DNA of 64,000 nucleotides from Comamonadaceae bacterium ALPHA2B. GTDB lineage: Bacteria; Pseudomonadota; Gammaproteobacteria; Burkholderiales; Burkholderiaceae_C. How positions within the stretch are numbered: the first letter of the stretch is position 1; the number at the start of each line of letters is the position of its first letter. The translations under genes and the position numbers were made by a program. Location: assembly GCA_005503065.1 (NCBI GenBank), contig SCOE01000011.1, forward strand, positions 62,001-126,000. Direction: 5' to 3'. Below the pieces are notes generated by a model, which did no database searches, was not told the origin of the DNA, and saw only the letters and a program-made list of their open reading frames with translations. Positions 1 to 64,000 of the stretch are shown here, piece after piece.

Positions 1-431
1 ACCTCGACCCCACGACCACACCGGTCGAGGCCTCGCTCACCTGGGCCATCCAGAAGGTGCGGCGCGCCGGCGGGGCGCGCGAGGGCGGCTTCCCGGGCGC
101 TACGAAAGTGATAGCGCAACTCGCCGCATCCACGGGCGCTGCAGGCCATTTCGATCATCAAACATTGGTGCGCAGGCGCGTGGGCCTCGTCGCCCTGGAG
201 CGCGTGCCCGTGCGCGAAGGCACGGTGCTGCGCAACGCCGAGGGCACCGACATCGGCCTCGTCACCAGCGGCCTGCTCGGCCCTACGGTCGACCGCCCGA
301 TCGCCATGGCCTACGTCGCCACCGCCTATGCCGAGCCCGGCACGCGCGTCGACGCCATCGTGCGCGGCAAGGCGGTGCCGATGGAGGTCACCCAGACGCC
401 TTTCGTACCGGCTCGCTACTTCCGCGGCTGA
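1..431 (+). CDS. gcvT: Aminomethyltransferase (glycine cleavage T protein), C-terminal part
   Basis: The gene enters from the left edge; the open frame runs from base 3 to the TGA at 429-431. GcvT transfers the aminomethyl carbon to tetrahydrofolate in the cytoplasmic glycine cleavage system. The visible part has the typical end of the family: a TPVEASLTWAIQK stretch, a GGFPGA motif, RRRVGLVALER, then the small C-terminal barrel (GLVTSGLLGPTVDRPIAMAYV) ending in a PFVPARYF motif. Between GGFPGA and RRRVGL there are about 24 residues containing AASTGAAGHFDHQTL, longer than I recall for this loop; it stays in frame. gcvH starts 45 bases downstream and gcvP follows, so the assignment is secure. 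The N-terminal two thirds lie outside the window. Confidence 0.95.
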   Translation, partial: LDPTTTPVEASLTWAIQKVRRAGGAREGGFPGATKVIAQLAASTGAAGHFDHQTLVRRRVGLVALERVPVREGTVLRNAEGTDIGLVTSGLLGPTVDRPIAMAYVATAYAEPGTRVDAIVRGKAVPMEVTQTPFVPARYFRG

Positions 432-476
432 ACCCTTTTCCCCTCATTTTTTTCATCCCATCCACGAGGAGTCTTC

Positions 477-854
477 ATGAGCAACGTCAAGTACACCAAG
501 GACCACGAGTGGGTCCAGACCGACGACAACGCCAGTGCCACGGTCGGCATCACGGTGCATGCGCAGGACGCGCTGGGCGACGTGGTCTTCGTCGACCTGC
601 CCGAGGTGGGCAAGGCCTTCACGCAGGGCGAAGTGGCCGGCGTGGTGGAGTCGGTCAAGGCCGCCGCCGACGTGTACATGCCCGTGACCGGCGAGATCAC
701 CGAGGTCAACGAGGCGCTGCGCGCCGACCCCTCGCTCGCCAACAGCGACCCCACCGGCGCCGGCTGGTTCTTCAAGGTGCGCCTGTCCGAGCCGGCGCAG
801 CTCGACGCGCTGCTCGACGCCACGGCCTACGAGAAGTTCTCGGCCGAATCCTGA
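477..854 (+). CDS. gcvH: Glycine cleavage system H protein
   Basis: Encodes 125 residues, the normal length for the lipoyl carrier of the glycine cleavage complex. It shuttles the aminomethyl group from GcvP to GcvT and is reoxidised by dihydrolipoamide dehydrogenase. The N-terminus has the family opening YTKDHEWV. The lipoylation site is K61 in VESVKAAADVYMPVTG, followed by NPTGAGW-like SDPTGAGWFFKV. An AGGAG ribosome binding site lies 6-10 bases before the ATG. It sits between gcvT and gcvP in the same orientation, but a 150-base spacer with a large inverted repeat separates it from gcvP. Confidence 0.97.
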   Translation: MSNVKYTKDHEWVQTDDNASATVGITVHAQDALGDVVFVDLPEVGKAFTQGEVAGVVESVKAAADVYMPVTGEITEVNEALRADPSLANSDPTGAGWFFKVRLSEPAQLDALLDATAYEKFSAES

Positions 855-873
855 CAAACCGGATCGGACAGCC

Positions 874-976
874 GAACGCAGAGGGCGCGAAGGTTTCGCA
901 GAGGTCGCAGAAGGACTTCCAGAAATCTTGGCAGTTGCTCTGCGCCTTCTGCGCGACCTTTGCGACCTCTGCGTTC
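874..976. repeat. Imperfect inverted repeat between gcvH and gcvP
   Basis: The left arm (874-916) reads GAACGCAGAGGGCGCGAAGG followed by TTTCGCAGAGG and CGCAGAAGG. The right arm (938-976) is close to its reverse complement, beginning CTCTGCGCCTTCTGCGCGAC and ending CCTCTGCGTTC. The arms are built from short CGCAGAGG/CGCAGAAGG units. It can form a long hairpin in the transcript between gcvH and gcvP and may tune gcvP expression. It looks like a mobile intergenic palindrome rather than a gene; no T-run follows, so it is not a classical terminator. Confidence 0.8.
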
Positions 977-1004
977 CTGACTCCGTATTCGATCGACTCC
1001 AGCC

Positions 1005-3905
<2,901 letters not shown>

Positions 3906-3976
3906 CGCCGCCCCCGGTGCCTAACGGGGGGAGCGAGCGCGGCGGCCCTCGCCCACGCACAGTCGATCGCCAAGAG

Positions 3977-4036
3977 CCGTTCGGGCTGAGCCTGTCGAAG
4001 CCTCGCGCCGGGCTTCGACAGGCTCAGCCCGAACGG
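3977..4036. repeat. Perfect 26-bp inverted repeat downstream of gcvP
   Basis: Arms 3977-4002 and 4011-4036 are exact reverse complements; the right arm is GGCTTCGACAGGCTCAGCCC plus GAACGG, and the loop is 8 bases. It lies between the convergent gcvP and the alpha/beta hydrolase gene, so it can act as a hairpin for transcripts from both sides. A degraded relative lies at 52401-52448, which marks this as a dispersed palindromic element. There is no obvious T-run. Confidence 0.85.
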
Positions 4037-4075
4037 TTCCGGTTCTCGGCGGCCGGATGTCACTTCAAATCGGCG

Positions 4076-4930
4076 TCAGCGGCCGATGGTGCGGTCCAGG
4101 AAGCCCACGATCCGCGCCGTCACCTCGTCGCGGTTGGTCTCGTTGAGGAGCTCGTGCCGTGCCTGCGGGTACAGCGTGAGTTCCACGTCGCGCACGCCGG
4201 CGTCGCGGTAGCGCTGAGCGACCACCTGCAGCGCCGCGCCGCCGCCCGCGATCGGATCGGCATCACCCGAGAGGATGAGGATCGGCAGGTCGGGACGGAT
4301 GCCCGCCAGCACCGCAGGGTCGGCGGCGCGCGCCAGTGTCTCGATGCCCGTGAAGGGCTCGGGCACGAAGCCGCAGGCCGGGTCGGCGCAGTACGTGTCG
4401 ACTTCCGCGGCGTCGCGGCTGAGCCATTCGAAGCCGGTGCGCTGCTCGAAGCCCTGGTTGAGCGTGCTCAGGTCCACCGGGCCCGGCGCCGTCATCATCG
4501 CCACGATGCCCGACACCTCGGTCGAGCCCAGCAGCACGGCGGCATCGACGTCGTTCGAATGATCGAGCAGGAACTGTTGCGTGGCGAACGAGCCCATGCT
4601 GTGGCCGACGAGGGCAAGCTTCAGGCCCGGGTGGTCCTGCCGGATGCGGTGGTTCAGCTGCACGAGGTCGTCCACCCAGCCCGGCCAGCCGTCGCGGCCC
4701 CAGTGCCCGTAGCGGCCCAGGGCCGTGCGGCCCGAGCCGCGGCCGTCGGGCGCATAGACCAGGTAGCCCGCGTCGGTCAGGGCTTCTCCGAAACGGCGGT
4801 AGCGCCCGCCGTGCTCGCCCAGGCCGTGCTGCACCTGGACCACGCCGCGCGGGGTGCCTTCCGGTGCCCAGCGCCACGCCTGGATGCGGATGCCGTCGCG
4901 CGAGTTGAATTCGATGCTGTCTTCCTTCAT
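4076..4930 (-). CDS. Alpha/beta hydrolase (S33, lysophospholipase/monoacylglycerol lipase type)
   Basis: Encodes 284 residues from the ATG at 4930, which has an AGGAG site 6 bases upstream; an upstream in-frame extension lacks such a site. The fold markers are all present: oxyanion loop VQHGLGEHGGRY, nucleophile S111 in VGHSMGS, acid in LILSGDADPIAGGG and histidine in YPQARHELLNE. The YAPDGRGSGR stretch is typical of the monoacylglycerol lipase/PldB group. No signal peptide is visible, so it is probably cytoplasmic. The substrate cannot be told from sequence. It is convergent with gcvP and divergent from the next gene. Confidence 0.85.
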   Translation of the reverse strand: MKEDSIEFNSRDGIRIQAWRWAPEGTPRGVVQVQHGLGEHGGRYRRFGEALTDAGYLVYAPDGRGSGRTALGRYGHWGRDGWPGWVDDLVQLNHRIRQDHPGLKLALVGHSMGSFATQQFLLDHSNDVDAAVLLGSTEVSGIVAMMTAPGPVDLSTLNQGFEQRTGFEWLSRDAAEVDTYCADPACGFVPEPFTGIETLARAADPAVLAGIRPDLPILILSGDADPIAGGGAALQVVAQRYRDAGVRDVELTLYPQARHELLNETNRDEVTARIVGFLDRTIGR

Positions 4931-5283
4931 GGCGGTCTCCTGGTTCGATGGGCCGATGCGGCCGGCGCATTCTAGGAAGGGCCGCCCGACACCGGGCCTG
5001 CAGGCCGATTGCACTTTTCGTCGGGGTGCCCCGCTGACTCCGGTTCGCGGCGTGGTGCGTGCTCCTACGTGCCCGCAGGGGTCCCACCGACCGCGAGCAC
5101 CGCGCGCCGGCGCAGACTGGGTTTTCGCTGGGCGGATGGCGTCTTCGAAGTTGTCGTCCATCGCATGCCGCGAGACACGCGCACCGCATCCGCGAATGGT
5201 CCGGATGCGGTCCGTGCCGCACCTTCATCCCCTGCCCTCTGCCCACTCCTTTTCTTCTTCTCCCCAACCCCGAAGGACACGCC
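4931..5283. other. Intergenic region between divergent genes, with a truncated repeat
   Basis: Contains the 5' regions of both flanking genes. Bases 4994-5020 hold a fragment with GGCCGATTGCACTTT that matches the right end of the element at 41325-41395. The rest shows no convincing reading frame or clear sigma-70 promoter. Confidence 0.5.
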
Positions 5284-5841
5284 ATGCCATCGAACAACCT
5301 GAAGGACCTCAAGGTCGCCATCCTCGTCACCGACGGCTTCGAACAGGTCGAACTCACCCAGCCGCGGCGGGCGCTCGACGCCGCCGGCGCCACCACGCAC
5401 ATCGTCTCGCCCGCGGGGGCCAAGGTGCAGGGCTGGAACCACCACGACAAGGCCGACACCTTCGCCGTCGAAGTCCAGCTGGACAGCGCGAAGGCCGCCG
5501 ACTACGACGCGCTGCTGCTGCCCGGCGGCGTGGTCAACCCCGATGCCCTTCGCCTCGAGCCCAAGGCCATCGCCTTCGTGCGCGCCTTCGTCGAATCGGG
5601 CAAGCCGGTCGCCGCCATCTGCCACGGCCCCTGGACGCTGATCGATGCGGGCGGCGTGAAGGGACGCCGCATGACCTCGTGGCCGTCGCTGCGCGCCGAC
5701 CTCACGAACGCTGGCGCGCAGTGGGTCGACGAGGAGGCGGTCACCGACGGTTCTTTGGTCACGAGTCGCAAGCCCGACGACATTCCTGCATTCAACAAGG
5801 CCATGATCGAACTGTTCGCCAATGCGCGCGCGCATGCCTGA
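5284..5841 (+). CDS. Type 1 glutamine amidotransferase-like protein (PfpI/DJ-1 family)
   Basis: Encodes 185 residues in one DJ-1/PfpI domain. The N-terminus is KVAILVTDGFEQVEL, with E20 at the place of the family's catalytic-site glutamate. The LLLPGGVVNPDALR stretch and the nucleophile C113 in AAICHGPWTLI follow. The C-terminal MTSWPSLRADLTNAGA is typical of the PfpI/YhbO group, whose members are reported as stress-related deglycases or proteases. An AAGGACACGCC leader precedes the ATG. Exact activity is unknown. It is divergent from the hydrolase gene. Confidence 0.85.
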   Translation: MPSNNLKDLKVAILVTDGFEQVELTQPRRALDAAGATTHIVSPAGAKVQGWNHHDKADTFAVEVQLDSAKAADYDALLLPGGVVNPDALRLEPKAIAFVRAFVESGKPVAAICHGPWTLIDAGGVKGRRMTSWPSLRADLTNAGAQWVDEEAVTDGSLVTSRKPDDIPAFNKAMIELFANARAHA

Positions 5842-6125
5842 ATCCGGAACTCACGCCGGGCCGATCCGTGCCCGCGGACGACACGCGGGTGCTTCGCGGA
5901 CGCTTCGAGTCTTCGTCGGCCGCCGAGCTGCGGCATGCTTGGCGGCACGTCGAACGCGATGCACGCGGCCGGCTCGGTGAGCGCGCGCCAACGAACACTA
6001 TTGCATTCTTTTCGGCGACGTCTTCCGTTGCCGGAACATGACGACGTTCTCCTTCTGTTAGGGACATGACAAGTAACTAAAAGCAGTCGTTGCGGCGCCG
6101 AAATGGGATTTCTAGTATCCATTTC
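5842..6125. other. Intergenic region, locally AT-richer
   Basis: No convincing gene. Bases 6000-6120 are clearly less GC-rich than the surroundings and presumably carry the promoter of the EAL-like gene. No consensus promoter is confidently assigned. Confidence 0.4.
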
Positions 6126-7166
6126 ATGCAACAGATCGAAACAGCGTTCCGGATTTCCGCGCAGCCGGTGCCCGCTGAAACTGCGTTCCGCGGAGCCTTC
6201 GTTTACGCCAGCAACAGCCTTCGGGTTCGCGAAGCGTTCGGCCAACCCGTCGCCCGCGAATTCATTGCGCGGATCATCGGACGGCTGGGCGCATTCACGC
6301 CCGACCCCGCCCAGCAGATCGTGGCCATCGGCGACGACTGCCTGGTGCTGTGGCTGCGGCCCGACGAGGGCGCCACCGAAGACGTCCTGGAGAACCTGAT
6401 GGTGCTCGGCGGCACCGAGCCGATCTGCATCGACGGGCATGATCTCGTTCCCGCCCTGCATGCGGGCTGGACGGAACTGCGGACCGCGGCTCCGCGCCCC
6501 CTGTCGGCCGACGAGTCCAGCTACGTGCTCTATGCGTCCGCGTCGTGTTCTGCGCTGCACGTCGGCATGTGGCGCGGTCATGCCGAGCGCTTCCGCTCAG
6601 ACATGCAGATCGCCGCCAGCGTGGCCCGCATGTACGCGGCGGACGGTGTCGACTGCGAATGGCAGGGCGTCGTCAGTCCCTATTCCCCGCTGAGCATCCT
6701 GTACTGGCGCGGCGTCCCCCGTCCTTCCAAGGAAATCATCGACGTCCACGTCGCCTCGCACGAGGTCTTCATGCCGCCGCTCGAGCGTCTGGGGCTCACG
6801 CGACTGGCCGACCGCGCCCAGGCCCGGCGCGTGTTCGGCCGGCTGCTCGAGGACCCGTCGCTGCGCCTGGCCTGCCGGATCTCGTCCATGAGCGTGCGTC
6901 ACGACAGCTATTGGTCGCAGCTGTTCGCACTGCTGAAGGCCCATCCGTCCGCCGCCGGCCGGTTCACCCTGGAGATCTCCGGGCGGACGGCGCTTCCCTC
7001 CCTGGAGGATGCGAGGGCCTTCTGCGAAGCCATACGCCAGCGCGGCGCACGCATCGCGATGGCGGGGTTCGGAAGCGGGCCCGTGAACCTCGAGGGCCTC
7101 CAGGCGTGTGGACCCCAGACGCTGTTGCTCGACGAGAGCTTTGTTGGCCGCATTGCATGTCGATGA
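6126..7166 (+). CDS. Degenerate, C-terminally truncated EAL-domain protein
   Basis: Encodes 346 residues from the ATG at 6126; a TTG 36 bases upstream is an alternative and neither has a good ribosome binding site. Residues about 15-115 resemble a decayed GGDEF-like fold (IVAIGDDCLVLWL). Residues about 220-346 resemble the first part of an EAL domain, with FTLEISGRTALPSLEDARAF and MAGFGSG matching the conserved EITE and DDFGSG regions. The E-A-L signature and the two aspartates of DDFG are absent, so phosphodiesterase activity is unlikely. The frame stops right after LLLDESFVGRIACR, where a complete domain would have some 70-80 more residues. The end lies against a decayed gene on the other strand, which suggests a rearrangement joint near 7140. 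It may be a c-di-GMP sensor remnant or a pseudogene. Confidence 0.6.
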   Translation: MQQIETAFRISAQPVPAETAFRGAFVYASNSLRVREAFGQPVAREFIARIIGRLGAFTPDPAQQIVAIGDDCLVLWLRPDEGATEDVLENLMVLGGTEPICIDGHDLVPALHAGWTELRTAAPRPLSADESSYVLYASASCSALHVGMWRGHAERFRSDMQIAASVARMYAADGVDCEWQGVVSPYSPLSILYWRGVPRPSKEIIDVHVASHEVFMPPLERLGLTRLADRAQARRVFGRLLEDPSLRLACRISSMSVRHDSYWSQLFALLKAHPSAAGRFTLEISGRTALPSLEDARAFCEAIRQRGARIAMAGFGSGPVNLEGLQACGPQTLLLDESFVGRIACR

Positions 7167-7815
7167 CGAAGTCGAAAGACACATAGGGCAGGCCCTGACC
7201 AAAGGGCGTAGTCGGGGTCGGGCTGAAGCTCGATCTCGATGCTCTCGGAGTCCCGCACCTTCAGGCCATCGAAACCCGGCAATTGCAGCACCGCCTTGTT
7301 GCCGGCGCCGCCACCGACGAAGGCACCGGCCGTCGCGGCCAGACCGCTGCCGGTTTTGAGCGACAGCACGCCGTTCGCGATGCCGAGCGATGCATGGTTG
7401 AGCTGCGGCATGGCCATCACTTCGGCGTCGTCCAGCGCCGCGTGCAGGGCAATGCCGTGGGCGCCACGTCGGCCGCGCCGAGCAGTTCGTCGAGCTCCTC
7501 CTGCATCATGCCGGCGTTCTGCAGCGACTGCGTCAACGGGGCAAAGAAGCCTTCCAGCTGCGACGCGGCATCGGCGTCGACAGCAGCGGCCGGCTCCGCC
7601 TCCAGCGCGTGGCCCGCATCGCCGAGAAGCGCCTTCAGCCGCTCCGACGTTTCGGAGATGGGTGCGGCAAGATCGGCGACCGCCTGCGCCGCCACCACCG
7701 CCGCCACACGCGGCGACCAGCAACACATCGCGGCCATGTGGGTTGCGGACAGGATGAGGCCCGGCAATTTCGGTCTCGGGCGCATCTCGGTCGAAGCGGC
7801 GCGGCGTCGCCGCAC
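7140..7815 (-). pseudogene. Frameshifted remnant of an unidentified protein gene
   Basis: Three consecutive minus-strand frames carry protein-like sequence that joins end to end. About 7800-7440 reads through PISETSERLKALLGDAG and LTQSLQNAGMMQEELDELL. About 7460-7195 continues in another frame with IALHAALDDAEVMAMPQLNH, LPGFDGLKVRDSESIEIELQ and DPDYALWS. About 7195-7140 continues in the third frame with QGLPYVSFDFVIDMQCG. Two single-step frame changes are therefore needed, near 7450 and near 7195. I do not recognise the family. The product would be an acidic, Gly/Ala-rich protein with a beta-rich C-terminal part. Stop and start positions are approximate, and sequencing error is the alternative explanation. 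Confidence 0.5.
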
Positions 7816-7896
7816 CCAGGCAGCAGTGAGCCGACATCTGGAGCACGCACCGCGTCTCGGGCTCGGCGCCGTGAAGACTGCCGCCGAGGCAGCAGC

Positions 7897-8688
7897 TCAA
7901 CGCGCGGAGGCGCCGCCGTCCACCGGGATGATCGCCCCCGTCATGTAGCTCGATGCAGAGGAAGCCAGCAACAGGGCCAGCCCCTTGATCTCCGAGGTGT
8001 CGGCGATGCGGCCGAGCGGGATGTGCGTGCGCATCCGTTCCGCCGACTCGGGCAGGCGCAGCCGCCCGCCGTTGATGCCGGTCGCGAAGGGGCCCGGCGC
8101 AATCGCGTTCACCAGGACGTTGTACGGTGCCAGTTCCATGGCTGCCTGGCGCACCAGGTTGTTGACTGCGGCTTTCGAGGTCACATAGGCGTAGCCCGAC
8201 AGGGGTTCGGCACGCATGCCGGCGATCGACGATGTCACGACGATGCGGCCCGCACGGCGGGGCTTCATGTGCCGGGCGGCCGCGCGGACCGTGGCCATCA
8301 CGCCATCGAGATTGATCCGCAGGACGTGGCTCCAGTGCGCCAGGTCGATGTTCTCCAGCTGCCCGGCCTCGACCACGAAACCCCTTCCGGCGCTGATGCC
8401 CGCGTTGGCGAACACGCAATCCAGGCCACCGTGCCGGACGACGATACCGTCGACAGCGGCGTCCACGGCATCGGCATGCGACACATCAAGGACCAGGCCT
8501 TCCGCGAGGGGATGAAGGGCGCGCAGACGCTCCACCTCGCCGGCGAGCGCCACCTCGTCGGCGTCGGCAAGCACGGTGCAGGCGCCGGCTTCCAGCATGG
8601 TTTCGGCCACCGCCAGCCCCAGACCACTGGCCGCGCCGGTCACGAGCACCGTGCGTTCCCGCAGGTCGAACAGCTCGGCCAGGCTCAT
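7897..8688 (-). CDS. Short-chain dehydrogenase/reductase (last gene of the LacI-controlled operon)
   Basis: Encodes 263 residues of a classical SDR. The coenzyme motif VTGAASGLGLAVAE is near residue 13, FANAGIS corresponds to the NNAG motif, the catalytic serine lies in VTSSIAG and the YVTSK motif gives Tyr and Lys. The C-terminal PVDGG is typical. An Asp follows the second beta strand (LADADE), which suggests NAD(H) preference. Its ATG overlaps the stop of the upstream SnoaL-like gene (ATGA), so they are translationally coupled. The substrate is unknown. Confidence 0.88.
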   Translation of the reverse strand: MSLAELFDLRERTVLVTGAASGLGLAVAETMLEAGACTVLADADEVALAGEVERLRALHPLAEGLVLDVSHADAVDAAVDGIVVRHGGLDCVFANAGISAGRGFVVEAGQLENIDLAHWSHVLRINLDGVMATVRAAARHMKPRRAGRIVVTSSIAGMRAEPLSGYAYVTSKAAVNNLVRQAAMELAPYNVLVNAIAPGPFATGINGGRLRLPESAERMRTHIPLGRIADTSEIKGLALLLASSASSYMTGAIIPVDGGASAR

Positions 8689-9194
8689 CGCGTGGCCTCC
8701 GCCTTGCGCATGGGCAACAGGTGGTCCCAGCGCTCCGCCGCCTCGATCATGTAGTGGACGGTGAGCACCACACGCTGGAACAACCATCGCCCCTCCAGCC
8801 GCACGTACTCGTCGTCGAAGCGGCCCACCACGTAGAGGCTCTTGCCCTGGCTCACGGGCCGGCCATCGAGGTAGCAGTGGCCCGTCGCCCGCTCGCCCTC
8901 CAGCTGGATCTCGTGCTGGTGCATGAACTGGCGTGCATGCTGCACCGGGAAAGTTTCGAAGAAGCGGCGGATCGCCTCGCGTCCCCGCACCTCCGGCCGA
9001 CCGTTGTAGACCACCGAGGCGTCCGGCGCAAAGAGCTCGTACAGACGCGTTCCTTCGTCCTCGTTCACGAGCTCGTGGTAGCGGGCGCGCAGCGTGCGGA
9101 TGGCCTCCATGCTCTCGAGGCGGTCGACGCGCTCCAGCAGCGATTTCATCCGGGCAGCGAGTTCTGCGCTGGACGCGGGTTCGGATGCAGCCAT
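8685..9194 (-). CDS. SnoaL-like/NTF2-fold protein
   Basis: Encodes 169 residues. The pattern fits the SnoaL_4/NTF2 fold: an N-terminal helix RTLRARYHELVNEDEG, then YELFAPDASVVYNGRPEVRGREAIRRFF, FMHQHEIQLEGERATGHCYLDG and a final YVRLEGRWLFQRVVLTVHYM. This group includes scytalone-dehydratase-like and ring-hydroxylating-dioxygenase-beta-like small proteins that act on cyclic ketones or phenols. The exact reaction is unknown. It lies between two SDRs: its stop overlaps the next start by four bases, and only one base separates its ATG from the preceding stop codon. Confidence 0.75.
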   Translation of the reverse strand: MAASEPASSAELAARMKSLLERVDRLESMEAIRTLRARYHELVNEDEGTRLYELFAPDASVVYNGRPEVRGREAIRRFFETFPVQHARQFMHQHEIQLEGERATGHCYLDGRPVSQGKSLYVVGRFDDEYVRLEGRWLFQRVVLTVHYMIEAAERWDHLLPMRKAEATR

Positions 9195-9195
9195 G

Positions 9196-10059
9196 TCATT
9201 CCTTGTTCGGTGGTGAAGGCAGCGGTGATGCCGCCGCGTCCGGATGCAGCGCCCGGTGGTCGTCGAGGATGGCGTGCATGCGCCGACGAACCGAGTCGCC
9301 GGTCTGCACATGGGGCACCACGTAGAAGCGTCGCGCCCGGATGGCGTCGAGGGTCATTGCCGCCACGTCCGTGGCGTCGATCGGCGACGCGGCCATGCCC
9401 AGGCGTACGCGCTCGCCGTAGGCCGAAGCCGGCGACACGGTATTCGCCAATTCGAACGGCCGGTTGCGCCCGGACTGATGGATCCCGGTCGGAAGCAGTG
9501 AGGGGCAGAGCACCGACACGCCGATGTCCGCGCCGGCCTGCTCGAGGTCGCGTGCCAGGCATTCGCTGAAGGCGACCACCGCATGCTTGGTCGCGCTGTA
9601 GACCGAAGACCCGGCCAGCGTGGCCAGCCCTGCGGCCGACGCGGTGTTGACGACGTGCGCGCGGGTCCTGCGGGCCAGCATGCGGGGTACGAAGCTGCGC
9701 ACCCCGTTGGCCACCCCTCGGACGTTGACGCTCCACAGCCATTGCCAGTCCTCGTCGGTGGCCGACCATGCAGGGCCAAGCACCGCGACCCCGGCGTTGT
9801 TGAACAGCCAATCCACCCCGCCGAAGCGCGCCTCGCACTCGCTGGCGAAGGCTTCGACCTGGTCGGCCTGGCCGACGTCGCCCGCGCGCGCCATCACGTC
9901 GACACCGAGCGACTCGGCCATCATGGCCGTCTGCGCCAGGGCGGCCGGCTCGATGTCGGTCAATGCCACCGCCATGCCCTCGCGGGCACAGGCCAGGGCG
10001 AGTTCGCGCCCGATGCCGCTGCCCGCGCCGGTGATCGCGGCTGCCGCAGGCGCGCTCAT
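9196..10059 (-). CDS. Short-chain dehydrogenase/reductase
   Basis: Encodes 287 residues. The N-terminus AAITGAGSGIGRELALAC holds the TGxxxGxG motif. NNAGVAVLG, NTASAAG and the catalytic SVYSATKHAVV follow. The second-strand TDIEP suggests NAD(H). The C-terminal 50 residues (ARRFYVVPHVQTGDSVRRRMHAIL) resemble SDRs with an extra helical tail. It starts on the last bases of the upstream Bug gene (ATGA overlap). Part of an uncharacterised catabolic operon. Confidence 0.87.
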   Translation of the reverse strand: MSAPAAAAITGAGSGIGRELALACAREGMAVALTDIEPAALAQTAMMAESLGVDVMARAGDVGQADQVEAFASECEARFGGVDWLFNNAGVAVLGPAWSATDEDWQWLWSVNVRGVANGVRSFVPRMLARRTRAHVVNTASAAGLATLAGSSVYSATKHAVVAFSECLARDLEQAGADIGVSVLCPSLLPTGIHQSGRNRPFELANTVSPASAYGERVRLGMAASPIDATDVAAMTLDAIRARRFYVVPHVQTGDSVRRRMHAILDDHRALHPDAAASPLPSPPNKE

Positions 10060-11024
10060 TCCAGCGTGATCCCGGATTCGCGCAGCACCGTGGTCCACTT
10101 CTTGGCCTCCGCCGCGACGTAGCGCTGGAACTCCGCGTGCGGCATGTCGATGGTGAAGCTCTCGACCGATTCCAGGCTGCGCTTGACCTCCGGGGACTTA
10201 AGCGTCTCGTCGACCGCGTCGGACAACTGTTGGACGATGGCCGCAGGCGTCCTGGCGGGGGCGAAAAGGCCGCCCCAGCTCAAGGCCTCCACACCGGGGT
10301 ATCCGGCTTCCGCCATCGTCGGCACCTCTGGCAACGTCGGCATCCGCTTGGACCGGGTCACGGCCAGCGCTGCGATCTTCCCGCTGCGGATCTGCGGCGC
10401 CGAGGTCTGGACGAAGTCGAACATCGCGTCCAGATTGCCGGCCACGAGGTCCACGAGTGCCGCGGAGCTCGACTTGTAGGGAATGTGCGTGAACCGAGCG
10501 CCGGTCTGGTTCTGAAGCAATTCCAGGCAGAGGTGACCCGAGGTTCCGTTGCCACCCGAGCCGAAATTGAGCTTTCCGGGATTGCTCTTGCCGTACGCCA
10601 CAAGATCGGCCACCGAGCGGATCTTCAGGTTCGGGTTGACGACCAGCACGTTCGAATTGCCGGACAGGCCGTGGATCGCCACGAAGTCCTTCACCGGGTC
10701 ATAGCGTACCGTCTTGTAGAGCGCGCTGTTGGTGCCCTGCGTCCCCTGGGTGCCGACCAGGAGCGTGTAGCCGTCGGGCGCAGCCCGCGCGACCACTTCG
10801 GCGCCCAGCGACCCGGCCACGCCCGCCCGGTTGTCGATGACGATCGGCTGTCCAAGCTTCGTGCTCAGGACGCGCGCGATCACCCGTGCCTGCTGGTCGA
10901 CCACGCTGCCCGCGGAGAAAGGCACGACGAGCGTGACGGGCGACTGCGGGTACGACTGCGCCCGCGCCAGGGGTGCGAGCACCGCGGCGCCCGCGGCCAG
11001 TGAGAAGTTGCGTCGGTTCATCAT
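10056..11024 (-). CDS. Bug/TctC-family periplasmic solute-binding protein
   Basis: Encodes 322 residues, the standard size of the Bug (TctC) family. The N-terminus MMNRRNFSLAAGAAVLAPLARAQ is a Tat-like or Sec export signal with cleavage after ARAQ. The mature part has YPQSPVTLVVPFSAGSVVDQ (the family's VPFxAGG region) and VIDNRAGVAGSLGAE. It should bind a small organic acid or related compound in the periplasm. There is no TctA/TctB membrane pair nearby, which is usual for Bug proteins in Bordetella and Comamonadaceae. It lies mid-operon, coupled to the SDR downstream by an ATGA overlap. Confidence 0.93.
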   Translation of the reverse strand: MMNRRNFSLAAGAAVLAPLARAQSYPQSPVTLVVPFSAGSVVDQQARVIARVLSTKLGQPIVIDNRAGVAGSLGAEVVARAAPDGYTLLVGTQGTQGTNSALYKTVRYDPVKDFVAIHGLSGNSNVLVVNPNLKIRSVADLVAYGKSNPGKLNFGSGGNGTSGHLCLELLQNQTGARFTHIPYKSSSAALVDLVAGNLDAMFDFVQTSAPQIRSGKIAALAVTRSKRMPTLPEVPTMAEAGYPGVEALSWGGLFAPARTPAAIVQQLSDAVDETLKSPEVKRSLESVESFTIDMPHAEFQRYVAAEAKKWTTVLRESGITLE

Positions 11025-11030
11025 GGGGAC

Positions 11031-11618
11031 TCAGCTCCGGGAAGGTTGAGATTCGGCAAAGACGTTGGGCCAGCGCTCGACATCGGCGAGCACGTCGGCC
11101 GCTTCGAGGTCCACCTCGAAGGTCTCGAGCAGCCGGCACACCAGCATGTAGTAGCCGATCGTCATCGTGATCTCCAGCATCTGCTGCTTGGTGACCCGGC
11201 CGGCCAGCTCGTCGGTCAGCGGCGGCGGTGCCTTGCAGTGCAGGACCACGGCCTCGGTGAAGCGCAGCACGAGCGCTTCGAGGTCGTCGAAGGCGTCGGC
11301 CCGCAAGCTGCCTGCGGGCGCATCCAGCGCGGCGGCGATCTTCGCGGCCGGCACGCCCACCTGGGCCGCCACGCGCCGGTGCTGGGTCAGCTCGTAGCTC
11401 GAGCCACAGAGCACGCCCACGCGGAGGATGACCAGCTCGCGCAGGACCGGGCTGAGGGAGGAACGGCGAAGAATCGCCGTTCCCAGCGTCAGGAAGCCCT
11501 CTGCAGCGGCGCCGCCGTGGGCCACCATCCGATAGATGTTCAGCGGCGGCCGGTCCTTGAGCAGGTCGCGGATCGCGGGCGAGGCTTGGGTGAGGTCGAA
11601 GTATGGAAGGCGTGCCAT
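11031..11618 (-). CDS. Carboxymuconolactone decarboxylase/AhpD-like protein
   Basis: Encodes 195 residues. The central region LSPVLRELVILRVGVLCGSSYELTQHRRVA matches the core helices of the carboxymuconolactone decarboxylase family, with one Cys and a YELxxH motif instead of the AhpD CxxC pair. That fits the decarboxylase branch more than the peroxidase-reductase branch. The FTEAVVLHCKAPPPLTDE and MLEITMTIGYYMLVCRLL helices are also typical. The distance to the flanking Bug genes is only a few bases. The substrate is unknown. Confidence 0.82.
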   Translation of the reverse strand: MARLPYFDLTQASPAIRDLLKDRPPLNIYRMVAHGGAAAEGFLTLGTAILRRSSLSPVLRELVILRVGVLCGSSYELTQHRRVAAQVGVPAAKIAAALDAPAGSLRADAFDDLEALVLRFTEAVVLHCKAPPPLTDELAGRVTKQQMLEITMTIGYYMLVCRLLETFEVDLEAADVLADVERWPNVFAESQPSRS

Positions 11619-11622
11619 GAGG

Positions 11623-12612
11623 TCAGTCCAGATGAATGCCGGCCTTGCGAATGACATCGCGCCAGCGGAGGGTTTCTTCGGATGCGAACGCCGCCAAGGC
11701 CTCGGCGCTGCCGCCTTGCGGTTCCACGGACAGCTCGCGCATCCGGTCGGCCACCGCCGGCGTGGCGAGTGCCCGGTTCATCTCGACGTTGAGCCGTTGC
11801 AGGATGGCCGGCGGCGTGCCCGCCGGCGCCCACAGCGCGCCCCACGCGGCAACCTCGCAACCGCGCAGCCCGAGTTCCTCGAAGGTGGGGACATCCGGCA
11901 GCAGCGGCAACCGTTGGCGCGCCGTGACGGCCAGCGGGCGCAGCTTGCCGGCACGGATGTGCGCCAGCGTCCCTGCGACGTTGTCGAACAGGGCCGGCAC
12001 CTGGCCACCCAGCACGTCGGTGGCAGCAGGCGCGCTGCCCTTGTACGGCACATGGACGAAGCGCACGCTCGCCGCCTGTTGCATCAGGACCAGGGACAGG
12101 TGGCCGCTGGTGGCGTTGCCTGGCGTGGCCACGGGGATGCTGTCGGGCGCCTTCCTGGTCAACGCAACAAGCCCCTGCAGGTCCGTGGCCGCGAAGTCGG
12201 GATGCACGCACAGGACGTTGTAGACCTTGCCGTCGAGCGCGATGGGCGCGAAGTCCTTCACCGGGTCGTAGTCGAGCCTGGGATACAGGCTGACGTTCAT
12301 GGCATGCGTCGCGTTGCTGCCGTAGAACAGCGTGTAGCCGTCGGGCGCGCTGCGGGCCGCTGCGGCCGCAGCGATGTTCCCGGACGCGCCGGGCCGGTTG
12401 TCGACGACCACGGGCTTGCCCAGTTGCCGGCCCAACTGGTCGGCCAGGCGCCTTGCGGACTGGTCGGCCGAGCCACCGGCAGGGAACCCGACGATCATCC
12501 GCAGGGGCCGGTCCGGGTAGCTCTCGGAAGCGGCGAAGGCGCCGCGCAGCCCGAGCGCCTGCAACACTCCGGCCGCCAGAAGATGTCGACGGGCGATGGA
12601 AGGGACCGGCAT
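11623..12612 (-). CDS. Bug/TctC-family periplasmic solute-binding protein
   Basis: Encodes 329 residues with an export signal (ARRHLLAAGVLQALGLRGAFA) and the family motifs YPDRPLRMIVGFPAGGSADQ and VVDNRPGASGNIAAAA. It is clearly different from the other Bug protein of this operon, so the pair may bind different substrates or isomers. It lies directly between the first SDR and the carboxymuconolactone-decarboxylase-like gene, 4 and 8 bases away, and is almost certainly cotranscribed. Confidence 0.93.
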   Translation of the reverse strand: MPVPSIARRHLLAAGVLQALGLRGAFAASESYPDRPLRMIVGFPAGGSADQSARRLADQLGRQLGKPVVVDNRPGASGNIAAAAAARSAPDGYTLFYGSNATHAMNVSLYPRLDYDPVKDFAPIALDGKVYNVLCVHPDFAATDLQGLVALTRKAPDSIPVATPGNATSGHLSLVLMQQAASVRFVHVPYKGSAPAATDVLGGQVPALFDNVAGTLAHIRAGKLRPLAVTARQRLPLLPDVPTFEELGLRGCEVAAWGALWAPAGTPPAILQRLNVEMNRALATPAVADRMRELSVEPQGGSAEALAAFASEETLRWRDVIRKAGIHLD

Positions 12613-12620
12613 GTCGGCGC

Positions 12621-13469
12621 CTAGGTACGGGCGATACCGCCGGTCAGGCCGCCGTCGACCACCAGGGCGTGCGCGTTGACATAGGACGACTCGTTCGACA
12701 CCAGGAAGAGCGCGGCATGGGCGACTTCCCAGCCGGTGCCCTGTCGTGCGAAGGGAAGCGACATGGCGAGCCGGTCCGCCCGCCTCTTCGTTGCGGCGCG
12801 GCCGATGGGCGTGTCCATCAAGCCCGGCAGAAGGCTGTTGCAGCGCACGCCCTTGTCCTGCCCCGCCATCGCGATGGACCGGGCCAGCGCCACCTGCGCC
12901 GCCTTGGTCGTCTCGTAGGCGGGATTGCGGCTGGAATTGCGCAGCGCCGCGATCGACGACAGGAGCACGATCGAGCCGCCCGGTGCCATGTGCCTCAAGG
13001 CCTGCTGGCCGAACAGCATGCAGGACCGCACGTTGGTCGCGTGCTCACGATCCCAGGCTTCGGCGTTCTGCAGGTCCAGCGACAGGCCGCTGGCGACGCC
13101 CACCACCATCACGAGGCCGTCCAGGCCGCCCATCCTGTCGCAGGCCGCCTGAACGAGGCGGGGAATCGCATCTGCATCCGCCACATCGCCCACCTCGGCA
13201 TGCGCCGTGCCGCCCGCACGCCGCACCAGCTCGCAGGTGGTCGCAAGAGCGCCGGCGTTGATGTCGACGCAGGTCAGCGTCGCACCCTCGTGGGCGAACA
13301 GGATCGAGATCGCCCGACCGTTGCCGACGGGCGGTTGGGGGTCGTCGATCTCCCGCTGCCCCGCTCCGACCACGAGGATCCTGCGCCCCTCGAGGCGCCC
13401 GGCGGAAGGCCGGAGCTGGCCGAGCGCTTCAGGAAAGAGCTGGGCTCCCGGGTCGATGGCTGTCGGCAT
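12621..13469 (-). CDS. Short-chain dehydrogenase/reductase with an enlarged glycine loop (first gene of the operon)
   Basis: Encodes 282 residues from the ATG at 13469, which has an AGGAG site 8 bases before it. The dinucleotide loop is unusual: VVGAG is followed by about ten extra residues (QREIDDPQPP) before VGNGRAISI, so the TGxxxGxG spacing is stretched. The second-strand Asp (CVDIN), the SSIAAL serine and the YETTK catalytic pair are normal, and VVDGGLTGG ends the protein. It is the promoter-proximal gene, divergent from the LacI regulator. Confidence 0.86.
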   Translation of the reverse strand: MPTAIDPGAQLFPEALGQLRPSAGRLEGRRILVVGAGQREIDDPQPPVGNGRAISILFAHEGATLTCVDINAGALATTCELVRRAGGTAHAEVGDVADADAIPRLVQAACDRMGGLDGLVMVVGVASGLSLDLQNAEAWDREHATNVRSCMLFGQQALRHMAPGGSIVLLSSIAALRNSSRNPAYETTKAAQVALARSIAMAGQDKGVRCNSLLPGLMDTPIGRAATKRRADRLAMSLPFARQGTGWEVAHAALFLVSNESSYVNAHALVVDGGLTGGIART

Positions 13470-13539
13470 GGGTCGTGTCTCCTGCGGCGGGCGGTGTCGC
13501 TGCTCTCGCCGGTGTTGTCGAATACGCTGATGCTCGTAA

Positions 13540-13621
13540 ACTGGAAACGTTTCCGACATGGTGGTTACCCTTGCCTCGTGTCACCTAGGATTCAGCCCCA
13601 ACACCGAGCGAACTGGAAACG
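13540..13621. promoter_or_regulatory. Probable LacI-family operators in the divergent promoter region
   Basis: A perfect 12-bp palindrome GGAAACGTTTCC lies at 13543-13554, inside ACTGGAAACG (13540-13549). The same ACTGGAAACG recurs at 13612-13621, just before the lacI-type start codon. A central CG in an inverted repeat is characteristic of LacI/GalR-family operators. Two sites 72 bases apart could allow looping and joint control of the regulator and the seven-gene operon. Confidence 0.75.
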
Positions 13622-13628
13622 AACCCAA

Positions 13629-14648
13629 ATGACGTCCAACAAGGCCAAGGTCGACCTGCGCGACGTGGCGCGCCTGGCCGGCGTGTCGCTGGGCAGCGCA
13701 TCGCGTGCGATCAACGGCGCAGGCGCGTCACAAGCTGTGCAGCAGAAGGTCGAGCAGGCCGCTGCCCAGCTCGGTTACCGGCCCAATCACGCAGCGCAGT
13801 CGCTGCGATCACGCCTCAGCCGCACGCTGGGCTGCCTGTTGCCGGACATCGCCAATCCGCTCTATGCCCAGGTGTTCCGCGCGCTCGAGGACGAATTGCT
13901 GGGGGTGGGCTACCTGCCGCTGCTGGCCAATGGCGCGAACGACGAGGATCGCGAAGTTCGGGCCCTTTCGATGTTCACGCACCGCGGCATGGATGGTGTG
14001 ATCCTGGCGCCGGGCAACGAGCGCAGCGCCAGGCTGGCCGACGCCCTGAAGGCGCTGCCCATGCCCGCCGTCATCTTCGACCGGGAACTTCCCGGCCAGC
14101 ACGACAGCGTGCTCATCGACCACGCCGCAGGGGTCCGCGGGGCGGTCGAGCGGCTCATGCAGTTCGGACACAGGCGCATCGCGCTGGCCGTTTGGCAAGG
14201 GGACACGCGCCCGGTCAGGCGAAGAATCCAGGGCTACCGAGCCGCGTTCACCGGTGCGGGCCTGGCCGTGCCGGACCTCGTGGTGCAGGCCGAGAACGTC
14301 ACCGCCTCGGCGTTCGCCGAAATCAGCGGGCTGCTGGCCCGGCCCCACTCACCCACGGCGCTCATCGTCCAGGGCACGCACATGCTCACCAGCGCCTTGC
14401 GCGCGGTGGCAGCGCGCGGCTTGCGGATGCCGGAAGACATTTCCATCATCGCCATCGGCGACACCCCGTTCGCGCGCGAGCACGATCCCGCCGTCTCCGT
14501 TCTCACGATCGACATGCAGGTGGCCGCACGCCATCTCGTGTCGCTCGTGCTCAGCCGCATCAACGAGCCCTCGCTCCCGGCCCGGCGGGAACGCGTGGAC
14601 CTGCGCTACGAGCACCGGGGTTCGGTGGTTGGATCAAGCCGGCGCTAG
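13629..14648 (+). CDS. LacI-family transcriptional regulator
   Basis: Encodes 339 residues. The N-terminal helix-turn-helix VDLRDVARLAGVSLGSASRAINGAG is followed by the hinge-helix region LGYRPNHAAQSLRSRLSRTLGCLLPDI. The sugar-binding-protein-like core contains PAVIFDRELPG, LIDHAAGVRGAVE and a final IAIGDTPFAREHDPAVSVLTIDMQ. It most likely represses the divergent SDR/Bug operon and itself. The inducer is unknown, possibly a carboxylic acid rather than a sugar given the operon content. The ATG at 13629 is chosen because the DNA-binding domain starts there. Confidence 0.93.
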   Translation: MTSNKAKVDLRDVARLAGVSLGSASRAINGAGASQAVQQKVEQAAAQLGYRPNHAAQSLRSRLSRTLGCLLPDIANPLYAQVFRALEDELLGVGYLPLLANGANDEDREVRALSMFTHRGMDGVILAPGNERSARLADALKALPMPAVIFDRELPGQHDSVLIDHAAGVRGAVERLMQFGHRRIALAVWQGDTRPVRRRIQGYRAAFTGAGLAVPDLVVQAENVTASAFAEISGLLARPHSPTALIVQGTHMLTSALRAVAARGLRMPEDISIIAIGDTPFAREHDPAVSVLTIDMQVAARHLVSLVLSRINEPSLPARRERVDLRYEHRGSVVGSSRR

Positions 14649-14802
14649 CGCCCGGGCCGCCGAAGTCGCGGCGGCTCATCGTGCCGGGGAGTGCCGCGCG
14701 AATTGCTCGATTCGGCATAAGCGTCGCTCTTTCCAGCCCTTGGTTCGCACTCGAAGCGATCAGTACGCAAAAAGCCGAACGCAGCGACTGCGGACACTCC
14801 AC

Positions 14803-15714
14803 TCAACCAGCGCGCTCTGCACGCGGAGTTCTTGCGAACTCGCTTGCGAAGTCGAGAAATCGCCGTGCGGCCATCGAAGGCGTGCGGTGCGCCTGGAACA
14901 CGACACTCACATCCCGGCGCACCACCGGCGCCCGGATGCGGCACACCGAGAGCCCTGAGAAGTAGGGTTCGCATGCGATCTGGCGCGGGGCGATCGTGCT
15001 GGTAACACCCTGGGAAGTCAAAGCCAGGGCAGTCGTCAGGAGACCGACCTCATGGGAAACCTGCAGCGAAATGCCGGCGGCAAGCGTCGTCTTGTCGATG
15101 ATCTCCCTGATGCCATAACCGGGGCGAGTGAGCGCCACTGGAATGTCCTTCAGGCGCTTCCAGCTCACATGATCGGCTTGGAGGCTGGGCTTCGCCGAAG
15201 GCATGACAAGGCACAGCTGGTCTTCCAGCACGCGGTGCTGCTTCAATTCCGTGTCGTCGCGGCCGAGGAACCCGAAGCCAATGTCGGCCTGGCCCGAAGC
15301 CAGCGTCGCGGTGAACTGCTCGGGCGTCACGTCGATGACATCGACATGGACATCCTTGTGCGCCGCAACGAAGCCTGCAATGAGGCTCGGCAGAAGCGTC
15401 TGCGCCAGCGTGGGCGTCGTCACGATGGAGAGCCTGCCACCACGCGCATTGGCGTGCCGGAACATGTTTTCCATGTGCCGGCCGTCCCGAAGCATGCGTT
15501 CGGCAATCGGCGCAAGCTCGACCGCCGCGAGAGTTGGCACCAGCGAACGCGTGGTTCGGTCGAACAGCGGTGCGCCGACCGATTCCTCCAACTGCTTGAG
15601 GCTCATGCTGACCGCCGACTGCGTCATGTGCAACTGCTCGGCGGCCAGGGCAATCTTTCTTCGGTGGAACACCTCAAGAAAACAGCTGAGTTGCCGTGGC
15701 TTGATTCTTGTCAT
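14803..15714 (-). CDS. LysR-family transcriptional regulator
   Basis: Encodes 303 residues from the ATG at 15714; a TTG one codon earlier also exists. The N-terminal winged helix is RQLSCFLEVFHRRKIALAAEQLHMTQSAVSMSLKQLEES, and the effector domain contains ATLASGQADIGFGFLG. It is divergent from the amidohydrolase/Bug pair, so it probably controls their expression in response to the aromatic acid they handle. The 86-base gap contains LysR-type palindromes. Confidence 0.93.
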   Translation of the reverse strand: MTRIKPRQLSCFLEVFHRRKIALAAEQLHMTQSAVSMSLKQLEESVGAPLFDRTTRSLVPTLAAVELAPIAERMLRDGRHMENMFRHANARGGRLSIVTTPTLAQTLLPSLIAGFVAAHKDVHVDVIDVTPEQFTATLASGQADIGFGFLGRDDTELKQHRVLEDQLCLVMPSAKPSLQADHVSWKRLKDIPVALTRPGYGIREIIDKTTLAAGISLQVSHEVGLLTTALALTSQGVTSTIAPRQIACEPYFSGLSVCRIRAPVVRRDVSVVFQAHRTPSMAARRFLDFASEFARTPRAERAG

Positions 15715-15715
15715 C

Positions 15716-15747
15716 AATGTTCTTGAAGAAACATTCAGGAAATTGAA
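15716..15747. promoter_or_regulatory. Probable LysR binding sites between lysR and the amidohydrolase gene
   Basis: AATGTT (15716-15721) and AACATT (15730-15735) form an inverted repeat. A second dyad, TTCA (15734-15737) and TGAA (15744-15747), overlaps it and fits the T-N11-A rule for LysR boxes. The position, just upstream of both divergent starts, supports autoregulation and activation. Confidence 0.55.
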
Positions 15748-15800
15748 CTTTACCGCCTTTGCTCCGCGCGGCCCAATGGCGCGCCACAGGAGACAAGCAC

Positions 15801-16796
15801 ATGAGACTCATCACGCTCGAAGAGCACATCACGACCCCCATGCACAAGGAAGCATCGTTCGATCCGGTACGCCAGACCTGGTACGCCGCACGCAGTGCCC
15901 ACGTGGGCCATGACATCGAGAAGGAATTGCTCGACCTTGGCCAAAGCCGCCTTGCCAACATGGATGCGACGGGAATCAGCCTGCAGGTCCTGTCGCTGAC
16001 GACACCCGGGTGCCAGGCATTTCGCGGCGACCTCGCAATCTCCATGGCCAGGGACGCGAACGACCGGATGGGCGCTGCGGTGGCCGCGCACCCCGAGCGC
16101 TTCCGCGCGTTCGCCGCCCTGCCCACCGCGGAGATGCCCGCGGCCCTCTCGGAGTTCGAGGCCCGGCTCGACCAGGGATTTGTCGGCGCAATGATCAACG
16201 GGCATACGAGCGGCAGCTTTCTCGACGACAAGCGCTTCTGGCCGTTGTTCGAGCTGGCGCAGGCGCGTGACGTGCCCATCTACCTGCATCCCGGCGCACC
16301 CCACCCCGGGCTGATGGGAAGCTACTTCAACGGCTACGAGGACCTGGCCCGCCCGGCCTGGGGCTTCGCGATGGATGCGAGCATGCATTTCCTGCGGATG
16401 CTCTTCGGCGGCGTCTTCGACGAATTTCCGCGACTGCGGATCATCCTGGGGCACCTGGGCGAGGGCCTGCCCTTCGGTTTCGATCGGATGGTGGATCACA
16501 CGCCCTACGTGGTCAGCCGCCGTGGCCTCAGGAAGCGCCCCCGCGACTGCTTCCGCGAGAACCTCGTGATCACCACGAGCGGTGCTTTCTCCGCACCGGC
16601 TTTCCGGTGCGCGCTCGACGTCATGGGCGAGGACAACATCCTCTTCTCGGTGGACTGGCCCTACGAGTCCAACGCGGTCGGCACCCGGTTCTTCGACGCC
16701 CTCGATCTGCCCCACGCCCTGCGCCGGAAGCTCGCCTGGAAGAACGCTGCGCAGGTGCTCGGCCTGGACATTGCCGAAGTGGCGCATTCGACATGA
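15801..16796 (+). CDS. Amidohydrolase-2 family protein (resorcylate/dihydroxybenzoate decarboxylase type)
   Basis: Encodes 331 residues with AGGAGAC before the ATG. The metal-site pattern is that of the amidohydrolase-2 decarboxylases: E7 and H9 in LEEHI, H163 in IYLHPG, H218 in LGHLGEG and D285 in FSVDWPYES. In gamma-resorcylate decarboxylase the matching residues are E8, H10, H164 and D287, known from the family. It probably decarboxylates (or hydrates) a hydroxylated aromatic acid in the cytoplasm. The next gene starts on its stop codon and encodes a Bug protein, which could deliver the substrate. Another non-oxidative aromatic decarboxylase or a lactonase of the same fold is possible. Confidence 0.85.
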   Translation: MRLITLEEHITTPMHKEASFDPVRQTWYAARSAHVGHDIEKELLDLGQSRLANMDATGISLQVLSLTTPGCQAFRGDLAISMARDANDRMGAAVAAHPERFRAFAALPTAEMPAALSEFEARLDQGFVGAMINGHTSGSFLDDKRFWPLFELAQARDVPIYLHPGAPHPGLMGSYFNGYEDLARPAWGFAMDASMHFLRMLFGGVFDEFPRLRIILGHLGEGLPFGFDRMVDHTPYVVSRRGLRKRPRDCFRENLVITTSGAFSAPAFRCALDVMGEDNILFSVDWPYESNAVGTRFFDALDLPHALRRKLAWKNAAQVLGLDIAEVAHST

Positions 16797-17770
16797 ACCG
16801 GCGCAACTTCCTCCAGGCAGGAGCGCTTGGCGCATGCTCGGCCTTCGACGCGGCCGTACGCGCCGAAAGCTATCCGTCCAGGCCCGTGCAGATCGTGGTG
16901 CCGTTTCCGCCCGGCGGCACCAACGATCTGCTCGCACGCATGATCGCCCAGAGTCTCGGCGAACAGACGGGCGGCAGCTTCGTGGTCGACAACCGCGCAG
17001 GTGGCGCGGCGGGCTCCGTCGGTGCGCAGGCGGTGGCAGTCGCCAGGGCCGATGGGTACACGCTTCTGCTGGGCAACACGGCCAGCCTGGCGATCAACCA
17101 GAGCGTCTATCCCAACCTGCGCTACGACCCGCAGCGCGACTTCGAGCCGATCAGCGTGATTGGCAGTTCATCGCTGGTGCTGGTCGTGAACAGCAAGGTG
17201 CCCGCCAGGAACGTGGCGGAACTGGTGCAATTGCTGCGCACGTCGCCAGACAGGTACTCTTACGCCTCCGCAGGTGCGGGCTCGCCCCTTCATCTGGCAG
17301 GTGAGCTGTTCAAGTACCGCACCGGGACCGAGATGCTTCATGTTCCCTATCGAGGTACCGCGCCGGCCTACACCGACCTCCTGTCCGGCCGCATCCCGGT
17401 GATGTTCGACAACACCACCACCGCCGTTCAGCACGCCCGGGCGGGCACGATCCGGGCGCTGGCGGTGACAGGCGCGCAGCGCAGCGCGCTGTTCCCTGAG
17501 GTGCCGACCCTCGCGGAAGCCGGACTCAAGGACACCGAAATCCTCGTGTGGTTTGGCCTGGTGGCGCCCAGGTCCACGGATGCGACCATCACAGGGCGAC
17601 TTTCGAAAGCCGTTGCGTCAAGCGTGAAAGACCCTGAAACGCGGCGGCGGCTTCTTGAGTTCGACATCGAGCCCTGGGGAAGCACCCCCGAGGACATGCG
17701 TCGGTTCATGGCGAGCGAGTCGGCGAAGTGGAAGGCGGTGGTGCAGCGATCGAACATCCGCCTCGAGTAG
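16793..17770 (+). CDS. Bug/TctC-family periplasmic solute-binding protein
   Basis: Encodes 325 residues. The N-terminus MNRRNFLQAGALGACSAFDAAVRA is a Tat-type signal (RRNFLQ). Family motifs: YPSRPVQIVVPFPPGGTNDL and VVDNRAGGAAGSVGAQ. It overlaps the amidohydrolase stop (ATGA), so the two products are made together. The third Bug gene in the window; no tctAB partner is present. Confidence 0.93.
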   Translation: MNRRNFLQAGALGACSAFDAAVRAESYPSRPVQIVVPFPPGGTNDLLARMIAQSLGEQTGGSFVVDNRAGGAAGSVGAQAVAVARADGYTLLLGNTASLAINQSVYPNLRYDPQRDFEPISVIGSSSLVLVVNSKVPARNVAELVQLLRTSPDRYSYASAGAGSPLHLAGELFKYRTGTEMLHVPYRGTAPAYTDLLSGRIPVMFDNTTTAVQHARAGTIRALAVTGAQRSALFPEVPTLAEAGLKDTEILVWFGLVAPRSTDATITGRLSKAVASSVKDPETRRRLLEFDIEPWGSTPEDMRRFMASESAKWKAVVQRSNIRLE

Positions 17771-17815
17771 TTCCTGGGCATGGCCTGGCGCAGTCCTGGG
17801 CGGGCGCGGGTCGGT

Positions 17816-17850
17816 GGGCGGGCGCGCCATCGTACGGCGCGCGCGCCCGC
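17816..17850. terminator. GC-rich hairpin between convergent genes
   Basis: GGCGGGCGCGCC on the left and GGCGCGCGCGCCCGC on the right (17836-17850) form a strong stem around CATCGTAC. It sits between the Bug gene and the convergent terC stop. No T-run follows, so the role as terminator is uncertain. Confidence 0.4.
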
Positions 17851-17852
17851 GC

Positions 17853-18638
17853 TCAGCCGCCAGCCTGGCGCTTCTTCGATCGGCGTGACAGCATGTTCAG
17901 CACCTCGACCAGCGTCGAGAAAGCCATCGCCGCGTAGATGTAGCCCTTGGGCACATGCACCCCGAAGCCGTCGGCAATCAGCACCGCGCCGATCATGAGC
18001 AGGAAGCCCAGCGCCAGCATGACGACCGTGGGATTGCGATTGATGAAGTTGGCCAGCGGGTCGGCGGCAACGAGCATCACGCCCACGGCCACCAGCACGG
18101 CGATCACCATGACGGCTAGGTTGTCGGTCATGCCCACGGCGGTGAGGATCGAGTCGACCGAGAACACCATGTCGAGCAGGATGATCTGCACGATCACGGC
18201 CGAGAAGCCGATGCTCGCAGCCGGCTTCTTGGTGTCGAACACACCCTCGTCGGGCACCGGGTCGATGTGGTGGTGGATCTCCTTGGTGGCCTTCCAGATG
18301 AGGAACAGGCCGCCGGCGACGAGGATCAGGTCGCGCCAGGAGAACTGCGTCTCGAAGCTGGGCTTGCCGTCGACCAGCGGGCCGGTCCAGCCGAGGTCGA
18401 TGACGGGCGCCGTGAGGCCGACCAGCCAGGCGATCATCGACAGCAGCGCCAGCCTCATGACCAGCGCCAGGCCGATGCCGATGCGCCGCGCCCGCGCGCG
18501 TTGCGACTCGGGCAGCTTGTTCGACAGGATCGAGATGAAGATCAGGTTGTCGATCCCCAGCACCACCTCCATGACCACCAGCGCGAACAGGGCCGCCCAG
18601 GCGGTGGGATCGGAGAAGAGTGCTTGGAGACTGGCCAT
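17853..18638 (-). CDS. TerC-family integral membrane protein
   Basis: Encodes 261 residues with about seven hydrophobic segments. The two TerC signatures are clear: [18 protein letters not shown] near the N-terminus and [17 protein letters not shown] in the middle, each with the buried acidic residues of the family. The [13 protein letters not shown] loop and the C-terminal [17 protein letters not shown] are also typical. TerC-family proteins are linked to metal (manganese) export or tellurite resistance in other bacteria; the role here is not shown by context. Confidence 0.9.
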
Positions 18639-18749
18639 GGCGGGGGGTTGGAGTGGAACGTGCCGCGCATCATGCGGGCGCAACCCGCCGGCACCACGCA
18701 AATCCCCCGCGCCCCTGCGGGATTGCGGCGCCGGCGGGCGGGCGGTCGC

Positions 18750-20144
18750 TCAGGGTGCCAATGTGAGCCGGTAGATCTGGTTGCCGTTGGAGGCGCCCAC
18801 GTACACCGCGCCGTCCGGCGCGGCTGCGATGCCGATCGGGAAGTTGAAGGACAGCGCGGTGCCCGTACCGTCGCGAAGGGTGCTGACCTCGCCGGCCGGC
18901 GTGACGACGCGCGCCACGCCGTCCCAAGCCTGGGTCAGGAAGACGTTGTTGCGCGCATCCGTGGCCAGGCCGTAGGCGTAGCCAAGCTTGGCCGGCGTGG
19001 CAGCCGTGCCGTCGACCACGCCGGCGCCCGCATTGCCGCCGGCGCAGTCGCCCAGCACCGTGCTGACCGTGGCGCTGGCCACGTCGATCTTGCGCAGGCA
19101 GGGGCTGTCGGTGTCGGAGTCGTAGAGGGTGCTGCCGTCGCGGCTGAGCACCAGGCCCTGCGGCCGTGCCAGCTGCGCGGCCGTACCGACGCCGTCGCGG
19201 TAGGCCTGGGTGCCGTCGCCGGCCAGCGTGCTGGTGGTGCCGTCGGCGGCGACCTTGCGCACCCGCTTGTTCTCGAGATCGGCCACGAACAGGTTGCCGT
19301 TGGCGTCGAGCGCGATGCTGGCCGGGGTGTTGAAGCTCGGCGTAGCCGGGCTGTCGGCATAGCCGCTGGCGTAGGCGCCCACCCAGGGGGTGGCCGTGGT
19401 AGCACCGGGCGCGACCTTGCTGATGCGGTTCTGCTCGCTCACATACAGCGTGCCGTCGCCGGCCAGCGCCAGGCCGAAGGGGCTGTTGAAGACCGTGCCG
19501 GATGCCACCTGCGTACCACTGCCGCTGGCGGTGTCGATCCGGTACACGGAGCCATTGTTGCCCATGGCCACGTAGAGCTGCGCGCCGCTGGCATCCAGCG
19601 CCAGCTGGTAGGGGCGGCTGTAGGTCACGCCGGTGGTGGCCAGCACTGTGGCCACCCAGGCCTTGACGGTCACGGTGGCAACGCTGCTGGTCACGCTGCC
19701 GTCCGTGCCGGCGACCTGCACGCGCAGCTGCTGGCCGCTGTCGGCGAGCTGCGTTGCGGGCGTGGTGTAGCTCGCCGAGGTGGCGCCGGCGATGTCGGTC
19801 CAGGTGGCGCCGCCATCGGTGCTGCGCTGCCACTGGTAGGCGGTGGCATGGTCGGCCTGCACCTCCAGCCGCGCCGGCACGCCCTGGCCGACGGTGCTGC
19901 TCGAGGGCTGGGTGGTGATGGTCGGTGGAGCCACAGGCGCTGGCGCTGGCGCTGGCGCTGGCGCGGGCGCCGGGGCAGGCGCGGGAGCCGGTGCCGGTGC
20001 CGGTGCGGGCGCCGGAGCCGGCACCGGGAACAGCGTGAAGCCGCCCCCGCCTCCCCCGCCCCCGCAGCTGGCCAGCAGCAGGTTCGCCGCCACCAGGGCG
20101 GCCGGTACGCGCCAGTCGGTGCGCGCGGAACGTTCGTTGTTCAT
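18750..20144 (-). CDS. NHL-repeat beta-propeller lipoprotein with Pro-Ala linker and Ig-like domain
   Basis: Encodes 464 residues. The lipoprotein signal ends in LLLASC, followed by a Gly run. A long Pro-Ala linker comes next, then an Ig-like domain ([19 protein letters not shown] to [13 protein letters not shown], about residues 75-160). The rest is a propeller of about six NHL-type repeats, such as [39 protein letters not shown] and [19 protein letters not shown]. It should be anchored in the outer membrane or periplasm as a binding scaffold. There is no catalytic motif and the ligand is unknown. Confidence 0.85.
19934..20030. repeat. GGCGCT/GGTGCC hexamer repeat coding for the Pro-Ala linker
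   Basis: The plus strand reads tandem hexamers of the type GGCGCT, GGCGCG, GGTGCC and GGAGCC, 15 or more units. On the coding strand they give alternating Pro and Ala codons. Such a tract is prone to length change and may vary between strains. Confidence 0.85.
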
Positions 20145-20244
20145 GGTGAAGCGTCCTTCTCGATGCCGTTGAATGGGAAGGCACGCACGGTAGGCGGCGG
20201 CTCTGGCCGCGCCCAGTGCCGAAGGTCACCTTCGCAAGAAGCGC

Positions 20245-22023
20245 TCAGAGTGCGCCGGGGCGGGTGTGGACCTGCACCGCACCGGGCCGCGCCCATCCGC
20301 CCAGCGCCTGCAGCAGCCGATCTGCTGCCACGGGCTTGAGCAGCACGGGCAGCCCGGTGTCGCGCATCTGCGCCAGGCGCTGCGGTGCCGTCTCGCCGGT
20401 GATGAGCAGCACATGCAGGCCGGTGCCATGGCGCGCACGCAGGCGCTGTGCGGCGGCCAGGCCGTCGGCACCGTCGGCCAGCCGCACGTCGCACAGCAGC
20501 GCCTCGACGGGCCGCTCGCCGTGCTGCGCCTGAGCCAGAAGGGCGTCGGCCTCGGCCTCGCCGGGCACGGCGTCCACGGCCACGCCATGCGCGTGCAGCA
20601 GGCCGGCCACGGCCTGGCGGATGGCGGTCTCGTCGTCGATCACCAGCACCCGGCGCGGCAGCGCCAGCGTCGTCGCCGGCCGCGCGGCGGGCGGCATGCT
20701 GGCGCGGGCCGACACCTCGGGCAGCACCACGCGAAACCGGCTGCCGCGCCCCGGGCGCGAATGCACCTGCAGCGGATGCTGCAGCAGGCCCGCCAGGCGC
20801 CGCACGATCGACAGGCCGATGCCCAGGCCCAGGGCGCGGTCGCGGCCCGGATTGCCGACCTGGTAGAACTCGTCGAAGATCGCGCCCAGGTGCTCGTCGG
20901 AGATGCCGATGCCGGTATCGCACACGTCGATCCACACCGCCGGGCCGCGCACCCGCGCCGCCACCACCACGCCGCCGCGGCGCGTGTACTTCAGCGCGTT
21001 GTCCACCAGGTTGGACAGCAGACGCTGCAGCAACTGCGGATCGCTCATCACCCAGCAGGGCGTGGCGCGCAGGCGCAGCTGGAGCTCGCGCTCGGCCGCC
21101 TGGGCAGCGAAGACGTTGTTGAGCGCCAGGAACAGCGGGTTGAGCGCCACCGGCTGCAGCTGCGGCGCCACCTCGCCGGCATCCAGGCGAGAGATGTCGA
21201 GCAGCGTGTCGAGCGATTCGCCCAGCGCGCCGACGGCGTCCATGAGCCGTGCGGCGTGGTCCCATTCCTCGCGGCCCTGCAGCTGCTTCTCGAGCACGGC
21301 GCCGAACAGCACGATGGCATGCAGCGGCTGGCGCAGGTCGTGGCTGGCTGCGGCCAGGAAGCGCGTCTTCTCGGCGCTGGCGCGCTGCGTGGCGGCGATC
21401 TGCTGGCTCAGCTGTTCGGCCAGCGCCTCCTTCTCGAAGCGCATGGTCAGCGACGCGGTGAGCAGCCGGTGGTGCTGCAGGGCGAAGATGATCATCACGC
21501 CCATGTACAGCAGGCAGCCTGCGGCCAGGAACAGGTGCGCACTGTCGCCGCCCCAGGCCAGCGCAAGCGTGAGGCTGCCCATGCTCGGCACGACGAAGCG
21601 CGGGATGTTGCGCTTGAGCACGGCCAGCGACAGCGCGCCGCCCGCGCAGCCGCCCATCATCATCACGATCAGCAGCACCCAGGGCCCGAGCTCATCGCCC
21701 GGCGGGATGCACAGCCATGGCGCCAGCGCCCACACGCAGGACCGCAGCAGCACGTTGCGCGCGTTGAAGCGCGCCCAGCGTTCCGGATGCTCCGCCGCGT
21801 CCGGCGCACGCTCGTAGCGGCGGTAGGCACGCCGCAGCGTCATCGCCAGGTGCATCGACAGCCACAGCAGCACCTGCCAGCGGCCGGTGGACAGGAAGAG
21901 GCCGAGGCTGAGGATCAGCGCCGTCAGCGAATCGGCCAGGTACGCCGCCGGCGCGTTGGCATGCACCGCGGCCACCTGCTCGCGCAGGATCCGCTGCCCG
22001 AGGTCCGGCAACGGCTCAACCAT
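20245..22023 (-). CDS. Hybrid sensor histidine kinase with C-terminal receiver
   Basis: Encodes 592 residues. About residues 30-185 hold six hydrophobic segments, the membrane sensor. The dimerisation box has the phospho-acceptor H228 in AAASHDLRQPLHA. The ATPase domain has NLVDNALKYT, DTGIGIS and LGLGIGLSIVRRL boxes. The C-terminal receiver begins VLVIDDETAIRQAV with the acceptor Asp in ALLCDVRLADG. The architecture (DLRQPLHA kinase plus receiver) is common beside NarL-type regulators in betaproteobacteria. The response regulator gene lies just upstream on the same strand and is the likely partner. The signal is unknown. Confidence 0.92.
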   Translation of the reverse strand: MVEPLPDLGQRILREQVAAVHANAPAAYLADSLTALILSLGLFLSTGRWQVLLWLSMHLAMTLRRAYRRYERAPDAAEHPERWARFNARNVLLRSCVWALAPWLCIPPGDELGPWVLLIVMMMGGCAGGALSLAVLKRNIPRFVVPSMGSLTLALAWGGDSAHLFLAAGCLLYMGVMIIFALQHHRLLTASLTMRFEKEALAEQLSQQIAATQRASAEKTRFLAAASHDLRQPLHAIVLFGAVLEKQLQGREEWDHAARLMDAVGALGESLDTLLDISRLDAGEVAPQLQPVALNPLFLALNNVFAAQAAERELQLRLRATPCWVMSDPQLLQRLLSNLVDNALKYTRRGGVVVAARVRGPAVWIDVCDTGIGISDEHLGAIFDEFYQVGNPGRDRALGLGIGLSIVRRLAGLLQHPLQVHSRPGRGSRFRVVLPEVSARASMPPAARPATTLALPRRVLVIDDETAIRQAVAGLLHAHGVAVDAVPGEAEADALLAQAQHGERPVEALLCDVRLADGADGLAAAQRLRARHGTGLHVLLITGETAPQRLAQMRDTGLPVLLKPVAADRLLQALGGWARPGAVQVHTRPGAL

Positions 22024-22146
22024 GCCACACCACCGGCGAGCGGAGCGACGCCTTCAGGGCACCCGCGGCACCGGCTCGGCCAGGCCGCCGGGTGCGCCCC
22101 CCTCCCGCAGGAGAGGGGGGAGCCGCGAAGCGGCATGGGGGGTGCC

Positions 22147-22836
22147 TCATTTCATTGCGCTGATCAGTTGCGCGCGTGAGCGCATGCCGAACTGCAGCAG
22201 CAGGGTCGACACGTGGTTCTTGACCGTGCCTTCGCTCAGGAAGGACAGCTGCGCGATTTCTCGGTTCGACTTGCCGGCCAGCAGCCAGTCGAGGATCTCC
22301 ACCTGGCGCGGCGTGAGCTGCTGCAGCTGCGGGTCGGGCTGGGCCTGCGTCTCGCGGGCCGTTGCCGGCGCTGTCGGGGGCGCGGGCGGCGGCAGGGCAC
22401 CGAGGTCGCGCTCCTGCACGTAGCGCAGCACCTCGCCCAGGTGGCCGGACTTGGGCAGGAAGGCCATCGCCCCGAGCGTGAGTGCGCCCTGCATCAGCAC
22501 CGGGTTGCCGGTGCCCGACAGCACGATGACCCTCGATGCGGGAAACGCACGGCGGAAGCGCACCAGCGTGTCCAGCCCCTGCGCATCGGGCAGCTCCAGG
22601 TCCAGCAGCACCAGGTGCAGCGACGCCGCATGGCTGCCGTACAGCGCGAGCGCATCGGCCAGGCTGCGCGCCTCGTACACCGGTACGCTGCGCGTCTGCA
22701 TGAGCAGCAGCGCACGCAGGCCCAGCCGCACGAGTTCGTGGTCGTCCACCACGAGGATGCCGCGCGCCGGCACCGCGGGATCGGCCTCGCCGGGCGGCGG
22801 CGCGGCCTGCGGCGGCGAGGGGTGGACGGCGGCCAT
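22147..22836 (-). CDS. NarL/LuxR-family response regulator
   Basis: Encodes 229 residues. The receiver domain starts ILVVDDHELVRLGLRALL and has the phospho-acceptor D79 in LVLLDLELPDAQG. The C-terminal LuxR helix-turn-helix is LTPRQVEILDWLLAGKSNREIAQLS followed by GTVKNHVSTLL. It is 123 bases upstream of the hybrid kinase gene on the same strand and probably forms a two-component pair with it. Target genes are unknown. Confidence 0.93.
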   Translation of the reverse strand: MAAVHPSPPQAAPPPGEADPAVPARGILVVDDHELVRLGLRALLLMQTRSVPVYEARSLADALALYGSHAASLHLVLLDLELPDAQGLDTLVRFRRAFPASRVIVLSGTGNPVLMQGALTLGAMAFLPKSGHLGEVLRYVQERDLGALPPPAPPTAPATARETQAQPDPQLQQLTPRQVEILDWLLAGKSNREIAQLSFLSEGTVKNHVSTLLLQFGMRSRAQLISAMK

Positions 22837-22934
22837 GGCGCGGGCATCTTAGGCCGGCGCCATGGCGGGCGGAAGTGACGAAAGTCAGCCCCGGACACCC
22901 CCGTCCGGCCTAGGCCTGAAGGCCGAGAACGAGA

Positions 22935-23000
22935 TCGTCACGTTTGTGACGAGTTTGACGCCAACGCCCGTCTGGCGGGCGCTGCAGCCTGATTGCGCTT
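22935..23000 (+). repeat. Dispersed double-hairpin element, copy 1
   Basis: First dyad TCGTCAC/GTGACGA (22935-22952), second dyad CGCCCG/CGGGCG (22965-22981), then GCAGCCTGATTGCGCTTTGC. The whole module aligns with 41325-41395 in the same orientation. It lies between the stop of the glycoside hydrolase gene and the start of the response regulator gene. Confidence 0.75.
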
Positions 23001-23023
23001 TGCGATTTCGGGCCCGCCGCGCG

Positions 23024-24202
23024 CTACCAGCCCGCTGGCGCGCCGTCGAGCGCGCGCTGCGCCAGCAGGAAGGTCGCCGCGTTCCAGCTCTGTCCCGCCA
23101 TGCCCATGGGCGCCAGCGTGCGGCCGTGGAACCACTCGGTGAAGCGCCAGTCGCCGTGCGCGTTCGCCTGGGCCAGGCGCAGCAGCGCGGCCTGCGCCTG
23201 GTCGCGCAGGCCGAGGCGCGCCAGCGCCACGGCCCAGAAGCCGCCGACGAAGGGCCACAGCCCGCCGTTGTGGTACTGGTGCACGAGGTTCTGCTGGTGA
23301 CGCCCCATGTAGGCGCGCCACAGCGCGTGGGTGGGCGCCATCGGATGCAGCGTGACCCGCACCGGCCAGGGCTCGGCCGCGCGTGCCACATCGATCGTGC
23401 GGACGATGCGGTGTGCCATCGACTCGTCCGCCAGGTCCGCGAGCACCGCCAGCAGGTTGCCGAAAACGTCGCCCTCGTCGCCGACGAAGGACAGGTTGAC
23501 GAAGCTCAGGTACAGCCCCGGATCGCGGCGGCCGCGCCGCGCGTAGTGGCGCAGCAGCCGGGCACGGTGGTACTCGGGCAGGTCGCGCTGGAAGGGGTTG
23601 AAGAGGTGGTTGAAGTGGTGGTGCGTCTGGTCGGCATGCGCGAGCGCGAAGCGCCGCTTGACCTCGGCCCACAGCGCGTTGGTGTAGAGCACGTAGCCCG
23701 AGCGCGGCATGATGTCGGCCCAGTCGCTGGCCTCGTTCTGCTGCAGCAGCCGGAAGTGCTGGTGCTCCTGCGCCAGCAGCCACTGGATGGCCAGCGCCAC
23801 CTCGTGCGACCAGCGCGCGGCCCCCACCGCGCCGTGCGTGCGCACATGGTCGACCGCGATCAGCCACCACAGCGTCGCGTCGATGCAGCCGAGGTACCAG
23901 AAGTCCGCGTCCTGGCCTTCGGGATCGACGTACTTCGGGATCTGTCCGTTGGCCGCCTGCTGCGCCGCCAGCGCGTCGAGGCTGGCGACCGCGCCCTGCT
24001 CCAGTGCTGCCACGCCGCTGCCGCACATCGCCATCACGCAGATCGCCGCGTCGCGGCCGAAGATGCGTGTGTAGCGCCGCGCCACCGCGGCCTCGGTGCG
24101 GCTCGCGGCGAGGATGCCGTGGGGGGTGAGGTTGGCTTCGAGCAGTTCGAGGCTGGCGCGGGCGCAGGTGGCGACGAGGGACGTGTGGGCAACGTGGGGC
24201 AT
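23024..24202 (-). CDS. Six-hairpin glycoside hydrolase (GH100/amyloglucosidase-like)
   Basis: Encodes 392 residues with no signal peptide. The alpha/alpha toroid pattern is visible in RRYTRIFGRDAAICVMAM, ADFWYLGCIDATLWWLIAVDH, NEASDWADIMPRSGYVLYTNALW, NGGLWPFVGGFWAVALARLG and RFTEWFHGRTLAPMGMAGQSWNAA. These resemble neutral/alkaline invertases (GH100) and glycogen-debranching-like GH families; the Asp of SDWAD and Glu of FTEW are candidate catalytic residues. Cytoplasmic action on sucrose or a related glycoside is plausible. The exact family is not certain. No sugar transporter is adjacent. Confidence 0.7.
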   Translation of the reverse strand: MPHVAHTSLVATCARASLELLEANLTPHGILAASRTEAAVARRYTRIFGRDAAICVMAMCGSGVAALEQGAVASLDALAAQQAANGQIPKYVDPEGQDADFWYLGCIDATLWWLIAVDHVRTHGAVGAARWSHEVALAIQWLLAQEHQHFRLLQQNEASDWADIMPRSGYVLYTNALWAEVKRRFALAHADQTHHHFNHLFNPFQRDLPEYHRARLLRHYARRGRRDPGLYLSFVNLSFVGDEGDVFGNLLAVLADLADESMAHRIVRTIDVARAAEPWPVRVTLHPMAPTHALWRAYMGRHQQNLVHQYHNGGLWPFVGGFWAVALARLGLRDQAQAALLRLAQANAHGDWRFTEWFHGRTLAPMGMAGQSWNAATFLLAQRALDGAPAGW

Positions 24203-24266
24203 GGGCAGGCGCGGGCGGAAAGCGGGGCGATTGTCCCCCGCCTTCCCCGGCGGGCGCGCTCCGGCC

Positions 24267-25760
24267 TCAGGTCGCCGTGCGGCCGGTCGCGTAGGCGGCG
24301 GTGGCGGCGCCGATGGCCTGGCGGTTGATCGCCCAGTAGATGACGCCTGCGATGCCGCCGGCGATGAAGATCGAGAAGTTGGCGAAGATGGAAGCCAGTG
24401 ACGGGATCATGTTGCAGGCGAAGCCGATCACCGAGGCGGGAATGAGCGCGATCACGGCCTTGGGATTGACGCCGTTGCGATACCAGTAGCGGCCCTGCGG
24501 CGACATGGTGTAGAAGTCGGCCACGGTGACGGCGCGGCGCTTCACCAGGTAGTAGTCCACCAGCAGGATGCCGTACAGCGGCCCGATCGCGCAGGCCAGC
24601 ATGTCGATGGTGTAGTGGATCATCTCCGGGTTCTTGAACAGGTTCCACGGCGTCACGAAGACCGAGCCCACCGCCGCGATCATGCCGCCGGTGCGCCAGC
24701 TGATCTTGCTCGGCGCCACGTTCGTGAAGTCGAAGGCCGGCGGCACGAAGTTGGCGACGATGTTGATGCCGATGGTGGCCAGCACGAAGGTCACGGCACC
24801 GATCAGCACCGCCGTGGCCGAATCCATGCGACCCACCATCTCGACCGGGTCGGTGATGAGTTCGCCGAAGACCGGGACCGTGGCCGCGGTCGTGACGACC
24901 GTGACCAGCGCGAAGGCGAGGTAGTTCAGCGGCAGGCCCAGGAAGTTGCCGGCCTTCACCTCGTCGTACGACTTGCAGTAGCGCGAGAAGTCGCCGAAGT
25001 TCAGCACCGGCCCGGCGTAGTAGCCGGCCACCAGTGCCATGGCCGTGATCATCGTCGTGACCACTTGCGTGCCGGTGAGCGTCTTGTCGCTGAGCTTGAG
25101 GGTGAACGCGCTCCAGCCCGACTTGTAGATCATCCAGGCGGCCAGCACGAACATCACCACATAGACCGCGGGGCCGGCGAAATCGATGAACTTGCGGATC
25201 GTGTCCATGCCGTTCCAGAACACGATGGCCTGCAGCACCCACATGACCATGAAGGCGACCCAGCCGACGGTCGAGAGGCCGGCGAAGCCGTGTTGGGCGA
25301 CGTCGGCGTACGGCGCCACGCCGGGGGCGAACTTCAGCATGAGCACCACCAGCGCGTGCGACGCGAGGTAGGTCTGGATGCCGTACCACCCCACCGCGAT
25401 GAGCCCGCGAATGATGGCCGGGATGTTGGCGCCCCGCACGCCGAACGCCGAGCGGCACATCACCGGGTAGGGCACGCCGTGGGCCTGGCTCGGCCGCGCG
25501 ACGAGGTTGCAGATCAGCTGCACCACCATGATGCCGGCGAGCAGAGACACCAGCACCTGCCAGCTCGTGAGGCCGAGCGCGAACAGGCTGCCCGCGAAGA
25601 TGTAGCCACCGACGCTGTGCACGTCGGACATCCAGTAGCAGAAGATGTTGAAACGCGTCCACGTCTGGGCCTTGAGGGGCGCGAGTTCGTGGTTGTAGAG
25701 CTTGGGCGAGGCGTTGGGGATGACTTCAATGTCAGGGCCCGTGTTGTCGCTATGAGACAT
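24267..25760 (-). CDS. NCS1-family permease (cytosine/allantoin/hydantoin type)
   Basis: Encodes 497 residues from the ATG at 25760, which follows AAGGAA. Features of NCS1 symporters are present: NHELAPLKAQTWTRFNIFCYWMSDVHSVGGYIFAGSLF in helix 1, YPVMCRSAFGVRGANIPAIIRGLIAVGWYGIQTYL in helix 3, GPVLNFGDFSRYCKS and about 12 hydrophobic segments. It imports a nucleobase, hydantoin or related nitrogen compound with Na+ or H+. The neighbouring GntR regulator, on the same strand upstream, may control it. No catabolic hydrolase for such substrates is next to it. Confidence 0.9.
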   Translation of the reverse strand: MSHSDNTGPDIEVIPNASPKLYNHELAPLKAQTWTRFNIFCYWMSDVHSVGGYIFAGSLFALGLTSWQVLVSLLAGIMVVQLICNLVARPSQAHGVPYPVMCRSAFGVRGANIPAIIRGLIAVGWYGIQTYLASHALVVLMLKFAPGVAPYADVAQHGFAGLSTVGWVAFMVMWVLQAIVFWNGMDTIRKFIDFAGPAVYVVMFVLAAWMIYKSGWSAFTLKLSDKTLTGTQVVTTMITAMALVAGYYAGPVLNFGDFSRYCKSYDEVKAGNFLGLPLNYLAFALVTVVTTAATVPVFGELITDPVEMVGRMDSATAVLIGAVTFVLATIGINIVANFVPPAFDFTNVAPSKISWRTGGMIAAVGSVFVTPWNLFKNPEMIHYTIDMLACAIGPLYGILLVDYYLVKRRAVTVADFYTMSPQGRYWYRNGVNPKAVIALIPASVIGFACNMIPSLASIFANFSIFIAGGIAGVIYWAINRQAIGAATAAYATGRTAT

Positions 25761-26110
25761 GACGTGTTCCTTCGCAGGGTCGACGTCGGGACGTAGGAAG
25801 TGCCGGAGACAGCCGGCGCTGCCCCTTGCGTCAACGGCCTCCCGACGCCTGCCGTGACCCGGCACGCCACGCAAGGAACGGGCCATTGCCGACAATTCAT
25901 TCATAAACTTGTCACATTTTCGTCGCGGATATGCCGTCAATCTCTTGATTTCATTGGCTTTGGTCCGATGATCCAATGCCTCTGCCGCCCGCTGGTCGAC
26001 GCAGCGGGAAACAATGAGTTCACATTGACATCGTCGAGATCAGGATGTGCGCGCCAATCCTGTGCACCAATTGACGACAATTTGCCCCGCGTCCGGGCGT
26101 TGGGCTGCGT
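25761..26110. promoter_or_regulatory. Upstream region of the NCS1 permease gene with an inverted repeat
   Basis: No gene is seen. The region is AT-richer than its flanks, especially 25890-26090. AATTG-ACGA-CAATT (26069-26082) is a perfect inverted repeat of the type bound by GntR regulators, though it lies far from the permease start. It presumably carries the permease promoter. Confidence 0.4.
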
Positions 26111-26854
26111 TCAGCGCTTGCTGCGCGAACTGCGCCTGGCCGGCGCGGCGGTCTTGCGCGGCGCGAGCTGGAAGATCTCGTCGAAGTCGAGCTCGGCTGG
26201 CTCCGACGCCGGCTGCTGGATTCCCTGCTCCACGTGGTTGAGGTGCTCGAGCATCAGGCGCTCCGCCCGCTTCACGTCGCCCTGCTCGATGGCGGCGACC
26301 AGATCCGCGTGCTCGTGCGGCGGGCACGCGCTGGTCGCCAGGGCGTCGTACTGGGCGATGGCCAGGCTCGTCAGCGCCGACAGCCGGCGCAACGTGTCGC
26401 TGAACATGCGGTTCTCGGTGATGGCCGCCAGGCGCACGTGAAACTCCCCCGTGAGCCGGGCCAGCGTGGCGCGGTCGCCGCTGGCGCGCGCCTCGTCCTC
26501 GCTCTGAATGTGGCTGCGCAGTGCGACCACCGGCTGCCCGCCGTAGCGCTCGGTGAGCTGCGCCACGATGGCGCGTTCGAGCGCGCGTCGCATGTCGAAC
26601 ACATCCTGCAGGTCGCGCGGCGTGGGGCAGGACACGAAGGCCCCGCGGTTGGGATGCAGCTCGATCACCATTTCCTGGCTCAGCCGCATCAGCACCTCGC
26701 GGATGCGCGAGCGGTGGGTGCGGAAGGTCTGGGCCAGCCGCTCCTCGCTCAGCTTGGTGCCCGGCAGCAGGCGCCGTTCGCTGATGGCAGCATAGATCCG
26801 CTCGTAGATTTCCTGGTTGGTGAGTGTGGTGGTCAAGGGGAATCCGGATGGCAT
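26111..26854 (-). CDS. GntR-family regulator (FCD subfamily)
   Basis: Encodes 247 residues from the ATG at 26854; other upstream starts are possible. The N-terminal winged helix reads IYERIYAAISERRLLPGTKLSEERLAQTFRTHRSRIREVLMRL. The FCD ligand domain follows, with DVFDMRRALERAIVAQL, FHVRLAAITENRMF and EHADLVAAIEQGDVKRAERLMLEHL; the last holds the metal/ligand histidine region. The Lys/Arg/Ala-rich tail is unstructured. Candidate targets are the permease downstream or the divergent dehydrogenase operon. Confidence 0.9.
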   Translation of the reverse strand: MPSGFPLTTTLTNQEIYERIYAAISERRLLPGTKLSEERLAQTFRTHRSRIREVLMRLSQEMVIELHPNRGAFVSCPTPRDLQDVFDMRRALERAIVAQLTERYGGQPVVALRSHIQSEDEARASGDRATLARLTGEFHVRLAAITENRMFSDTLRRLSALTSLAIAQYDALATSACPPHEHADLVAAIEQGDVKRAERLMLEHLNHVEQGIQQPASEPAELDFDEIFQLAPRKTAAPARRSSRSKR

Positions 26855-27111
26855 CCGTCGACACGTCGAGGGCCGCATTGTCGACGCATGAAGCCTGATC
26901 GAACAGCTCGCGCCCGGCATGCGGTGGATGCGAAGCACCACCTCATCAGACTCGGGTCCGCCCTCGCTTCGGGCGCCGATGCTGAGCCGCACCTGACCGC
27001 CGAAGGGCGCGCTGTTGGAGTCGTCCTACAGGCCCGTGCCGCTCGGCCGGCGCATTCTCGAAGCCCGCACCACAACAACACCGGTGCCTCGCGGGCACCA
27101 CGAAGAATGCG

Positions 27112-27837
27112 ATGAACGAGCCGTCCCGCCCGGCACGGCGCAGTTTCCTGCGCCAGTCCTTTGTCCTCGTCCCTGCCACGGTCACGCTCGCCGGCGCCGG
27201 CACGGTGATCGCCCAGAACACCGGCACCTCGCCCCCTAACACTGCGACCGCGGCGCCCTATACGCCCACGTACTTCAACGCCGACGAATGGGCCTTCGTG
27301 CGGGCCGCCGTCGCGCGGCTGATTCCCTCCGACGACACCGGCCCCGGCGCCATCGAAGCCGGCGTGCCGGAGTTCATCGACCGCCAGATGGAAAGCGCCT
27401 GGGGCCATGGCGCGCTGTGGTACATGCAGGGGCCCTTCGCCGCCGACGCATCGCCCCTCTTCGGCTACCAGGGCCGCATGCCGCCGCGCGAGCTGTATCG
27501 CGCGGCCATCGCGGCCATCGACGCGCACTGCCGCAAGGAGCGGGGCGGCAAGCGCTTTGCCGAACTCGAAGCCGCCGCGCAGGACGAGCTGCTGACGGCC
27601 ATGAGCAAGGGTGACGTCCAGTTCGAAGGTTTCGGCGCGCAGGATTTCTTCGGCTTCCTGCTGCAGAACACCAAGGAAGGCTACTTCAGCGACCCGATCC
27701 ACGGCGGCAACAAGAACGCCGCGGCCTGGGCCATGATCGGCTTCCCGGGTGCCCGGGCCGACTTCCTCGACTGGGTGCAGCGTCCTGGGGTGCGCTATCC
27801 GCTGCCGCCCGTCAGCATTGCCGGGCCGCAAGGCTGA
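27112..27837 (+). CDS. Gluconate 2-dehydrogenase-like small subunit (subunit 3 family, Tat-exported)
   Basis: Encodes 241 residues. The N-terminus ARRSFLRQSFVLVPATVTLAGAGTVIAQ is a Tat signal (RRSFLRQ). The mature part fits the gluconate_2-dh3 family: FNADEWAFVRAAVARLIPSDDTGPGAIEAGVPEF, DVQFEGFGAQDFFGFLLQ and GYFSDPIHGGNKNAAAWAMIGFPG. Such subunits carry the flavoprotein across the membrane in a folded state. It is the first gene of a three-gene operon with the GMC flavoprotein and triheme cytochrome. Confidence 0.92.
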   Translation: MNEPSRPARRSFLRQSFVLVPATVTLAGAGTVIAQNTGTSPPNTATAAPYTPTYFNADEWAFVRAAVARLIPSDDTGPGAIEAGVPEFIDRQMESAWGHGALWYMQGPFAADASPLFGYQGRMPPRELYRAAIAAIDAHCRKERGGKRFAELEAAAQDELLTAMSKGDVQFEGFGAQDFFGFLLQNTKEGYFSDPIHGGNKNAAAWAMIGFPGARADFLDWVQRPGVRYPLPPVSIAGPQG

Positions 27838-27848
27838 GGGGCGACGGC

Positions 27849-29621
27849 ATGGCCACTCAGAAGAAACCGCCGGTCGACGCCGTGTTGGTCGGCTTCGGCT
27901 GGACCGGCGCCATCATGGGCACCGAACTGACCGCCGCCGGCCTGAAGGTGCTGGCGCTCGAACGCGGCGAGCCGCGCGATACCAACCCCGACTTCGCCTA
28001 CCCGCGCATCACCGACGAGCTGAGCTACGGCATCCGCGGCAAGTTGTTCCAGCACCTGGCGCGCGAGACGGTCACCATCCGCCACACGCCGGCCGACACC
28101 GCCCTGCCCTACCGCCAGCACGGGTCCTTCCTGCTGGGCAACGGCGTCGGCGGCGCCGGCGTGCACTGGAACGGCCACCACTGGCGCCCGCTGCCCGCCG
28201 ACCTGCGGCTGCGCAGCACCTACGAGGAGCGCTACGGCAAGAACTTCATCCCCGAGGGCATGACGATCCAGGACTGGGGCGTGAGCTACGAGGAACTGGA
28301 GCCGCACTTCGAGCAGTTCGAGAAGATCTGCGGCACCTCGGGCAAGGCCGGCAACCTCGGCGGCCGGATCCAGGCCGGCGGCAACCCGTTCGAGGGTGCG
28401 CGCCGCAGCGACTTTCCCCTGCCGCCGCTGGCTTCGCCCAACAGTGCACTGCTGTTCGCCAAGGCCACGGCCGAGCTCGGCTACCACCCCTTCCCGCAGG
28501 CTGCCGCCAACGCCTCGCGCTCGTACACCAACCCGCACGGCGTGCAGCTCGGGCCCTGCAACTTCTGCGGCTTCTGCGAGCGCTACGGCTGCTACACCTA
28601 TGCCAAGGCCTCGCCGCAGACGACGCTGCTGCCGATGCTCATGAAGCGGCCCAACTTCGAGTTGCGAACGCGGTCGCACGTGGTCCGCGTCAACATGGCG
28701 CCTGACGGCAAGCGGGCCACCGGCGTGACCTACATCGACGCGCAGGGCAACGAGATCGAGCAGCCGGCCGACCTGGTGGTGCTGTGCGCCTACCAGATGC
28801 ACAACGTGCGGCTGCTCCTGCTGTCGAAGATCGGCCAGCCCTACGACCCGGTGTCGGGCAAGGGCGCGGTCGGCCGCAACTACGCCTACCAGCTCAACGG
28901 CGGGGCGACCCTCATCTTCGACAAGGCGCAGCCGATGAACCCCTTCGTGGGTGCCGGCGCGAGCGGCCACGTCATCGACGACTTCGACGGCGACAACTTC
29001 GACCATGGGCCGCTGGGCTTCGTGGGCGGCGCCAGCATCAACTGCATCAACACGGGTGGCCGGCCCATCCAGCAGCTGGCCACGCCACCCGGCGCGCCCA
29101 CATGGGGCGCGGCGTGGAAGAAGGCGGTGAAGGAGAGCTACCTGTTCCAGGCCAGCGTGGGCAGCCAGGGCTCGGTCATGGCCTACCGCGACAACTACCT
29201 GGACCTGGACCCGACCTACAAGGACGCCTACGGCCAGCCGCTGCTGCGCATGACCTTCGACTGGAAGCCCAACGACATCGCGATGACGCAGTTCATCGGC
29301 ACCAAGGTCGAGCAGATCGCCAAGGCCATGGGACCCAGGCAGATGTCGCTGAACTTCATGAAGCCCGGTGCACACTACGACACGCGACCCTACCAGTCCA
29401 CGCACAACACCGGCGGCGCGGTGATGGGCACCGACCCGTCGACCAGCGTGGTGAACCGCTACGCGCAGGTGTGGGACGTGCCGAACGTGTTCGTGATGGG
29501 CGCCTGCCTGTTCCCCCAGAACTTCGGCTACAACCCCACGGCCATGGTCGCGGGCATCGCCTACTGGGCGGCCGCGGCGATCCGCGAGCGCTACCTGAAG
29601 CAGCCGGGAGCGCTGGCATGA
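27849..29621 (+). CDS. GMC-family flavoprotein dehydrogenase, large subunit
   Basis: Encodes 590 residues. The FAD-binding motif is GFGWTGAIMGTELTAAG near residue 13. GVGGAGVHWNGHHWRPLP, CNFCGFCERYGCYTYAKASPQTTLLP and the catalytic-region histidine in HNTGGAVMGTDP follow. It has no signal of its own, which fits co-export with the small Tat subunit. Relatives oxidise gluconate, 2-ketogluconate, sorbitol, fructose or alcohols in the periplasm and pass electrons to the cytochrome subunit. The substrate cannot be fixed from sequence. Confidence 0.92.
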   Translation: MATQKKPPVDAVLVGFGWTGAIMGTELTAAGLKVLALERGEPRDTNPDFAYPRITDELSYGIRGKLFQHLARETVTIRHTPADTALPYRQHGSFLLGNGVGGAGVHWNGHHWRPLPADLRLRSTYEERYGKNFIPEGMTIQDWGVSYEELEPHFEQFEKICGTSGKAGNLGGRIQAGGNPFEGARRSDFPLPPLASPNSALLFAKATAELGYHPFPQAAANASRSYTNPHGVQLGPCNFCGFCERYGCYTYAKASPQTTLLPMLMKRPNFELRTRSHVVRVNMAPDGKRATGVTYIDAQGNEIEQPADLVVLCAYQMHNVRLLLLSKIGQPYDPVSGKGAVGRNYAYQLNGGATLIFDKAQPMNPFVGAGASGHVIDDFDGDNFDHGPLGFVGGASINCINTGGRPIQQLATPPGAPTWGAAWKKAVKESYLFQASVGSQGSVMAYRDNYLDLDPTYKDAYGQPLLRMTFDWKPNDIAMTQFIGTKVEQIAKAMGPRQMSLNFMKPGAHYDTRPYQSTHNTGGAVMGTDPSTSVVNRYAQVWDVPNVFVMGACLFPQNFGYNPTAMVAGIAYWAAAAIRERYLKQPGALA

Positions 29622-31069
29622 GGCGGCCGCTCGCGAATGCGTCCCGGCGCATGCCTCTTCGCACGGCCGCGGGTGCGGCGCTGCTGGCCTGCCTCGGGCT
29701 GGCGAGCGCCTGGACGTTCGCGCAGCGTACCGACGCTTCGGCAGGTGCGGTGGCCGCTCCGGCCGCACCGGCCCAGGCCGCCACCGCCGGCGCGCCTGGC
29801 CCGGCCGCCGACCCGCTGGTGGAACGCGGCCGCTACCTGGCCCGCGTGGCCGACTGCGTGAGCTGCCACACGGCGCCTGGCGGCGCGCCCTTCGCGGGCG
29901 GCCTGGCGATGAAGACGCCCTTCGGCACCATCGTCTCCACCAACATCACGCCCGACCGCGACGCCGGCATCGGCGCCTACAGCCAGGCCGATTTCGCCCG
30001 CGCGCTGCGCGAAGGCGTGGCGGCGGACGGCCACCATCTCTATCCGGCCATGCCGTACCCGTCCTTCGCACGCGCGAGCGACGAGGACGTTCAGGCCCTG
30101 TACGCCTACTTCCAAAAGGCGGTGAAGCCGGTCGCATCCCGGCCGCCGGCCACCGACCTGCCCTTCCCCTTCAGCATGCGCGGGCTGATGGTGTTCTGGA
30201 ACTGGCTCTACCTCGACGACACGCGCTACGCGCCGCAGGCGTCGCAGAGCGCCGAGTGGAACCGCGGCGCCTACCTGGTGCAGGGCTTCGGCCACTGCGG
30301 CGACTGCCACACGCCGCGCAGCCGCCTGGGCGGCGTGAAGGCGGGCAGCGAACGCGACGGCGACCAGTTCCTGGCCGGTGCGCTGGTCGACGGCTGGTAC
30401 GCCCAGCCCCTGCGCCACACCGACCGGCCCGGCGCCGTGCAGTGGAGCACACAGGACATCGTCGAGTACCTGCAGGCCGGCCGCACCGCGCAGACCGCCG
30501 CCTTCGGACCCATGGTGCAGGTGGTCGAGAACAGCACGCAGCACATGACGGCCGAGGACCTGAAGGCGATTGCGGTCTACCTGCAATCGGTGGGCGCCCC
30601 GGCGGCCGGCGCGGCGACCGGCCCGGCCACCCCGACCGCGCTGCGTGCCGCGGCGCACGACACCTCCGAGGCCCGCAAGCTGCGTGACGGCCAGGTGGAC
30701 GGACTTCCCGGCTCGATGGTCTACCTCAACAACTGCAGCGCCTGCCACCGTTCGAGCGGCGCGGGCTGGGACAACACCTTCCCCGCACTTGCCGGCAACA
30801 GCGTCGTGAACGCCAAGGACCCGACCTCTCTCATCCGCCTGGTGCTGGGCGGCTCGGCCATGCCGAGCACCGCGCGCTCGCCGGCCGCCATCGCCATGCC
30901 CGCCTTCGGCTGGCGCCTGAGCGATGCCGAGGTGGCCGAGGTGCTGAGCTTCGCGCGCCGCAGCTGGGGCAACCGGGCCGATGCGGTGACGGCGGCTCAG
31001 GTGGCGGACGTGCGCCGGCAGCTGCCAGCGCCCGCGACGGGCGCCGCCACACCGACCGCCGCGCGCTAG
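29618..31069 (+). CDS. Triheme cytochrome c subunit of the flavin dehydrogenase
   Basis: Encodes 483 residues; the ATG overlaps the flavoprotein stop (ATGA). It has a Sec-type signal (AAGAALLACLGLASAWTFAQ) and three heme sites: CVSCH, CGDCH and CSACH, each with a later Met. The length and spacing match the membrane-anchored cytochrome subunit of gluconate/alcohol dehydrogenases, which passes electrons to ubiquinone or an oxidase. Its TAG stop is shared, base for base, with the stop of the convergent GntR gene through a CTAG. Confidence 0.93.
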   Translation: MRRPLANASRRMPLRTAAGAALLACLGLASAWTFAQRTDASAGAVAAPAAPAQAATAGAPGPAADPLVERGRYLARVADCVSCHTAPGGAPFAGGLAMKTPFGTIVSTNITPDRDAGIGAYSQADFARALREGVAADGHHLYPAMPYPSFARASDEDVQALYAYFQKAVKPVASRPPATDLPFPFSMRGLMVFWNWLYLDDTRYAPQASQSAEWNRGAYLVQGFGHCGDCHTPRSRLGGVKAGSERDGDQFLAGALVDGWYAQPLRHTDRPGAVQWSTQDIVEYLQAGRTAQTAAFGPMVQVVENSTQHMTAEDLKAIAVYLQSVGAPAAGAATGPATPTALRAAAHDTSEARKLRDGQVDGLPGSMVYLNNCSACHRSSGAGWDNTFPALAGNSVVNAKDPTSLIRLVLGGSAMPSTARSPAAIAMPAFGWRLSDAEVAEVLSFARRSWGNRADAVTAAQVADVRRQLPAPATGAATPTAAR

Positions 31070-31779
31070 ACGACGGGCCGCTTCGGCGGCTTGGCGCCGG
31101 GCGCGTCCTCACCCTCGGCGATCAGCTTCTCGTAGTTGCGCCGAAGGATGAGCCCGGCGTAGTACACGTGCTCGCGCATGAGCTCCTCGGCGCGCACGGC
31201 ATCGCGCGCGATCACGGCTTCGATGATGCGGTGGTGGTCGCCATGCGAGCGCAGGATGATCGGGTGGTCGTCCCACAGGATGATGCGGTCCGACGCGAAG
31301 GGGATGTTCTGCGCCTGCTCCGCGAAGCGGTTCACCCAGGGGTTGCCCGAGGCCTGCAGCAGCGTGTCGTGGATGGTCACGTTCATCTGCTGGTAGGGCG
31401 CGTGGTCCTCCGGCCGCAGTTCGCCCCGCGCCAGGATGCGATCGCCCTCGGCCAGGGCATCCTGAAGGCGCTGTGACTGCGCCTCGGTCAGGCCGCGCGT
31501 GGCGGCGTTGCGGCAGGCCAGGCCCTCGAGCACGGCACGCACGTCGTACGCCGCCGCGATGGCCTCCATGTCGAAGCCGCGCACCAGGTAGCCGCGCTTG
31601 GGCTGGTGGTCGACCAGGCCCTCGTTGGCCAGGGTTCCCAGCGCCGCACGCACCGGCGTTCGCGACACGCCCAGCTTCTCGGCCAGCGGGATTTCTTCCA
31701 GACGTTCGCCAGGCTGGATCTGGCCGTGAAGGATCCAGTCGCGCAGTGTCTCGGTGACATCCTGGGCCAGCGTTCTCAT
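31066..31779 (-). CDS. GntR-family regulator (FCD subfamily)
   Basis: Encodes 237 residues with AAGGAG shortly before the ATG. The winged helix is VTETLRDWILHGQIQPGERLEEIPLAEKLGVSRTPVRAALGTL. The FCD domain has AIAAAYDVRAVLEGLACRNA, NVTIHDTLLQASGNPWV and RSHGDHHRIIEAVIARDAVRAEELMREHV with its histidine ligand. It is divergent from the SDR/liv cluster, and two GTATACATA sites lie in the gap, so it is the probable regulator of that cluster. Confidence 0.93.
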   Translation of the reverse strand: MRTLAQDVTETLRDWILHGQIQPGERLEEIPLAEKLGVSRTPVRAALGTLANEGLVDHQPKRGYLVRGFDMEAIAAAYDVRAVLEGLACRNAATRGLTEAQSQRLQDALAEGDRILARGELRPEDHAPYQQMNVTIHDTLLQASGNPWVNRFAEQAQNIPFASDRIILWDDHPIILRSHGDHHRIIEAVIARDAVRAEELMREHVYYAGLILRRNYEKLIAEGEDAPGAKPPKRPVV

Positions 31780-31810
31780 CCCTTGTTCTCCTTGCGGGGC
31801 AACCTATCAA

Positions 31811-31882
31811 GTATACATATTGGCGCATCAGTCGCCACTTTACGGGTTAACACCACGTTGATAGCGGTTCTATGTATACATA
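31811..31882. promoter_or_regulatory. Probable GntR operators, two GTATACATA sites
   Basis: GTATACATA occurs at 31811-31819 and again at 31874-31882, the latter inside the perfect palindrome TATGTATACATA (31871-31882). The spacing is 63 bases, about six helical turns, placing both on one face of DNA. They lie between the divergent GntR gene and the SDR/liv cluster in otherwise GC-rich DNA. Confidence 0.75.
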
Positions 31883-31930
31883 ATCGCCGCCTCACGCACC
31901 GTGCGTGTTTCAGATCGAGAAGGACAGAGT

Positions 31931-32785
31931 GTGCATATTGCAAAGGCCGCATCCCAGGCCGGAGGCGACTGGCTGGGCTTGACCGACCGCGTGTGCGTGG
32001 TCACCGGCGCCGGCGGCGGAATCGGCTCCGAGTTGGCCGTGCAACTGCTGGCGGCCGGCGCCCGCGTCGCGCTGCTGGACCGCGACACCGCGAGGCTGGC
32101 GCAGATCGCCGACAGCCTGGGCGACCAGGCCGGGCGGGTGATGACCCTGCAATGCGACGTGACCGAGGCGCAGAGCATCGAGGCCGCGGCCATGCAGGTC
32201 GAGCAAACCTGGGGGCCGGTGGCGCTGCTGGTGAACAACGCCGCCTCGCTGTATGCCGATGCGCTGATGGACATCGCGCTCGACAAGTGGAACCAGCTGC
32301 TGTCGGTCAACCTCACCGGCTACCTGCTCTGCGCCCAGGCCTTCGGGCGCCGCATGGTCGCCCAGGGCGGCGGCTCGATGGTGCACATCGCGTCGATCTC
32401 CGCCAGCATCCCCCAGCCCTACAGCGGTGCCTACAGCGTGAGCAAGGCCGGGGTGAAGATGCTGTCGCAGTTGCTGGCCGTCGAGCTGGGCGAGCACGGC
32501 GTGCGCAGCAACGTCGTCAGCCCCGCCATGATCCGCACGCCGATGAGCGAGGGCATCTACCAGGACCCCGCCGTGCGCCGGCGCCGCGAGCAGATCGTGC
32601 CCGCGGGCCGCATCGGCACGCCGGCGGACATCGCCGGTGCCGTGCTCTTCCTGGCCAGCGACCGCGCCAGCTACATCAGCGGCCAGGAGTTCCTCGTCGA
32701 CGGTGGCCTCACCCAGGGCTGGCTCGGCCTCATTCCCCGGCCCGGCTTCGAGAAGAGCGACACCGCCGCGCAGCCGGCGCCCTGA
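31931..32785 (+). CDS. Short-chain dehydrogenase/reductase, GTG start
   Basis: Encodes 284 residues from a GTG at 31931, chosen because AAGGA lies 8 bases upstream; another GTG lies at 31901. Motifs: VVTGAGGGIGSELA, NNAASLY, HIASISAS with the catalytic Ser, and AYSVSKAGV with Tyr/Lys; FLVDGGLTQGW ends the fold. The LLDRD strand end suggests NAD(H). First gene of the GntR-controlled cluster, followed after 51 bases by the liv-type binding protein. Confidence 0.88.
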   Translation: MHIAKAASQAGGDWLGLTDRVCVVTGAGGGIGSELAVQLLAAGARVALLDRDTARLAQIADSLGDQAGRVMTLQCDVTEAQSIEAAAMQVEQTWGPVALLVNNAASLYADALMDIALDKWNQLLSVNLTGYLLCAQAFGRRMVAQGGGSMVHIASISASIPQPYSGAYSVSKAGVKMLSQLLAVELGEHGVRSNVVSPAMIRTPMSEGIYQDPAVRRRREQIVPAGRIGTPADIAGAVLFLASDRASYISGQEFLVDGGLTQGWLGLIPRPGFEKSDTAAQPAP

Positions 32786-32836
32786 TCCCGCTCCGTGTAC
32801 CCCGTTCCCATCCCGCATCCAACAAAGGAGACCGCC

Positions 32837-34045
32837 TTGAAACCAGCCAAGTCCTTGCTCGTGGCCGCCGTGGCCGCGCTGTCCACCCTCGCCGCGCACG
32901 CGCAGAGCGAGCCCGGCCTGACCGACAAGACCATCAAGATCGGCATGTTCGGCCCGCTCTCGGGCAACTCGATGGCCTATGGCTTCGACGTGATGAACGC
33001 GGCCAAGATGTACTACGACAAGGTCAACAAGGAAGGCGGCGTCAACGGTCGCAAGATCGAACTCGTGGTCGAGGACGATCGCTGCAATGCCAACGACCTG
33101 CTCGCCGCCGTGAAGAAGCTGACGGAACAGGACAAGGTCTTCGCCCTCAACGGAGGCTCCTGCTCCGCCGCGGTGGTGGGGGCGCGTGAATACGTCGAAC
33201 GCTCGCAGATCCCGCTGGTGATGCTCAACGCCTCGGGCGACGGCGCGCTGTATCCGCCATCGAAGTACATCTACGGCGCGTTCTCGATCTCGCAGCGCGC
33301 GGTGGGCGGCTCGATGGTGCAGTTCGCGGCCGAACACCTCAAGGCCAAGAAGATCGGCTACATCAACCACGACGACGCCTACGGCGGCTGGAATCTGGAG
33401 GCGGCCGAGTTCCAGGCCAAGAAGCTGGGCGTGGACCTCCAGGTGCAGTCGGTGGCGCCCAACCTCACGGACGTGACGGCGCCGATGCTCAAGATCCGCG
33501 CCTCGAACCCCGACGTGCTGCTCATCACCACCTACGCCCGCCCCGTGAGCCTGCTGGTCAAGAAGGCGCAGGAACTGGGCTGGACCAAGCCGATCGTGAT
33601 CGCCGTGAACGGCACGGCCGACCTGAAGCAGCTGGTCGAGAACGTCGGCAACAAGGACGCGTTCAAGAACGTCTACCTGCAGGAAGTGATGGCCGACGTG
33701 GCCGGCGGTCCCAAGCTCAAGTGGGTGTACGACATGTACAAGGCCTACTACCCCGAGCTGGCCGCCAAGCCCGGCTACCCGCAGACCTACATGCCGTATG
33801 GCATCCCGTCGGCGATGACGGTGGTCAACGCGCTCAAGGCCGCCGGCCCGCAGCTCACGCGCGAGAAGTTCCTCACCGCCCTGTCGCAGACCAAGTTCGA
33901 GTCGAACGTGATGGCCGGCCCGATCGAGCTGACGCCCACCGACCACGCCGGCCAGAAGTCGGCCATCTACCTGAAGTTCGACGGCGAGAAGATGGCGGTG
34001 GTGCCGGGCGCCTACCGCAGCCTCTGGACCTACCAGCCCAAGTAA
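32837..34045 (+). CDS. Branched-chain amino acid-type ABC transporter substrate-binding protein, TTG start
   Basis: Encodes 402 residues. A TTG at 32837 is the best start: AAAGGAG is 6 bases upstream and a Sec signal follows directly (KSLLVAAVAALSTLAAHAQ). The mature part opens IKIGMFGPLSGNSMAYG and carries LVVEDDRCNANDLLAAVKKL, both typical of Peripla_BP_6 proteins. In this catabolic context the ligand is more likely an aromatic or alicyclic acid than an amino acid; that is inference. The permease and ATPase genes follow. Confidence 0.92.
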   Translation: MKPAKSLLVAAVAALSTLAAHAQSEPGLTDKTIKIGMFGPLSGNSMAYGFDVMNAAKMYYDKVNKEGGVNGRKIELVVEDDRCNANDLLAAVKKLTEQDKVFALNGGSCSAAVVGAREYVERSQIPLVMLNASGDGALYPPSKYIYGAFSISQRAVGGSMVQFAAEHLKAKKIGYINHDDAYGGWNLEAAEFQAKKLGVDLQVQSVAPNLTDVTAPMLKIRASNPDVLLITTYARPVSLLVKKAQELGWTKPIVIAVNGTADLKQLVENVGNKDAFKNVYLQEVMADVAGGPKLKWVYDMYKAYYPELAAKPGYPQTYMPYGIPSAMTVVNALKAAGPQLTREKFLTALSQTKFESNVMAGPIELTPTDHAGQKSAIYLKFDGEKMAVVPGAYRSLWTYQPK

Positions 34046-34097
34046 CCCAACCGGAGGGATGGGCCGGACCGCGAGGCGCGGCCGGCCCCGCAACGCC

Positions 34098-35000
34098 ATG
34101 AGTTTCAGTGAGATCTGGCTGTTCCTGCAGCAGGGCCTTCTTTCCGGCCTGGTGACCGGCAGCGTCTATGCGCTGCTGGCCATCGCCATCGTCGCCATCT
34201 TCAAGACCACCGACGTGCCGAACTTCGCCCAGGGCGAGATCTTCATGATCGCCGGCTACGTGGCGCTGTCGCTGCTGCTCATCGCCGGCTGGTCGTATGC
34301 CCTGGTGATTCCTGTCACCGTGGTGGCCGTGGCGGTGGGCGCCGCCCTCTTCCAGCGCGTGGTGATGGAGCGCGTGACGCATTCCAAGGGCGTCGGCCCG
34401 CAACTGGTGATCGCGACGCTGGGCCTGGCCTACGCCCTGAAGGGCCTGGTGCGCCAGACCGGCCTGGGCGACACGCCCCGCTCGCTGCCCTCGCTGGTAT
34501 CGAACGACCCGGTCATCATCGGCGACGCCTTCCTCACTCGGCTGGATGTCGCGATCTTCTTCACGTCGATCGCCGCCATGGTCCTCATCTACCTGATGTT
34601 CAGCCACACGCGCATCGGCAAGGCCATGCGTGCGGTGGGCATGAACCCGCGCGCGGCGCAGATCGTCGGCATCCGCCTGTCGCGCATCCGCATGCTGGTG
34701 TGGGCGATGGCCGGCGTGATCTCCGCGGTCGCCGCGCTGCTCATCACGCCCAAGATCCTGATCACGCCGGACATCGCGCACATCGCGATCCTGGCCTACG
34801 CGGCGGCCATCGTGGGCGGCTTCACCAGCCTGCCCGGTGCCGTGCTGGGCGGCCTGATCATCGGCATCGTCGAGAACCTGGTGGGCCTGTTCATCTCGAC
34901 CAACGCCATCGTCGTCGCGCCCTTCCTGGCCATCCTCGTCACGCTGATCGTGCGGCCACAAGGCATCCTGGGCGGCAAGCCGCAGGTGAAGAAAGTATGA
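34098..35000 (+). CDS. livH: LivH-type ABC transporter permease
   Basis: Encodes 300 residues with about eight membrane spans. Family motifs: GSVYALLAIAIVAIFKTTDVPNFAQGEIFM near the N-terminus, and AVGMNPRAAQIVGIRLSRIRMLVWAMAG, the ABC-coupling EAA-like loop. The ATG at 34098 is chosen by fit to the family; an ATG at 34059 is preceded too closely by GGAGG. Together with the next permease it forms the membrane channel. Confidence 0.92.
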   Translation: MSFSEIWLFLQQGLLSGLVTGSVYALLAIAIVAIFKTTDVPNFAQGEIFMIAGYVALSLLLIAGWSYALVIPVTVVAVAVGAALFQRVVMERVTHSKGVGPQLVIATLGLAYALKGLVRQTGLGDTPRSLPSLVSNDPVIIGDAFLTRLDVAIFFTSIAAMVLIYLMFSHTRIGKAMRAVGMNPRAAQIVGIRLSRIRMLVWAMAGVISAVAALLITPKILITPDIAHIAILAYAAAIVGGFTSLPGAVLGGLIIGIVENLVGLFISTNAIVVAPFLAILVTLIVRPQGILGGKPQVKKV

Positions 35001-35953
35001 GAACCATGAGCCTCGACCGCTGGGCCCTGCTGGCCGCAGCGCTGGTGCTGATCGCCCTGCCCTTCACCGTGTCCGGCTACGTGCTGTACGTGGTGAACCT
35101 CCTGATGGTCTTCGTCGTGCTGGCCCTGGGCATGCACGTGGTGATCGGCGAGTCGGGCCAGTTCGCCCTCGCGCATGCCGCGTTCTTCGGCATCGGCATC
35201 TACACCGCCGGCATCATCAACACCGCCTGGCACCCGCCCTTCGTGCTGTCGATCCTCGCCGGCGGCCTGCTGTCGGCGGTGCTGGGCTACCTCATCGGCT
35301 ACCTCGCACTGCGCATGCGCGACATCTACCTCGCACTGGCCACCTTCGCGTTCGGCGAGGCCATGCAGTGGGTCTTCCTCAGCTGGGAAAGGGTCACCGG
35401 CGGCTCCAACGGCATGAAGATGGACCCGGCCGAGCTGTTCGGCCTGCGGCTGACCAACGACCTGCAGGCCTATCCCTTCGTGATCGTGCTGGCCGCGCTG
35501 ATGCTGTGGCTCACGGTGGCGCTGGCACGCTCGCAGTACGGCTCGTCGCTGCGCGCCGTGCGCGAGAGCGACGTCGCCGCCATGGCCATGGGCATCAACG
35601 TCAAGGCCATGAAGCAGAGCGCCTTCGCGATCTCGGCGGCCTTCGCCGGCATCGCGGGGGGCATGTACACCCTGTTCACCTCCTTCATCCACCCGGAGAG
35701 CCTGGGCTTCCAGACCACCATCCTGGTGCTGACGATGGTGGTGGTGGGCGGCATGGGCTCGGTGCGCGGCGCCGTGGCCGGCGCCATCGCCTTCGGCCTC
35801 ATCTCCGAACTGCTGCGCCAGCTCATGTCGGTGCAGGAAATCATCTACGGCCTGATCCTGATGGGCTTCATGATGTTCAAGCCCAAGGGCCTGTTCGCCG
35901 ACCGCAACCGCCGCGCGGCACGCCCGGCCCAGCCCCGCGAGGTGCAGGCATGA
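34997..35953 (+). CDS. livM: LivM-type ABC transporter permease
   Basis: Encodes 318 residues; its ATG overlaps the stop of livH (ATGA). Motifs: VIGESGQFALAHAAFFGIGIYTAG, ATFAFGEAMQWVFLSWERVTGGSNGM and the coupling loop GSSLRAVRESDVAAMAMGINV. About eight to ten membrane spans. Partner of LivH in the inner membrane. Confidence 0.93.
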   Translation: MRTMSLDRWALLAAALVLIALPFTVSGYVLYVVNLLMVFVVLALGMHVVIGESGQFALAHAAFFGIGIYTAGIINTAWHPPFVLSILAGGLLSAVLGYLIGYLALRMRDIYLALATFAFGEAMQWVFLSWERVTGGSNGMKMDPAELFGLRLTNDLQAYPFVIVLAALMLWLTVALARSQYGSSLRAVRESDVAAMAMGINVKAMKQSAFAISAAFAGIAGGMYTLFTSFIHPESLGFQTTILVLTMVVVGGMGSVRGAVAGAIAFGLISELLRQLMSVQEIIYGLILMGFMMFKPKGLFADRNRRAARPAQPREVQA

Positions 35954-36709
35954 GCGGAGAGCGCCCCTTTCTGGAGGTGTCCGGCATCACGGTGCGCTTC
36001 GGCGGCCTGGTGGCGGTGAGCGACCTGTCCTTCGAGGTGGCGCGTGGCTCGATCCACGCGCTCATCGGCCCCAACGGGGCCGGCAAGTCGACCACCTTCA
36101 ACTGCATCTCGCGCTACTACCAGCCGAGCGAGGGCCGCATCGTGGTCGATGGCGAGGACGTGACGCGCCATGCGCCCACGCGGATGGCCGGCATGGGCAT
36201 CGCCCGCACCTTCCAGAACCTGGAACTCTTCGGCGACCTGAGCGTGGCCGAGAACGTGCTGCTGGGCTGCCATGCCCACAGCGCCAACACCCTGGGCCGC
36301 CTGCTGCGCCGGCCGAGCGGCGAGGTGCGCGACCTGGTCGACAGCCTGATCGAGCGCGTCGGCCTCACCCATGACCGCGACACCCGCGCCAAGGAACTGG
36401 ACTTCGGCCACCAGAAGCTGCTGGAGATCGCCCGTGCCCTGGCGCTCAAGCCGCGCCTGCTGCTGCTCGACGAGCCGGCCGCGGGCCTGCGCAACCGCGA
36501 CATCGAGAACCTCGACCACCTGCTGACCGAACTGGCCGAGAAGGACGGCATCACCGTGCTGCTGGTCGAGCACGTGATGCAACTGGTGATGTCCATCTCG
36601 GACCGCATCACCGTGATGTCCTTCGGCCAGAAGATCGCCGAAGGCACGCCCAAGGAAATCAGCGAGAACCCCACGGTGATCGAAGCCTACCTCGGCAAGG
36701 GAGCCGCGC

Positions 36710-36717
<8 letters not shown>
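35950..36717 (+). CDS. livG: LivG-type ABC transporter ATPase with a variant signature motif
   Basis: Encodes 255 residues. The Walker A is GPNGAGKST, Walker B is LLLLDEPAAGL, and the H-loop is VLLVEHVM. The signature motif reads LDFGHQKLLEIARAL, with Asp in place of the Ser of the usual LSxG; the Gln and following helix are kept. It starts on the livM stop (ATGA). Despite the change the rest looks intact. Confidence 0.92.
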
Positions 36718-37441
<724 letters not shown>

Positions 37442-37472
37442 TCGGCGCCACTTCCGGTCAGGAGCATTTCGA

Positions 37473-38225
37473 ATGGATCTGTTGAAGGACAAGCTCGCGC
37501 TGGTGACCGGCGCGGGCGGCGGGCTGGGGTCGGCCATCTCGCTGGGCTTCGCGCAGGAAGGCGCCCGCGTGATCGTGGCCGACGTCGACGCGGCGCGTGC
37601 CGAAGCCACCGCCGCGCGCATCACCGCGGCAGGCGGGCAGGCCTGGAGCGTGGCGATCGACGTGCGCCACCGCGCCGCCGTGCAGGCCTGCGCGGCCGAC
37701 CTGGAGGCCCGGCTGGGCCCGGTCGACGTGCTGGTCAACAACGCCGGCATCTCGGGCCGCGCGCGCATCGACGAGCCGAACGCCACCGAGGTGTGGGACC
37801 GCCTCATCGAGGTCAACCTGCAGGGCCTGTTCAACGTCACGCACGCCTTCGTGCCGGCCCTGAAGAAGACGCGCGGCTGCATCGTCAACCTCTCGTCCAT
37901 CGTCGCCTTCGTCAGCGGCATCTCCTCGGCGGGCTACATCGCCTCCAAGGGTGCGGTGCGCTCCCTGACGCAGGCGCTGGCGCGCGACCTGGCGCCCTTC
38001 GGCGTGCGCACCAATGCAGTGGCGCCGGGCCTGATGCTGACCGAGATGGTCGCACCCCAGATGGCCGTGCCCGGCGGCACCGACTGGTACATGAAGCGCG
38101 TGCCGATGGCACGCGGCGGCGAGGTCGACGAGATCGTCGGCCCCGTCGTCTTCCTCTGCTCGCCCATGGCCAGCTATGTCAACGGGGTGGTGCTGCCGGT
38201 GGACGGCGGCTTCCTCTCGGCCTGA
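37473..38225 (+). CDS. Short-chain dehydrogenase/reductase
   Basis: Encodes 250 residues with AGGAG 8 bases before the ATG. Motifs: LVTGAGGGLGSAISLG, NNAGISG, NLSSIVAFVSG and the catalytic GYIASKGAV; PVDGGFLSA ends it. It has the VADVDAA strand end expected for NAD(H). Second of three SDRs in the cluster, downstream of the transporter genes. Confidence 0.88.
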   Translation: MDLLKDKLALVTGAGGGLGSAISLGFAQEGARVIVADVDAARAEATAARITAAGGQAWSVAIDVRHRAAVQACAADLEARLGPVDVLVNNAGISGRARIDEPNATEVWDRLIEVNLQGLFNVTHAFVPALKKTRGCIVNLSSIVAFVSGISSAGYIASKGAVRSLTQALARDLAPFGVRTNAVAPGLMLTEMVAPQMAVPGGTDWYMKRVPMARGGEVDEIVGPVVFLCSPMASYVNGVVLPVDGGFLSA

Positions 38226-38252
38226 ATCCAAGTCATCGGAGTCATCGGACAC

Positions 38253-38990
38253 ATGGACAACAACAGCAAACCGATCGCCCTCGTCACCGGAGGCGCCGGC
38301 GGCATGGGCCTGGCCACCGTCGAGCGCCTGGCCCGCGACGGCTACGCCGTGGTGCTGGTCGACCGCGACGAGGCCCTGGCCACGCGCGAGACCGAGCGCC
38401 TCCAGGCCGAGGGCCTGGACGTGCAGTGCCGCGTGCTGGACCTCACCGACGAAGCCGCCGTGCGCGCGCTCGTGCGGTCGCTGCCGCCCGTGCGTGCACT
38501 GGTCAACAACGCGGGCATCTTCGACGAACGCAGGTTCATGGAAGTGAGCAACGCCGATTTCCGCCGCGCCTACGAGGTCAACCTCATCGCCGTCGCGACG
38601 CTGACGCAGGAGGTGGCGAAGACCATGCCCGAGGGCGGACGCATCGTGAACATCGCCTCGCGCGCGTACCTGGGTGCGAAGAACCACCCGCACTACGTGG
38701 CCTCCAAGGCGGCGGTGGTCGGCTACACGCGAGCGAGCGCCATGGAGCTGGCGCACCGCGGCATCCTCGTGAACGCGATCGCGCCGGGGCTGATCGACAC
38801 GCCGATCCTGCGCGCACTCACACCCGAGCGGCTCGCCGCGCAGCTCGCCCTGCAGCCCACGGGCCAGGCCGGCCGGCCGCAAGACATCGCGCAGGCGGTG
38901 GCCTTCCTGGTGTCGCCCCAGACCGGCTTCATCACGGGCCAGGTGCTGTTCGTCGACGGCGGCAAGTCGCTGGGCGGGTCCGGCGCATGA
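38253..38990 (+). CDS. Short-chain dehydrogenase/reductase
   Basis: Encodes 245 residues. Motifs: LVTGGAGGMGLATVERLA, NNAGIFDERRF, NIASRAYLGAKNHPHYVASKAAVVG and FVDGGKSLGG. The HYVASK pair gives catalytic Tyr and Lys. Its stop overlaps the start of the FAD dehydrogenase (ATGA), so these two are tightly coupled and may act in sequence on a hydroxy/keto ring or chain. Confidence 0.88.
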   Translation: MDNNSKPIALVTGGAGGMGLATVERLARDGYAVVLVDRDEALATRETERLQAEGLDVQCRVLDLTDEAAVRALVRSLPPVRALVNNAGIFDERRFMEVSNADFRRAYEVNLIAVATLTQEVAKTMPEGGRIVNIASRAYLGAKNHPHYVASKAAVVGYTRASAMELAHRGILVNAIAPGLIDTPILRALTPERLAAQLALQPTGQAGRPQDIAQAVAFLVSPQTGFITGQVLFVDGGKSLGGSGA

Positions 38991-40693
38991 CGGCCGGCAC
39001 CTGGGATGCCGAGTACGACGTCGTCGTGATCGGCGCCGGCGCGGGCGGCATGGCCGCGGCGCTTACCGCGAAGATCGAGGGCCTCGACGTGCTGCTGGGC
39101 GAGAAGACCGACCGGGTGGGCGGCTCCACCGCCGTGTCGGGCGGCGCCGTGTGGGCACCGCTGAACGCGCAGTCGGCCAAGGTCGGCCACCCCGACACTT
39201 TCGAGAAGGTGTGGACGTACATGCGCAACACCGTGGGCGACGCGGCCCCGGCCTCACTGCAGCAGGCCTTCCTGCGCGAGGGCGCGGGCATGGTCGACTA
39301 CTTCGAGAAGCACACGGCCGTGCGCCTCGTGGCGCGCAGCTTCTCGCCCGACTACCACCCCGACCGCGAAGGCGCCGCGATGGGCGGGCGCTCGCTCGAT
39401 CCGGCGATGTTCGACGGCCGCGAACTCGGCCCGAAGTTCAAGGAACTGCGCGACCCGCTGCCCGAGTTCATGGTGCTCGGCGGCATGATGATCACGATGA
39501 CCGACGCCAGGCACCTGCTGGCCGTCACCCAGTCGTTCAAATCGTGGCGCGAAGGCATGAAGCTGGTGCTGCGCTACTACGCGGACCGGCTGCGCGGCTA
39601 CCACCGCGGCACCCGCGTCGTGCTGGGCAACGCGCTGGCAGCGCGCCTCTTCAAGAGCGTGCTGGACCGGCGGATCGACTACTGGCTGGACACGCCGCTG
39701 CAGAAGCTGGAAGTCACCGATGGCACGGTCACCGGCGTCACCGTGCTGCATCGGGGCCGGCCCACGCGCGTGCGGGCGCGCCGCGGCGTGGTCGTCGCCA
39801 CGGGCGGCTTTCCCTGGAGCGAGGCGATGCGCGGCGAGCAGTACCCACAGCCGACCGGCCCCTGGTCGATGTCGCCCGAGGGCAACCGGGGCGAGGGCAT
39901 CGCGCTGGCACGCGAGGCCGGCGCCGTGCTGGGCCGGGGCCACACCAACCCCGCCTTCTGGGCGCCGGTGTCGGTGCTGCAGCGGCCCGACGGCAGCGTG
40001 ACGCGCTACCCCCACCTCGTGTGGGACCGGGCCAAGCCGGGCCTGATGGCCGTCAACGGCGCGGCACAGCGCTTCGTCAACGAAAGCACCTCGTACCACG
40101 AGTTCGTGCGCGCCATGTACCGCTCGCACGAGACCGTGCCCACGATGCCCGCGTACCTCGTGTGCGACCACGACTTCATGGAGAAGTGGGGCATGGGGCT
40201 GGCGCTGCCGGGCGGCCGGCCACGCGAACATCTGGTGAAGGCCGGCTACCTGCACAAGGCGCCCACGCTGCGTGCGCTGGGCGAGGCGCTGGGCCTGGAC
40301 GGCGCGGCCCTCGAGGCCACGGCCGCGCGCTTCAACGCGCTGGCCGACCAGGGTCGGGACGATGACTTCGGCAAGGGCGGCACCGAATACAACCGCTACC
40401 TCGGCGACGCCGAGCACCAGCCCAATCCCTGCCTCGGGCCGCTGCGTCGAGGGCCGTTCTACGCGGTCAAGGTCTATGCGGGCGACATCGGCACCGCCGT
40501 CGGCATCGCCTGCAACGAGAACGCCCAGGCGCTGGATGCGGCGGGCCGGCCAATCCCCGGGCTCTACGCCGCGGGCAACGACATGCACTCGGTGATGGGC
40601 GGCGAATACCCGGCTCCCGGCATCACCCTCGGCCCGGCATTGACCTTCGGCTGGATCGCCGGCCGCCACCTCGCGCACGCCCACGACCGTTGA
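38987..40693 (+). CDS. FAD-dependent dehydrogenase (3-oxosteroid 1-dehydrogenase/fumarate reductase type)
   Basis: Encodes 568 residues. The FAD motif VVIGAGAGGMAAALTAKIEGLDVLLGEK is at the N-terminus, with GGSTAVSGGAVWAP following, as in KstD-like enzymes. ATGGFPWSEAMR, a second FAD-contact YVKVYAGDIGTAVGI-like stretch (AVKVYAGDIGTAVGIACNENAQAL) and a closing GGEYPAPGITLGPALTFGWIAG complete the pattern. Such enzymes introduce a double bond next to a ketone in steroids or other cyclic ketones, or reduce such bonds. Its coupling to SDRs fits a dehydrogenation series. No signal peptide is seen. Confidence 0.85.
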   Translation: MTAGTWDAEYDVVVIGAGAGGMAAALTAKIEGLDVLLGEKTDRVGGSTAVSGGAVWAPLNAQSAKVGHPDTFEKVWTYMRNTVGDAAPASLQQAFLREGAGMVDYFEKHTAVRLVARSFSPDYHPDREGAAMGGRSLDPAMFDGRELGPKFKELRDPLPEFMVLGGMMITMTDARHLLAVTQSFKSWREGMKLVLRYYADRLRGYHRGTRVVLGNALAARLFKSVLDRRIDYWLDTPLQKLEVTDGTVTGVTVLHRGRPTRVRARRGVVVATGGFPWSEAMRGEQYPQPTGPWSMSPEGNRGEGIALAREAGAVLGRGHTNPAFWAPVSVLQRPDGSVTRYPHLVWDRAKPGLMAVNGAAQRFVNESTSYHEFVRAMYRSHETVPTMPAYLVCDHDFMEKWGMGLALPGGRPREHLVKAGYLHKAPTLRALGEALGLDGAALEATAARFNALADQGRDDDFGKGGTEYNRYLGDAEHQPNPCLGPLRRGPFYAVKVYAGDIGTAVGIACNENAQALDAAGRPIPGLYAAGNDMHSVMGGEYPAPGITLGPALTFGWIAGRHLAHAHDR

Positions 40694-40707
40694 ATCTCCG
40701 ACACACC

Positions 40708-41316
40708 ATGCAGATCTACTTCTCCCCCTTCTCTCCCTACGTCCGCAAGTGCCTGGTCACCGCCCACGAACTGGGCCTGAACGACCGCGTGCAGCTGCTG
40801 CCGTCGAACGCCAACCCGGTGACGCGCGACCGCGCGATCATCGAAAAGAACCCGCTGGGCAAGGTGCCGACCTTCGTCACCGACGACGGTGCGGTGCTCT
40901 ACGACAGCCGCGTGGTGTGCGAGTACCTCAACGACCTGGCGAAGGGTTCGCTGTTCCCGGCCGGTGGCGATGCGCGGTGGGCCACGTTGACCTTGCAGGC
41001 CCTCGGCGACGGCATCCTCGATGGCGCACTGATTGCCCGCTACGAGGACGTGGCGCGCCCCGAGCCCCTGCGTTGGCCCGAATGGCGCGCCGCGCAGCTC
41101 GACAAGGCAGAGACCTCGCTCGCGCACCTGTCGGCCCATTCCGAGCTGATCGCGCCGGGGCGCGTCGACATCGGCACCCTCACCGTCGCCTGCGCGCTCT
41201 GGTACCTGGACCTGCGCTTCGCGGACTTCGGCTGGCGGGAGCGGCATCCGGCGGTTGCCGCGTGGTATGCCGGGTTCTCGTCGCGACCGTCGCTCTCGGC
41301 GACCTGGTCTCTCTGA
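40708..41316 (+). CDS. Glutathione S-transferase family protein
   Basis: Encodes 202 residues. The thioredoxin-like N-terminus is MQIYFSPFSPYVRKCLVTAHELGL with the SPY/VRK glutathione-site region; NPLGKVPTFVTDDGAVLYDSRVVCEYL follows with the cis-Pro (VP) and the DSR glutathione gamma-glutamyl site. The helical C-terminal domain ends in the WYAGFSSRPS motif. It is the last gene of the cluster and may open a ring, isomerise or detoxify an intermediate. The ATG at 40708 fits the fold; a TTG 18 bases upstream exists. Confidence 0.88.
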   Translation: MQIYFSPFSPYVRKCLVTAHELGLNDRVQLLPSNANPVTRDRAIIEKNPLGKVPTFVTDDGAVLYDSRVVCEYLNDLAKGSLFPAGGDARWATLTLQALGDGILDGALIARYEDVARPEPLRWPEWRAAQLDKAETSLAHLSAHSELIAPGRVDIGTLTVACALWYLDLRFADFGWRERHPAVAAWYAGFSSRPSLSATWSL

Positions 41317-41324
41317 TCGCCACA

Positions 41325-41395
41325 GATCGTAACGATCGTGACGAATTCGGCCGCGGCGCCCTGCTGACGGGCGCTGGCGGCCGATTGCACTTTGC
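41325..41395 (+). repeat. Dispersed double-hairpin element, copy 2
   Basis: GATCGTAACGATCGTGACGAAT, a GCGCCC/GGGCGC stem at 41356-41374, then GGCCGATTGCACTTTGC. It aligns with 22935-23000 along its whole length. It sits between the convergent GST and cytochrome oxidase genes, where the stem could help end transcription from both sides. Confidence 0.75.
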
Positions 41396-41401
41396 CGCTC
41401 T

Positions 41402-43930
41402 TCAGCCCAGCCAGGCCGGCACGCCGCGCACCGTGGCCTCGCTGAGCAGGCCCTGTGCGGTGGCGATGTGCCACAGCAGCGCCACGTTGTCGAGCGTGGC
41501 CCGCGCCCGCGGGCCGAGGTGGCCCGATGCCGAACGCGCCACCAGGTACGCGCCCACGACACCCAGCACGACCAGGTGGAAGCCCTGGTAGGCCAGCAGC
41601 ACGCCCACCGCTGCGCTCCAGCCGTCGGCCGTGGGCCGCAGCCCCACGGTCGCGTGTCCGGCCAGGGCCGATGCGAACGCACCGGCTGCGCACAGCAGCG
41701 CCAGCACCGTGCGCAGGCGCAGGCCGCGCTGCACCCGGGCACCCTCGCCGAGTCGCGCGCGCGTGCTCCAGGCCATGAGCAGCGAACCGGCGACCAGCAG
41801 CGCGGCATTGGCACCCGAGGCCGCCGCCGGCGCCAGCGATGCCCCGGGCGGCGGGCACACGTCCAGCGCCATCGCCAGGTGCACGTAGGTGTAGAGGAAG
41901 GAGGCCAGGATGGCGAAATCCACCACGCCCAGCACCACCACCGCCCACCACGAATGCGAGCGCCGGCCCGTCGCGCCGACGGGCACGAACACGCCGGTGC
42001 CGACCTCGGCATGGTCGGCGGGCGCGGCGCGGTCCGATCCCCACAGCCAGACCACCATCGAAGCGAGTGCGACGGCGCCGAAGGCGAAGGCGGCCACCAC
42101 CCACTCCACGGTGAGCAACAGGAAGAATCCGGCCGTGCCGACCGCCGCCAGGAAGGGTGGCCACCCGTCGGTGGGCAGGCGCAGCAAATGCAGCGGACGG
42201 GCCGCGCGTGCGCTGGTCACCAGCGTCTCGCGTCCGCCGAACACGGTGCCGGGCAGCCAGTGGCGGCCGGCCTCGACCTCCTCGGCCAGCGTGGGCCGGT
42301 CCCACAGCGGCTCGGTGCCGCTCACCTGGGGAATGCTGCGCACGCCGTAGTCGCGCGGCGGCAGCCATTCGAGCGTGCCGGCCCGCCACGGGTTGCCGTG
42401 GTCGCGGTCGGGCCGGCGCAGTGTGCGGACCGCATCGACGAAGCACAGCAGCACGCCCAGGGCGAAGACGAAGGCGCCGACCGTGGACAGCAGGTTCAGC
42501 AGCCCCCAGCCCAGCCCGTCCGCATAGGTGTACACGCGCCGCGGCATGCCCAGCAGCCCTGCGATGTGCATCGGGAAGAAGGCCAGGTTGAAGCCGCCGA
42601 ACATCAGGCCGAAGACCCAGCGGCCCAGCCGCTCCGACAGACGCGCGCCATTGAACACCGGCAGCCAGTAGTAGATCGCCGCGAACACCGGGAACACCAT
42701 GCCGCCGATGAGCACGTAGTGCAGGTGGGCGACGATGAAGTAGCTGTCGTGCGCCTGCCAGTCGAAGGGCAGCACCGCCACCATGACGCCCGTCAGGCCC
42801 CCGAGCACGAAGATGAAGTGGAAGCCCAGCAGGAACAGCGTGGGAGACTGCGCACGCACGCGGCCGCGCCAGAAGGTGGCGATCCAGGCGAAGACCTGCA
42901 GCCCGCTGGGAATCGCCACCAGAAAGCTGGCCATGGAGGTGAGCACGAGGGCGGTGATGCCGATGCCGGTGGCGAACATGTGGTGGATCCACAGCAGGAA
43001 GCTCACCACGCCCACGCCCACCAGCGCCCACACCACCGCGCGCTGCCCCACCAGCGGCGTGCCGGCCATGGTCGGCACCATCATCGACACCATGCCCGCG
43101 GCCGGCAGGAAGATGATGTAGACCTCCGGATGGCCGAAGAACCAGAACAGGTGCTGCCACAGCACCGGATCGCCGCCGCGCTGCGGCAGGAAGAAGGGCC
43201 AGTCGAAGGCGCGCTCCAGCTCCAGCAACGTGGTCGCCGCGATCACCGCCGGAAAGGCGAAGACGATCATCAGCGCGCTCACCAGCACCGCCCAGGCGAA
43301 CACCGGCATGCGGCCCAGCGTCATGCCCGGCGCGCGGGTGAAGAGGATGCCGATGATCAGCTCGATGGCGCCGGCGATGGCCGAGATCTCGATGAAGCCG
43401 ATGCCCAGCAGCCAGAAGTCGGCGCCGACGCCCGGCGAATACTGCTTGCTGGTGAGCGGCGGGTACATGAACCAGCCGCCGTCGGGCGAGGCACCGAAGA
43501 ACACCGTGCAGAAAAAGGCGAGCCCGCCGATCGCGTAGGCCCAGAAGGCATAGGCCGACAGCCGGGGGAACGGCAGGTCGCGCGCGCCCAGCATGCCGGG
43601 CAGCAGGTACACCGCGATCGCCTCGACGATGGGCACCGCGAAGAGGAACATCATCACCGTGCCGTGCATGGTGAAGAGCTGGTTGTACGTGGCCGCGCCC
43701 ACCAGGTCGTTGTCGGGCACGGCGAGTTGCGCGCGCATCAGCAGCGCCAGGATGCCGCCCAGGACGAAGAACACCATCGCGGCCACGATGTAGTAGGCGC
43801 CGATGTGCGTGTTGTTGACGGCCGTGAAGCGCCGCCAGCCGCGCGGCCCTTCCCACGCCCGCTCCAGCGCCTCCCGCTCTCCGGGCGGCCGCGGCAGCGT
43901 GCTGGGGAAGCGCCCGCTTTCTTCCTGCAT
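41402..43930 (-). CDS. Cytochrome c oxidase subunit I fused to subunit III
   Basis: Encodes 842 residues. Residues about 25-540 are a full heme-copper oxidase subunit I: MHGTVMMFLF (heme a ligand), FWFFGHPEVYIIFLP (CuB His-Tyr), the His pair in LWIHHMFATG, the K-channel region FLVAIPSGLQVF and HLHYVLIGG (heme ligands). After a linker (DRDHGNPWRAGTLEWLPPRDYG) residues about 640-842 form a subunit III-like bundle, including HSWWAVVVLGVVDFAILASFLYTYVHLAM. Fused I/III subunits are known for caa3-type oxidases. The start at 43930 overlaps the coxB stop by one base (TGATG); an ATG 21 bases upstream inside coxB is an alternative. Inner membrane, oxygen reduction with proton pumping. Confidence 0.93.
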   Translation of the reverse strand: MQEESGRFPSTLPRPPGEREALERAWEGPRGWRRFTAVNNTHIGAYYIVAAMVFFVLGGILALLMRAQLAVPDNDLVGAATYNQLFTMHGTVMMFLFAVPIVEAIAVYLLPGMLGARDLPFPRLSAYAFWAYAIGGLAFFCTVFFGASPDGGWFMYPPLTSKQYSPGVGADFWLLGIGFIEISAIAGAIELIIGILFTRAPGMTLGRMPVFAWAVLVSALMIVFAFPAVIAATTLLELERAFDWPFFLPQRGGDPVLWQHLFWFFGHPEVYIIFLPAAGMVSMMVPTMAGTPLVGQRAVVWALVGVGVVSFLLWIHHMFATGIGITALVLTSMASFLVAIPSGLQVFAWIATFWRGRVRAQSPTLFLLGFHFIFVLGGLTGVMVAVLPFDWQAHDSYFIVAHLHYVLIGGMVFPVFAAIYYWLPVFNGARLSERLGRWVFGLMFGGFNLAFFPMHIAGLLGMPRRVYTYADGLGWGLLNLLSTVGAFVFALGVLLCFVDAVRTLRRPDRDHGNPWRAGTLEWLPPRDYGVRSIPQVSGTEPLWDRPTLAEEVEAGRHWLPGTVFGGRETLVTSARAARPLHLLRLPTDGWPPFLAAVGTAGFFLLLTVEWVVAAFAFGAVALASMVVWLWGSDRAAPADHAEVGTGVFVPVGATGRRSHSWWAVVVLGVVDFAILASFLYTYVHLAMALDVCPPPGASLAPAAASGANAALLVAGSLLMAWSTRARLGEGARVQRGLRLRTVLALLCAAGAFASALAGHATVGLRPTADGWSAAVGVLLAYQGFHLVVLGVVGAYLVARSASGHLGPRARATLDNVALLWHIATAQGLLSEATVRGVPAWLG

Positions 43931-44892
43931 CACTTCAATCCGCTCAGCCATGCGGCGATGTCCTCGATGGCCGCGGGCGGCAGCCGGTGCTCGCCGGCCG
44001 GCATGCGCGCGCCCGGCTTGAGCTGCTGCGTGTGGGCCACCCACTCGCGCAGCGCCTCGGGGGTGTTGGGCACGGTGGCGGCGCCCAGCGACAGGCGGCT
44101 GCCGACATGCGTGAGGTCGGGCCCGCGGCGCACGTCGCGGCCGTCGGGGCCGGTTGCCGTCACGCCGCGCACCGCGTGGCAGGCGTCGCAGCGATGGGCC
44201 AGGAAGGCTTCGCGGCCGGCCTGCACGCTGCGCTCCGCGTGCGGCGCGACGGGCCGCGCCTGCGCGTCGGCCCAGGCCTCGAACTCCGCCGGGGCCAGCG
44301 CCACCACGTCGAGCGCCATGCGCGCATGCTGCTCGCCGCAGTATTCGGCGCACTGCCCGCGCCAGTGGCCCGGCGCGTCGGCCTGCAGCAGCAGGTGCTG
44401 CATGCGGCCGGGCACCATGTCCATCTTGCCGCCGAGCGCGGGCACCCAGAAGCTGTGGATCACGTCCTCGCTCGCGAGCGCGAAGTACACCGGCCGCCCG
44501 GCGGGCAGCCGGATCTCGTTGGCCGTCGCGAAGCGCCGGCCGGTGCGCGGGTCGTCGTAGCGCACCTCCCACCACCACATGCGGCCGGTGACGGCGACGA
44601 CCAGTGCGTCCGCCGGCGGCACCGGCCGCCAGGCGGGGCGGTGCCGCTCACCGTAGACGAAGAGCGCCGACAGCACGGCGACCGGAAACGCGATGCCGCC
44701 GCCCAGCAGCCACCAGCGCGCCCGCACCGGACGCGGCCCCCCGCGCAGCGACATCGCCAGCAGCAGCATCACGCCGCCGAAGATGAGCGCGGCGCCGACG
44801 GTCAGCACCGTGGTCACGTCCAGCAGCGTGTCGGCCACCGGGCCGGCGACGTGCAGCGCCGACTGCGCCGGCTGGGCGGCAGGAGCACTCAT
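43930..44892 (-). CDS. coxB: Cytochrome c oxidase subunit II with a fused cytochrome c domain (caa3 type)
   Basis: Encodes 320 residues. Two membrane spans (about 25-50 and 65-90) precede the cupredoxin domain with VTGRMWWWEVRY, HSFWVPALGGKMDMVPGR and the CuA site CAEYCGEQHARM. A C-terminal c-type heme domain has CDACH and a distal Met in GARMPAGEH. The combination is the mark of caa3 oxidases, which take electrons directly from soluble cytochrome c. The N-terminus has no clear lipoprotein signal. ATGA overlap with the upstream cytochrome gene and TGATG overlap with subunit I show a single operon. Confidence 0.94.
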   Translation of the reverse strand: MSAPAAQPAQSALHVAGPVADTLLDVTTVLTVGAALIFGGVMLLLAMSLRGGPRPVRARWWLLGGGIAFPVAVLSALFVYGERHRPAWRPVPPADALVVAVTGRMWWWEVRYDDPRTGRRFATANEIRLPAGRPVYFALASEDVIHSFWVPALGGKMDMVPGRMQHLLLQADAPGHWRGQCAEYCGEQHARMALDVVALAPAEFEAWADAQARPVAPHAERSVQAGREAFLAHRCDACHAVRGVTATGPDGRDVRRGPDLTHVGSRLSLGAATVPNTPEALREWVAHTQQLKPGARMPAGEHRLPPAAIEDIAAWLSGLK

Positions 44893-45299
44893 TCCAGCGC
44901 GTGCAGGTAAGCCGCCATCGCCAGCGCATCGTCGGCCGAGGCACCCATGGAAGGCATGGTGGTCGTGGGCACCAGCGCGTGCGGGTCGGCAATCCATGCG
45001 GCGAGAAACGGCAGCTCGTTGGGCAGCCGGCCGGCGATGTAGCTGCGCTGCCCGAAACCGTCCAGCGCACCCGCCTGACGTCCGCGGGCGTCGGCCACGC
45101 CGGGGATGGCGTGGCAGCTGCCGCACTGGTACTGGGCCAGCAGCACGCGGCCTCGTTCGATGCGCTCGGCGGTGACCGCCTCGCCCACGGCACCCTGTTT
45201 GCCGCCATTGCACCCGCCCAGGACGAGCAGCATCACGAGTACCCCCGCGCCGCGCCACGGGACGAGAGGACGCGGACCGGCGAGAGGCGTCGAGAACAT
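44889..45299 (-). CDS. Small lipoprotein cytochrome c
   Basis: Encodes about 136 residues. A lipoprotein signal (GAGVLVMLLVLGGC) is followed by a class I c-type heme domain with CGSCHAIPGV and a distal Met in TTTMPSMG. It is the first gene of the oxidase operon and probably feeds the caa3 complex. The start at 45299 is the only good ATG but lacks a clear ribosome binding site. Confidence 0.85.
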   Translation of the reverse strand: MFSTPLAGPRPLVPWRGAGVLVMLLVLGGCNGGKQGAVGEAVTAERIERGRVLLAQYQCGSCHAIPGVADARGRQAGALDGFGQRSYIAGRLPNELPFLAAWIADPHALVPTTTMPSMGASADDALAMAAYLHALE

Positions 45300-45362
45300 G
45301 GCCCATTGTTGCGGGCCTGCAGCGGCGTCCGCCGACACGATCGCAACGCCTCGCGTCGGACA

Positions 45363-46247
45363 ATGCCTCGACCGATGGGCACGCTCAAGACCGCCACGAT
45401 CACCCTCGCCGTCGCAGCGGCGCTCGGCGCGGCCGTGGGCGCGGTGGTGGTGCAGGCCGGGCTCTACGACGTCGCGGCGACGAAGCAGCACATCCAGTCC
45501 GTCTACTCGCTGCTCGAACATGCGATGCACCGCTCGGTGCGGCTGCGGGCACGCGACATCGAGGCGCCCGCCATGGACGACGCCGGCCGCATCGCACGCG
45601 GCGCGTCCTGCTACCAGCAGAAATGCGTGCAGTGCCACGGCGGCCCCGGCGTGGCGCAGGGCGAGATCGGCCGCAGCATGCAGCCCCTGCCCGGCCCCCT
45701 CGTGGATGCACGCCAGCGCTGGCAGCCCCGGGAGCTGTACTGGATCACGCGCCACGGCATCAAGATGAGCGGCATGCCGGCCTGGGAACATCGTCTGTCG
45801 GATGCGGACCTGTGGGCGGTGGTGGCTTTCGTCCACGCCCTGCCCACGCTCACGCCCGAGCGCTACGCCGCGATGACGGGCGGCCGATGGAGCGTCACGT
45901 CGGAAGACGGCCAGCCCGGCGCGGCGCCGACCGCCTGCGGCCCCGCTGCCGACGCACCGCTGCGAGTGGCCGACGCGGCGCGGGGCCAGCGCGCGCTGAC
46001 GCAGTACGCCTGCAATGCCTGCCACAGCATTCCGGGCGTGACGGGCTCGCAGGTGCAGGTGGGCCCGCCGCTGGCCGGCATGGGCCGCCGCACGCGAATC
46101 GCGGGCGCCCTCGACCACACGCCGGAGGGCATGGTGCGCTGGCTGCGCGAGACCCAGGCCGTGAAGCCGGGCACCGCCATGCCGCAGATGGGCGTGACCG
46201 AACAGGACGCGCGCGACATCGCGGCGTACCTGCAGACGCTGCGCTGA
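45363..46247 (+). CDS. Membrane-anchored cytochrome c with two heme domains
   Basis: Encodes 294 residues (290 if the ATG at 45375 is used). An N-terminal anchor or signal (TATITLAVAAALGAAVGAVVVQAG) is followed by a first heme domain with CVQCHGGPG and MSGMPAW, and a second with CNACHSIPGV and TAMPQMGV. The second domain resembles the heme domain of the divergent small cytochrome (HAIPGV/HSIPGV, GRLPN region). It is divergent from the oxidase operon with only 63 bases between, so they probably share control, and it may be an extra electron donor to the oxidase. Confidence 0.88.
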   Translation: MPRPMGTLKTATITLAVAAALGAAVGAVVVQAGLYDVAATKQHIQSVYSLLEHAMHRSVRLRARDIEAPAMDDAGRIARGASCYQQKCVQCHGGPGVAQGEIGRSMQPLPGPLVDARQRWQPRELYWITRHGIKMSGMPAWEHRLSDADLWAVVAFVHALPTLTPERYAAMTGGRWSVTSEDGQPGAAPTACGPAADAPLRVADAARGQRALTQYACNACHSIPGVTGSQVQVGPPLAGMGRRTRIAGALDHTPEGMVRWLRETQAVKPGTAMPQMGVTEQDARDIAAYLQTLR

Positions 46248-46259
46248 GCGCGGCCGCCT

Positions 46260-47168
46260 TCAGGCGGATCGCGGCAGCAGTGCCGGCACCAGCGGGCGCT
46301 TCAACCGGTCGCGCCACCACTGCAGCGCCTTGCCCTCGGAACCGGTCTTCCAGGCGAGCCAGAAGGATTCGGGCGCACGGTCTTCTTCGGTCTTCAATGC
46401 CACCAGGCTGCCGCGCGCCAGGTCGGCCTCGATGCAGGCGCGCGGCAGGAAGCCATGGCCCAGGCCGCTGCGCTGGCAGGCGATCTTGGCGGCCATGGTG
46501 GGCACGGTGATGCGCGGCTGGCCCGCCAGCAGGCCCACGGTGCGTTCCGACAGCGCGCGCGCGGTGTCGCCGACCACGATCGCGTTGTGCTCCATGAGGT
46601 CGCTGCGGCGCAGTGCGCGCCGCACGCGCGCCAGCGGGTGGGCGGGCGCGACGCAAAACACGAACTCCAGCGTGCCGGCCATGAAGACCTGGTAGCCGCC
46701 GCCGACCGGGCCCTCGCCCGCGGCGACGACGATGTCCGCGCGCCCGTCGCGCAGCGCCTCCCAGGTGCCGGTGAGCGCCTCGCAGCCGATGCGCAGGCGC
46801 GTGCCGCAGCGCAGCGCCTCGAAGGCGGCGATGTCGTCCATCAGCGCATCGGTGGGCACGAGCGAATCGTGCACCAGCCGCAGTTCGGCCTCGTAGCCGG
46901 TCGCGACCTGGCGCATGCGCGATTCCAGCGCGCCGGCGGCCGTGAGCAGCCAGCGCCCCTCGTCCAGCATCTCGCGCCCCGCCGCGGTCAGCGACACGCG
47001 AGGACCGTGGCGCTCGAACAGGCGCAGGCCCAGTTGCTCCTCGAGCTTGGCGACGGCATACGAGACGGTGGAGGGCACGCGGTTGAGCCGTGCCGCCGCG
47101 GCCGCGAAGGAGCCGTGCAGGGCGATGGCATCGACCAGTTCGATCGCGTCGAGGGTCAGCTTGAGCAT
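46260..47168 (-). CDS. LysR-family transcriptional regulator
   Basis: Encodes 302 residues. The winged helix is LDAIELVDAIALHGSFAAAAARLNRVPSTVSYAVAKLEEQLGLRLFERHG. The effector domain has LRDGRADIVVAAGEGPVGGGYQVF. It is divergent from the isochorismatase cassette; a CATCGA/TCGATG palindrome sits just upstream of its ATG. Confidence 0.93.
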   Translation of the reverse strand: MLKLTLDAIELVDAIALHGSFAAAAARLNRVPSTVSYAVAKLEEQLGLRLFERHGPRVSLTAAGREMLDEGRWLLTAAGALESRMRQVATGYEAELRLVHDSLVPTDALMDDIAAFEALRCGTRLRIGCEALTGTWEALRDGRADIVVAAGEGPVGGGYQVFMAGTLEFVFCVAPAHPLARVRRALRRSDLMEHNAIVVGDTARALSERTVGLLAGQPRITVPTMAAKIACQRSGLGHGFLPRACIEADLARGSLVALKTEEDRAPESFWLAWKTGSEGKALQWWRDRLKRPLVPALLPRSA

Positions 47169-47190
47169 GTGGAATTGCCTATTTTTTAAT

Positions 47191-47207
47191 CATCGATATT
47201 TTCGATG
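47191..47207. promoter_or_regulatory. Probable LysR operator
   Basis: CATCGA (47191-47196) and TCGATG (47202-47207) are perfect inverted arms around TATTT, in an AT-rich patch 23 bases upstream of the lysR ATG. It fits autoregulation and control of the divergent isochorismatase cassette. The remainder of 47169-47472 shows no convincing gene. Confidence 0.6.
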
Positions 47208-47472
47208 AAAAGCCCGCCAACAATTCGTTCATCGGCAGCGGATGGCAGGCGAAGATTCGCCCCGCCTCATCGAAATCAAGAGCGAAAACCTCCAGGCCAT
47301 CCGCCTGGAAGCGATTGTGAATGAATTCGATGAATTGCAGGCTCACTTGCACATCGCTGCGGCTGCAGCGGCGGCAAATGTGCAAAGCAGTCCACCAATC
47401 GACAAGACAACCCGCCCTGCTCTTTCGCAGCATCCACGGCCACCGCCATCACCCCAAAAAAGGAGTCCTCCC

Positions 47473-48126
47473 ATGTCCATCCAGGCCACCCCCGTTCCCG
47501 GCGCCACCCTGCTCAAGCCGCAGGACCACACGCTCGTCATGATCGACTTCCAGTCGCAGATGGCCTTCGCGACGAAGTCGATCGACGCCACCCTGCTGCG
47601 CAACAACGCGGCGCTGGTCGCCCAGGCGGCGGCGGGCTTCGGTGTGTCGACGATCCTCACGACCGTGGCCGAGAAGAGCTTCTCGGGCCCCATGTTCAGC
47701 GAGATCACCGAGGCCTTCCCCGGCCAGGCGATGCTCGACCGCACCTCGATGAACACCTGGGAGGACGCCGCCGTCATCGCCCGCATCAACGAGATCGGCA
47801 AGCCGCGCATCGTGCTCGCGGGCCTGTGGACGGGCGTGTGCATCGTCGGGCCCGCCCTGTCGGCGATCGACCAGGGCTTCGAGGTGTACGTGATCGCCGA
47901 CGCCTGCGGCGACGTGTCGACCGAGGCGCACGACCGCGCCATGGACCGCATGGTGCAGTCCGGCGCGCGGCCGATGACCTCGTTGCAGTACCTGCTGGAG
48001 CTGCAGCGCGACTGGGCGCGCGCCGAGACCTACGAGCTCACCACCGGCATCGCCCGCCGCTGGGGTGGCGCCTACGGCCTGGGCGTGACCTACGCCAAGA
48101 CGATGTTCAATGCCCACGAAGGCTGA
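47473..48126 (+). CDS. Isochorismatase-like cysteine hydrolase (YcaC type)
   Basis: Encodes 217 residues from the ATG at 47473, which has AAAGGAG upstream. Catalytic triad residues of the cysteine-hydrolase family are visible: D25 in LVMIDFQSQ, the Lys in VAEKSFSG and C123 in GLWTGVCIV. The cis-peptide region and DACGDVSTEAHDRAMDRM fit YcaC-like proteins. It could hydrolyse an amide or similar bond; the substrate is unknown. First gene of a five-gene cassette with XapX, YtcJ-like amidohydrolase, DoxX and MFS genes. Confidence 0.88.
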   Translation: MSIQATPVPGATLLKPQDHTLVMIDFQSQMAFATKSIDATLLRNNAALVAQAAAGFGVSTILTTVAEKSFSGPMFSEITEAFPGQAMLDRTSMNTWEDAAVIARINEIGKPRIVLAGLWTGVCIVGPALSAIDQGFEVYVIADACGDVSTEAHDRAMDRMVQSGARPMTSLQYLLELQRDWARAETYELTTGIARRWGGAYGLGVTYAKTMFNAHEG

Positions 48127-48142
48127 AGCGGGCGCGGCACCC

Positions 48143-48427
48143 ATGAAGCCCTACGTCCTGGCACTCGCGCTCGGCCTGCTGGTCGGCGTGATCTACGGCC
48201 TGTTCCAGGTGCGCTCGCCGGCGCCGCCGGTGATCGCACTGGTCGGGCTGCTCGGCATCCTGGCCGGGGAGCAGATCCCGCCGCTGGTGAAGCAGTGGTT
48301 CCGGCCCGAGGCGCACGCCGCCTCATGGCTGCACGAACAGGTCAAGCCGCACGTCTTCGGCGAACTGCCGCAGTGCGCGAAGAAGCCGTCCGCCGGCGCG
48401 CCCGCAACGCCGGAGCAGAACGCATGA
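48143..48427 (+). CDS. XapX-domain small membrane protein
   Basis: Encodes 94 residues from the ATG at 48143. Two hydrophobic segments match the XapX (DUF1427) family: MKPYVLALALGLLVGVIYGLFQVRSPAPPVIALVGLLGILAGEQ. The tail PLVKQWFRPEAHAASWLHEQVKPHVFGELPQC is a longer-than-domain extension with His and Cys. Function is unknown in the family. The following gene starts on its stop codon (ATGA). Confidence 0.85.
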   Translation: MKPYVLALALGLLVGVIYGLFQVRSPAPPVIALVGLLGILAGEQIPPLVKQWFRPEAHAASWLHEQVKPHVFGELPQCAKKPSAGAPATPEQNA

Positions 48428-50415
48428 CCCCCGAGATCGACGACGGCCGCCGCCGCCTGGTCCTCGGCGCCCTGGGCGCCGCCGCCGGTGCCGCCACGGC
48501 CCAGACCCACCCCACCCGGAGCAACCCCATGGCCGACACCGCCATCCCCGAGCTGGTCCTGCACAACGGCCGGTTCACCACGCTGGACCGCAGCAACCCC
48601 ACCGCCACGGCCGTCGCCATCGCCGGCGGCCGCTTCGTGAAGGTGGGCCGCAGCGAGGACATCCTGCCGCTGGCCGGCACCCGCACCCGCGTGGTCGACC
48701 TGCAGGGCCGCAGCGTGCTGCCCGGCCTGATCGACAACCACCTGCACATCATCCGCGGCGGGCTGAACTTCAACCTCGAGCTGCGCTGGGACGGCGTGCG
48801 CAGCCTGGCCGACGCGATGGCCATGCTGCGCCAGCAGGTGGCGATCACGCCGGCGCCGCAGTGGGTGCGCGTGGTGGGCGGCTTCACCGAGCACCAGTTC
48901 GTCGAGAAGCGGCTGCCGACCATCGAGGAGCTGAACGCCGTGGCGCCCGACACGCCCGTCTTCATCCTCCACCTGTACGACCGCGCACTGCTCAACGGCG
49001 CCGCGCTGCGCGCCGTGGGCTACGGCAAGGACACGCCGGCGCCGCCCGGCGGCGAGATCGTGCGCGACGGCGCCGGCAACCCCACCGGCCTGCTGCTGGC
49101 CAAGCCCAATGCGGCCATCCTCTATGCCACGCTGGCCAAGGGGCCGAAGCTGCCGCCCGAGTACCAGCTCAACTCCACGCGCCACTTCATGCGCGAGCTC
49201 AACCGGCTGGGCGTCACGGGCGCCATCGACGCCGGCGGCGGCTTCCAGAACTACCCGGAGGACTACCAGGTCATCCAGCAGCTCGCGGACGCGGGCCAGC
49301 TCACCGTCCGCCTGGCCTACAACCTCTTCACGCAGAAGCCCAAGCAGGAGAAGCAGGACTTCCTGAACTGGACGGCCAGCTCGAAGTACAAGCAGGGCGA
49401 CGATTACTTCCGCCACAACGGCGCAGGCGAGATGCTGGTGTTCTCGGCCGCCGACTTCGAGGACTTCCGCCAGCCGCGGCCCGACATGCCGGCCGAGATG
49501 GAAGGCGAACTGGAAGAGGTCGTGCGGGTGCTGGTGCAGAACCGCTGGCCCTGGCGCATGCACGCAACCTACGACGAGACCATCAGCCGTTCGCTCGACG
49601 TGTTCGAGAAGGTCAACCGCGACACGCCCCTGGCGGGCCTGAACTGGTTCTTCGACCATGCGGAGACGATCTCCGAGCGCTCGATCGACCGCATTGCAGC
49701 GCTGGGCGGCGGCGTGGCGGTGCAGCACCGCATGGCCTACCAGGGCGAGTACTTCGTCGAGCGCTACGGCCCGGCCGCGGCCGAGGCGACGCCGCCGGTC
49801 AAGCGCATGCTCGACAAGGGCATCCACGTGTCGGCCGGGACCGACGCCACGCGCGTGGCCTCGTACAACCCATGGGTGTCGCTGTCGTGGCTGGTCACCG
49901 GCAAGACGGTCGGCGGTCTGCAGATCACACCCGAGCGCAACCTGCTCGACCGCGACACGGCCCTGCGCATGTGGACCGAGAAGGTGACCTGGTTCTCCAA
50001 CGAAGAAGGCAAGAAGGGCCGCATCGAGGCTGGCCAGCTGGCCGACCTGATCGTGCCCGACCGCGACTTCTTCGCGTGTCCCGAATCCGAGATCGCCGAC
50101 ACCACGTCGCTCCTGACGATGGTCGGCGGCAAGGTGGTCTACGGTGTCGGGCCTTTCGCGCCGCTGGATGCCGGCGGGCCGCCACCGGCCATGCCCGACT
50201 GGTCGCCCGTGCGCCGCTACGGCGGCTACGGCGCCTGGGGCCGCGAAGGTGCCCCGCTGCAGACCACGCTGCGCCGCGCGGCCCAGGCCTGCGCCTGCGC
50301 GACGAGCTGCAACGTGCACGGCCATGCACATGCCAGTGCCTGGGGCAGCCGGCTGCCGGTCGCCGACCTCAAGAGCTTCTGGGGCGCGCTGGGTTGCGCC
50401 TGCTGGGCGGTCTGA
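48424..50415 (+). CDS. YtcJ-like metal-dependent amidohydrolase with Tat signal and Cys/His-rich tail
   Basis: Encodes 663 residues. The N-terminus DDGRRRLVLGALGAAAGAATAQ is a probable Tat signal. The amidohydrolase-3 core has VLPGLIDNHLHIIRGG, WRMHATYDETISRSLDVFE, FFDHAETIS and SAGTDATRVASYNPW, with the metal histidines in DNHLH and catalytic-side Asp in GTDATR. The protein ends with a Cys/His-rich stretch (ACACATSCNVHGHAHA and LGCACWAV), which I do not know from the family and could bind metal. Relatives hydrolyse formamides and other cyclic or N-substituted amides. It is coupled to XapX and DoxX genes. Confidence 0.88.
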   Translation: MTPEIDDGRRRLVLGALGAAAGAATAQTHPTRSNPMADTAIPELVLHNGRFTTLDRSNPTATAVAIAGGRFVKVGRSEDILPLAGTRTRVVDLQGRSVLPGLIDNHLHIIRGGLNFNLELRWDGVRSLADAMAMLRQQVAITPAPQWVRVVGGFTEHQFVEKRLPTIEELNAVAPDTPVFILHLYDRALLNGAALRAVGYGKDTPAPPGGEIVRDGAGNPTGLLLAKPNAAILYATLAKGPKLPPEYQLNSTRHFMRELNRLGVTGAIDAGGGFQNYPEDYQVIQQLADAGQLTVRLAYNLFTQKPKQEKQDFLNWTASSKYKQGDDYFRHNGAGEMLVFSAADFEDFRQPRPDMPAEMEGELEEVVRVLVQNRWPWRMHATYDETISRSLDVFEKVNRDTPLAGLNWFFDHAETISERSIDRIAALGGGVAVQHRMAYQGEYFVERYGPAAAEATPPVKRMLDKGIHVSAGTDATRVASYNPWVSLSWLVTGKTVGGLQITPERNLLDRDTALRMWTEKVTWFSNEEGKKGRIEAGQLADLIVPDRDFFACPESEIADTTSLLTMVGGKVVYGVGPFAPLDAGGPPPAMPDWSPVRRYGGYGAWGREGAPLQTTLRRAAQACACATSCNVHGHAHASAWGSRLPVADLKSFWGALGCACWAV

Positions 50416-50810
50416 TGGGCTGGACGCGATCCCCCTGGGTCTACCGCGCGACCCTGCTGCTGCTGTGCGCGGCCTACCTGCAGGGCGGCCTGGTCAAGGC
50501 CTTCGACTTCGACGGCGCCATGGCCGAGATGACGCACTTCGGCCTCGCGCCGGCCGCGCCGCTGGCCGCGGCGGTGATCGTGCTGGAGCTGGGCGCGTCG
50601 GCGCTGATCCTCAGCGGCCGGCTGCGCTGGCTCGGCGCGCTGATGCTGGCGGCCTTCACGCTGGGCGCCACCTTCCTGGCGCTGCGTTTCTGGGAGATGC
50701 CGCAGCCGCAGCGCTTCGGCGCGGCCAACGCCTTCTTCGAGCACCTGGGCCTGGTGGGCGGCTTCATACTCGTGGCCTGGCTCGACTGGAAGGAACGCAT
50801 GCATGGCTGA
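50415..50810 (+). CDS. DoxX-family membrane protein
   Basis: Encodes 131 residues with four hydrophobic segments. AYLQGGLVKAFDFDGAMAEMTHFGL and the AVIVLELGASALILSGRLRWLGALMLAAFTLGATFLALRFW stretch fit the DoxX/YphA fold. The start overlaps the amidohydrolase stop (TGATG) and the end overlaps the MFS gene by 8 bases. Role unknown; some DoxX proteins work with redox enzymes at the membrane. Confidence 0.85.
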   Translation: MGWTRSPWVYRATLLLLCAAYLQGGLVKAFDFDGAMAEMTHFGLAPAAPLAAAVIVLELGASALILSGRLRWLGALMLAAFTLGATFLALRFWEMPQPQRFGAANAFFEHLGLVGGFILVAWLDWKERMHG

Positions 50811-52383
50811 AGCCGCACCCCGAAGCAGTTTCGCGCCCCTGCGGCTTCCGGTGTTCGCGGTGCTGTGGGGCGCCACGGTGCTCGGCAACATCGGCAGCTT
50901 CATGCGCGACGTGGCCAGTGCCTGGCTGGTCACCGACCTGTCGCCCAGCCCCACCGCGGTCGCGCTCATCCAGACGGCGGCGACGCTGCCGGTCTTCCTG
51001 CTGGCCATCCCGGCCGGGGTGCTGTCGGACATCCTCGACCGGCGGCGTTTCCTCATCGTCGTGCAGGTCCTGCTCGCGGCGGTGAGCACCGCCTTGCTGC
51101 TGCTCTCGCGCTCGGGCTCGCTCACCGTCGAATACCTCATCGCGCTGACCTTCATCGGCGGCGTGGGCGCGGCGCTGATGGGGCCGACCTGGCAGTCCAT
51201 CGTGCCGGAACTGGTGCCGCGCGAGGAATTGAAGAACGCGGTGGCACTCAACTCGCTGGGCATCAACATCGCGCGCGCGATCGGCCCGGCCCTGGGCGGG
51301 CTGATCCTCGCGAGCTTCGGCGCCGCGATGACCTACGGCGCCGACGTGGCGAGCTACGTCTTCGTCATCGCCGCGCTCCTGTGGTGGAAGCGGCCCGCGG
51401 CCACCGACGCGGACGGCCTGTCGGAAAACTTCGGCGGCGCCTTCCGCGCCGGCCTGCGCTATGCGCGCGCCAGCCGTGAACTGCACATCGTGCTGCTGCG
51501 CGCGGCGGTGTTCTTCCTCTTCGCCAGTGCCGCCTGGGCCCTGCTGCCTCTCGTGGCGCGGCAGATGCTCCAGGGCACGGCGGGCTTCTACGGCGTGCTG
51601 ATGGGCGCAGTGGGCGCCGGCGCGATCGTGGGGGCGCTGGTGATGCCGCGGCTGCGCGCGAAGCTCGATGCCGACGGCCTGATCCTGCTGGCCTCGGTGC
51701 TCACCGTGGCGGTGCTGGGCGCACTGGTGCTGGCGCCGCCGCAGTGGCTGGCGGTGCTGCTGCTGCTGGTGCTGGGCGTGGGCTGGATCACGGCGCTGAC
51801 CACGCTCAACGGCGTCGCCCAGGCGGTGCTGCCCAACTGGGTGCGCGGGCGCGGCCTGGCCGTCTACCTCACGGTGTTCAACGGCGCGATGGCCGCGGGC
51901 AGCCTGGGCTGGGGCCTGGTGGCGCAGCAGATCGGCGTGCGCGGCGCACTGGTCGGCGCCGCGGCCGGCCTGCTGCTGGTCGCCCTGCTCTTCCACCGCG
52001 TGCGCCTGCCCGCCGGCGAGGCCGACCTGCAGGCCTCGCGCCACTGGCCCGAGCCGCTGCTGGCGGAACCCGTGGCCCACGACCGCGGGCCGGTGATGGT
52101 GCAGGTGGAGTACCGCGTGCGCAAGGAGGATCGCCCGGCCTTCCTGGAGGCGGTGCGCCGTCTGGCCCCCGAACGCCGCCGCGACGGCGCCTACGCCTGG
52201 GGCCTGCACGAACACACGGCCGACCCGGAGCGCATCGTCGAGTGGTTCATGGTCGAGTCCTGGGCCGAGCACCTGCGCCAGCACCACCGCGTGTCGCATG
52301 CCGACGCCGACCTGCAGGAAGAGGTGGTGCGCTGGCACATCGGGCCGCAGCGGCCCGAGGTCCATCACTTCCTGGCGCTGTGA
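50803..52383 (+). CDS. MFS_3-family transporter with a C-terminal ABM-like domain
   Basis: Encodes 526 residues. About residues 15-405 hold 12 membrane spans of the MFS_3 (EntS-like) type, with GNIGSFMRDVASAWLVTDL and AIPAGVLSDILDRRRFLIVV (the DxxxRR loop). Residues about 425-526 form a soluble domain (VMVQVEYRVRKEDRPAFLEAVRRL, VESWAEHLRQHHRVS) that is a regular part of this family. Likely an exporter. Overlap with the DoxX gene shows it belongs to the cassette. Confidence 0.9.
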   Translation: MAEAAPRSSFAPLRLPVFAVLWGATVLGNIGSFMRDVASAWLVTDLSPSPTAVALIQTAATLPVFLLAIPAGVLSDILDRRRFLIVVQVLLAAVSTALLLLSRSGSLTVEYLIALTFIGGVGAALMGPTWQSIVPELVPREELKNAVALNSLGINIARAIGPALGGLILASFGAAMTYGADVASYVFVIAALLWWKRPAATDADGLSENFGGAFRAGLRYARASRELHIVLLRAAVFFLFASAAWALLPLVARQMLQGTAGFYGVLMGAVGAGAIVGALVMPRLRAKLDADGLILLASVLTVAVLGALVLAPPQWLAVLLLLVLGVGWITALTTLNGVAQAVLPNWVRGRGLAVYLTVFNGAMAAGSLGWGLVAQQIGVRGALVGAAAGLLLVALLFHRVRLPAGEADLQASRHWPEPLLAEPVAHDRGPVMVQVEYRVRKEDRPAFLEAVRRLAPERRRDGAYAWGLHEHTADPERIVEWFMVESWAEHLRQHHRVSHADADLQEEVVRWHIGPQRPEVHHFLAL

Positions 52384-52400
52384 ACCTGCGCGCGCGAAGG

Positions 52401-52448
52401 AACCGTTCGGGCCGAGCCTGTCGACGCCCGGCGCGACCCCTCGACAGG
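52401..52448. repeat. Truncated copy of the gcvP-downstream palindrome
   Basis: AACCGTTCGGGCCGAGCCTG then TCGACGCC (52401-52428) matches the left arm at 3977-4002 with two changes. Only TCGACAGG (52441-52448) of the right arm is left before the zinc-finger gene stop. It lies between the convergent MFS and zinc-finger genes. Confidence 0.75.
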
Positions 52449-52450
52449 TA

Positions 52451-52759
52451 TCAAACGTAGCGCGGGATCGGCCCGTTCTGCGGCGTGGTGTCGGCGCCCA
52501 GGTCGAGCACCACCTTGTCGACGAAGCACCAGCCCCAGCCCTCGGGCGGGTCGTAGCCCTCGATGATCGGATGCCCGGTGGCCTTGAAGTGCGCCCGGGC
52601 ATGGCGGTTGGGCGAGTCGTCGCAGCAGCCCACGTGGCCGCAACTGCGGCACAGGCGCAGGTGCACCCAGGGACTGCCGGTCTTGAGGCATTCCTCGCAC
52701 CCCAGGGTGCCGGGCGTCACGGTGTGGATGCTGTCGGTGTGGGTGCAGGCGCGGGGCAT
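52451..52759 (-). CDS. UBP-type zinc finger protein
   Basis: Encodes 102 residues, all of it one ZnF-UBP domain: CTHTDSIHTVTPGTLGCEECLKTG, HLRLCRSCGHVGCCDDSPNRHARAHFKATGHPIIEGYDP and WCFVDK. The Cys/His zinc ligands are complete. Such free-standing domains exist in many bacteria without ubiquitin, and the role is unknown. The same-strand AraC gene ends 23 bases upstream, so they may be cotranscribed. Confidence 0.9.
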   Translation of the reverse strand: MPRACTHTDSIHTVTPGTLGCEECLKTGSPWVHLRLCRSCGHVGCCDDSPNRHARAHFKATGHPIIEGYDPPEGWGWCFVDKVVLDLGADTTPQNGPIPRYV

Positions 52760-52782
52760 GGTGGCGCTCTCCTCGACGGGGT

Positions 52783-53694
52783 TCAGTGATGGTAGGTGCG
52801 CCGCCAGCGGCCGGGCGGCAGGCCCATGTGCTGCGTGAAGACGCGGCTGAAGTGGCTCTGGTCGGCGAAGCCGCAGGCCGCGGCGATGTCGGCCAGCGTC
52901 AGCGCCGGCCTGGCCAGCAGCGTGCGCGCGCGCGCCAGGCGCTGCGCGACCAGCCACTGGTGCGGCGTCTGGCCGGTGGTCTCGCGAAAGGCATGGATGA
53001 AGTAGCTGCGCGACATGCCGCAGGCATCGGCGATCTCCTGTGCCGACAGCTCGCCGTCGAGGCGCGCGGCAAGCATTTCCTTGGCCCGCAGCTCGAGCGT
53101 GCGCGGCAGCAGCCGGCGCCGCCGCGGCGGATCGGCCCGCTGGGCCTGGCAGCGGGCCAGCACATGGGCCGCCATGGCACCCGTGACATGGTCGAGGAAG
53201 AGCCGGCTCGCGGCCTGGGGATGGGCGAGCGCGGGCAGCAGAGCCAGCGCCAGGTGGTGCAGCACGTCGTCGCGCACGCCCGTCAGGCGATTGGGGGCGC
53301 CCAGGCCCAGCGGCACGGCGCGGTCGGCGTCCTGTTCGAGCGCGGCATACGGAAACTCCACCAGCAGGAAATCGAAGCCGCTTTTCATGTCGGCGCGGTA
53401 GCGCTCGTTGAAGTCGCGCACGTAGATGCTGCCGCAGGCGAAGTGGTGCGTGGTCGCGTGATGGGAGTGGATGATGCGCCGGCTGTGGCCGTCGGCCAGC
53501 GAGACGCCCAGCAGGATGCCGCGGCCCGAGGGCGGCGTCTCGACACTGCCGACCTGTTCGTCGCACACGGTCTTGCGGTAGGCCTGCAGGCCGCCGTCGA
53601 GCGAGAGCTGTTCGTTGCGCAGCAATCGATGGGCGGGGCATCCCAGGGCGTCGCGAGGCTGGACGGCGTCGGCGCGTGTGGCGGCAACAGGCAT
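52783..53694 (-). CDS. AraC-family transcriptional regulator
   Basis: Encodes 303 residues. The C-terminal two-helix-turn-helix domain covers about residues 210-303: LDGELSAQEIADACGMSRSYFIHAFRETTGQTPHQWLVAQRLARAR and LTLADIAAACGFADQSHFSRVFTQHMGLPPGRWR. The N-terminal 200 residues are a sensing domain without a recognisable cupin signature. Probably controls the zinc-finger gene or distant targets. Confidence 0.92.
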   Translation of the reverse strand: MPVAATRADAVQPRDALGCPAHRLLRNEQLSLDGGLQAYRKTVCDEQVGSVETPPSGRGILLGVSLADGHSRRIIHSHHATTHHFACGSIYVRDFNERYRADMKSGFDFLLVEFPYAALEQDADRAVPLGLGAPNRLTGVRDDVLHHLALALLPALAHPQAASRLFLDHVTGAMAAHVLARCQAQRADPPRRRRLLPRTLELRAKEMLAARLDGELSAQEIADACGMSRSYFIHAFRETTGQTPHQWLVAQRLARARTLLARPALTLADIAAACGFADQSHFSRVFTQHMGLPPGRWRRTYHH

Positions 53695-53810
53695 CGTGCG
53701 GGTCGGTGAGTCGGGTTGGACGAGGCCCGAGTGTGACCGAGGGGCATGGGTGCCGTACAACCTGCACGCATGTCCCCATCGAGCCCGGGGCCGCGGTGCG
53801 GCCCTGGCCG

Positions 53811-54707
53811 TCAGGGCCGCGTCGCGGGCCCGCCCGGCCGCGCCGTGGCGACCTGGGCGCGCAGCTCGCGCAGGCGGGCCTTGAGCCGCCGCTCGTTGTC
53901 CAGGCCCATCCGCACCATCAGCTTCTGCCCGGCCGACAGCGATTCGAGCTTCGGATCGGCGTATTCGTAGCGAACCCAGGGCTTCTCGGAGGGCACCTCG
54001 CCCTTGACCTCGACCACGCGGATGGCGACCGGCCCCTGCGGCTCGGGCGCGGCCAGCAGGTGGTCGATCACGGCCACGAGGCGGTCGTTGAAGTACTTGC
54101 CGGGGTAGCCCAGCTCCTCGTAGGCCTGCTGGAAGAGCGGATACAGCCGCGCGTAGAGCGCCGCCGCCTGCTTCGCATCGACCGACTCGGCGAAGTGCAC
54201 GAAGGGCGTGTAGCGCGCGGCATTGCCAGGGTCGACCGTGCGCCGATCGCCCTCGCCCGAGAGCGCGAAGGCGCCGCCCGTAGGCCGCGCGGGCCACACC
54301 TGCACCGGCGCATGCTCGCGCGGCAGGTTGTCGACGGTGGCGACGAATCGCCGCACGAAGCCGTCGATCTGCAGGAAGGCGGCGACGTTCTTGCTGCCGA
54401 GCAATTCGGCGAGGGCCGAGCGCACGCGCGCGTCGGCGTCGGCCAACGCCGGCAGGGCCTCGTCGGGTTTGGCGATCTCCTCCACCGGGTTCTGCGGCCC
54501 CTGCGCCACCGGCGGCGGCGGTGCGTCGTCCGGCGTGGCCGGCGGCGGCGCCACGGTGGCCGCTGGCGTGGCGGCCGACTCGGCCTGGTGCTGCTGCCAC
54601 CAGCGCCAGCCGAAGAAGCCGGCGGCCAGCAGCACGACGAGGATGGCGACGATCCACCCCACGGGGCGTTCGGTGGCGGGGCGATAGTCGGGTTCGCGGT
54701 CGGTCAT
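53811..54707 (-). CDS. DUF3014-family membrane-anchored protein
   Basis: Encodes 298 residues. A single N-terminal span (VGWIVAILVVLLAAGFFGWRW) is followed by an Ala/Pro-rich linker and a globular domain with LLGSKNVAAFLQIDGFVRRFVATVDNLPREHAP, FVHFAESVDAKQAAALYARLYPLFQQAYEELGYPGKYFNDRLVAVIDHLL. This matches the DUF3014 family as I know it; no function is established. It is periplasmic by topology. Monocistronic, downstream of a repeat hairpin. Confidence 0.82.
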   Translation of the reverse strand: MTDREPDYRPATERPVGWIVAILVVLLAAGFFGWRWWQQHQAESAATPAATVAPPPATPDDAPPPPVAQGPQNPVEEIAKPDEALPALADADARVRSALAELLGSKNVAAFLQIDGFVRRFVATVDNLPREHAPVQVWPARPTGGAFALSGEGDRRTVDPGNAARYTPFVHFAESVDAKQAAALYARLYPLFQQAYEELGYPGKYFNDRLVAVIDHLLAAPEPQGPVAIRVVEVKGEVPSEKPWVRYEYADPKLESLSAGQKLMVRMGLDNERRLKARLRELRAQVATARPGGPATRP

Positions 54708-54866
54708 GGCAAAAGCTCTCCTGGGCGGGTTCGGCAGGCGTCCGACGGGCCATTGGACACGTGCCACGCCTCGCGCCCGTAACCTGCTGTGAAGCGCCGG
54801 CGCGCATCCCTGCCAGAGGGAGCCGATGGGCGCGCCCGAGTTCCGCCGCTCGGCGACTGCGACCAT

Positions 54867-54920
54867 TTGCTACAAAAAAGATAGCTGGCGGCGCCCGGTG
54901 GGCGGGCGCCCCGGCCCTTT
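54867..54920. terminator. Dispersed hairpin element acting as a likely bidirectional terminator
   Basis: The stem GGCGCCC/GGGCGCC (54890-54910) is followed on the plus strand by CCGGCCCTTTTTC and on the minus strand by GCCAGCTATCTTTTTTG, so both strands show a hairpin plus T-run. TTGCTACAAAAAAGATAGCTGG at its left end is the form of a repeat often seen in Comamonadaceae. It follows the diguanylate cyclase stop at 54926. Confidence 0.7.
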
Positions 54921-54925
54921 TTCAT

Positions 54926-56653
54926 TCAGATCGCCGGCGTGGCACCGGCATCGTCCGCGCCGTCGCCATGGGCGCAGGCGCGGTTGCGACCCTGTGCCTT
55001 GGCACGGTAGAGCGCCTCGTCGGCCTGGCGCATCAGGGCCCAGGCCACGGGCTCGCCGGGCGGTGCCGCCGCGACGCCGATGCTCACCGTGACCTGGCCG
55101 TAGGTCGCGCTGCGCCGCGCCGCCACCGCCGCCACGAGGGCCTGCGCCACGGCCAGCGCATCGCCTTGCGCGGCCCCGGGCAGAAGCGCCACGAACTCCT
55201 CGCCGCCGTAGCGTGCCAGCAGGTCGCTCTCGCGCAGCCGGGCACGCAGCACGCCGGCCAGCATGACGAGCACGTCGTCGCCGACCGGGTGGCCGTGCAG
55301 GTCGTTGATGCGCTTGAAGTGGTCGGCATCGATCATCAGCACCGCCACCGGCTGGCCGTTGCGCCGTGCGGCGGCCAGCGCGTGGTCCAGCTGCAGGTCG
55401 AAGGTGCGCCGGTTGGGCAGGCCGGTCAGCGGATCGGTGCCGGCCTGGCGGCCGAGCTCGGCGTTGGCGGCCTCCAGCTCGGCCGTGCGCTCCCGCACCT
55501 GGCGCTCCAGGTCGTCCTGCGTGGCCATGAGCCGCGTGGTCATGCGGCCCAGGGCCTCGGACAGCGAGCGCAGCTCGGCGCTGCTGGCTGCCGGCGGCAG
55601 GCGCGCACCCGGCACCCCCAGCTCGATGTCGCGCGCCGCCTTCGACAGGCGCCGCACGTCGGCGCCCAGGCGTACCGCCGCGAAGCGCACCATCAGCGCC
55701 CCGACCAGCGCCGCGAGCACGCCGGCCAGCAGCACGTGGCGGCTGGCGTCACGCACGTCGCCGAACACGGTCGAGGCCGGCTCGCGCGCCACGATCGTCC
55801 AACCCAGGTCGCCCAGCTCGCGCGACGCCGGCAGCCGGGTGGCGGCCGTCAGCCATTCGGCGCCGTCGTACCAGGTGGCCACCGCGGGGGCGCCGCCGCG
55901 CAGCGCCGGCATGCGCACGTCGGCGGCCGCGAGCTTCTGGCTCTGGCCCCGCGGCGCGAAGATCACCCGGCCCTCGCGGTCGAAGATGAAGATCTCGATG
56001 CCGCTCCCACCCGCCTGCGTGGACAGCACGGCCTCCACCACCTCGCCCACCCAGTCCCAGCTGGCATGAACGCCGAGCACGCCCAGGCGCTGGCCGTCGC
56101 GGACCACCGGCGCCGCATAGTCGACGAAGCGCTGCGGCTCGCCGTCTCGGTCGGCCGGCAGCAGCGTGGCGAGCAGCTTGGCGGGATGCACGTCGCCGAC
56201 GAAGGGCCCGGCCTGCCCGCGCTGGAACCACGGGCGCTGCGCCACGCTCTGGCCGCGCAGCAGGTCGCCGGTGGCGGCGCGCACCGTGCCCTCGGCATCG
56301 GCCACGCCCACCCACAGGTGCGTGCGCGGCGCGGTCGCCTGGATGAGGTCGAGCATGCGCTGCGCCTCGGGGCTGTCGAGCCCGGCCGCCCACGCGGCTT
56401 CGCGGCGCGCCAGCAGGTCGACCATGTCGGCGTTGGTGGCCAGGTCGTCGGCGAGGATGTGCGCCGCATTGCCCGACAGCAGCGTCAGCACCCGCCCGGC
56501 ATCGGTGCGCACCCGCTCGCGCAGCATGTCGCCCAGCACCCAGGTCAGCACCACCGCCGCCAGCACCACCAGCGCACCGAACACCAGCGTGAGCTGGAGC
56601 TTGATGGTCAGCGGCGTCGACAGTCGCGAAGGCATCGGCGCGGACGCCTCCAT
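54926..56653 (-). CDS. Diguanylate cyclase with periplasmic dCache-like sensor
   Basis: Encodes 575 residues. Two membrane spans (about 15-40 and 310-330) bracket a periplasmic sensor of the Cache type, containing AQRPWFQRGQAGPFVGDVHPAKLL and GVLGVHASWDWVGEVVEAVL. A HAMP-like region and coiled coil (LMATQDDLERQVRERTAELEAANAELGRQ) lead to the GGDEF domain. GGEEF is at 483-487 and the inhibitory RxxD site (RESD) at 474-477, so it should make cyclic di-GMP with product inhibition. Its ATG overlaps the stop of the carboxylesterase gene (TGATG). Confidence 0.94.
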   Translation of the reverse strand: MEASAPMPSRLSTPLTIKLQLTLVFGALVVLAAVVLTWVLGDMLRERVRTDAGRVLTLLSGNAAHILADDLATNADMVDLLARREAAWAAGLDSPEAQRMLDLIQATAPRTHLWVGVADAEGTVRAATGDLLRGQSVAQRPWFQRGQAGPFVGDVHPAKLLATLLPADRDGEPQRFVDYAAPVVRDGQRLGVLGVHASWDWVGEVVEAVLSTQAGGSGIEIFIFDREGRVIFAPRGQSQKLAAADVRMPALRGGAPAVATWYDGAEWLTAATRLPASRELGDLGWTIVAREPASTVFGDVRDASRHVLLAGVLAALVGALMVRFAAVRLGADVRRLSKAARDIELGVPGARLPPAASSAELRSLSEALGRMTTRLMATQDDLERQVRERTAELEAANAELGRQAGTDPLTGLPNRRTFDLQLDHALAAARRNGQPVAVLMIDADHFKRINDLHGHPVGDDVLVMLAGVLRARLRESDLLARYGGEEFVALLPGAAQGDALAVAQALVAAVAARRSATYGQVTVSIGVAAAPPGEPVAWALMRQADEALYRAKAQGRNRACAHGDGADDAGATPAI

Positions 56654-57312
56654 CAAGCGAGCGACTGCAGCCAGTCCATGCTGTCGCGCAGTTCCTGCGC
56701 GGCGATGGTGTGCGGCACCGGGTAGTCGCGCCCCGACACGGCCAGCGGCAGCGTCGCCGCGAAGGTGCGGGTGGCTTGCGCCGCCTCGGGCGGGATCACG
56801 GCGTCGACGCTGCCGTGGCTGACCCACAGCGCCTTGCCGGCAAAGGCCTCGGCCGGTTCCACGTCGGGCAGCATTTCGGGCAACAGGCGGCTGTGCCAGA
56901 CCATCGCCGCGCGCAGCAACGCCGGCCGGGTCAGCAGCAGCGACAGCGCCATGATCCCGCCCTGGCTGAAGCCGCCGGCCACCACGCGCTCGGCCGGCAC
57001 GCCCAGCTGCTGCGCTGCCGAGGCCAGCAGCTCGCCGACCAGGAAGCGGCTCTCGCGCTCCTGCTCGCGGTCGATGCGGCGCTGGCCATCGGCACCCACC
57101 ACGAACTGGAACCAGGCATAGGCGCCGGGCACCAGCACGTTCGGCGCCCGCAGGCTCAGCACGTGGAACTGGGGCGGCACGAAGCGCGCGAGGCCGAAGA
57201 GGTCCTCCTCATGGCTGTTGACGCCGTGCATCAGCAGCAGCAGCCAGGGCGCGGCCGTGCCCTCGGCGGCGGGGCGGTGCAGAAAGGTGAGCGGAAGCTG
57301 GAGGTCGGCCAT
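56653..57312 (-). CDS. Phospholipase/carboxylesterase family hydrolase
   Basis: Encodes 219 residues of a small alpha/beta hydrolase. LLMHGVNSHEEDLFGLA forms the oxyanion region, S116 lies in GGFSQGG, the acid in SHGSVDAVIP, and the histidine in YPVPHTIAAQE. This is the carboxylesterase (YpfH/acyl-protein thioesterase) pattern. Cytoplasmic. It is coupled to the diguanylate cyclase by a one-base overlap, though no functional link is known. Confidence 0.88.
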   Translation of the reverse strand: MADLQLPLTFLHRPAAEGTAAPWLLLLMHGVNSHEEDLFGLARFVPPQFHVLSLRAPNVLVPGAYAWFQFVVGADGQRRIDREQERESRFLVGELLASAAQQLGVPAERVVAGGFSQGGIMALSLLLTRPALLRAAMVWHSRLLPEMLPDVEPAEAFAGKALWVSHGSVDAVIPPEAAQATRTFAATLPLAVSGRDYPVPHTIAAQELRDSMDWLQSLA

Positions 57313-57347
57313 CGTCGGTCGGGTACGCAGGGCAGGTGGGAGTGGAT

Positions 57348-58409
57348 TCAAAGCACGTCCGCGAAGCCGCGGGCCAGTGCATGCGTGAGCTCGGCAGCGG
57401 GAAGCGCGCGGCAGCCGCTCGCATTCTGGCCAGACCACAGCGGCGTGAAGTCGCCGCTGCCGGCGGCCTCGGCCTTGGCGCGCAACGGTGCGATGGCCGA
57501 GGTGGCGAGCGGGAATTCCGGCGCGGCGGCACTCAGCGGACCGAGCTCGCGCATCACGCGGTTGACGATGCCGCGCGCCGGGCGACCCGTGAACAGATTC
57601 GTCAGGGCCGTGTGGCGCGCCGCATCGCTCTGCAATGCGGCACGATGGATGGCGCTGGTCGTCGCCTCGGGGCACAGCAGGTAGGCCGTGCCCACCTGCA
57701 CGCCCGCGGCGCCCATGGCCATGGCTGCCGCCACGCCCTGTGCATCGGCGATGCCGCCGGCGGCGATCACCGGCACATCGAGCGCGGCCACCAGCTGCGG
57801 CAGCAGCGCGAAGAGGCCCGGCTGCCGCGTGAGGTCGGGCGAGAGGAAGTGGCCGCGGTGGCCGCCGGCTTCGAGCCCCTGCGCAATCACGGCATCGACC
57901 CCGCGCGCCTGCAGCCACAGCCCTTCCTCGACCGTGGTGGCCGAGGCCAGCACCTTGGCGCCCCAGCTGCGCACTCGGGCCAACAATGCCGCCTCGGGCA
58001 GCCCGAAATGGAAGCTCACCACCGGCGGCCGCAAGGGCTCGAGGAGATCGGCCGTCTCGGCGGTGAACGGGTTGCGGCCCGGGCCCGGCGCGATCTTCGC
58101 GGGATCGATGTCGTGCTCGCGGTAGTAGGGCGCCATGGTCTCGCGCCAGGCCGCCTCGCGCGCGGCGTCGGGCACCGGCGGCGTATGGCAGAAGAAGTTG
58201 ACGTTGTAGGGCCGGCCACCGCCCGCGGCGCGGATCGCCTCGATCTCGGCGCGCAGCGCGTCGGCCCCGAGCATGGCGCCGGGCAGCGAGCCCAGGGCGC
58301 CGGCCTTGCTCACGGCGATGGCGAGCGCACTGCCCTGCACGCCGGCCATCGGCGCCTGGACGAGCGGCAGTTCGGTGCCCAGCAGGTGGGCGATGGAAAG
58401 CTTGGCCAT
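57348..58409 (-). CDS. Nitronate monooxygenase family flavoprotein
   Basis: Encodes 353 residues. FMN-binding TIM-barrel features: LVQAPMAGVQGSALAIAVSKAGALGSLP at the start, QGLEAGGHRGH with the catalytic-site His, VIAAGGIADAQGVAAAMAMGAAGVQVGTAYL. These match 2-nitropropane dioxygenase/nitronate monooxygenase class proteins, which oxidise toxic nitronates such as propionate-3-nitronate. It lies 35 bases upstream of the carboxylesterase gene on the same strand. Confidence 0.9.
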   Translation of the reverse strand: MAKLSIAHLLGTELPLVQAPMAGVQGSALAIAVSKAGALGSLPGAMLGADALRAEIEAIRAAGGGRPYNVNFFCHTPPVPDAAREAAWRETMAPYYREHDIDPAKIAPGPGRNPFTAETADLLEPLRPPVVSFHFGLPEAALLARVRSWGAKVLASATTVEEGLWLQARGVDAVIAQGLEAGGHRGHFLSPDLTRQPGLFALLPQLVAALDVPVIAAGGIADAQGVAAAMAMGAAGVQVGTAYLLCPEATTSAIHRAALQSDAARHTALTNLFTGRPARGIVNRVMRELGPLSAAAPEFPLATSAIAPLRAKAEAAGSGDFTPLWSGQNASGCRALPAAELTHALARGFADVL

Positions 58410-58518
58410 GGTCGGTCCTCGAATCTCGACGGCCTGCATTGTGCGGCGCGACGTACACCGCACCGGAGGCGGGGGCATCGGCGCGGCCCTGCCCCTGGGG
58501 GCACCGCACAATGGCCCG

Positions 58519-59463
58519 ATGCGCCTTCTTCCCATCGCCGGCATCGGAGCCGCCGCCTTCGGCGTGGCGCTGATGCTCGCCGGCTGCTCGCGCGAGGACG
58601 CATCGACACCCGCCGCCGCGGGCCAGGCCGGGGCGCCGCCGAGCCCCGCGCGCAGCGCCACGCTGCGCCCCCAGGACCTGATGCCGCTGGCCTTTCCCGG
58701 CTGGCAGGACAGCGACACCGCCCGCGCGGGCCAGCCCGCCCTGCCCGAGCTCGGCGACGACAGCCGACCGGTGCCGGGCAGTGCGAAGCCCACCGCGGCC
58801 CGCGTGACGCCGCGCGAGGTGGTGCGCCTGTCGGACAGCCGTGCCGTGCTGCTGACCGAGACCGTGCCGCTGGACGGCCAGGGCCATCCAGTCGATGCGC
58901 ACGTGTCCGGCGCCTGGCTCGGCGCCTATTTCTTCGACCGCCAGGGCGAGGGCTGGGTGCTCGCGCAACGGCAGGACGCCGTCGACTACCTCGGCTTCAT
59001 GGGCAGCTTCGGCGAGACCACGGTGCACCGCGTGGCCCCCACGCGGCTGGTGCTCGGCACCACCTACGGCAGCTGCTGGCAAGGCCACTGCGGCAGCTGG
59101 CTGTCGGCCTGGGAACTGCAGCCCGCCGGTGTGCGCAGGGTGCTCGACGGCGTGGCCCTCTCGGCGTCGAATACCGGCGCCCTGGAGGCCTGCGAGGCGA
59201 TCCTCGCCGGCGGCCGGCGCGGGCGCGCCGCGGGCGGGCCGCGCGACGCCTGCTTCGACATCGAAGGTACGCCCCGCTTCGCGCAGGGCGTGCGCGACGA
59301 CGCGCCCGGCGCCCTGACCCTGAGCTTCCGCGGTGCGCGCACCACCGAAGGCCGGCCCGCGGCGCGCTCGCGCGTGGCACGCATCGACGAGCAGGCCGTC
59401 TACGCCTGGCAGGACGGCGGCTATGTGCTCGTGCGCGGGCGCAATCCGGTGCCGGGCTTCTAG
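58519..59463 (+). CDS. Hypothetical lipoprotein
   Basis: Encodes 314 residues from the ATG at 58519. The signal [18 protein letters not shown] is a lipobox (LAGC), followed by a low-complexity linker. The rest is soluble, with [42 protein letters not shown] and [18 protein letters not shown], four Cys in total in the mature part after the lipid Cys. I do not recognise the family. Its stop shares a CTAG with the convergent acetolactate synthase gene. Confidence 0.75.
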
Positions 59464-61256
59464 GGCGCCTCGTACCACCGGTCCTTGCCCAGCATGACCC
59501 GGTGGTGCCCCTGCCCGGCCGGCATCATGGGGAAGCAGTTCTCCTGCGCCGCCACCTGCACGTCGAGGAAGAAGGGGCCGGGCGACGCGAGGCATTCGGC
59601 CAGCGCTGCGTCGAGTTCGGCCGGATCGCTCACGCGCCGCGCGCCCCAGCCGAAGGCGCGGGCCAGGGCCACGAAGTCGGGCAGCGCCTCGTTCCAGCTG
59701 TGGCTCAGGCGGTTGCCGTGGTTCAGCTCCTGCCACTGGCGCACCATGCCCATGTAGCCGTTGTTCGACAGCACCAGCTTGACCGCCGCGCGGTGCTGCA
59801 CGGCGGTCGAGAGCTCCTGGATGTTCATGAGCACCGAGGCATCGCCGCTCACGCAGACGACGAGCGCTTCGGGGTGCGCGATCTGCGCGCCGATGGCCGC
59901 GGGCAATCCGTAGCCCATGGTGCCGGCGCCGCCGGAGGTGAGCCAGCGGCGCGGCCGCTCGAAGCGCAGGTACTGCGCGGCCCACATCTGGTGCTGGCCG
60001 ACGTCGGTGGAGACGATGGCGTCGCGCCCCGCGAGCTGCACCTGCAGCCTTGACATGAGCTGCTGCGGCAGGATCTCGTCCGCGCGCGCCTCGAAGTCCA
60101 GGCAGCGCACCTCGCGCCAGCGCTCCACCCGCGCCCACCAGGGCGCGAGCCGCGCGGCAGACAGGTCCTGCAGGTCGGGCATGGCCAGCAGCGCATCGAC
60201 CACCTGGCCGCAGTCGCCGACGATGGGCACGTCGACCTTCACCGTCTTGTGGATGCTGCTGGGGTCGATGTCGACGTGGATCTTGCGGGCGTGGGGGCAG
60301 AACTCGTCGAGCTTGCCGGTCACGCGGTCGTCGAAGCGCGCGCCGACGTTGACGACCAGGTCGGCCTCGTGCATGGCCAGGTTGGCCTCCAGCGTGCCGT
60401 GCATGCCCAGCATGCCGACGAACTGCGGGTCGGAGGCCGGGAAGGCGCCCAGGCCCATCAGCGTGAGCGTGCAGGGCGCCCCCACCTGCCGCACCAGCCG
60501 CGTGAAGGCCTCGCAGGCGGCCGGCCCGGCGTTGACGAGGCCGCCGCCGCCGTAGAACACCGGCCGGCGCGCCGAGGCGATGAGGTCGGCCGCGCGCTGC
60601 AGGCTGGCACGCACGGGCGGGCGCAATGCCGCAGGCACGCGCTCCGCCGCAGGCTCGGCCGCCGCGTCGAAGCGGGCCAGCTGCACGTCCTTGGGCACGT
60701 CGATGAGCACCGGCCCCGGCCGGCCGCCCGCCGCGATGGCCAGCGCCCGGCGCACCGCGCCCGGCAGCTCCGAAGCGCGGCGCGGCTGCACGTTCCACTT
60801 GGTCACCGGGCGCGACATGCCCAGCGCATCGCTTTCCTGGAAGGCGTTGGTGCCGATCACCGCCGTTGCGACCTGGCCGCTGATGCACAGCACCGGCACC
60901 GAGTCGCTCATCGCGTCGAGCAGCCCGGTGATGGTGTTGCCCACGCCCGGGCCCGAGGTGACCAGCACCACGCCCACGCGGCCGGTGCTGCGCGCATAGC
61001 CCTCGGCCGCGTGCACGGCCGCCTGCTCGTGGCGCACCAGCACGTGGCGCAGCCGCGGCTCGCCGTGCAGGGCGTCGTACAGCGGCAGCGCCGCGCCACC
61101 CGGGTAGCCGAACAGGGTGTCGACGCCGCAATCCACCAGCGTGTCGAGCAGGGCCTCGGCGCCGTTGCGCGGCACACGGGCCGGGGGAACCGGCATGGCG
61201 GCGTCTGGAACGGCCGTGTGGGACGCAGGCAGGTCGAGGAGCGCTTCGGTGTTCAT
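59460..61256 (-). CDS. ilvB: Acetolactate synthase-type thiamine diphosphate enzyme, large subunit
   Basis: Encodes 598 residues. The catalytic glutamate is E77 in [39 protein letters not shown] and [18 protein letters not shown] are typical of acetolactate synthases. The thiamine site is the [15 protein letters not shown] and [24 protein letters not shown] stretch. It makes acetolactate or acetohydroxybutyrate for branched-chain amino acids. No regulatory small subunit gene (ilvN/ilvH) is adjacent, and the divergent gene is an Lrp-type regulator, so this may be a second, specialised isozyme. Confidence 0.9.
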
Positions 61257-61274
61257 GCCACCGATTTTTCAGCG

Positions 61275-61298
61275 TTGCGCGCAGAATGTGCTTCGCAA
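61275..61298. promoter_or_regulatory. Candidate Lrp-type site between ilvB and the regulator
   Basis: TTGCG (61275-61279) and CGCAA (61294-61298) form an inverted pair separated by 14 bases in the 65-base divergent gap. Position and symmetry fit Lrp/AsnC binding, but the match to a consensus is weak. Confidence 0.4.
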
Positions 61299-61321
61299 TT
61301 TCGAGAAAACAGCCTTCAGAT

Positions 61322-61825
61322 ATGAAGAACCATCGGAAAACCGCGGATCCGACCGAAGATCATTTCGACAAGACCGACATGGCGATCCTGCGCATCCTGC
61401 TGGCCGACTCGCGCCGCACCCTGCAGGAGATCGGCGCCGAGGTCGGCCTCTCGGCCACCACCTGCTGGGGCCGCATCAAGCGGCTGGAGGCCGAGGGCGT
61501 CATCAAGCGCTACACGGTCGACGTCGATGCCGGCAAGCTGGGCTACCAGGATTCGGTGATCGTGCAGGTCACGCTCGAGAGCCACACCGACGAGACGCTC
61601 TACGACTTCGGCCGCGTGCTGGCGACCATTCCCGAGATCCAGGAGGCATACCTGGTCTCGGGCGACTACGACTACTACATCCGCATCGCCGTGCGCGACA
61701 CGCGCGACTACGAGCGGCTGCTGCGCGAGAAGCTCTACAAGATCCCCGGCATCCGTCACAGCAAGTCCCATTTCGTGCTGCGCGTGCTGAAGGAGGCGAC
61801 CGTGCCGATCGCCAGCCTGGCGTGA
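61322..61825 (+). CDS. Lrp/AsnC-family transcriptional regulator
   Basis: Encodes 167 residues. The helix-turn-helix is LDKTDMAI-like FDKTDMAILRILLADSRRTLQEIGAEVGLSATTCWGRIKRLEAEGVIKRYTVDVD. The RAM effector domain follows with VIVQVTLESHTDETLYDFGRVLATIPEIQEAYLVSGDYDYYIRIAVRDTRDYERLL. It is divergent from ilvB, 65 bases away, so it probably regulates it in response to an amino acid. Confidence 0.93.
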   Translation: MKNHRKTADPTEDHFDKTDMAILRILLADSRRTLQEIGAEVGLSATTCWGRIKRLEAEGVIKRYTVDVDAGKLGYQDSVIVQVTLESHTDETLYDFGRVLATIPEIQEAYLVSGDYDYYIRIAVRDTRDYERLLREKLYKIPGIRHSKSHFVLRVLKEATVPIASLA

Positions 61826-61835
61826 ACGCAGGCCG

Positions 61836-62027
61836 CTAGCGCTTGCCGGTACGGCGGCGCGTCCGGCGCCTGCCGTGCGCCGTCTTCGCGGCCTTGCGGA
61901 AGGCACCGCGCGCCGGCGCGCCCTTCTCTCCCGGCTTGCGCATGTGTTCGCCGCTGCCGCGCGCGATGCGGCGGCGCTTGGCCTGGATGTTGGCGTACAG
62001 GCCGCGGCGGCGCTTGCGCATGCTCAT
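61836..62027 (-). CDS. Small, highly basic conserved-type protein
   Basis: Encodes 63 residues with GAGGA 8 bases before the ATG. The sequence MSMRKRRRGLYANIQAKRRR begins it; GEHMRKPGEKGAPARGAFRKAAKTA follows. This pattern (GLYANIxAKRxRIAxGSGExMRKPGxKGAP) recurs in small proteins I have seen in other Gram-negatives, of unknown function. Strong positive charge suggests nucleic-acid contact. The gene is convergent with the Lrp gene, its end 11 bases from the Lrp stop. Confidence 0.65.
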   Translation of the reverse strand: MSMRKRRRGLYANIQAKRRRIARGSGEHMRKPGEKGAPARGAFRKAAKTAHGRRRTRRRTGKR

Positions 62028-62238
62028 GGTGCATTTCCTCTTTTGTGTCAGCAGGCGCAACAGCCTAGGAACCGCGGCGTGCGCTCGCCGTCGAACCCGG
62101 CGGCACGCGCCGGTAGGACGGCGCCGCGCCGACCCCCGCAGCGGCCGATGCCGCATGGCCCACGTGGTCATGGAGCGCCGACCGACATCCCGTCAGGTTC
62201 CCGCCGATAGAGTCCCTTGCGATGAAAGCCCCCCACCG
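62028..62238. other. Intergenic region
   Basis: No convincing gene; holds the divergent leaders of the small basic protein and the OpgC-like gene. No clear promoter consensus. Confidence 0.4.
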
Positions 62239-63423
62239 ATGAGCGCCACCGCACTGCCACCGTCGCGCCGTTACTGGGAGATCGACGCCGTGCGCGGGCT
62301 GATGCTCGTGCTGATGACGATCACGCACGTGCCCACGCGTTTCACCGACCCGGTGGGACAGCCCTTCGGCTTCGTGTCGGCGGCGGAAGGCTTCGTGCTG
62401 CTGTCGGCCTTCGTTTCGGGCCTGGTCTATGGCCGCATCGGCTACACGCAGGGCGTGCATGCCATGCGCCGCGGCTTCTGGAAGCGCGCGGTGCGCATCT
62501 ACATGAGCCAGGCGGCGCTGCTGCTCTTCCTGTTCACGGTGATCACCGCGTTGGCGATCGGCCTGCACATCGAGGAGCCGCAGGTCAAGGACCTGCTCAA
62601 GTACTACCTCGCGCACCCGCACGAGGGTTTTCTGTACTCGTTGCTGCTGGTCTACCAGCCTGCCCTGCTGGACATCCTGCCGCTGTACATCCTCTTCATG
62701 CTGCTGAGCCCCTGGGTCATGGCCCATGCGCTGCGCCACGGCTGGCAGGTGCCGATGCTGCTGAGCGCGCTGCTGTGGGCCGGGGCGCAGTTCGGCATGA
62801 CGCCCTGGCTGCACGAGCACCTGATGATGGGCCTGCTCGGCATCCCGATTCCGTTCAACGAGACCGGCTCCTTCGACACCTTCGCCTGGCAGTTCCTGTG
62901 GTTCTTCGGCCTGTGGATGGGCGCAACCCGCAATGCGCCCGGCGCGCAGCCGATCGTGATTCCGCGCCGGGTGGTGCAGATTGCCGTCGTGGTGGCCGTG
63001 GGCTGCCTGGCCTGGCGGCACCTGAGCCCCTGGGGCCAGGCGCCCTTCGGCGAGCATGCCGAGCTGAACCTGCTGTTCGACAAGTGGCGGCTCGGCCCGC
63101 TGCGCCTGCTCGACCTGGCCGCCATCGGCATCGTGGCCTTCCGCTTCGGCCCCGGCTGGCTGTCGCACCTGCCGCGTCCGCGCTGGCTCGAGACCATGGG
63201 CTCCGCCTCGCTGGCGGTGTTCTGCGCGCACCTGGTGGCGGTGCTGATCGTGGTGGCACTCTTCGGCCACCGCGCACGGCCGCTGTGGGCCGACCTGGCA
63301 CTGCTGGGCAGCGTCTTCCTGTGGCTCTACGCCGTGGCCTGGGCCGTGGCGCGCTTCGAGGCGCGAGAGCGTGCCGGCAAGCGCCCGGCACCGGCCTTGG
63401 CCGACGCAGGTCGGCGGGCCTGA
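62239..63423 (+). CDS. OpgC-domain integral membrane protein
   Basis: Encodes 394 residues with about ten hydrophobic segments. The start RRYWEIDAVRGLMLVLMTITHVPTRFTDPVGQPFGFVSAAEGFVLLSAFVSG and LLVYQPALLDILPLYILFMLLSPWVMAHAL match OpgC domain proteins, a branch of the acyltransferase-3 group. OpgC succinylates osmoregulated periplasmic glucans in other bacteria. No mdoGH/opgG gene is nearby, so the substrate may differ. Confidence 0.88.
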   Translation: MSATALPPSRRYWEIDAVRGLMLVLMTITHVPTRFTDPVGQPFGFVSAAEGFVLLSAFVSGLVYGRIGYTQGVHAMRRGFWKRAVRIYMSQAALLLFLFTVITALAIGLHIEEPQVKDLLKYYLAHPHEGFLYSLLLVYQPALLDILPLYILFMLLSPWVMAHALRHGWQVPMLLSALLWAGAQFGMTPWLHEHLMMGLLGIPIPFNETGSFDTFAWQFLWFFGLWMGATRNAPGAQPIVIPRRVVQIAVVVAVGCLAWRHLSPWGQAPFGEHAELNLLFDKWRLGPLRLLDLAAIGIVAFRFGPGWLSHLPRPRWLETMGSASLAVFCAHLVAVLIVVALFGHRARPLWADLALLGSVFLWLYAVAWAVARFEARERAGKRPAPALADAGRRA

Positions 63424-63424
63424 C

Positions 63425-63482
63425 TTGCTATCGAAACCATAGCGATCGGCGCCCGTCCAGCGGGCGCTGTAGCCACTTTTCG
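63425..63482. terminator. Dispersed hairpin element between convergent genes
   Basis: GCTAT/ATAGC and CGCCCG/CGGGCG stems followed by AGCCACTTTT. It is related to the elements at 54867 and 22935 and sits between the OpgC-like and DsbA-like stop codons, so it probably ends transcription from both sides. Confidence 0.65.
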
Positions 63483-63499
63483 CTTGAAGAACGCGCCGC

Positions 63500-64000
63500 T
63501 CAGGCGCTCATCACCTGCGAGGGCCGAGCGCCAGCGATCTGGCGCAGCGCCCGCTCGAACACCTCCGGCGGCTGGCCGCCCGAGATCAGGTGCTGGTTGT
63601 TGATGACGATGGCCGGCACCGAATGGATGCCTGCGTCGGTGTAGAGCCGCTCGCGCTCGCGCACCTCCTCGGCGTATTCGTCGCCTGCCAGGATGGCGCG
63701 GGCGCGCGATTCGTCCAGCCCTGCGTCGATCGCCAGACGCACCAGCAGTTCGTGGTCGGCCGGGCTGAGCCCATCGAGGAAGTAGGCCTTGAACAGCGAC
63801 TTCTTCAGGGCCAGCTGCTGCGCCTCGCCCTCCAGTTCGGCCCAGTGCAGCAGGCGGTGCGCGTCGAAGGTGTTCCACACGCGCTTGCGCTTGTCCAGGT
63901 CGAAGGGAAAGCCCACCGCCAGCCCGCGCTGGCGCAGGTGCTCGCCGTTGGCCCGCACCTGCTGTTCGCTGATGCCGTACTTGCGCTGCAGGTGCTCCAC
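63500..64000 (-). CDS. DsbA/FrnE-type thiol oxidoreductase, C-terminal part
   Basis: The gene runs off the right edge; 166 residues of the C-terminal part are visible. The DSBA-like helical insert is seen (KRVWNTFDAHRLLHWAELEGEAQQLALKKSLFKAYFLDGLSPADHELLVRLA), followed by GIHSVPAIVINNQHLISGGQPPEVFERAL with the cis-Pro of SVPA. The N-terminal CxxC or similar site is outside. Fits the FrnE branch (DsbA oxidoreductase of cytoplasm). Confidence 0.88.
   Translation of the reverse strand: MEHLQRKYGISEQQVRANGEHLRQRGLAVGFPFDLDKRKRVWNTFDAHRLLHWAELEGEAQQLALKKSLFKAYFLDGLSPADHELLVRLAIDAGLDESRARAILAGDEYAEEVRERERLYTDAGIHSVPAIVINNQHLISGGQPPEVFERALRQIAGARPSQVMSA

Follow-up and report, generated by a model that had tools for sequence, protein, structure and literature searches.

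The window analyzed here is a 64,000-nucleotide stretch of DNA from Comamonadaceae bacterium ALPHA2B, in which seven tightly spaced minus-strand genes lie next to a divergent gene for a LacI-family regulator of 339 aa (13629-14648, plus strand). Starting from the regulator, the seven genes encode a short-chain dehydrogenase (SDR1, 12621-13469), a TctC-family periplasmic binding protein (BugA, 11623-12612), a CMD-family protein without CxxC (11031-11618), a second TctC-family binding protein (BugB, 10056-11024), a second short-chain dehydrogenase (SDR2, 9196-10059), a SnoaL-like NTF2-fold protein (8685-9194) and a third short-chain dehydrogenase (SDR3, 7897-8688). An earlier note on this DNA had described the same open reading frames and their tight spacing, and both held when the coordinates were rechecked. 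Gaps are 8 bp between SDR1 and BugA, 4 bp between BugA and CMD, 6 bp between CMD and BugB and 1 bp between SDR2 and SnoaL, while BugB/SDR2 and SnoaL/SDR3 overlap by 4 bp; the seven genes would be read as a single transcript. The families named in that note were borne out by Pfam, with adh_short for the three SDRs (PF00106 listed for SDR2 and PF13561 for SDR3), TctC (PF03401) for both Bug proteins, CMD (PF02627) and SnoaL_4 (PF13577). The regulator has an HTH domain and a periplasmic-type ligand domain (LacI, PF00356, and Peripla_BP_3, PF13377, both above cut-off).

The start of SDR1 is most likely 13469 rather than 13559, since the latter would place the operator described below inside the gene, since called orthologues begin at the same position as 13469, and since a GTCTCCT block, the minus-strand Shine-Dalgarno sequence, precedes it. 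Pfam, NCBIfam and PDB comparisons of SDR1 used 12621-13472 as the query, one codon beyond the gene.

The divergent region contains, 73 bp ahead of SDR1, a perfect 12-bp palindrome, GGAAACGTTTCC (13543-13554). It is an even palindrome with a CG center and occurs in exact form nowhere else in the genome of 6.0 Mb. The earlier note had placed a LacI operator here, and the claim is strengthened by relatives: the 12 bases are unchanged in all seven genomes carrying the operon although the intergenic region has diverged, and G008 has TGAAACGTTTCA at this position. This conservation is real evidence for GGAAACGTTTCC as the putative main operator, to which LacI is predicted to bind. A degenerate second site, GGAAACGAACCC, at 13615-13626 just before the LacI start may serve autoregulation; in four relatives GGAAACGTATCC occupies its position. 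Counted on the sequences, the two sites are 72 bp apart in our genome, 71 bp in G010 and 67 bp in G011, G012, G001 and G009, and this variation does not support looping at a fixed phase. The arrangement resembles local LacI-family regulons as described in the accessible part of PMC4052901, where even palindromes with a central CG lie 30-140 bp upstream of a start and a second site lies at the regulator gene. Unlike those regulons, whose targets in that part of the paper are carbohydrate genes, the targets here would be SDR, CMD, SnoaL and Bug genes.

The genome gives no support to a LacI regulon beyond this locus. Across the whole genome, a 14-bp version of the operator had no other site within one mismatch, and its eight forward matches at two mismatches did not exceed those of a reversed control pattern (19). 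Within the window, up to two mismatches yielded one match, as expected by chance (shuffled sequences averaged 0.87). GGAAACGTTTCC was also absent, within two mismatches, from six stretches around the IclR cluster of relatives (L064-L069). The promoter and terminator scan returned nothing, including no promoter-like site in the divergent region, and an inverted-repeat search, which required arms of at least 8 bases and so could not pick up the operator, gave nothing useful. A scan of the genome contigs returned four loci, the best of them 52% identical.

Looking for the same gene order in other genomes had been proposed as a check, with its absence from relatives as a refuting outcome, but the order is indeed kept in relatives. 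The full seven-gene order is present in six of 15 genomes of the genus (our own, G010, G014, G011, G012 and G001), and a seventh genome, G009, differs only by missing BugA. LacI orthologues are 94% identical in G010 and G014, 77-78% in G011, G012, G001 and G009, and 55% in G008, which has LacI and SDR1-BugA-CMD alone. Conversely, G138, from another genus, has BugB, an SDR2 remnant, SnoaL and SDR3 directly behind a series of Bug, OB/ChsH2, thiolase, ECH and SDR genes. The broken SDR2 in G138 indicates that this enzyme is not always needed. A decaying operon is ruled out by the comparison with G010, in which the dN/dS values of LacI and the seven genes are 0.06-0.15 (LacI 0.07); in the comparison with G011 the CMD value is 0.44, which counts against our preferred explanation.

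These distributions are consistent with two modules, module A (LacI and SDR1-BugA-CMD) and module B (BugB-SDR2-SnoaL-SDR3), which may have fused into one transcription unit. We consider it fairly probable that the locus is a composite catabolic operon of two such modules under a local LacI repressor, with an acid feeding into CoA-dependent breakdown. Besides the CMD value against G011, points against this explanation are the broken SDR2 of G138, the lack of a promoter-like site in the divergent region and, as described below, the AhpD-type or uncharacterized closest folds of CMD, Asn44 of SnoaL and the CoA-cluster genes missing from the window together with the failure to find ligase and thiolase orthologs in our own genome. 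The presence of two different Bug proteins in one operon, to which the earlier note had drawn attention, is confirmed, but it is not odd in this genome, where 13 Bug pairs lie within 3 kb of each other among 115 Bug loci (random mean 6.2); a Bug pair is thus not remarkable per se. The joining of modules, each bringing its own Bug, is the most likely cause and offers a simple explanation for two-Bug operons.

We know of no ligand for most Bug proteins, and the 115 Bug loci of this genome give the ligand question weight. Besides PF03401, BugA and BugB both have a ligand loop of the PFxAGGxxD type. The BugA loop reads FPAGGSAD in six of the seven copies read and is unmatched in G008, and that of BugB reads FSAGSVVD, with Ser replacing the second Gly, in all eight. 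The best-scoring solved chains are BugD (2f5x) for BugA and a terephthalate-binding protein (8hka) for BugB. The latter, along with the weak resemblance of a thiolase to BbsB and the gene neighbors in G369 (both described below), could be taken to mean that the substrate is an aromatic carboxylic acid, with a beta-oxidation cluster trimming a side chain or ring-cleavage product. We regard this as rather unlikely. The closest solved structures do not settle the ligands of either protein, and in alignments the TphC pocket residue Q150 is replaced by P in BugA and by G in BugB, and N197 by F in BugB; Pfam also identified neither a ring hydroxylase nor a ring-cleavage dioxygenase in the operon. 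A Bug gene that shares its catabolic operon with no membrane genes of a transporter recalls the orphan TTT binding-protein operons, for example tph and its TphC, in the available part of PMC8556258. Compared with the tph operons described there, ours differs in its LacI regulator, its pocket residues and its lack of terephthalate genes.

Most characterized LacI regulators respond to sugars, according to the accessible part of PMC4052901, and the matches of SDR3 include, below cut-off, models and chains for gluconate 5-dehydrogenase and polyol dehydrogenases. It could therefore be argued that LacI responds to a sugar or a sugar acid, with a polyol or a sugar lactone as the compound degraded. 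This seems very unlikely to us, as the operon encodes neither a kinase, isomerase or aldolase for sugars nor a sugar transporter, and CoA-type neighbors accompany it in each of the six relatives within the genus that have SnoaL. Moreover, four of the eight LacI genes in this genome have a Bug gene within 3 kb and three stand beside a CMD-like gene, so that LacI next to Bug is not odd here. The earlier proposal that the gene content fits acid rather than sugar catabolism is supported.

The translations show the YxxxK pair in all three dehydrogenases (YETTK in SDR1, YSATK in SDR2 and YVTSK in SDR3). SDR1 has a long glycine loop, GAGQREIDDPQPPVGNGRA, and the same GNGRA loop ending occurs in PDB 5jc8. 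The best NCBIfam model for SDR2 is PRK06194, at 289 bits against a cut-off of 308. In the CMD protein, LRE, I.R and YE...H are invariant in an alignment of 15 sequences. Among 17 proteins, the first 200 residues contain YE...H in every case and CxxC in none, and the missing redox motif excludes an AhpD-type peroxidase role. An AlphaFold model (pLDDT 89) has the CMD/AhpD fold, with AhpD-type or uncharacterized proteins as closest folds. For an assignment as PcaC (4-carboxymuconolactone decarboxylase), there was no NCBIfam equivalog match at E 0.001 and no pca-type gene in the operon. The paralogous locus L036 (contig C54 of our own genome, G000) likewise has a divergent LacI, with CMD 56% and SDR1 53% identical and a Bug gene after them. 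Unlike in our operon, the CMD and SDR1 homologs are fused there into one polypeptide of 472 aa, and L036 has neither module B nor GGAAACGTTTCC.

SnoaL is likely a lyase or dehydratase. Its best solved chain by sequence is BaiE (E 2.5e-6). Fold matches of its model include LinA, BaiE and LdpA, with TM-scores of 0.73-0.75 to the NTF2-fold structures 4l8p and 4leh placing it near BaiE; the model was built from nine sequences, with a best pLDDT of 83.5 and three of five models below 46. Asp35 of BaiE, which together with a His we take to be catalytic, corresponds to Asn44 in the eight SnoaL operon orthologs read, with a His present nearby.

The combination of two SDRs and a SnoaL/NTF2 protein near BaiE in structure is shared with steA/steB/steC of Comamonas testosteroni TA441, which act in removal of the 12-hydroxyl; in the part of PMC13101464 available, the SDRs SteA and SteB act at C12 and SteC is the SnoaL/NTF2 dehydratase. 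This likeness is drawn from published descriptions, and the LacI control, CMD and two Bugs of our operon set it apart. One could go further and propose that the operon degrades a steroid, bile acid or other polycyclic alicyclic compound, that SDR2, SDR3 and SnoaL act like SteA/SteB/SteC in inverting and removing a hydroxyl on a ring, and that the neighboring CaiB, acyl-CoA dehydrogenase, NMO, ECH, SDR and thiolase map onto Scd steps. The BaiE match and the ChsH2-type OB protein with thiolase, NMO and CaiB in the clusters of relatives agree with this, as does the overall resemblance of SteD to ScdK in an AlphaFold model (same part of PMC13101464), where, however, the alignment of ScdK and SteD is said to have failed. 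The clusters of relatives show a single acyl-CoA dehydrogenase, of 381 aa, and a ligase of the ADP-forming type, and our own genome is without ligase and thiolase orthologs, so we find this explanation improbable.

Two CoA clusters, one of thiolase and enoyl-CoA hydratase (beta-oxidation; the same cluster that precedes BugB in G138) and one of acyl-CoA dehydrogenase, CoA ligase, CaiB, NMO and NMO, adjoin the operon in the six relatives with SnoaL mentioned above; a BadH-like SDR is also among their genes. The stretch from G138 ends within an 81% match to the acyl-CoA dehydrogenase. No CoA-cluster gene was found in the window, and a genome-wide search covering ligase and thiolase found no ortholog of either (best ligase match 40%; best thiolase match 37% by E-value, with a partial match of 43%). 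The enzyme kinds in these clusters also occur in the benzylsuccinate Bbs set, which presumably comprises a CaiB-type transferase, acyl-CoA dehydrogenase, ECH, SDR, OB protein and thiolase. The thiolase resembles BbsB far under the cut-off (217 of 750 bits; BbsA 20 of 250 bits), no benzylsuccinate synthase is among the annotated genes, and the missing ligase and thiolase are a further difference. G369 has both CoA clusters with no SnoaL match reported, which counts against our preferred explanation. Its clusters lie near a FAD_binding_3 protein, a glyoxalase-fold protein and an FAA hydrolase, neighbors that suit an aromatic compound rather than a steroid.

Taken with the conserved order, the divergent LacI and the conserved operator, these results partly support the view of a LacI-controlled catabolic operon. 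The operon probably breaks down an organic acid, perhaps a ring-shaped one; the suggestion of a cyclic or aromatic acid is plausible from the BadH-like SDR, ChsH2-type OB/thiolase, CaiB and NMO of relatives, but no result names the substrate. Most likely it encodes an upper pathway under local repression that acts on a cyclic carboxylic acid bearing a hydroxyl group and passes its product on to CoA-dependent degradation; alcohol oxidation, a decarboxylation-type step and dehydration would be the chemical steps of this upper pathway. LacI would occupy GGAAACGTTTCC upstream of SDR1, and weakly its own start, until freed by an effector, which may be the substrate or an early intermediate. The Bug proteins would capture the acid or acids in the periplasm. 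SDR1 may oxidize an alcohol, with CMD in the same series of steps probably decarboxylating or isomerizing a keto-acid-like compound. SDR2 and SDR3 could interconvert hydroxyl and ketone and SnoaL remove water, as in the Comamonas Ste system, before the product enters CoA-dependent beta-oxidation.

A more specific possibility, which we put forward tentatively, is an undescribed route for such an acid in which SDR and a CxxC-less CMD form an oxidative decarboxylation pair (fused in the paralog), LacI senses a non-sugar acid, and two Bug modules are joined ahead of a beta-oxidation cluster. A search of the open-access literature found no description of this operon, and the available part of PMC4996985 does not mention such a set of genes. 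With one clear operator, SDR and CMD homologs naturally fused in a paralog and split versions in two relatives, this small operon offers a practical route by which the ligand, the effector of LacI and the reaction of SDR and CMD could be found together.

Beyond LacI lies an adjoining unit with a LysR regulator (14803-15717, minus strand), an Amidohydrolase_2 protein (15801-16796, plus strand) and a third Bug protein (16793-17770, plus strand; PF03401), whose gene overlaps that of the amidohydrolase by 4 bp. Orthologs of the first two stand beside the operon in G010 and G014 (92% and 90%, respectively), and the third Bug has an 88% ortholog in both.

All seven genes described in the earlier note, and the divergent LacI regulator gene, are present in the window; the set is genuine and conserved, with a well-supported local operator. 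SDR1, BugA, CMD, BugB, SDR2, SnoaL and SDR3 run on the minus strand from 13469 to 7897, opposite LacI at 13629..14648 on the plus strand. Their Pfam families are, in operon order, SDR, TctC (here Bug, a periplasmic binding protein), CMD, TctC, SDR, SnoaL_4 and SDR, and the regulator is assigned to LacI. The tight spacing claimed (8 bases or less, or overlap) is also borne out, with gaps, in operon order, of 8, 4 and 6 bp, then a 4-bp overlap, a 1-bp gap and another 4-bp overlap, an arrangement that would fit one transcript. For SDR1 the most likely start is 13469, preceded by a conserved GTCTCCT block. Among the NCBIfam models listed (best 25 per protein), none reached its cut-off for the seven operon proteins, the closest being PRK06194 for SDR2 (289 bits vs a cut-off of 308). 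SDR1 has a long glycine loop with GNGRA at its end, which is not new, since a putative SDR (PDB 5jc8) has the same ending.

Conserved gene order in relatives, which the earlier note had named as a check, was found among 15 genomes of the genus. The complete seven-gene order occurs in six of them (the window's own genome, G010, G014, G011, G012 and G001), and G009 has the same order with BugA missing. Identity to the window is ~88-94% in G010 and G014 and ~63-85% in G011, G012, G001 and G009. SnoaL is present in 7/15 genomes. It was not found in G008, where LacI|SDR1-BugA-CMD is present, nor in the remaining seven genus genomes, in which CMD is represented by paralogues of at most 56% identity only (G002, G007, G013) or has no match (G003-G006). 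Across 399 sampled family genomes five had a SnoaL match, namely three of the genus, G138 from another genus (66%) and G374 (31-33%), while a CMD search at E 1e-25 in 399 order genomes matched the own genome alone.

The LacI operator claimed between the divergent genes is likewise well supported as a candidate. GGAAACGTTTCC at 13543-13554 occurs as a single exact copy in the 6,000,488-base own genome, and its 12 bases are unchanged in G010, G014, G011, G012, G001 and G009. A genome-wide search with TGGAAACGTTTCCR, allowing up to 2 mismatches and using the reversed pattern as control, returned within 1 mismatch only this site, read on two strands. More distant matches are meaningless, since the 8 forward matches at up to 2 mismatches are fewer than the 19 of the control. 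Immediately ahead of the LacI start, GGAAACGTATCC is found in G011, G012, G001 and G009, four of the six relatives with GGAAACGTTTCC, and its counterpart in the window is GGAAACGAACCC; G008, with a LacI 55% identical, has TGAAACGTTTCA. The operator pattern agrees with LacI sites as described in PMC4052901, where the sites are even palindromes with a CG centre, more than 75% of them lie 30-140 bp upstream and over three quarters of local LacI regulators are autoregulated. We infer that LacI acts as a repressor on the operon.

In all six of these relatives tblastn confirmed neighbouring CoA clusters. Two NMO-family genes, CaiB, an ADP-forming CoA ligase and an acyl-CoA dehydrogenase are followed by IclR | Bug-OB/ChsH2-thiolase-ECH-SDR (Pfam and NCBIfam assignments from G011 copies for the first cluster and G010 copies for the second). 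The clusters lie behind SDR3 in G010 and G014 and on the LacI side in the other four. No gene of these clusters occurs in the window, and an own-genome-wide search covering ligase and thiolase gave best matches of 40% for the ligase and 37% by E-value for the thiolase (43% for a partial match). A search of ten genomes gave a thiolase orthologue in G001, G009, G010, G011, G012, G014 and G138 and none at E 1e-100 in the own genome, G003 and G008; lacking it, the window's genome is the exception among SnoaL-bearing genomes. Despite these missing neighbours the operon is under purifying selection, as pairwise dN/dS for LacI and all seven genes is 0.06-0.15 against G010 and 0.17-0.44, highest for CMD, against G011. 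At E 1e-120 the thiolase occurs in 7/399 family genomes, four of which (G132, G264, G369, G394) have no reported SnoaL match, assuming all were in the SnoaL sample. In G369 both clusters lie near an FAD_binding_3 protein, a glyoxalase-fold protein and an FAA hydrolase, an aromatic-type setting. A LysR gene, an amidohydrolase_2 gene and a third Bug adjoin the operon at 14803-17770, likewise in G010 and G014 (88-92% identical); the stretches fetched from G011, G012, G001 and G009 contain no match to LysR or the amidohydrolase.

In G138, BugB (70%), a broken SDR2, SnoaL and SDR3 (70%) come immediately after IclR | Bug-OB/ChsH2-thiolase-ECH-SDR. On the far side of IclR an acyl-CoA dehydrogenase match (81%) extends past the end of the stretch of 19.9 kb that was fetched. 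In this stretch LacI and CMD had no match and SDR1 and BugA were never the best match; G008 holds the other half. Of SDR2, only out-of-frame pieces are left (L060:12399-12846), flanked by intact BugB and SnoaL. The simplest reading would be that LacI | SDR1-BugA-CMD (module A) and BugB-SDR2-SnoaL-SDR3 (module B) were joined, each contributing its own Bug. The reverse, an older seven-gene operon split into modules, is also conceivable, and the missing BugA of G009 and broken SDR2 of G138 show that single parts can be lost. The two Bugs also differ in their pocket loops: at the positions of TphC Q150 and N197, reference residues from PMC8556258, the alignment reads P and N in BugA and G and F in BugB. 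Different ligands are therefore likely.

In its three enzyme types module B parallels SteA, SteB and SteC of Comamonas testosteroni, two SDRs and a SnoaL dehydratase that act on a ring hydroxyl according to PMC13101464. Given this match, our preferred reading is that SDR2, SDR3 and SnoaL would oxidise, reduce and dehydrate. The nearest folds of the SnoaL model (pLDDT 83.5; 3/5 models failed) are NTF2-like 2rfr, LinA, BaiE, LdpA and a putative scytalone dehydratase, and BaiE is the best-scoring PDB sequence. Counting against this logic, all 8 operon SnoaL orthologues read have Asn where BaiE has Asp35, so that the catalytic residues are different or else the reaction is. The operon substrate is probably a cyclic carboxylic acid.

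A 472-aa CMD-SDR fusion, the SDR part homologous to SDR1, lies on contig C54 of the own genome (L036:8862-10280), adjoined by a divergent LacI and a Bug. CMD-matching ORFs of 471-472 aa occur in the same setting in four further stretches (L034, L035, L041, L042; fusion checked by tblastn in L034). The fusion suggests that CMD and SDR1 may catalyse successive or coupled steps. LRE, I.R and YE...H are invariant in an alignment of 15 CMD sequences, and no CxxC motif was found in 17. The CMD AlphaFold model (pLDDT 89) matches CMD/AhpD-fold proteins, including the debrominase Bmp8.

The own genome has 115 TctC/Bug loci and 8 LacI genes. A Bug lies within 3 kb of 4/8 LacI genes vs 10.8% of random points (binomial P 0.007), and Bugs pair up as neighbours within 3 kb 13 times, compared with 6.2 expected at random. 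A CMD-like gene adjoins three LacI genes: in the window operon, at the C54 fusion locus and on contig C5, where the gene (L072:1502-2187; 24% identical) is preceded by the palindrome TAGAAACGTTTCTA and followed by LacI, and a Bug lies some 2 kb further along. The combination of LacI with Bug and CMD thus recurs in this genome, which makes the finding less surprising, and the operon is best described as a variant, composite in origin, within known LacI-linked Bug/SDR/CMD catabolic operons. A larger relative in Burkholderiaceae bacterium 16 includes two Bugs and two genes of the SDR1 type (L022:3721-12490; LacI | SDR-Bug-AMP ligase-SDR-citrate-synthase-like-CMD-SDR-Bug). Paralogous LacI-SDR-CMD-Bug-CMD modules, each with two different CMD genes, were observed in L037:6163-10527, L038, L039 and L040; their palindrome is GGTGAAACGTTTCACC, and TGAAACGTTTCA in L040.
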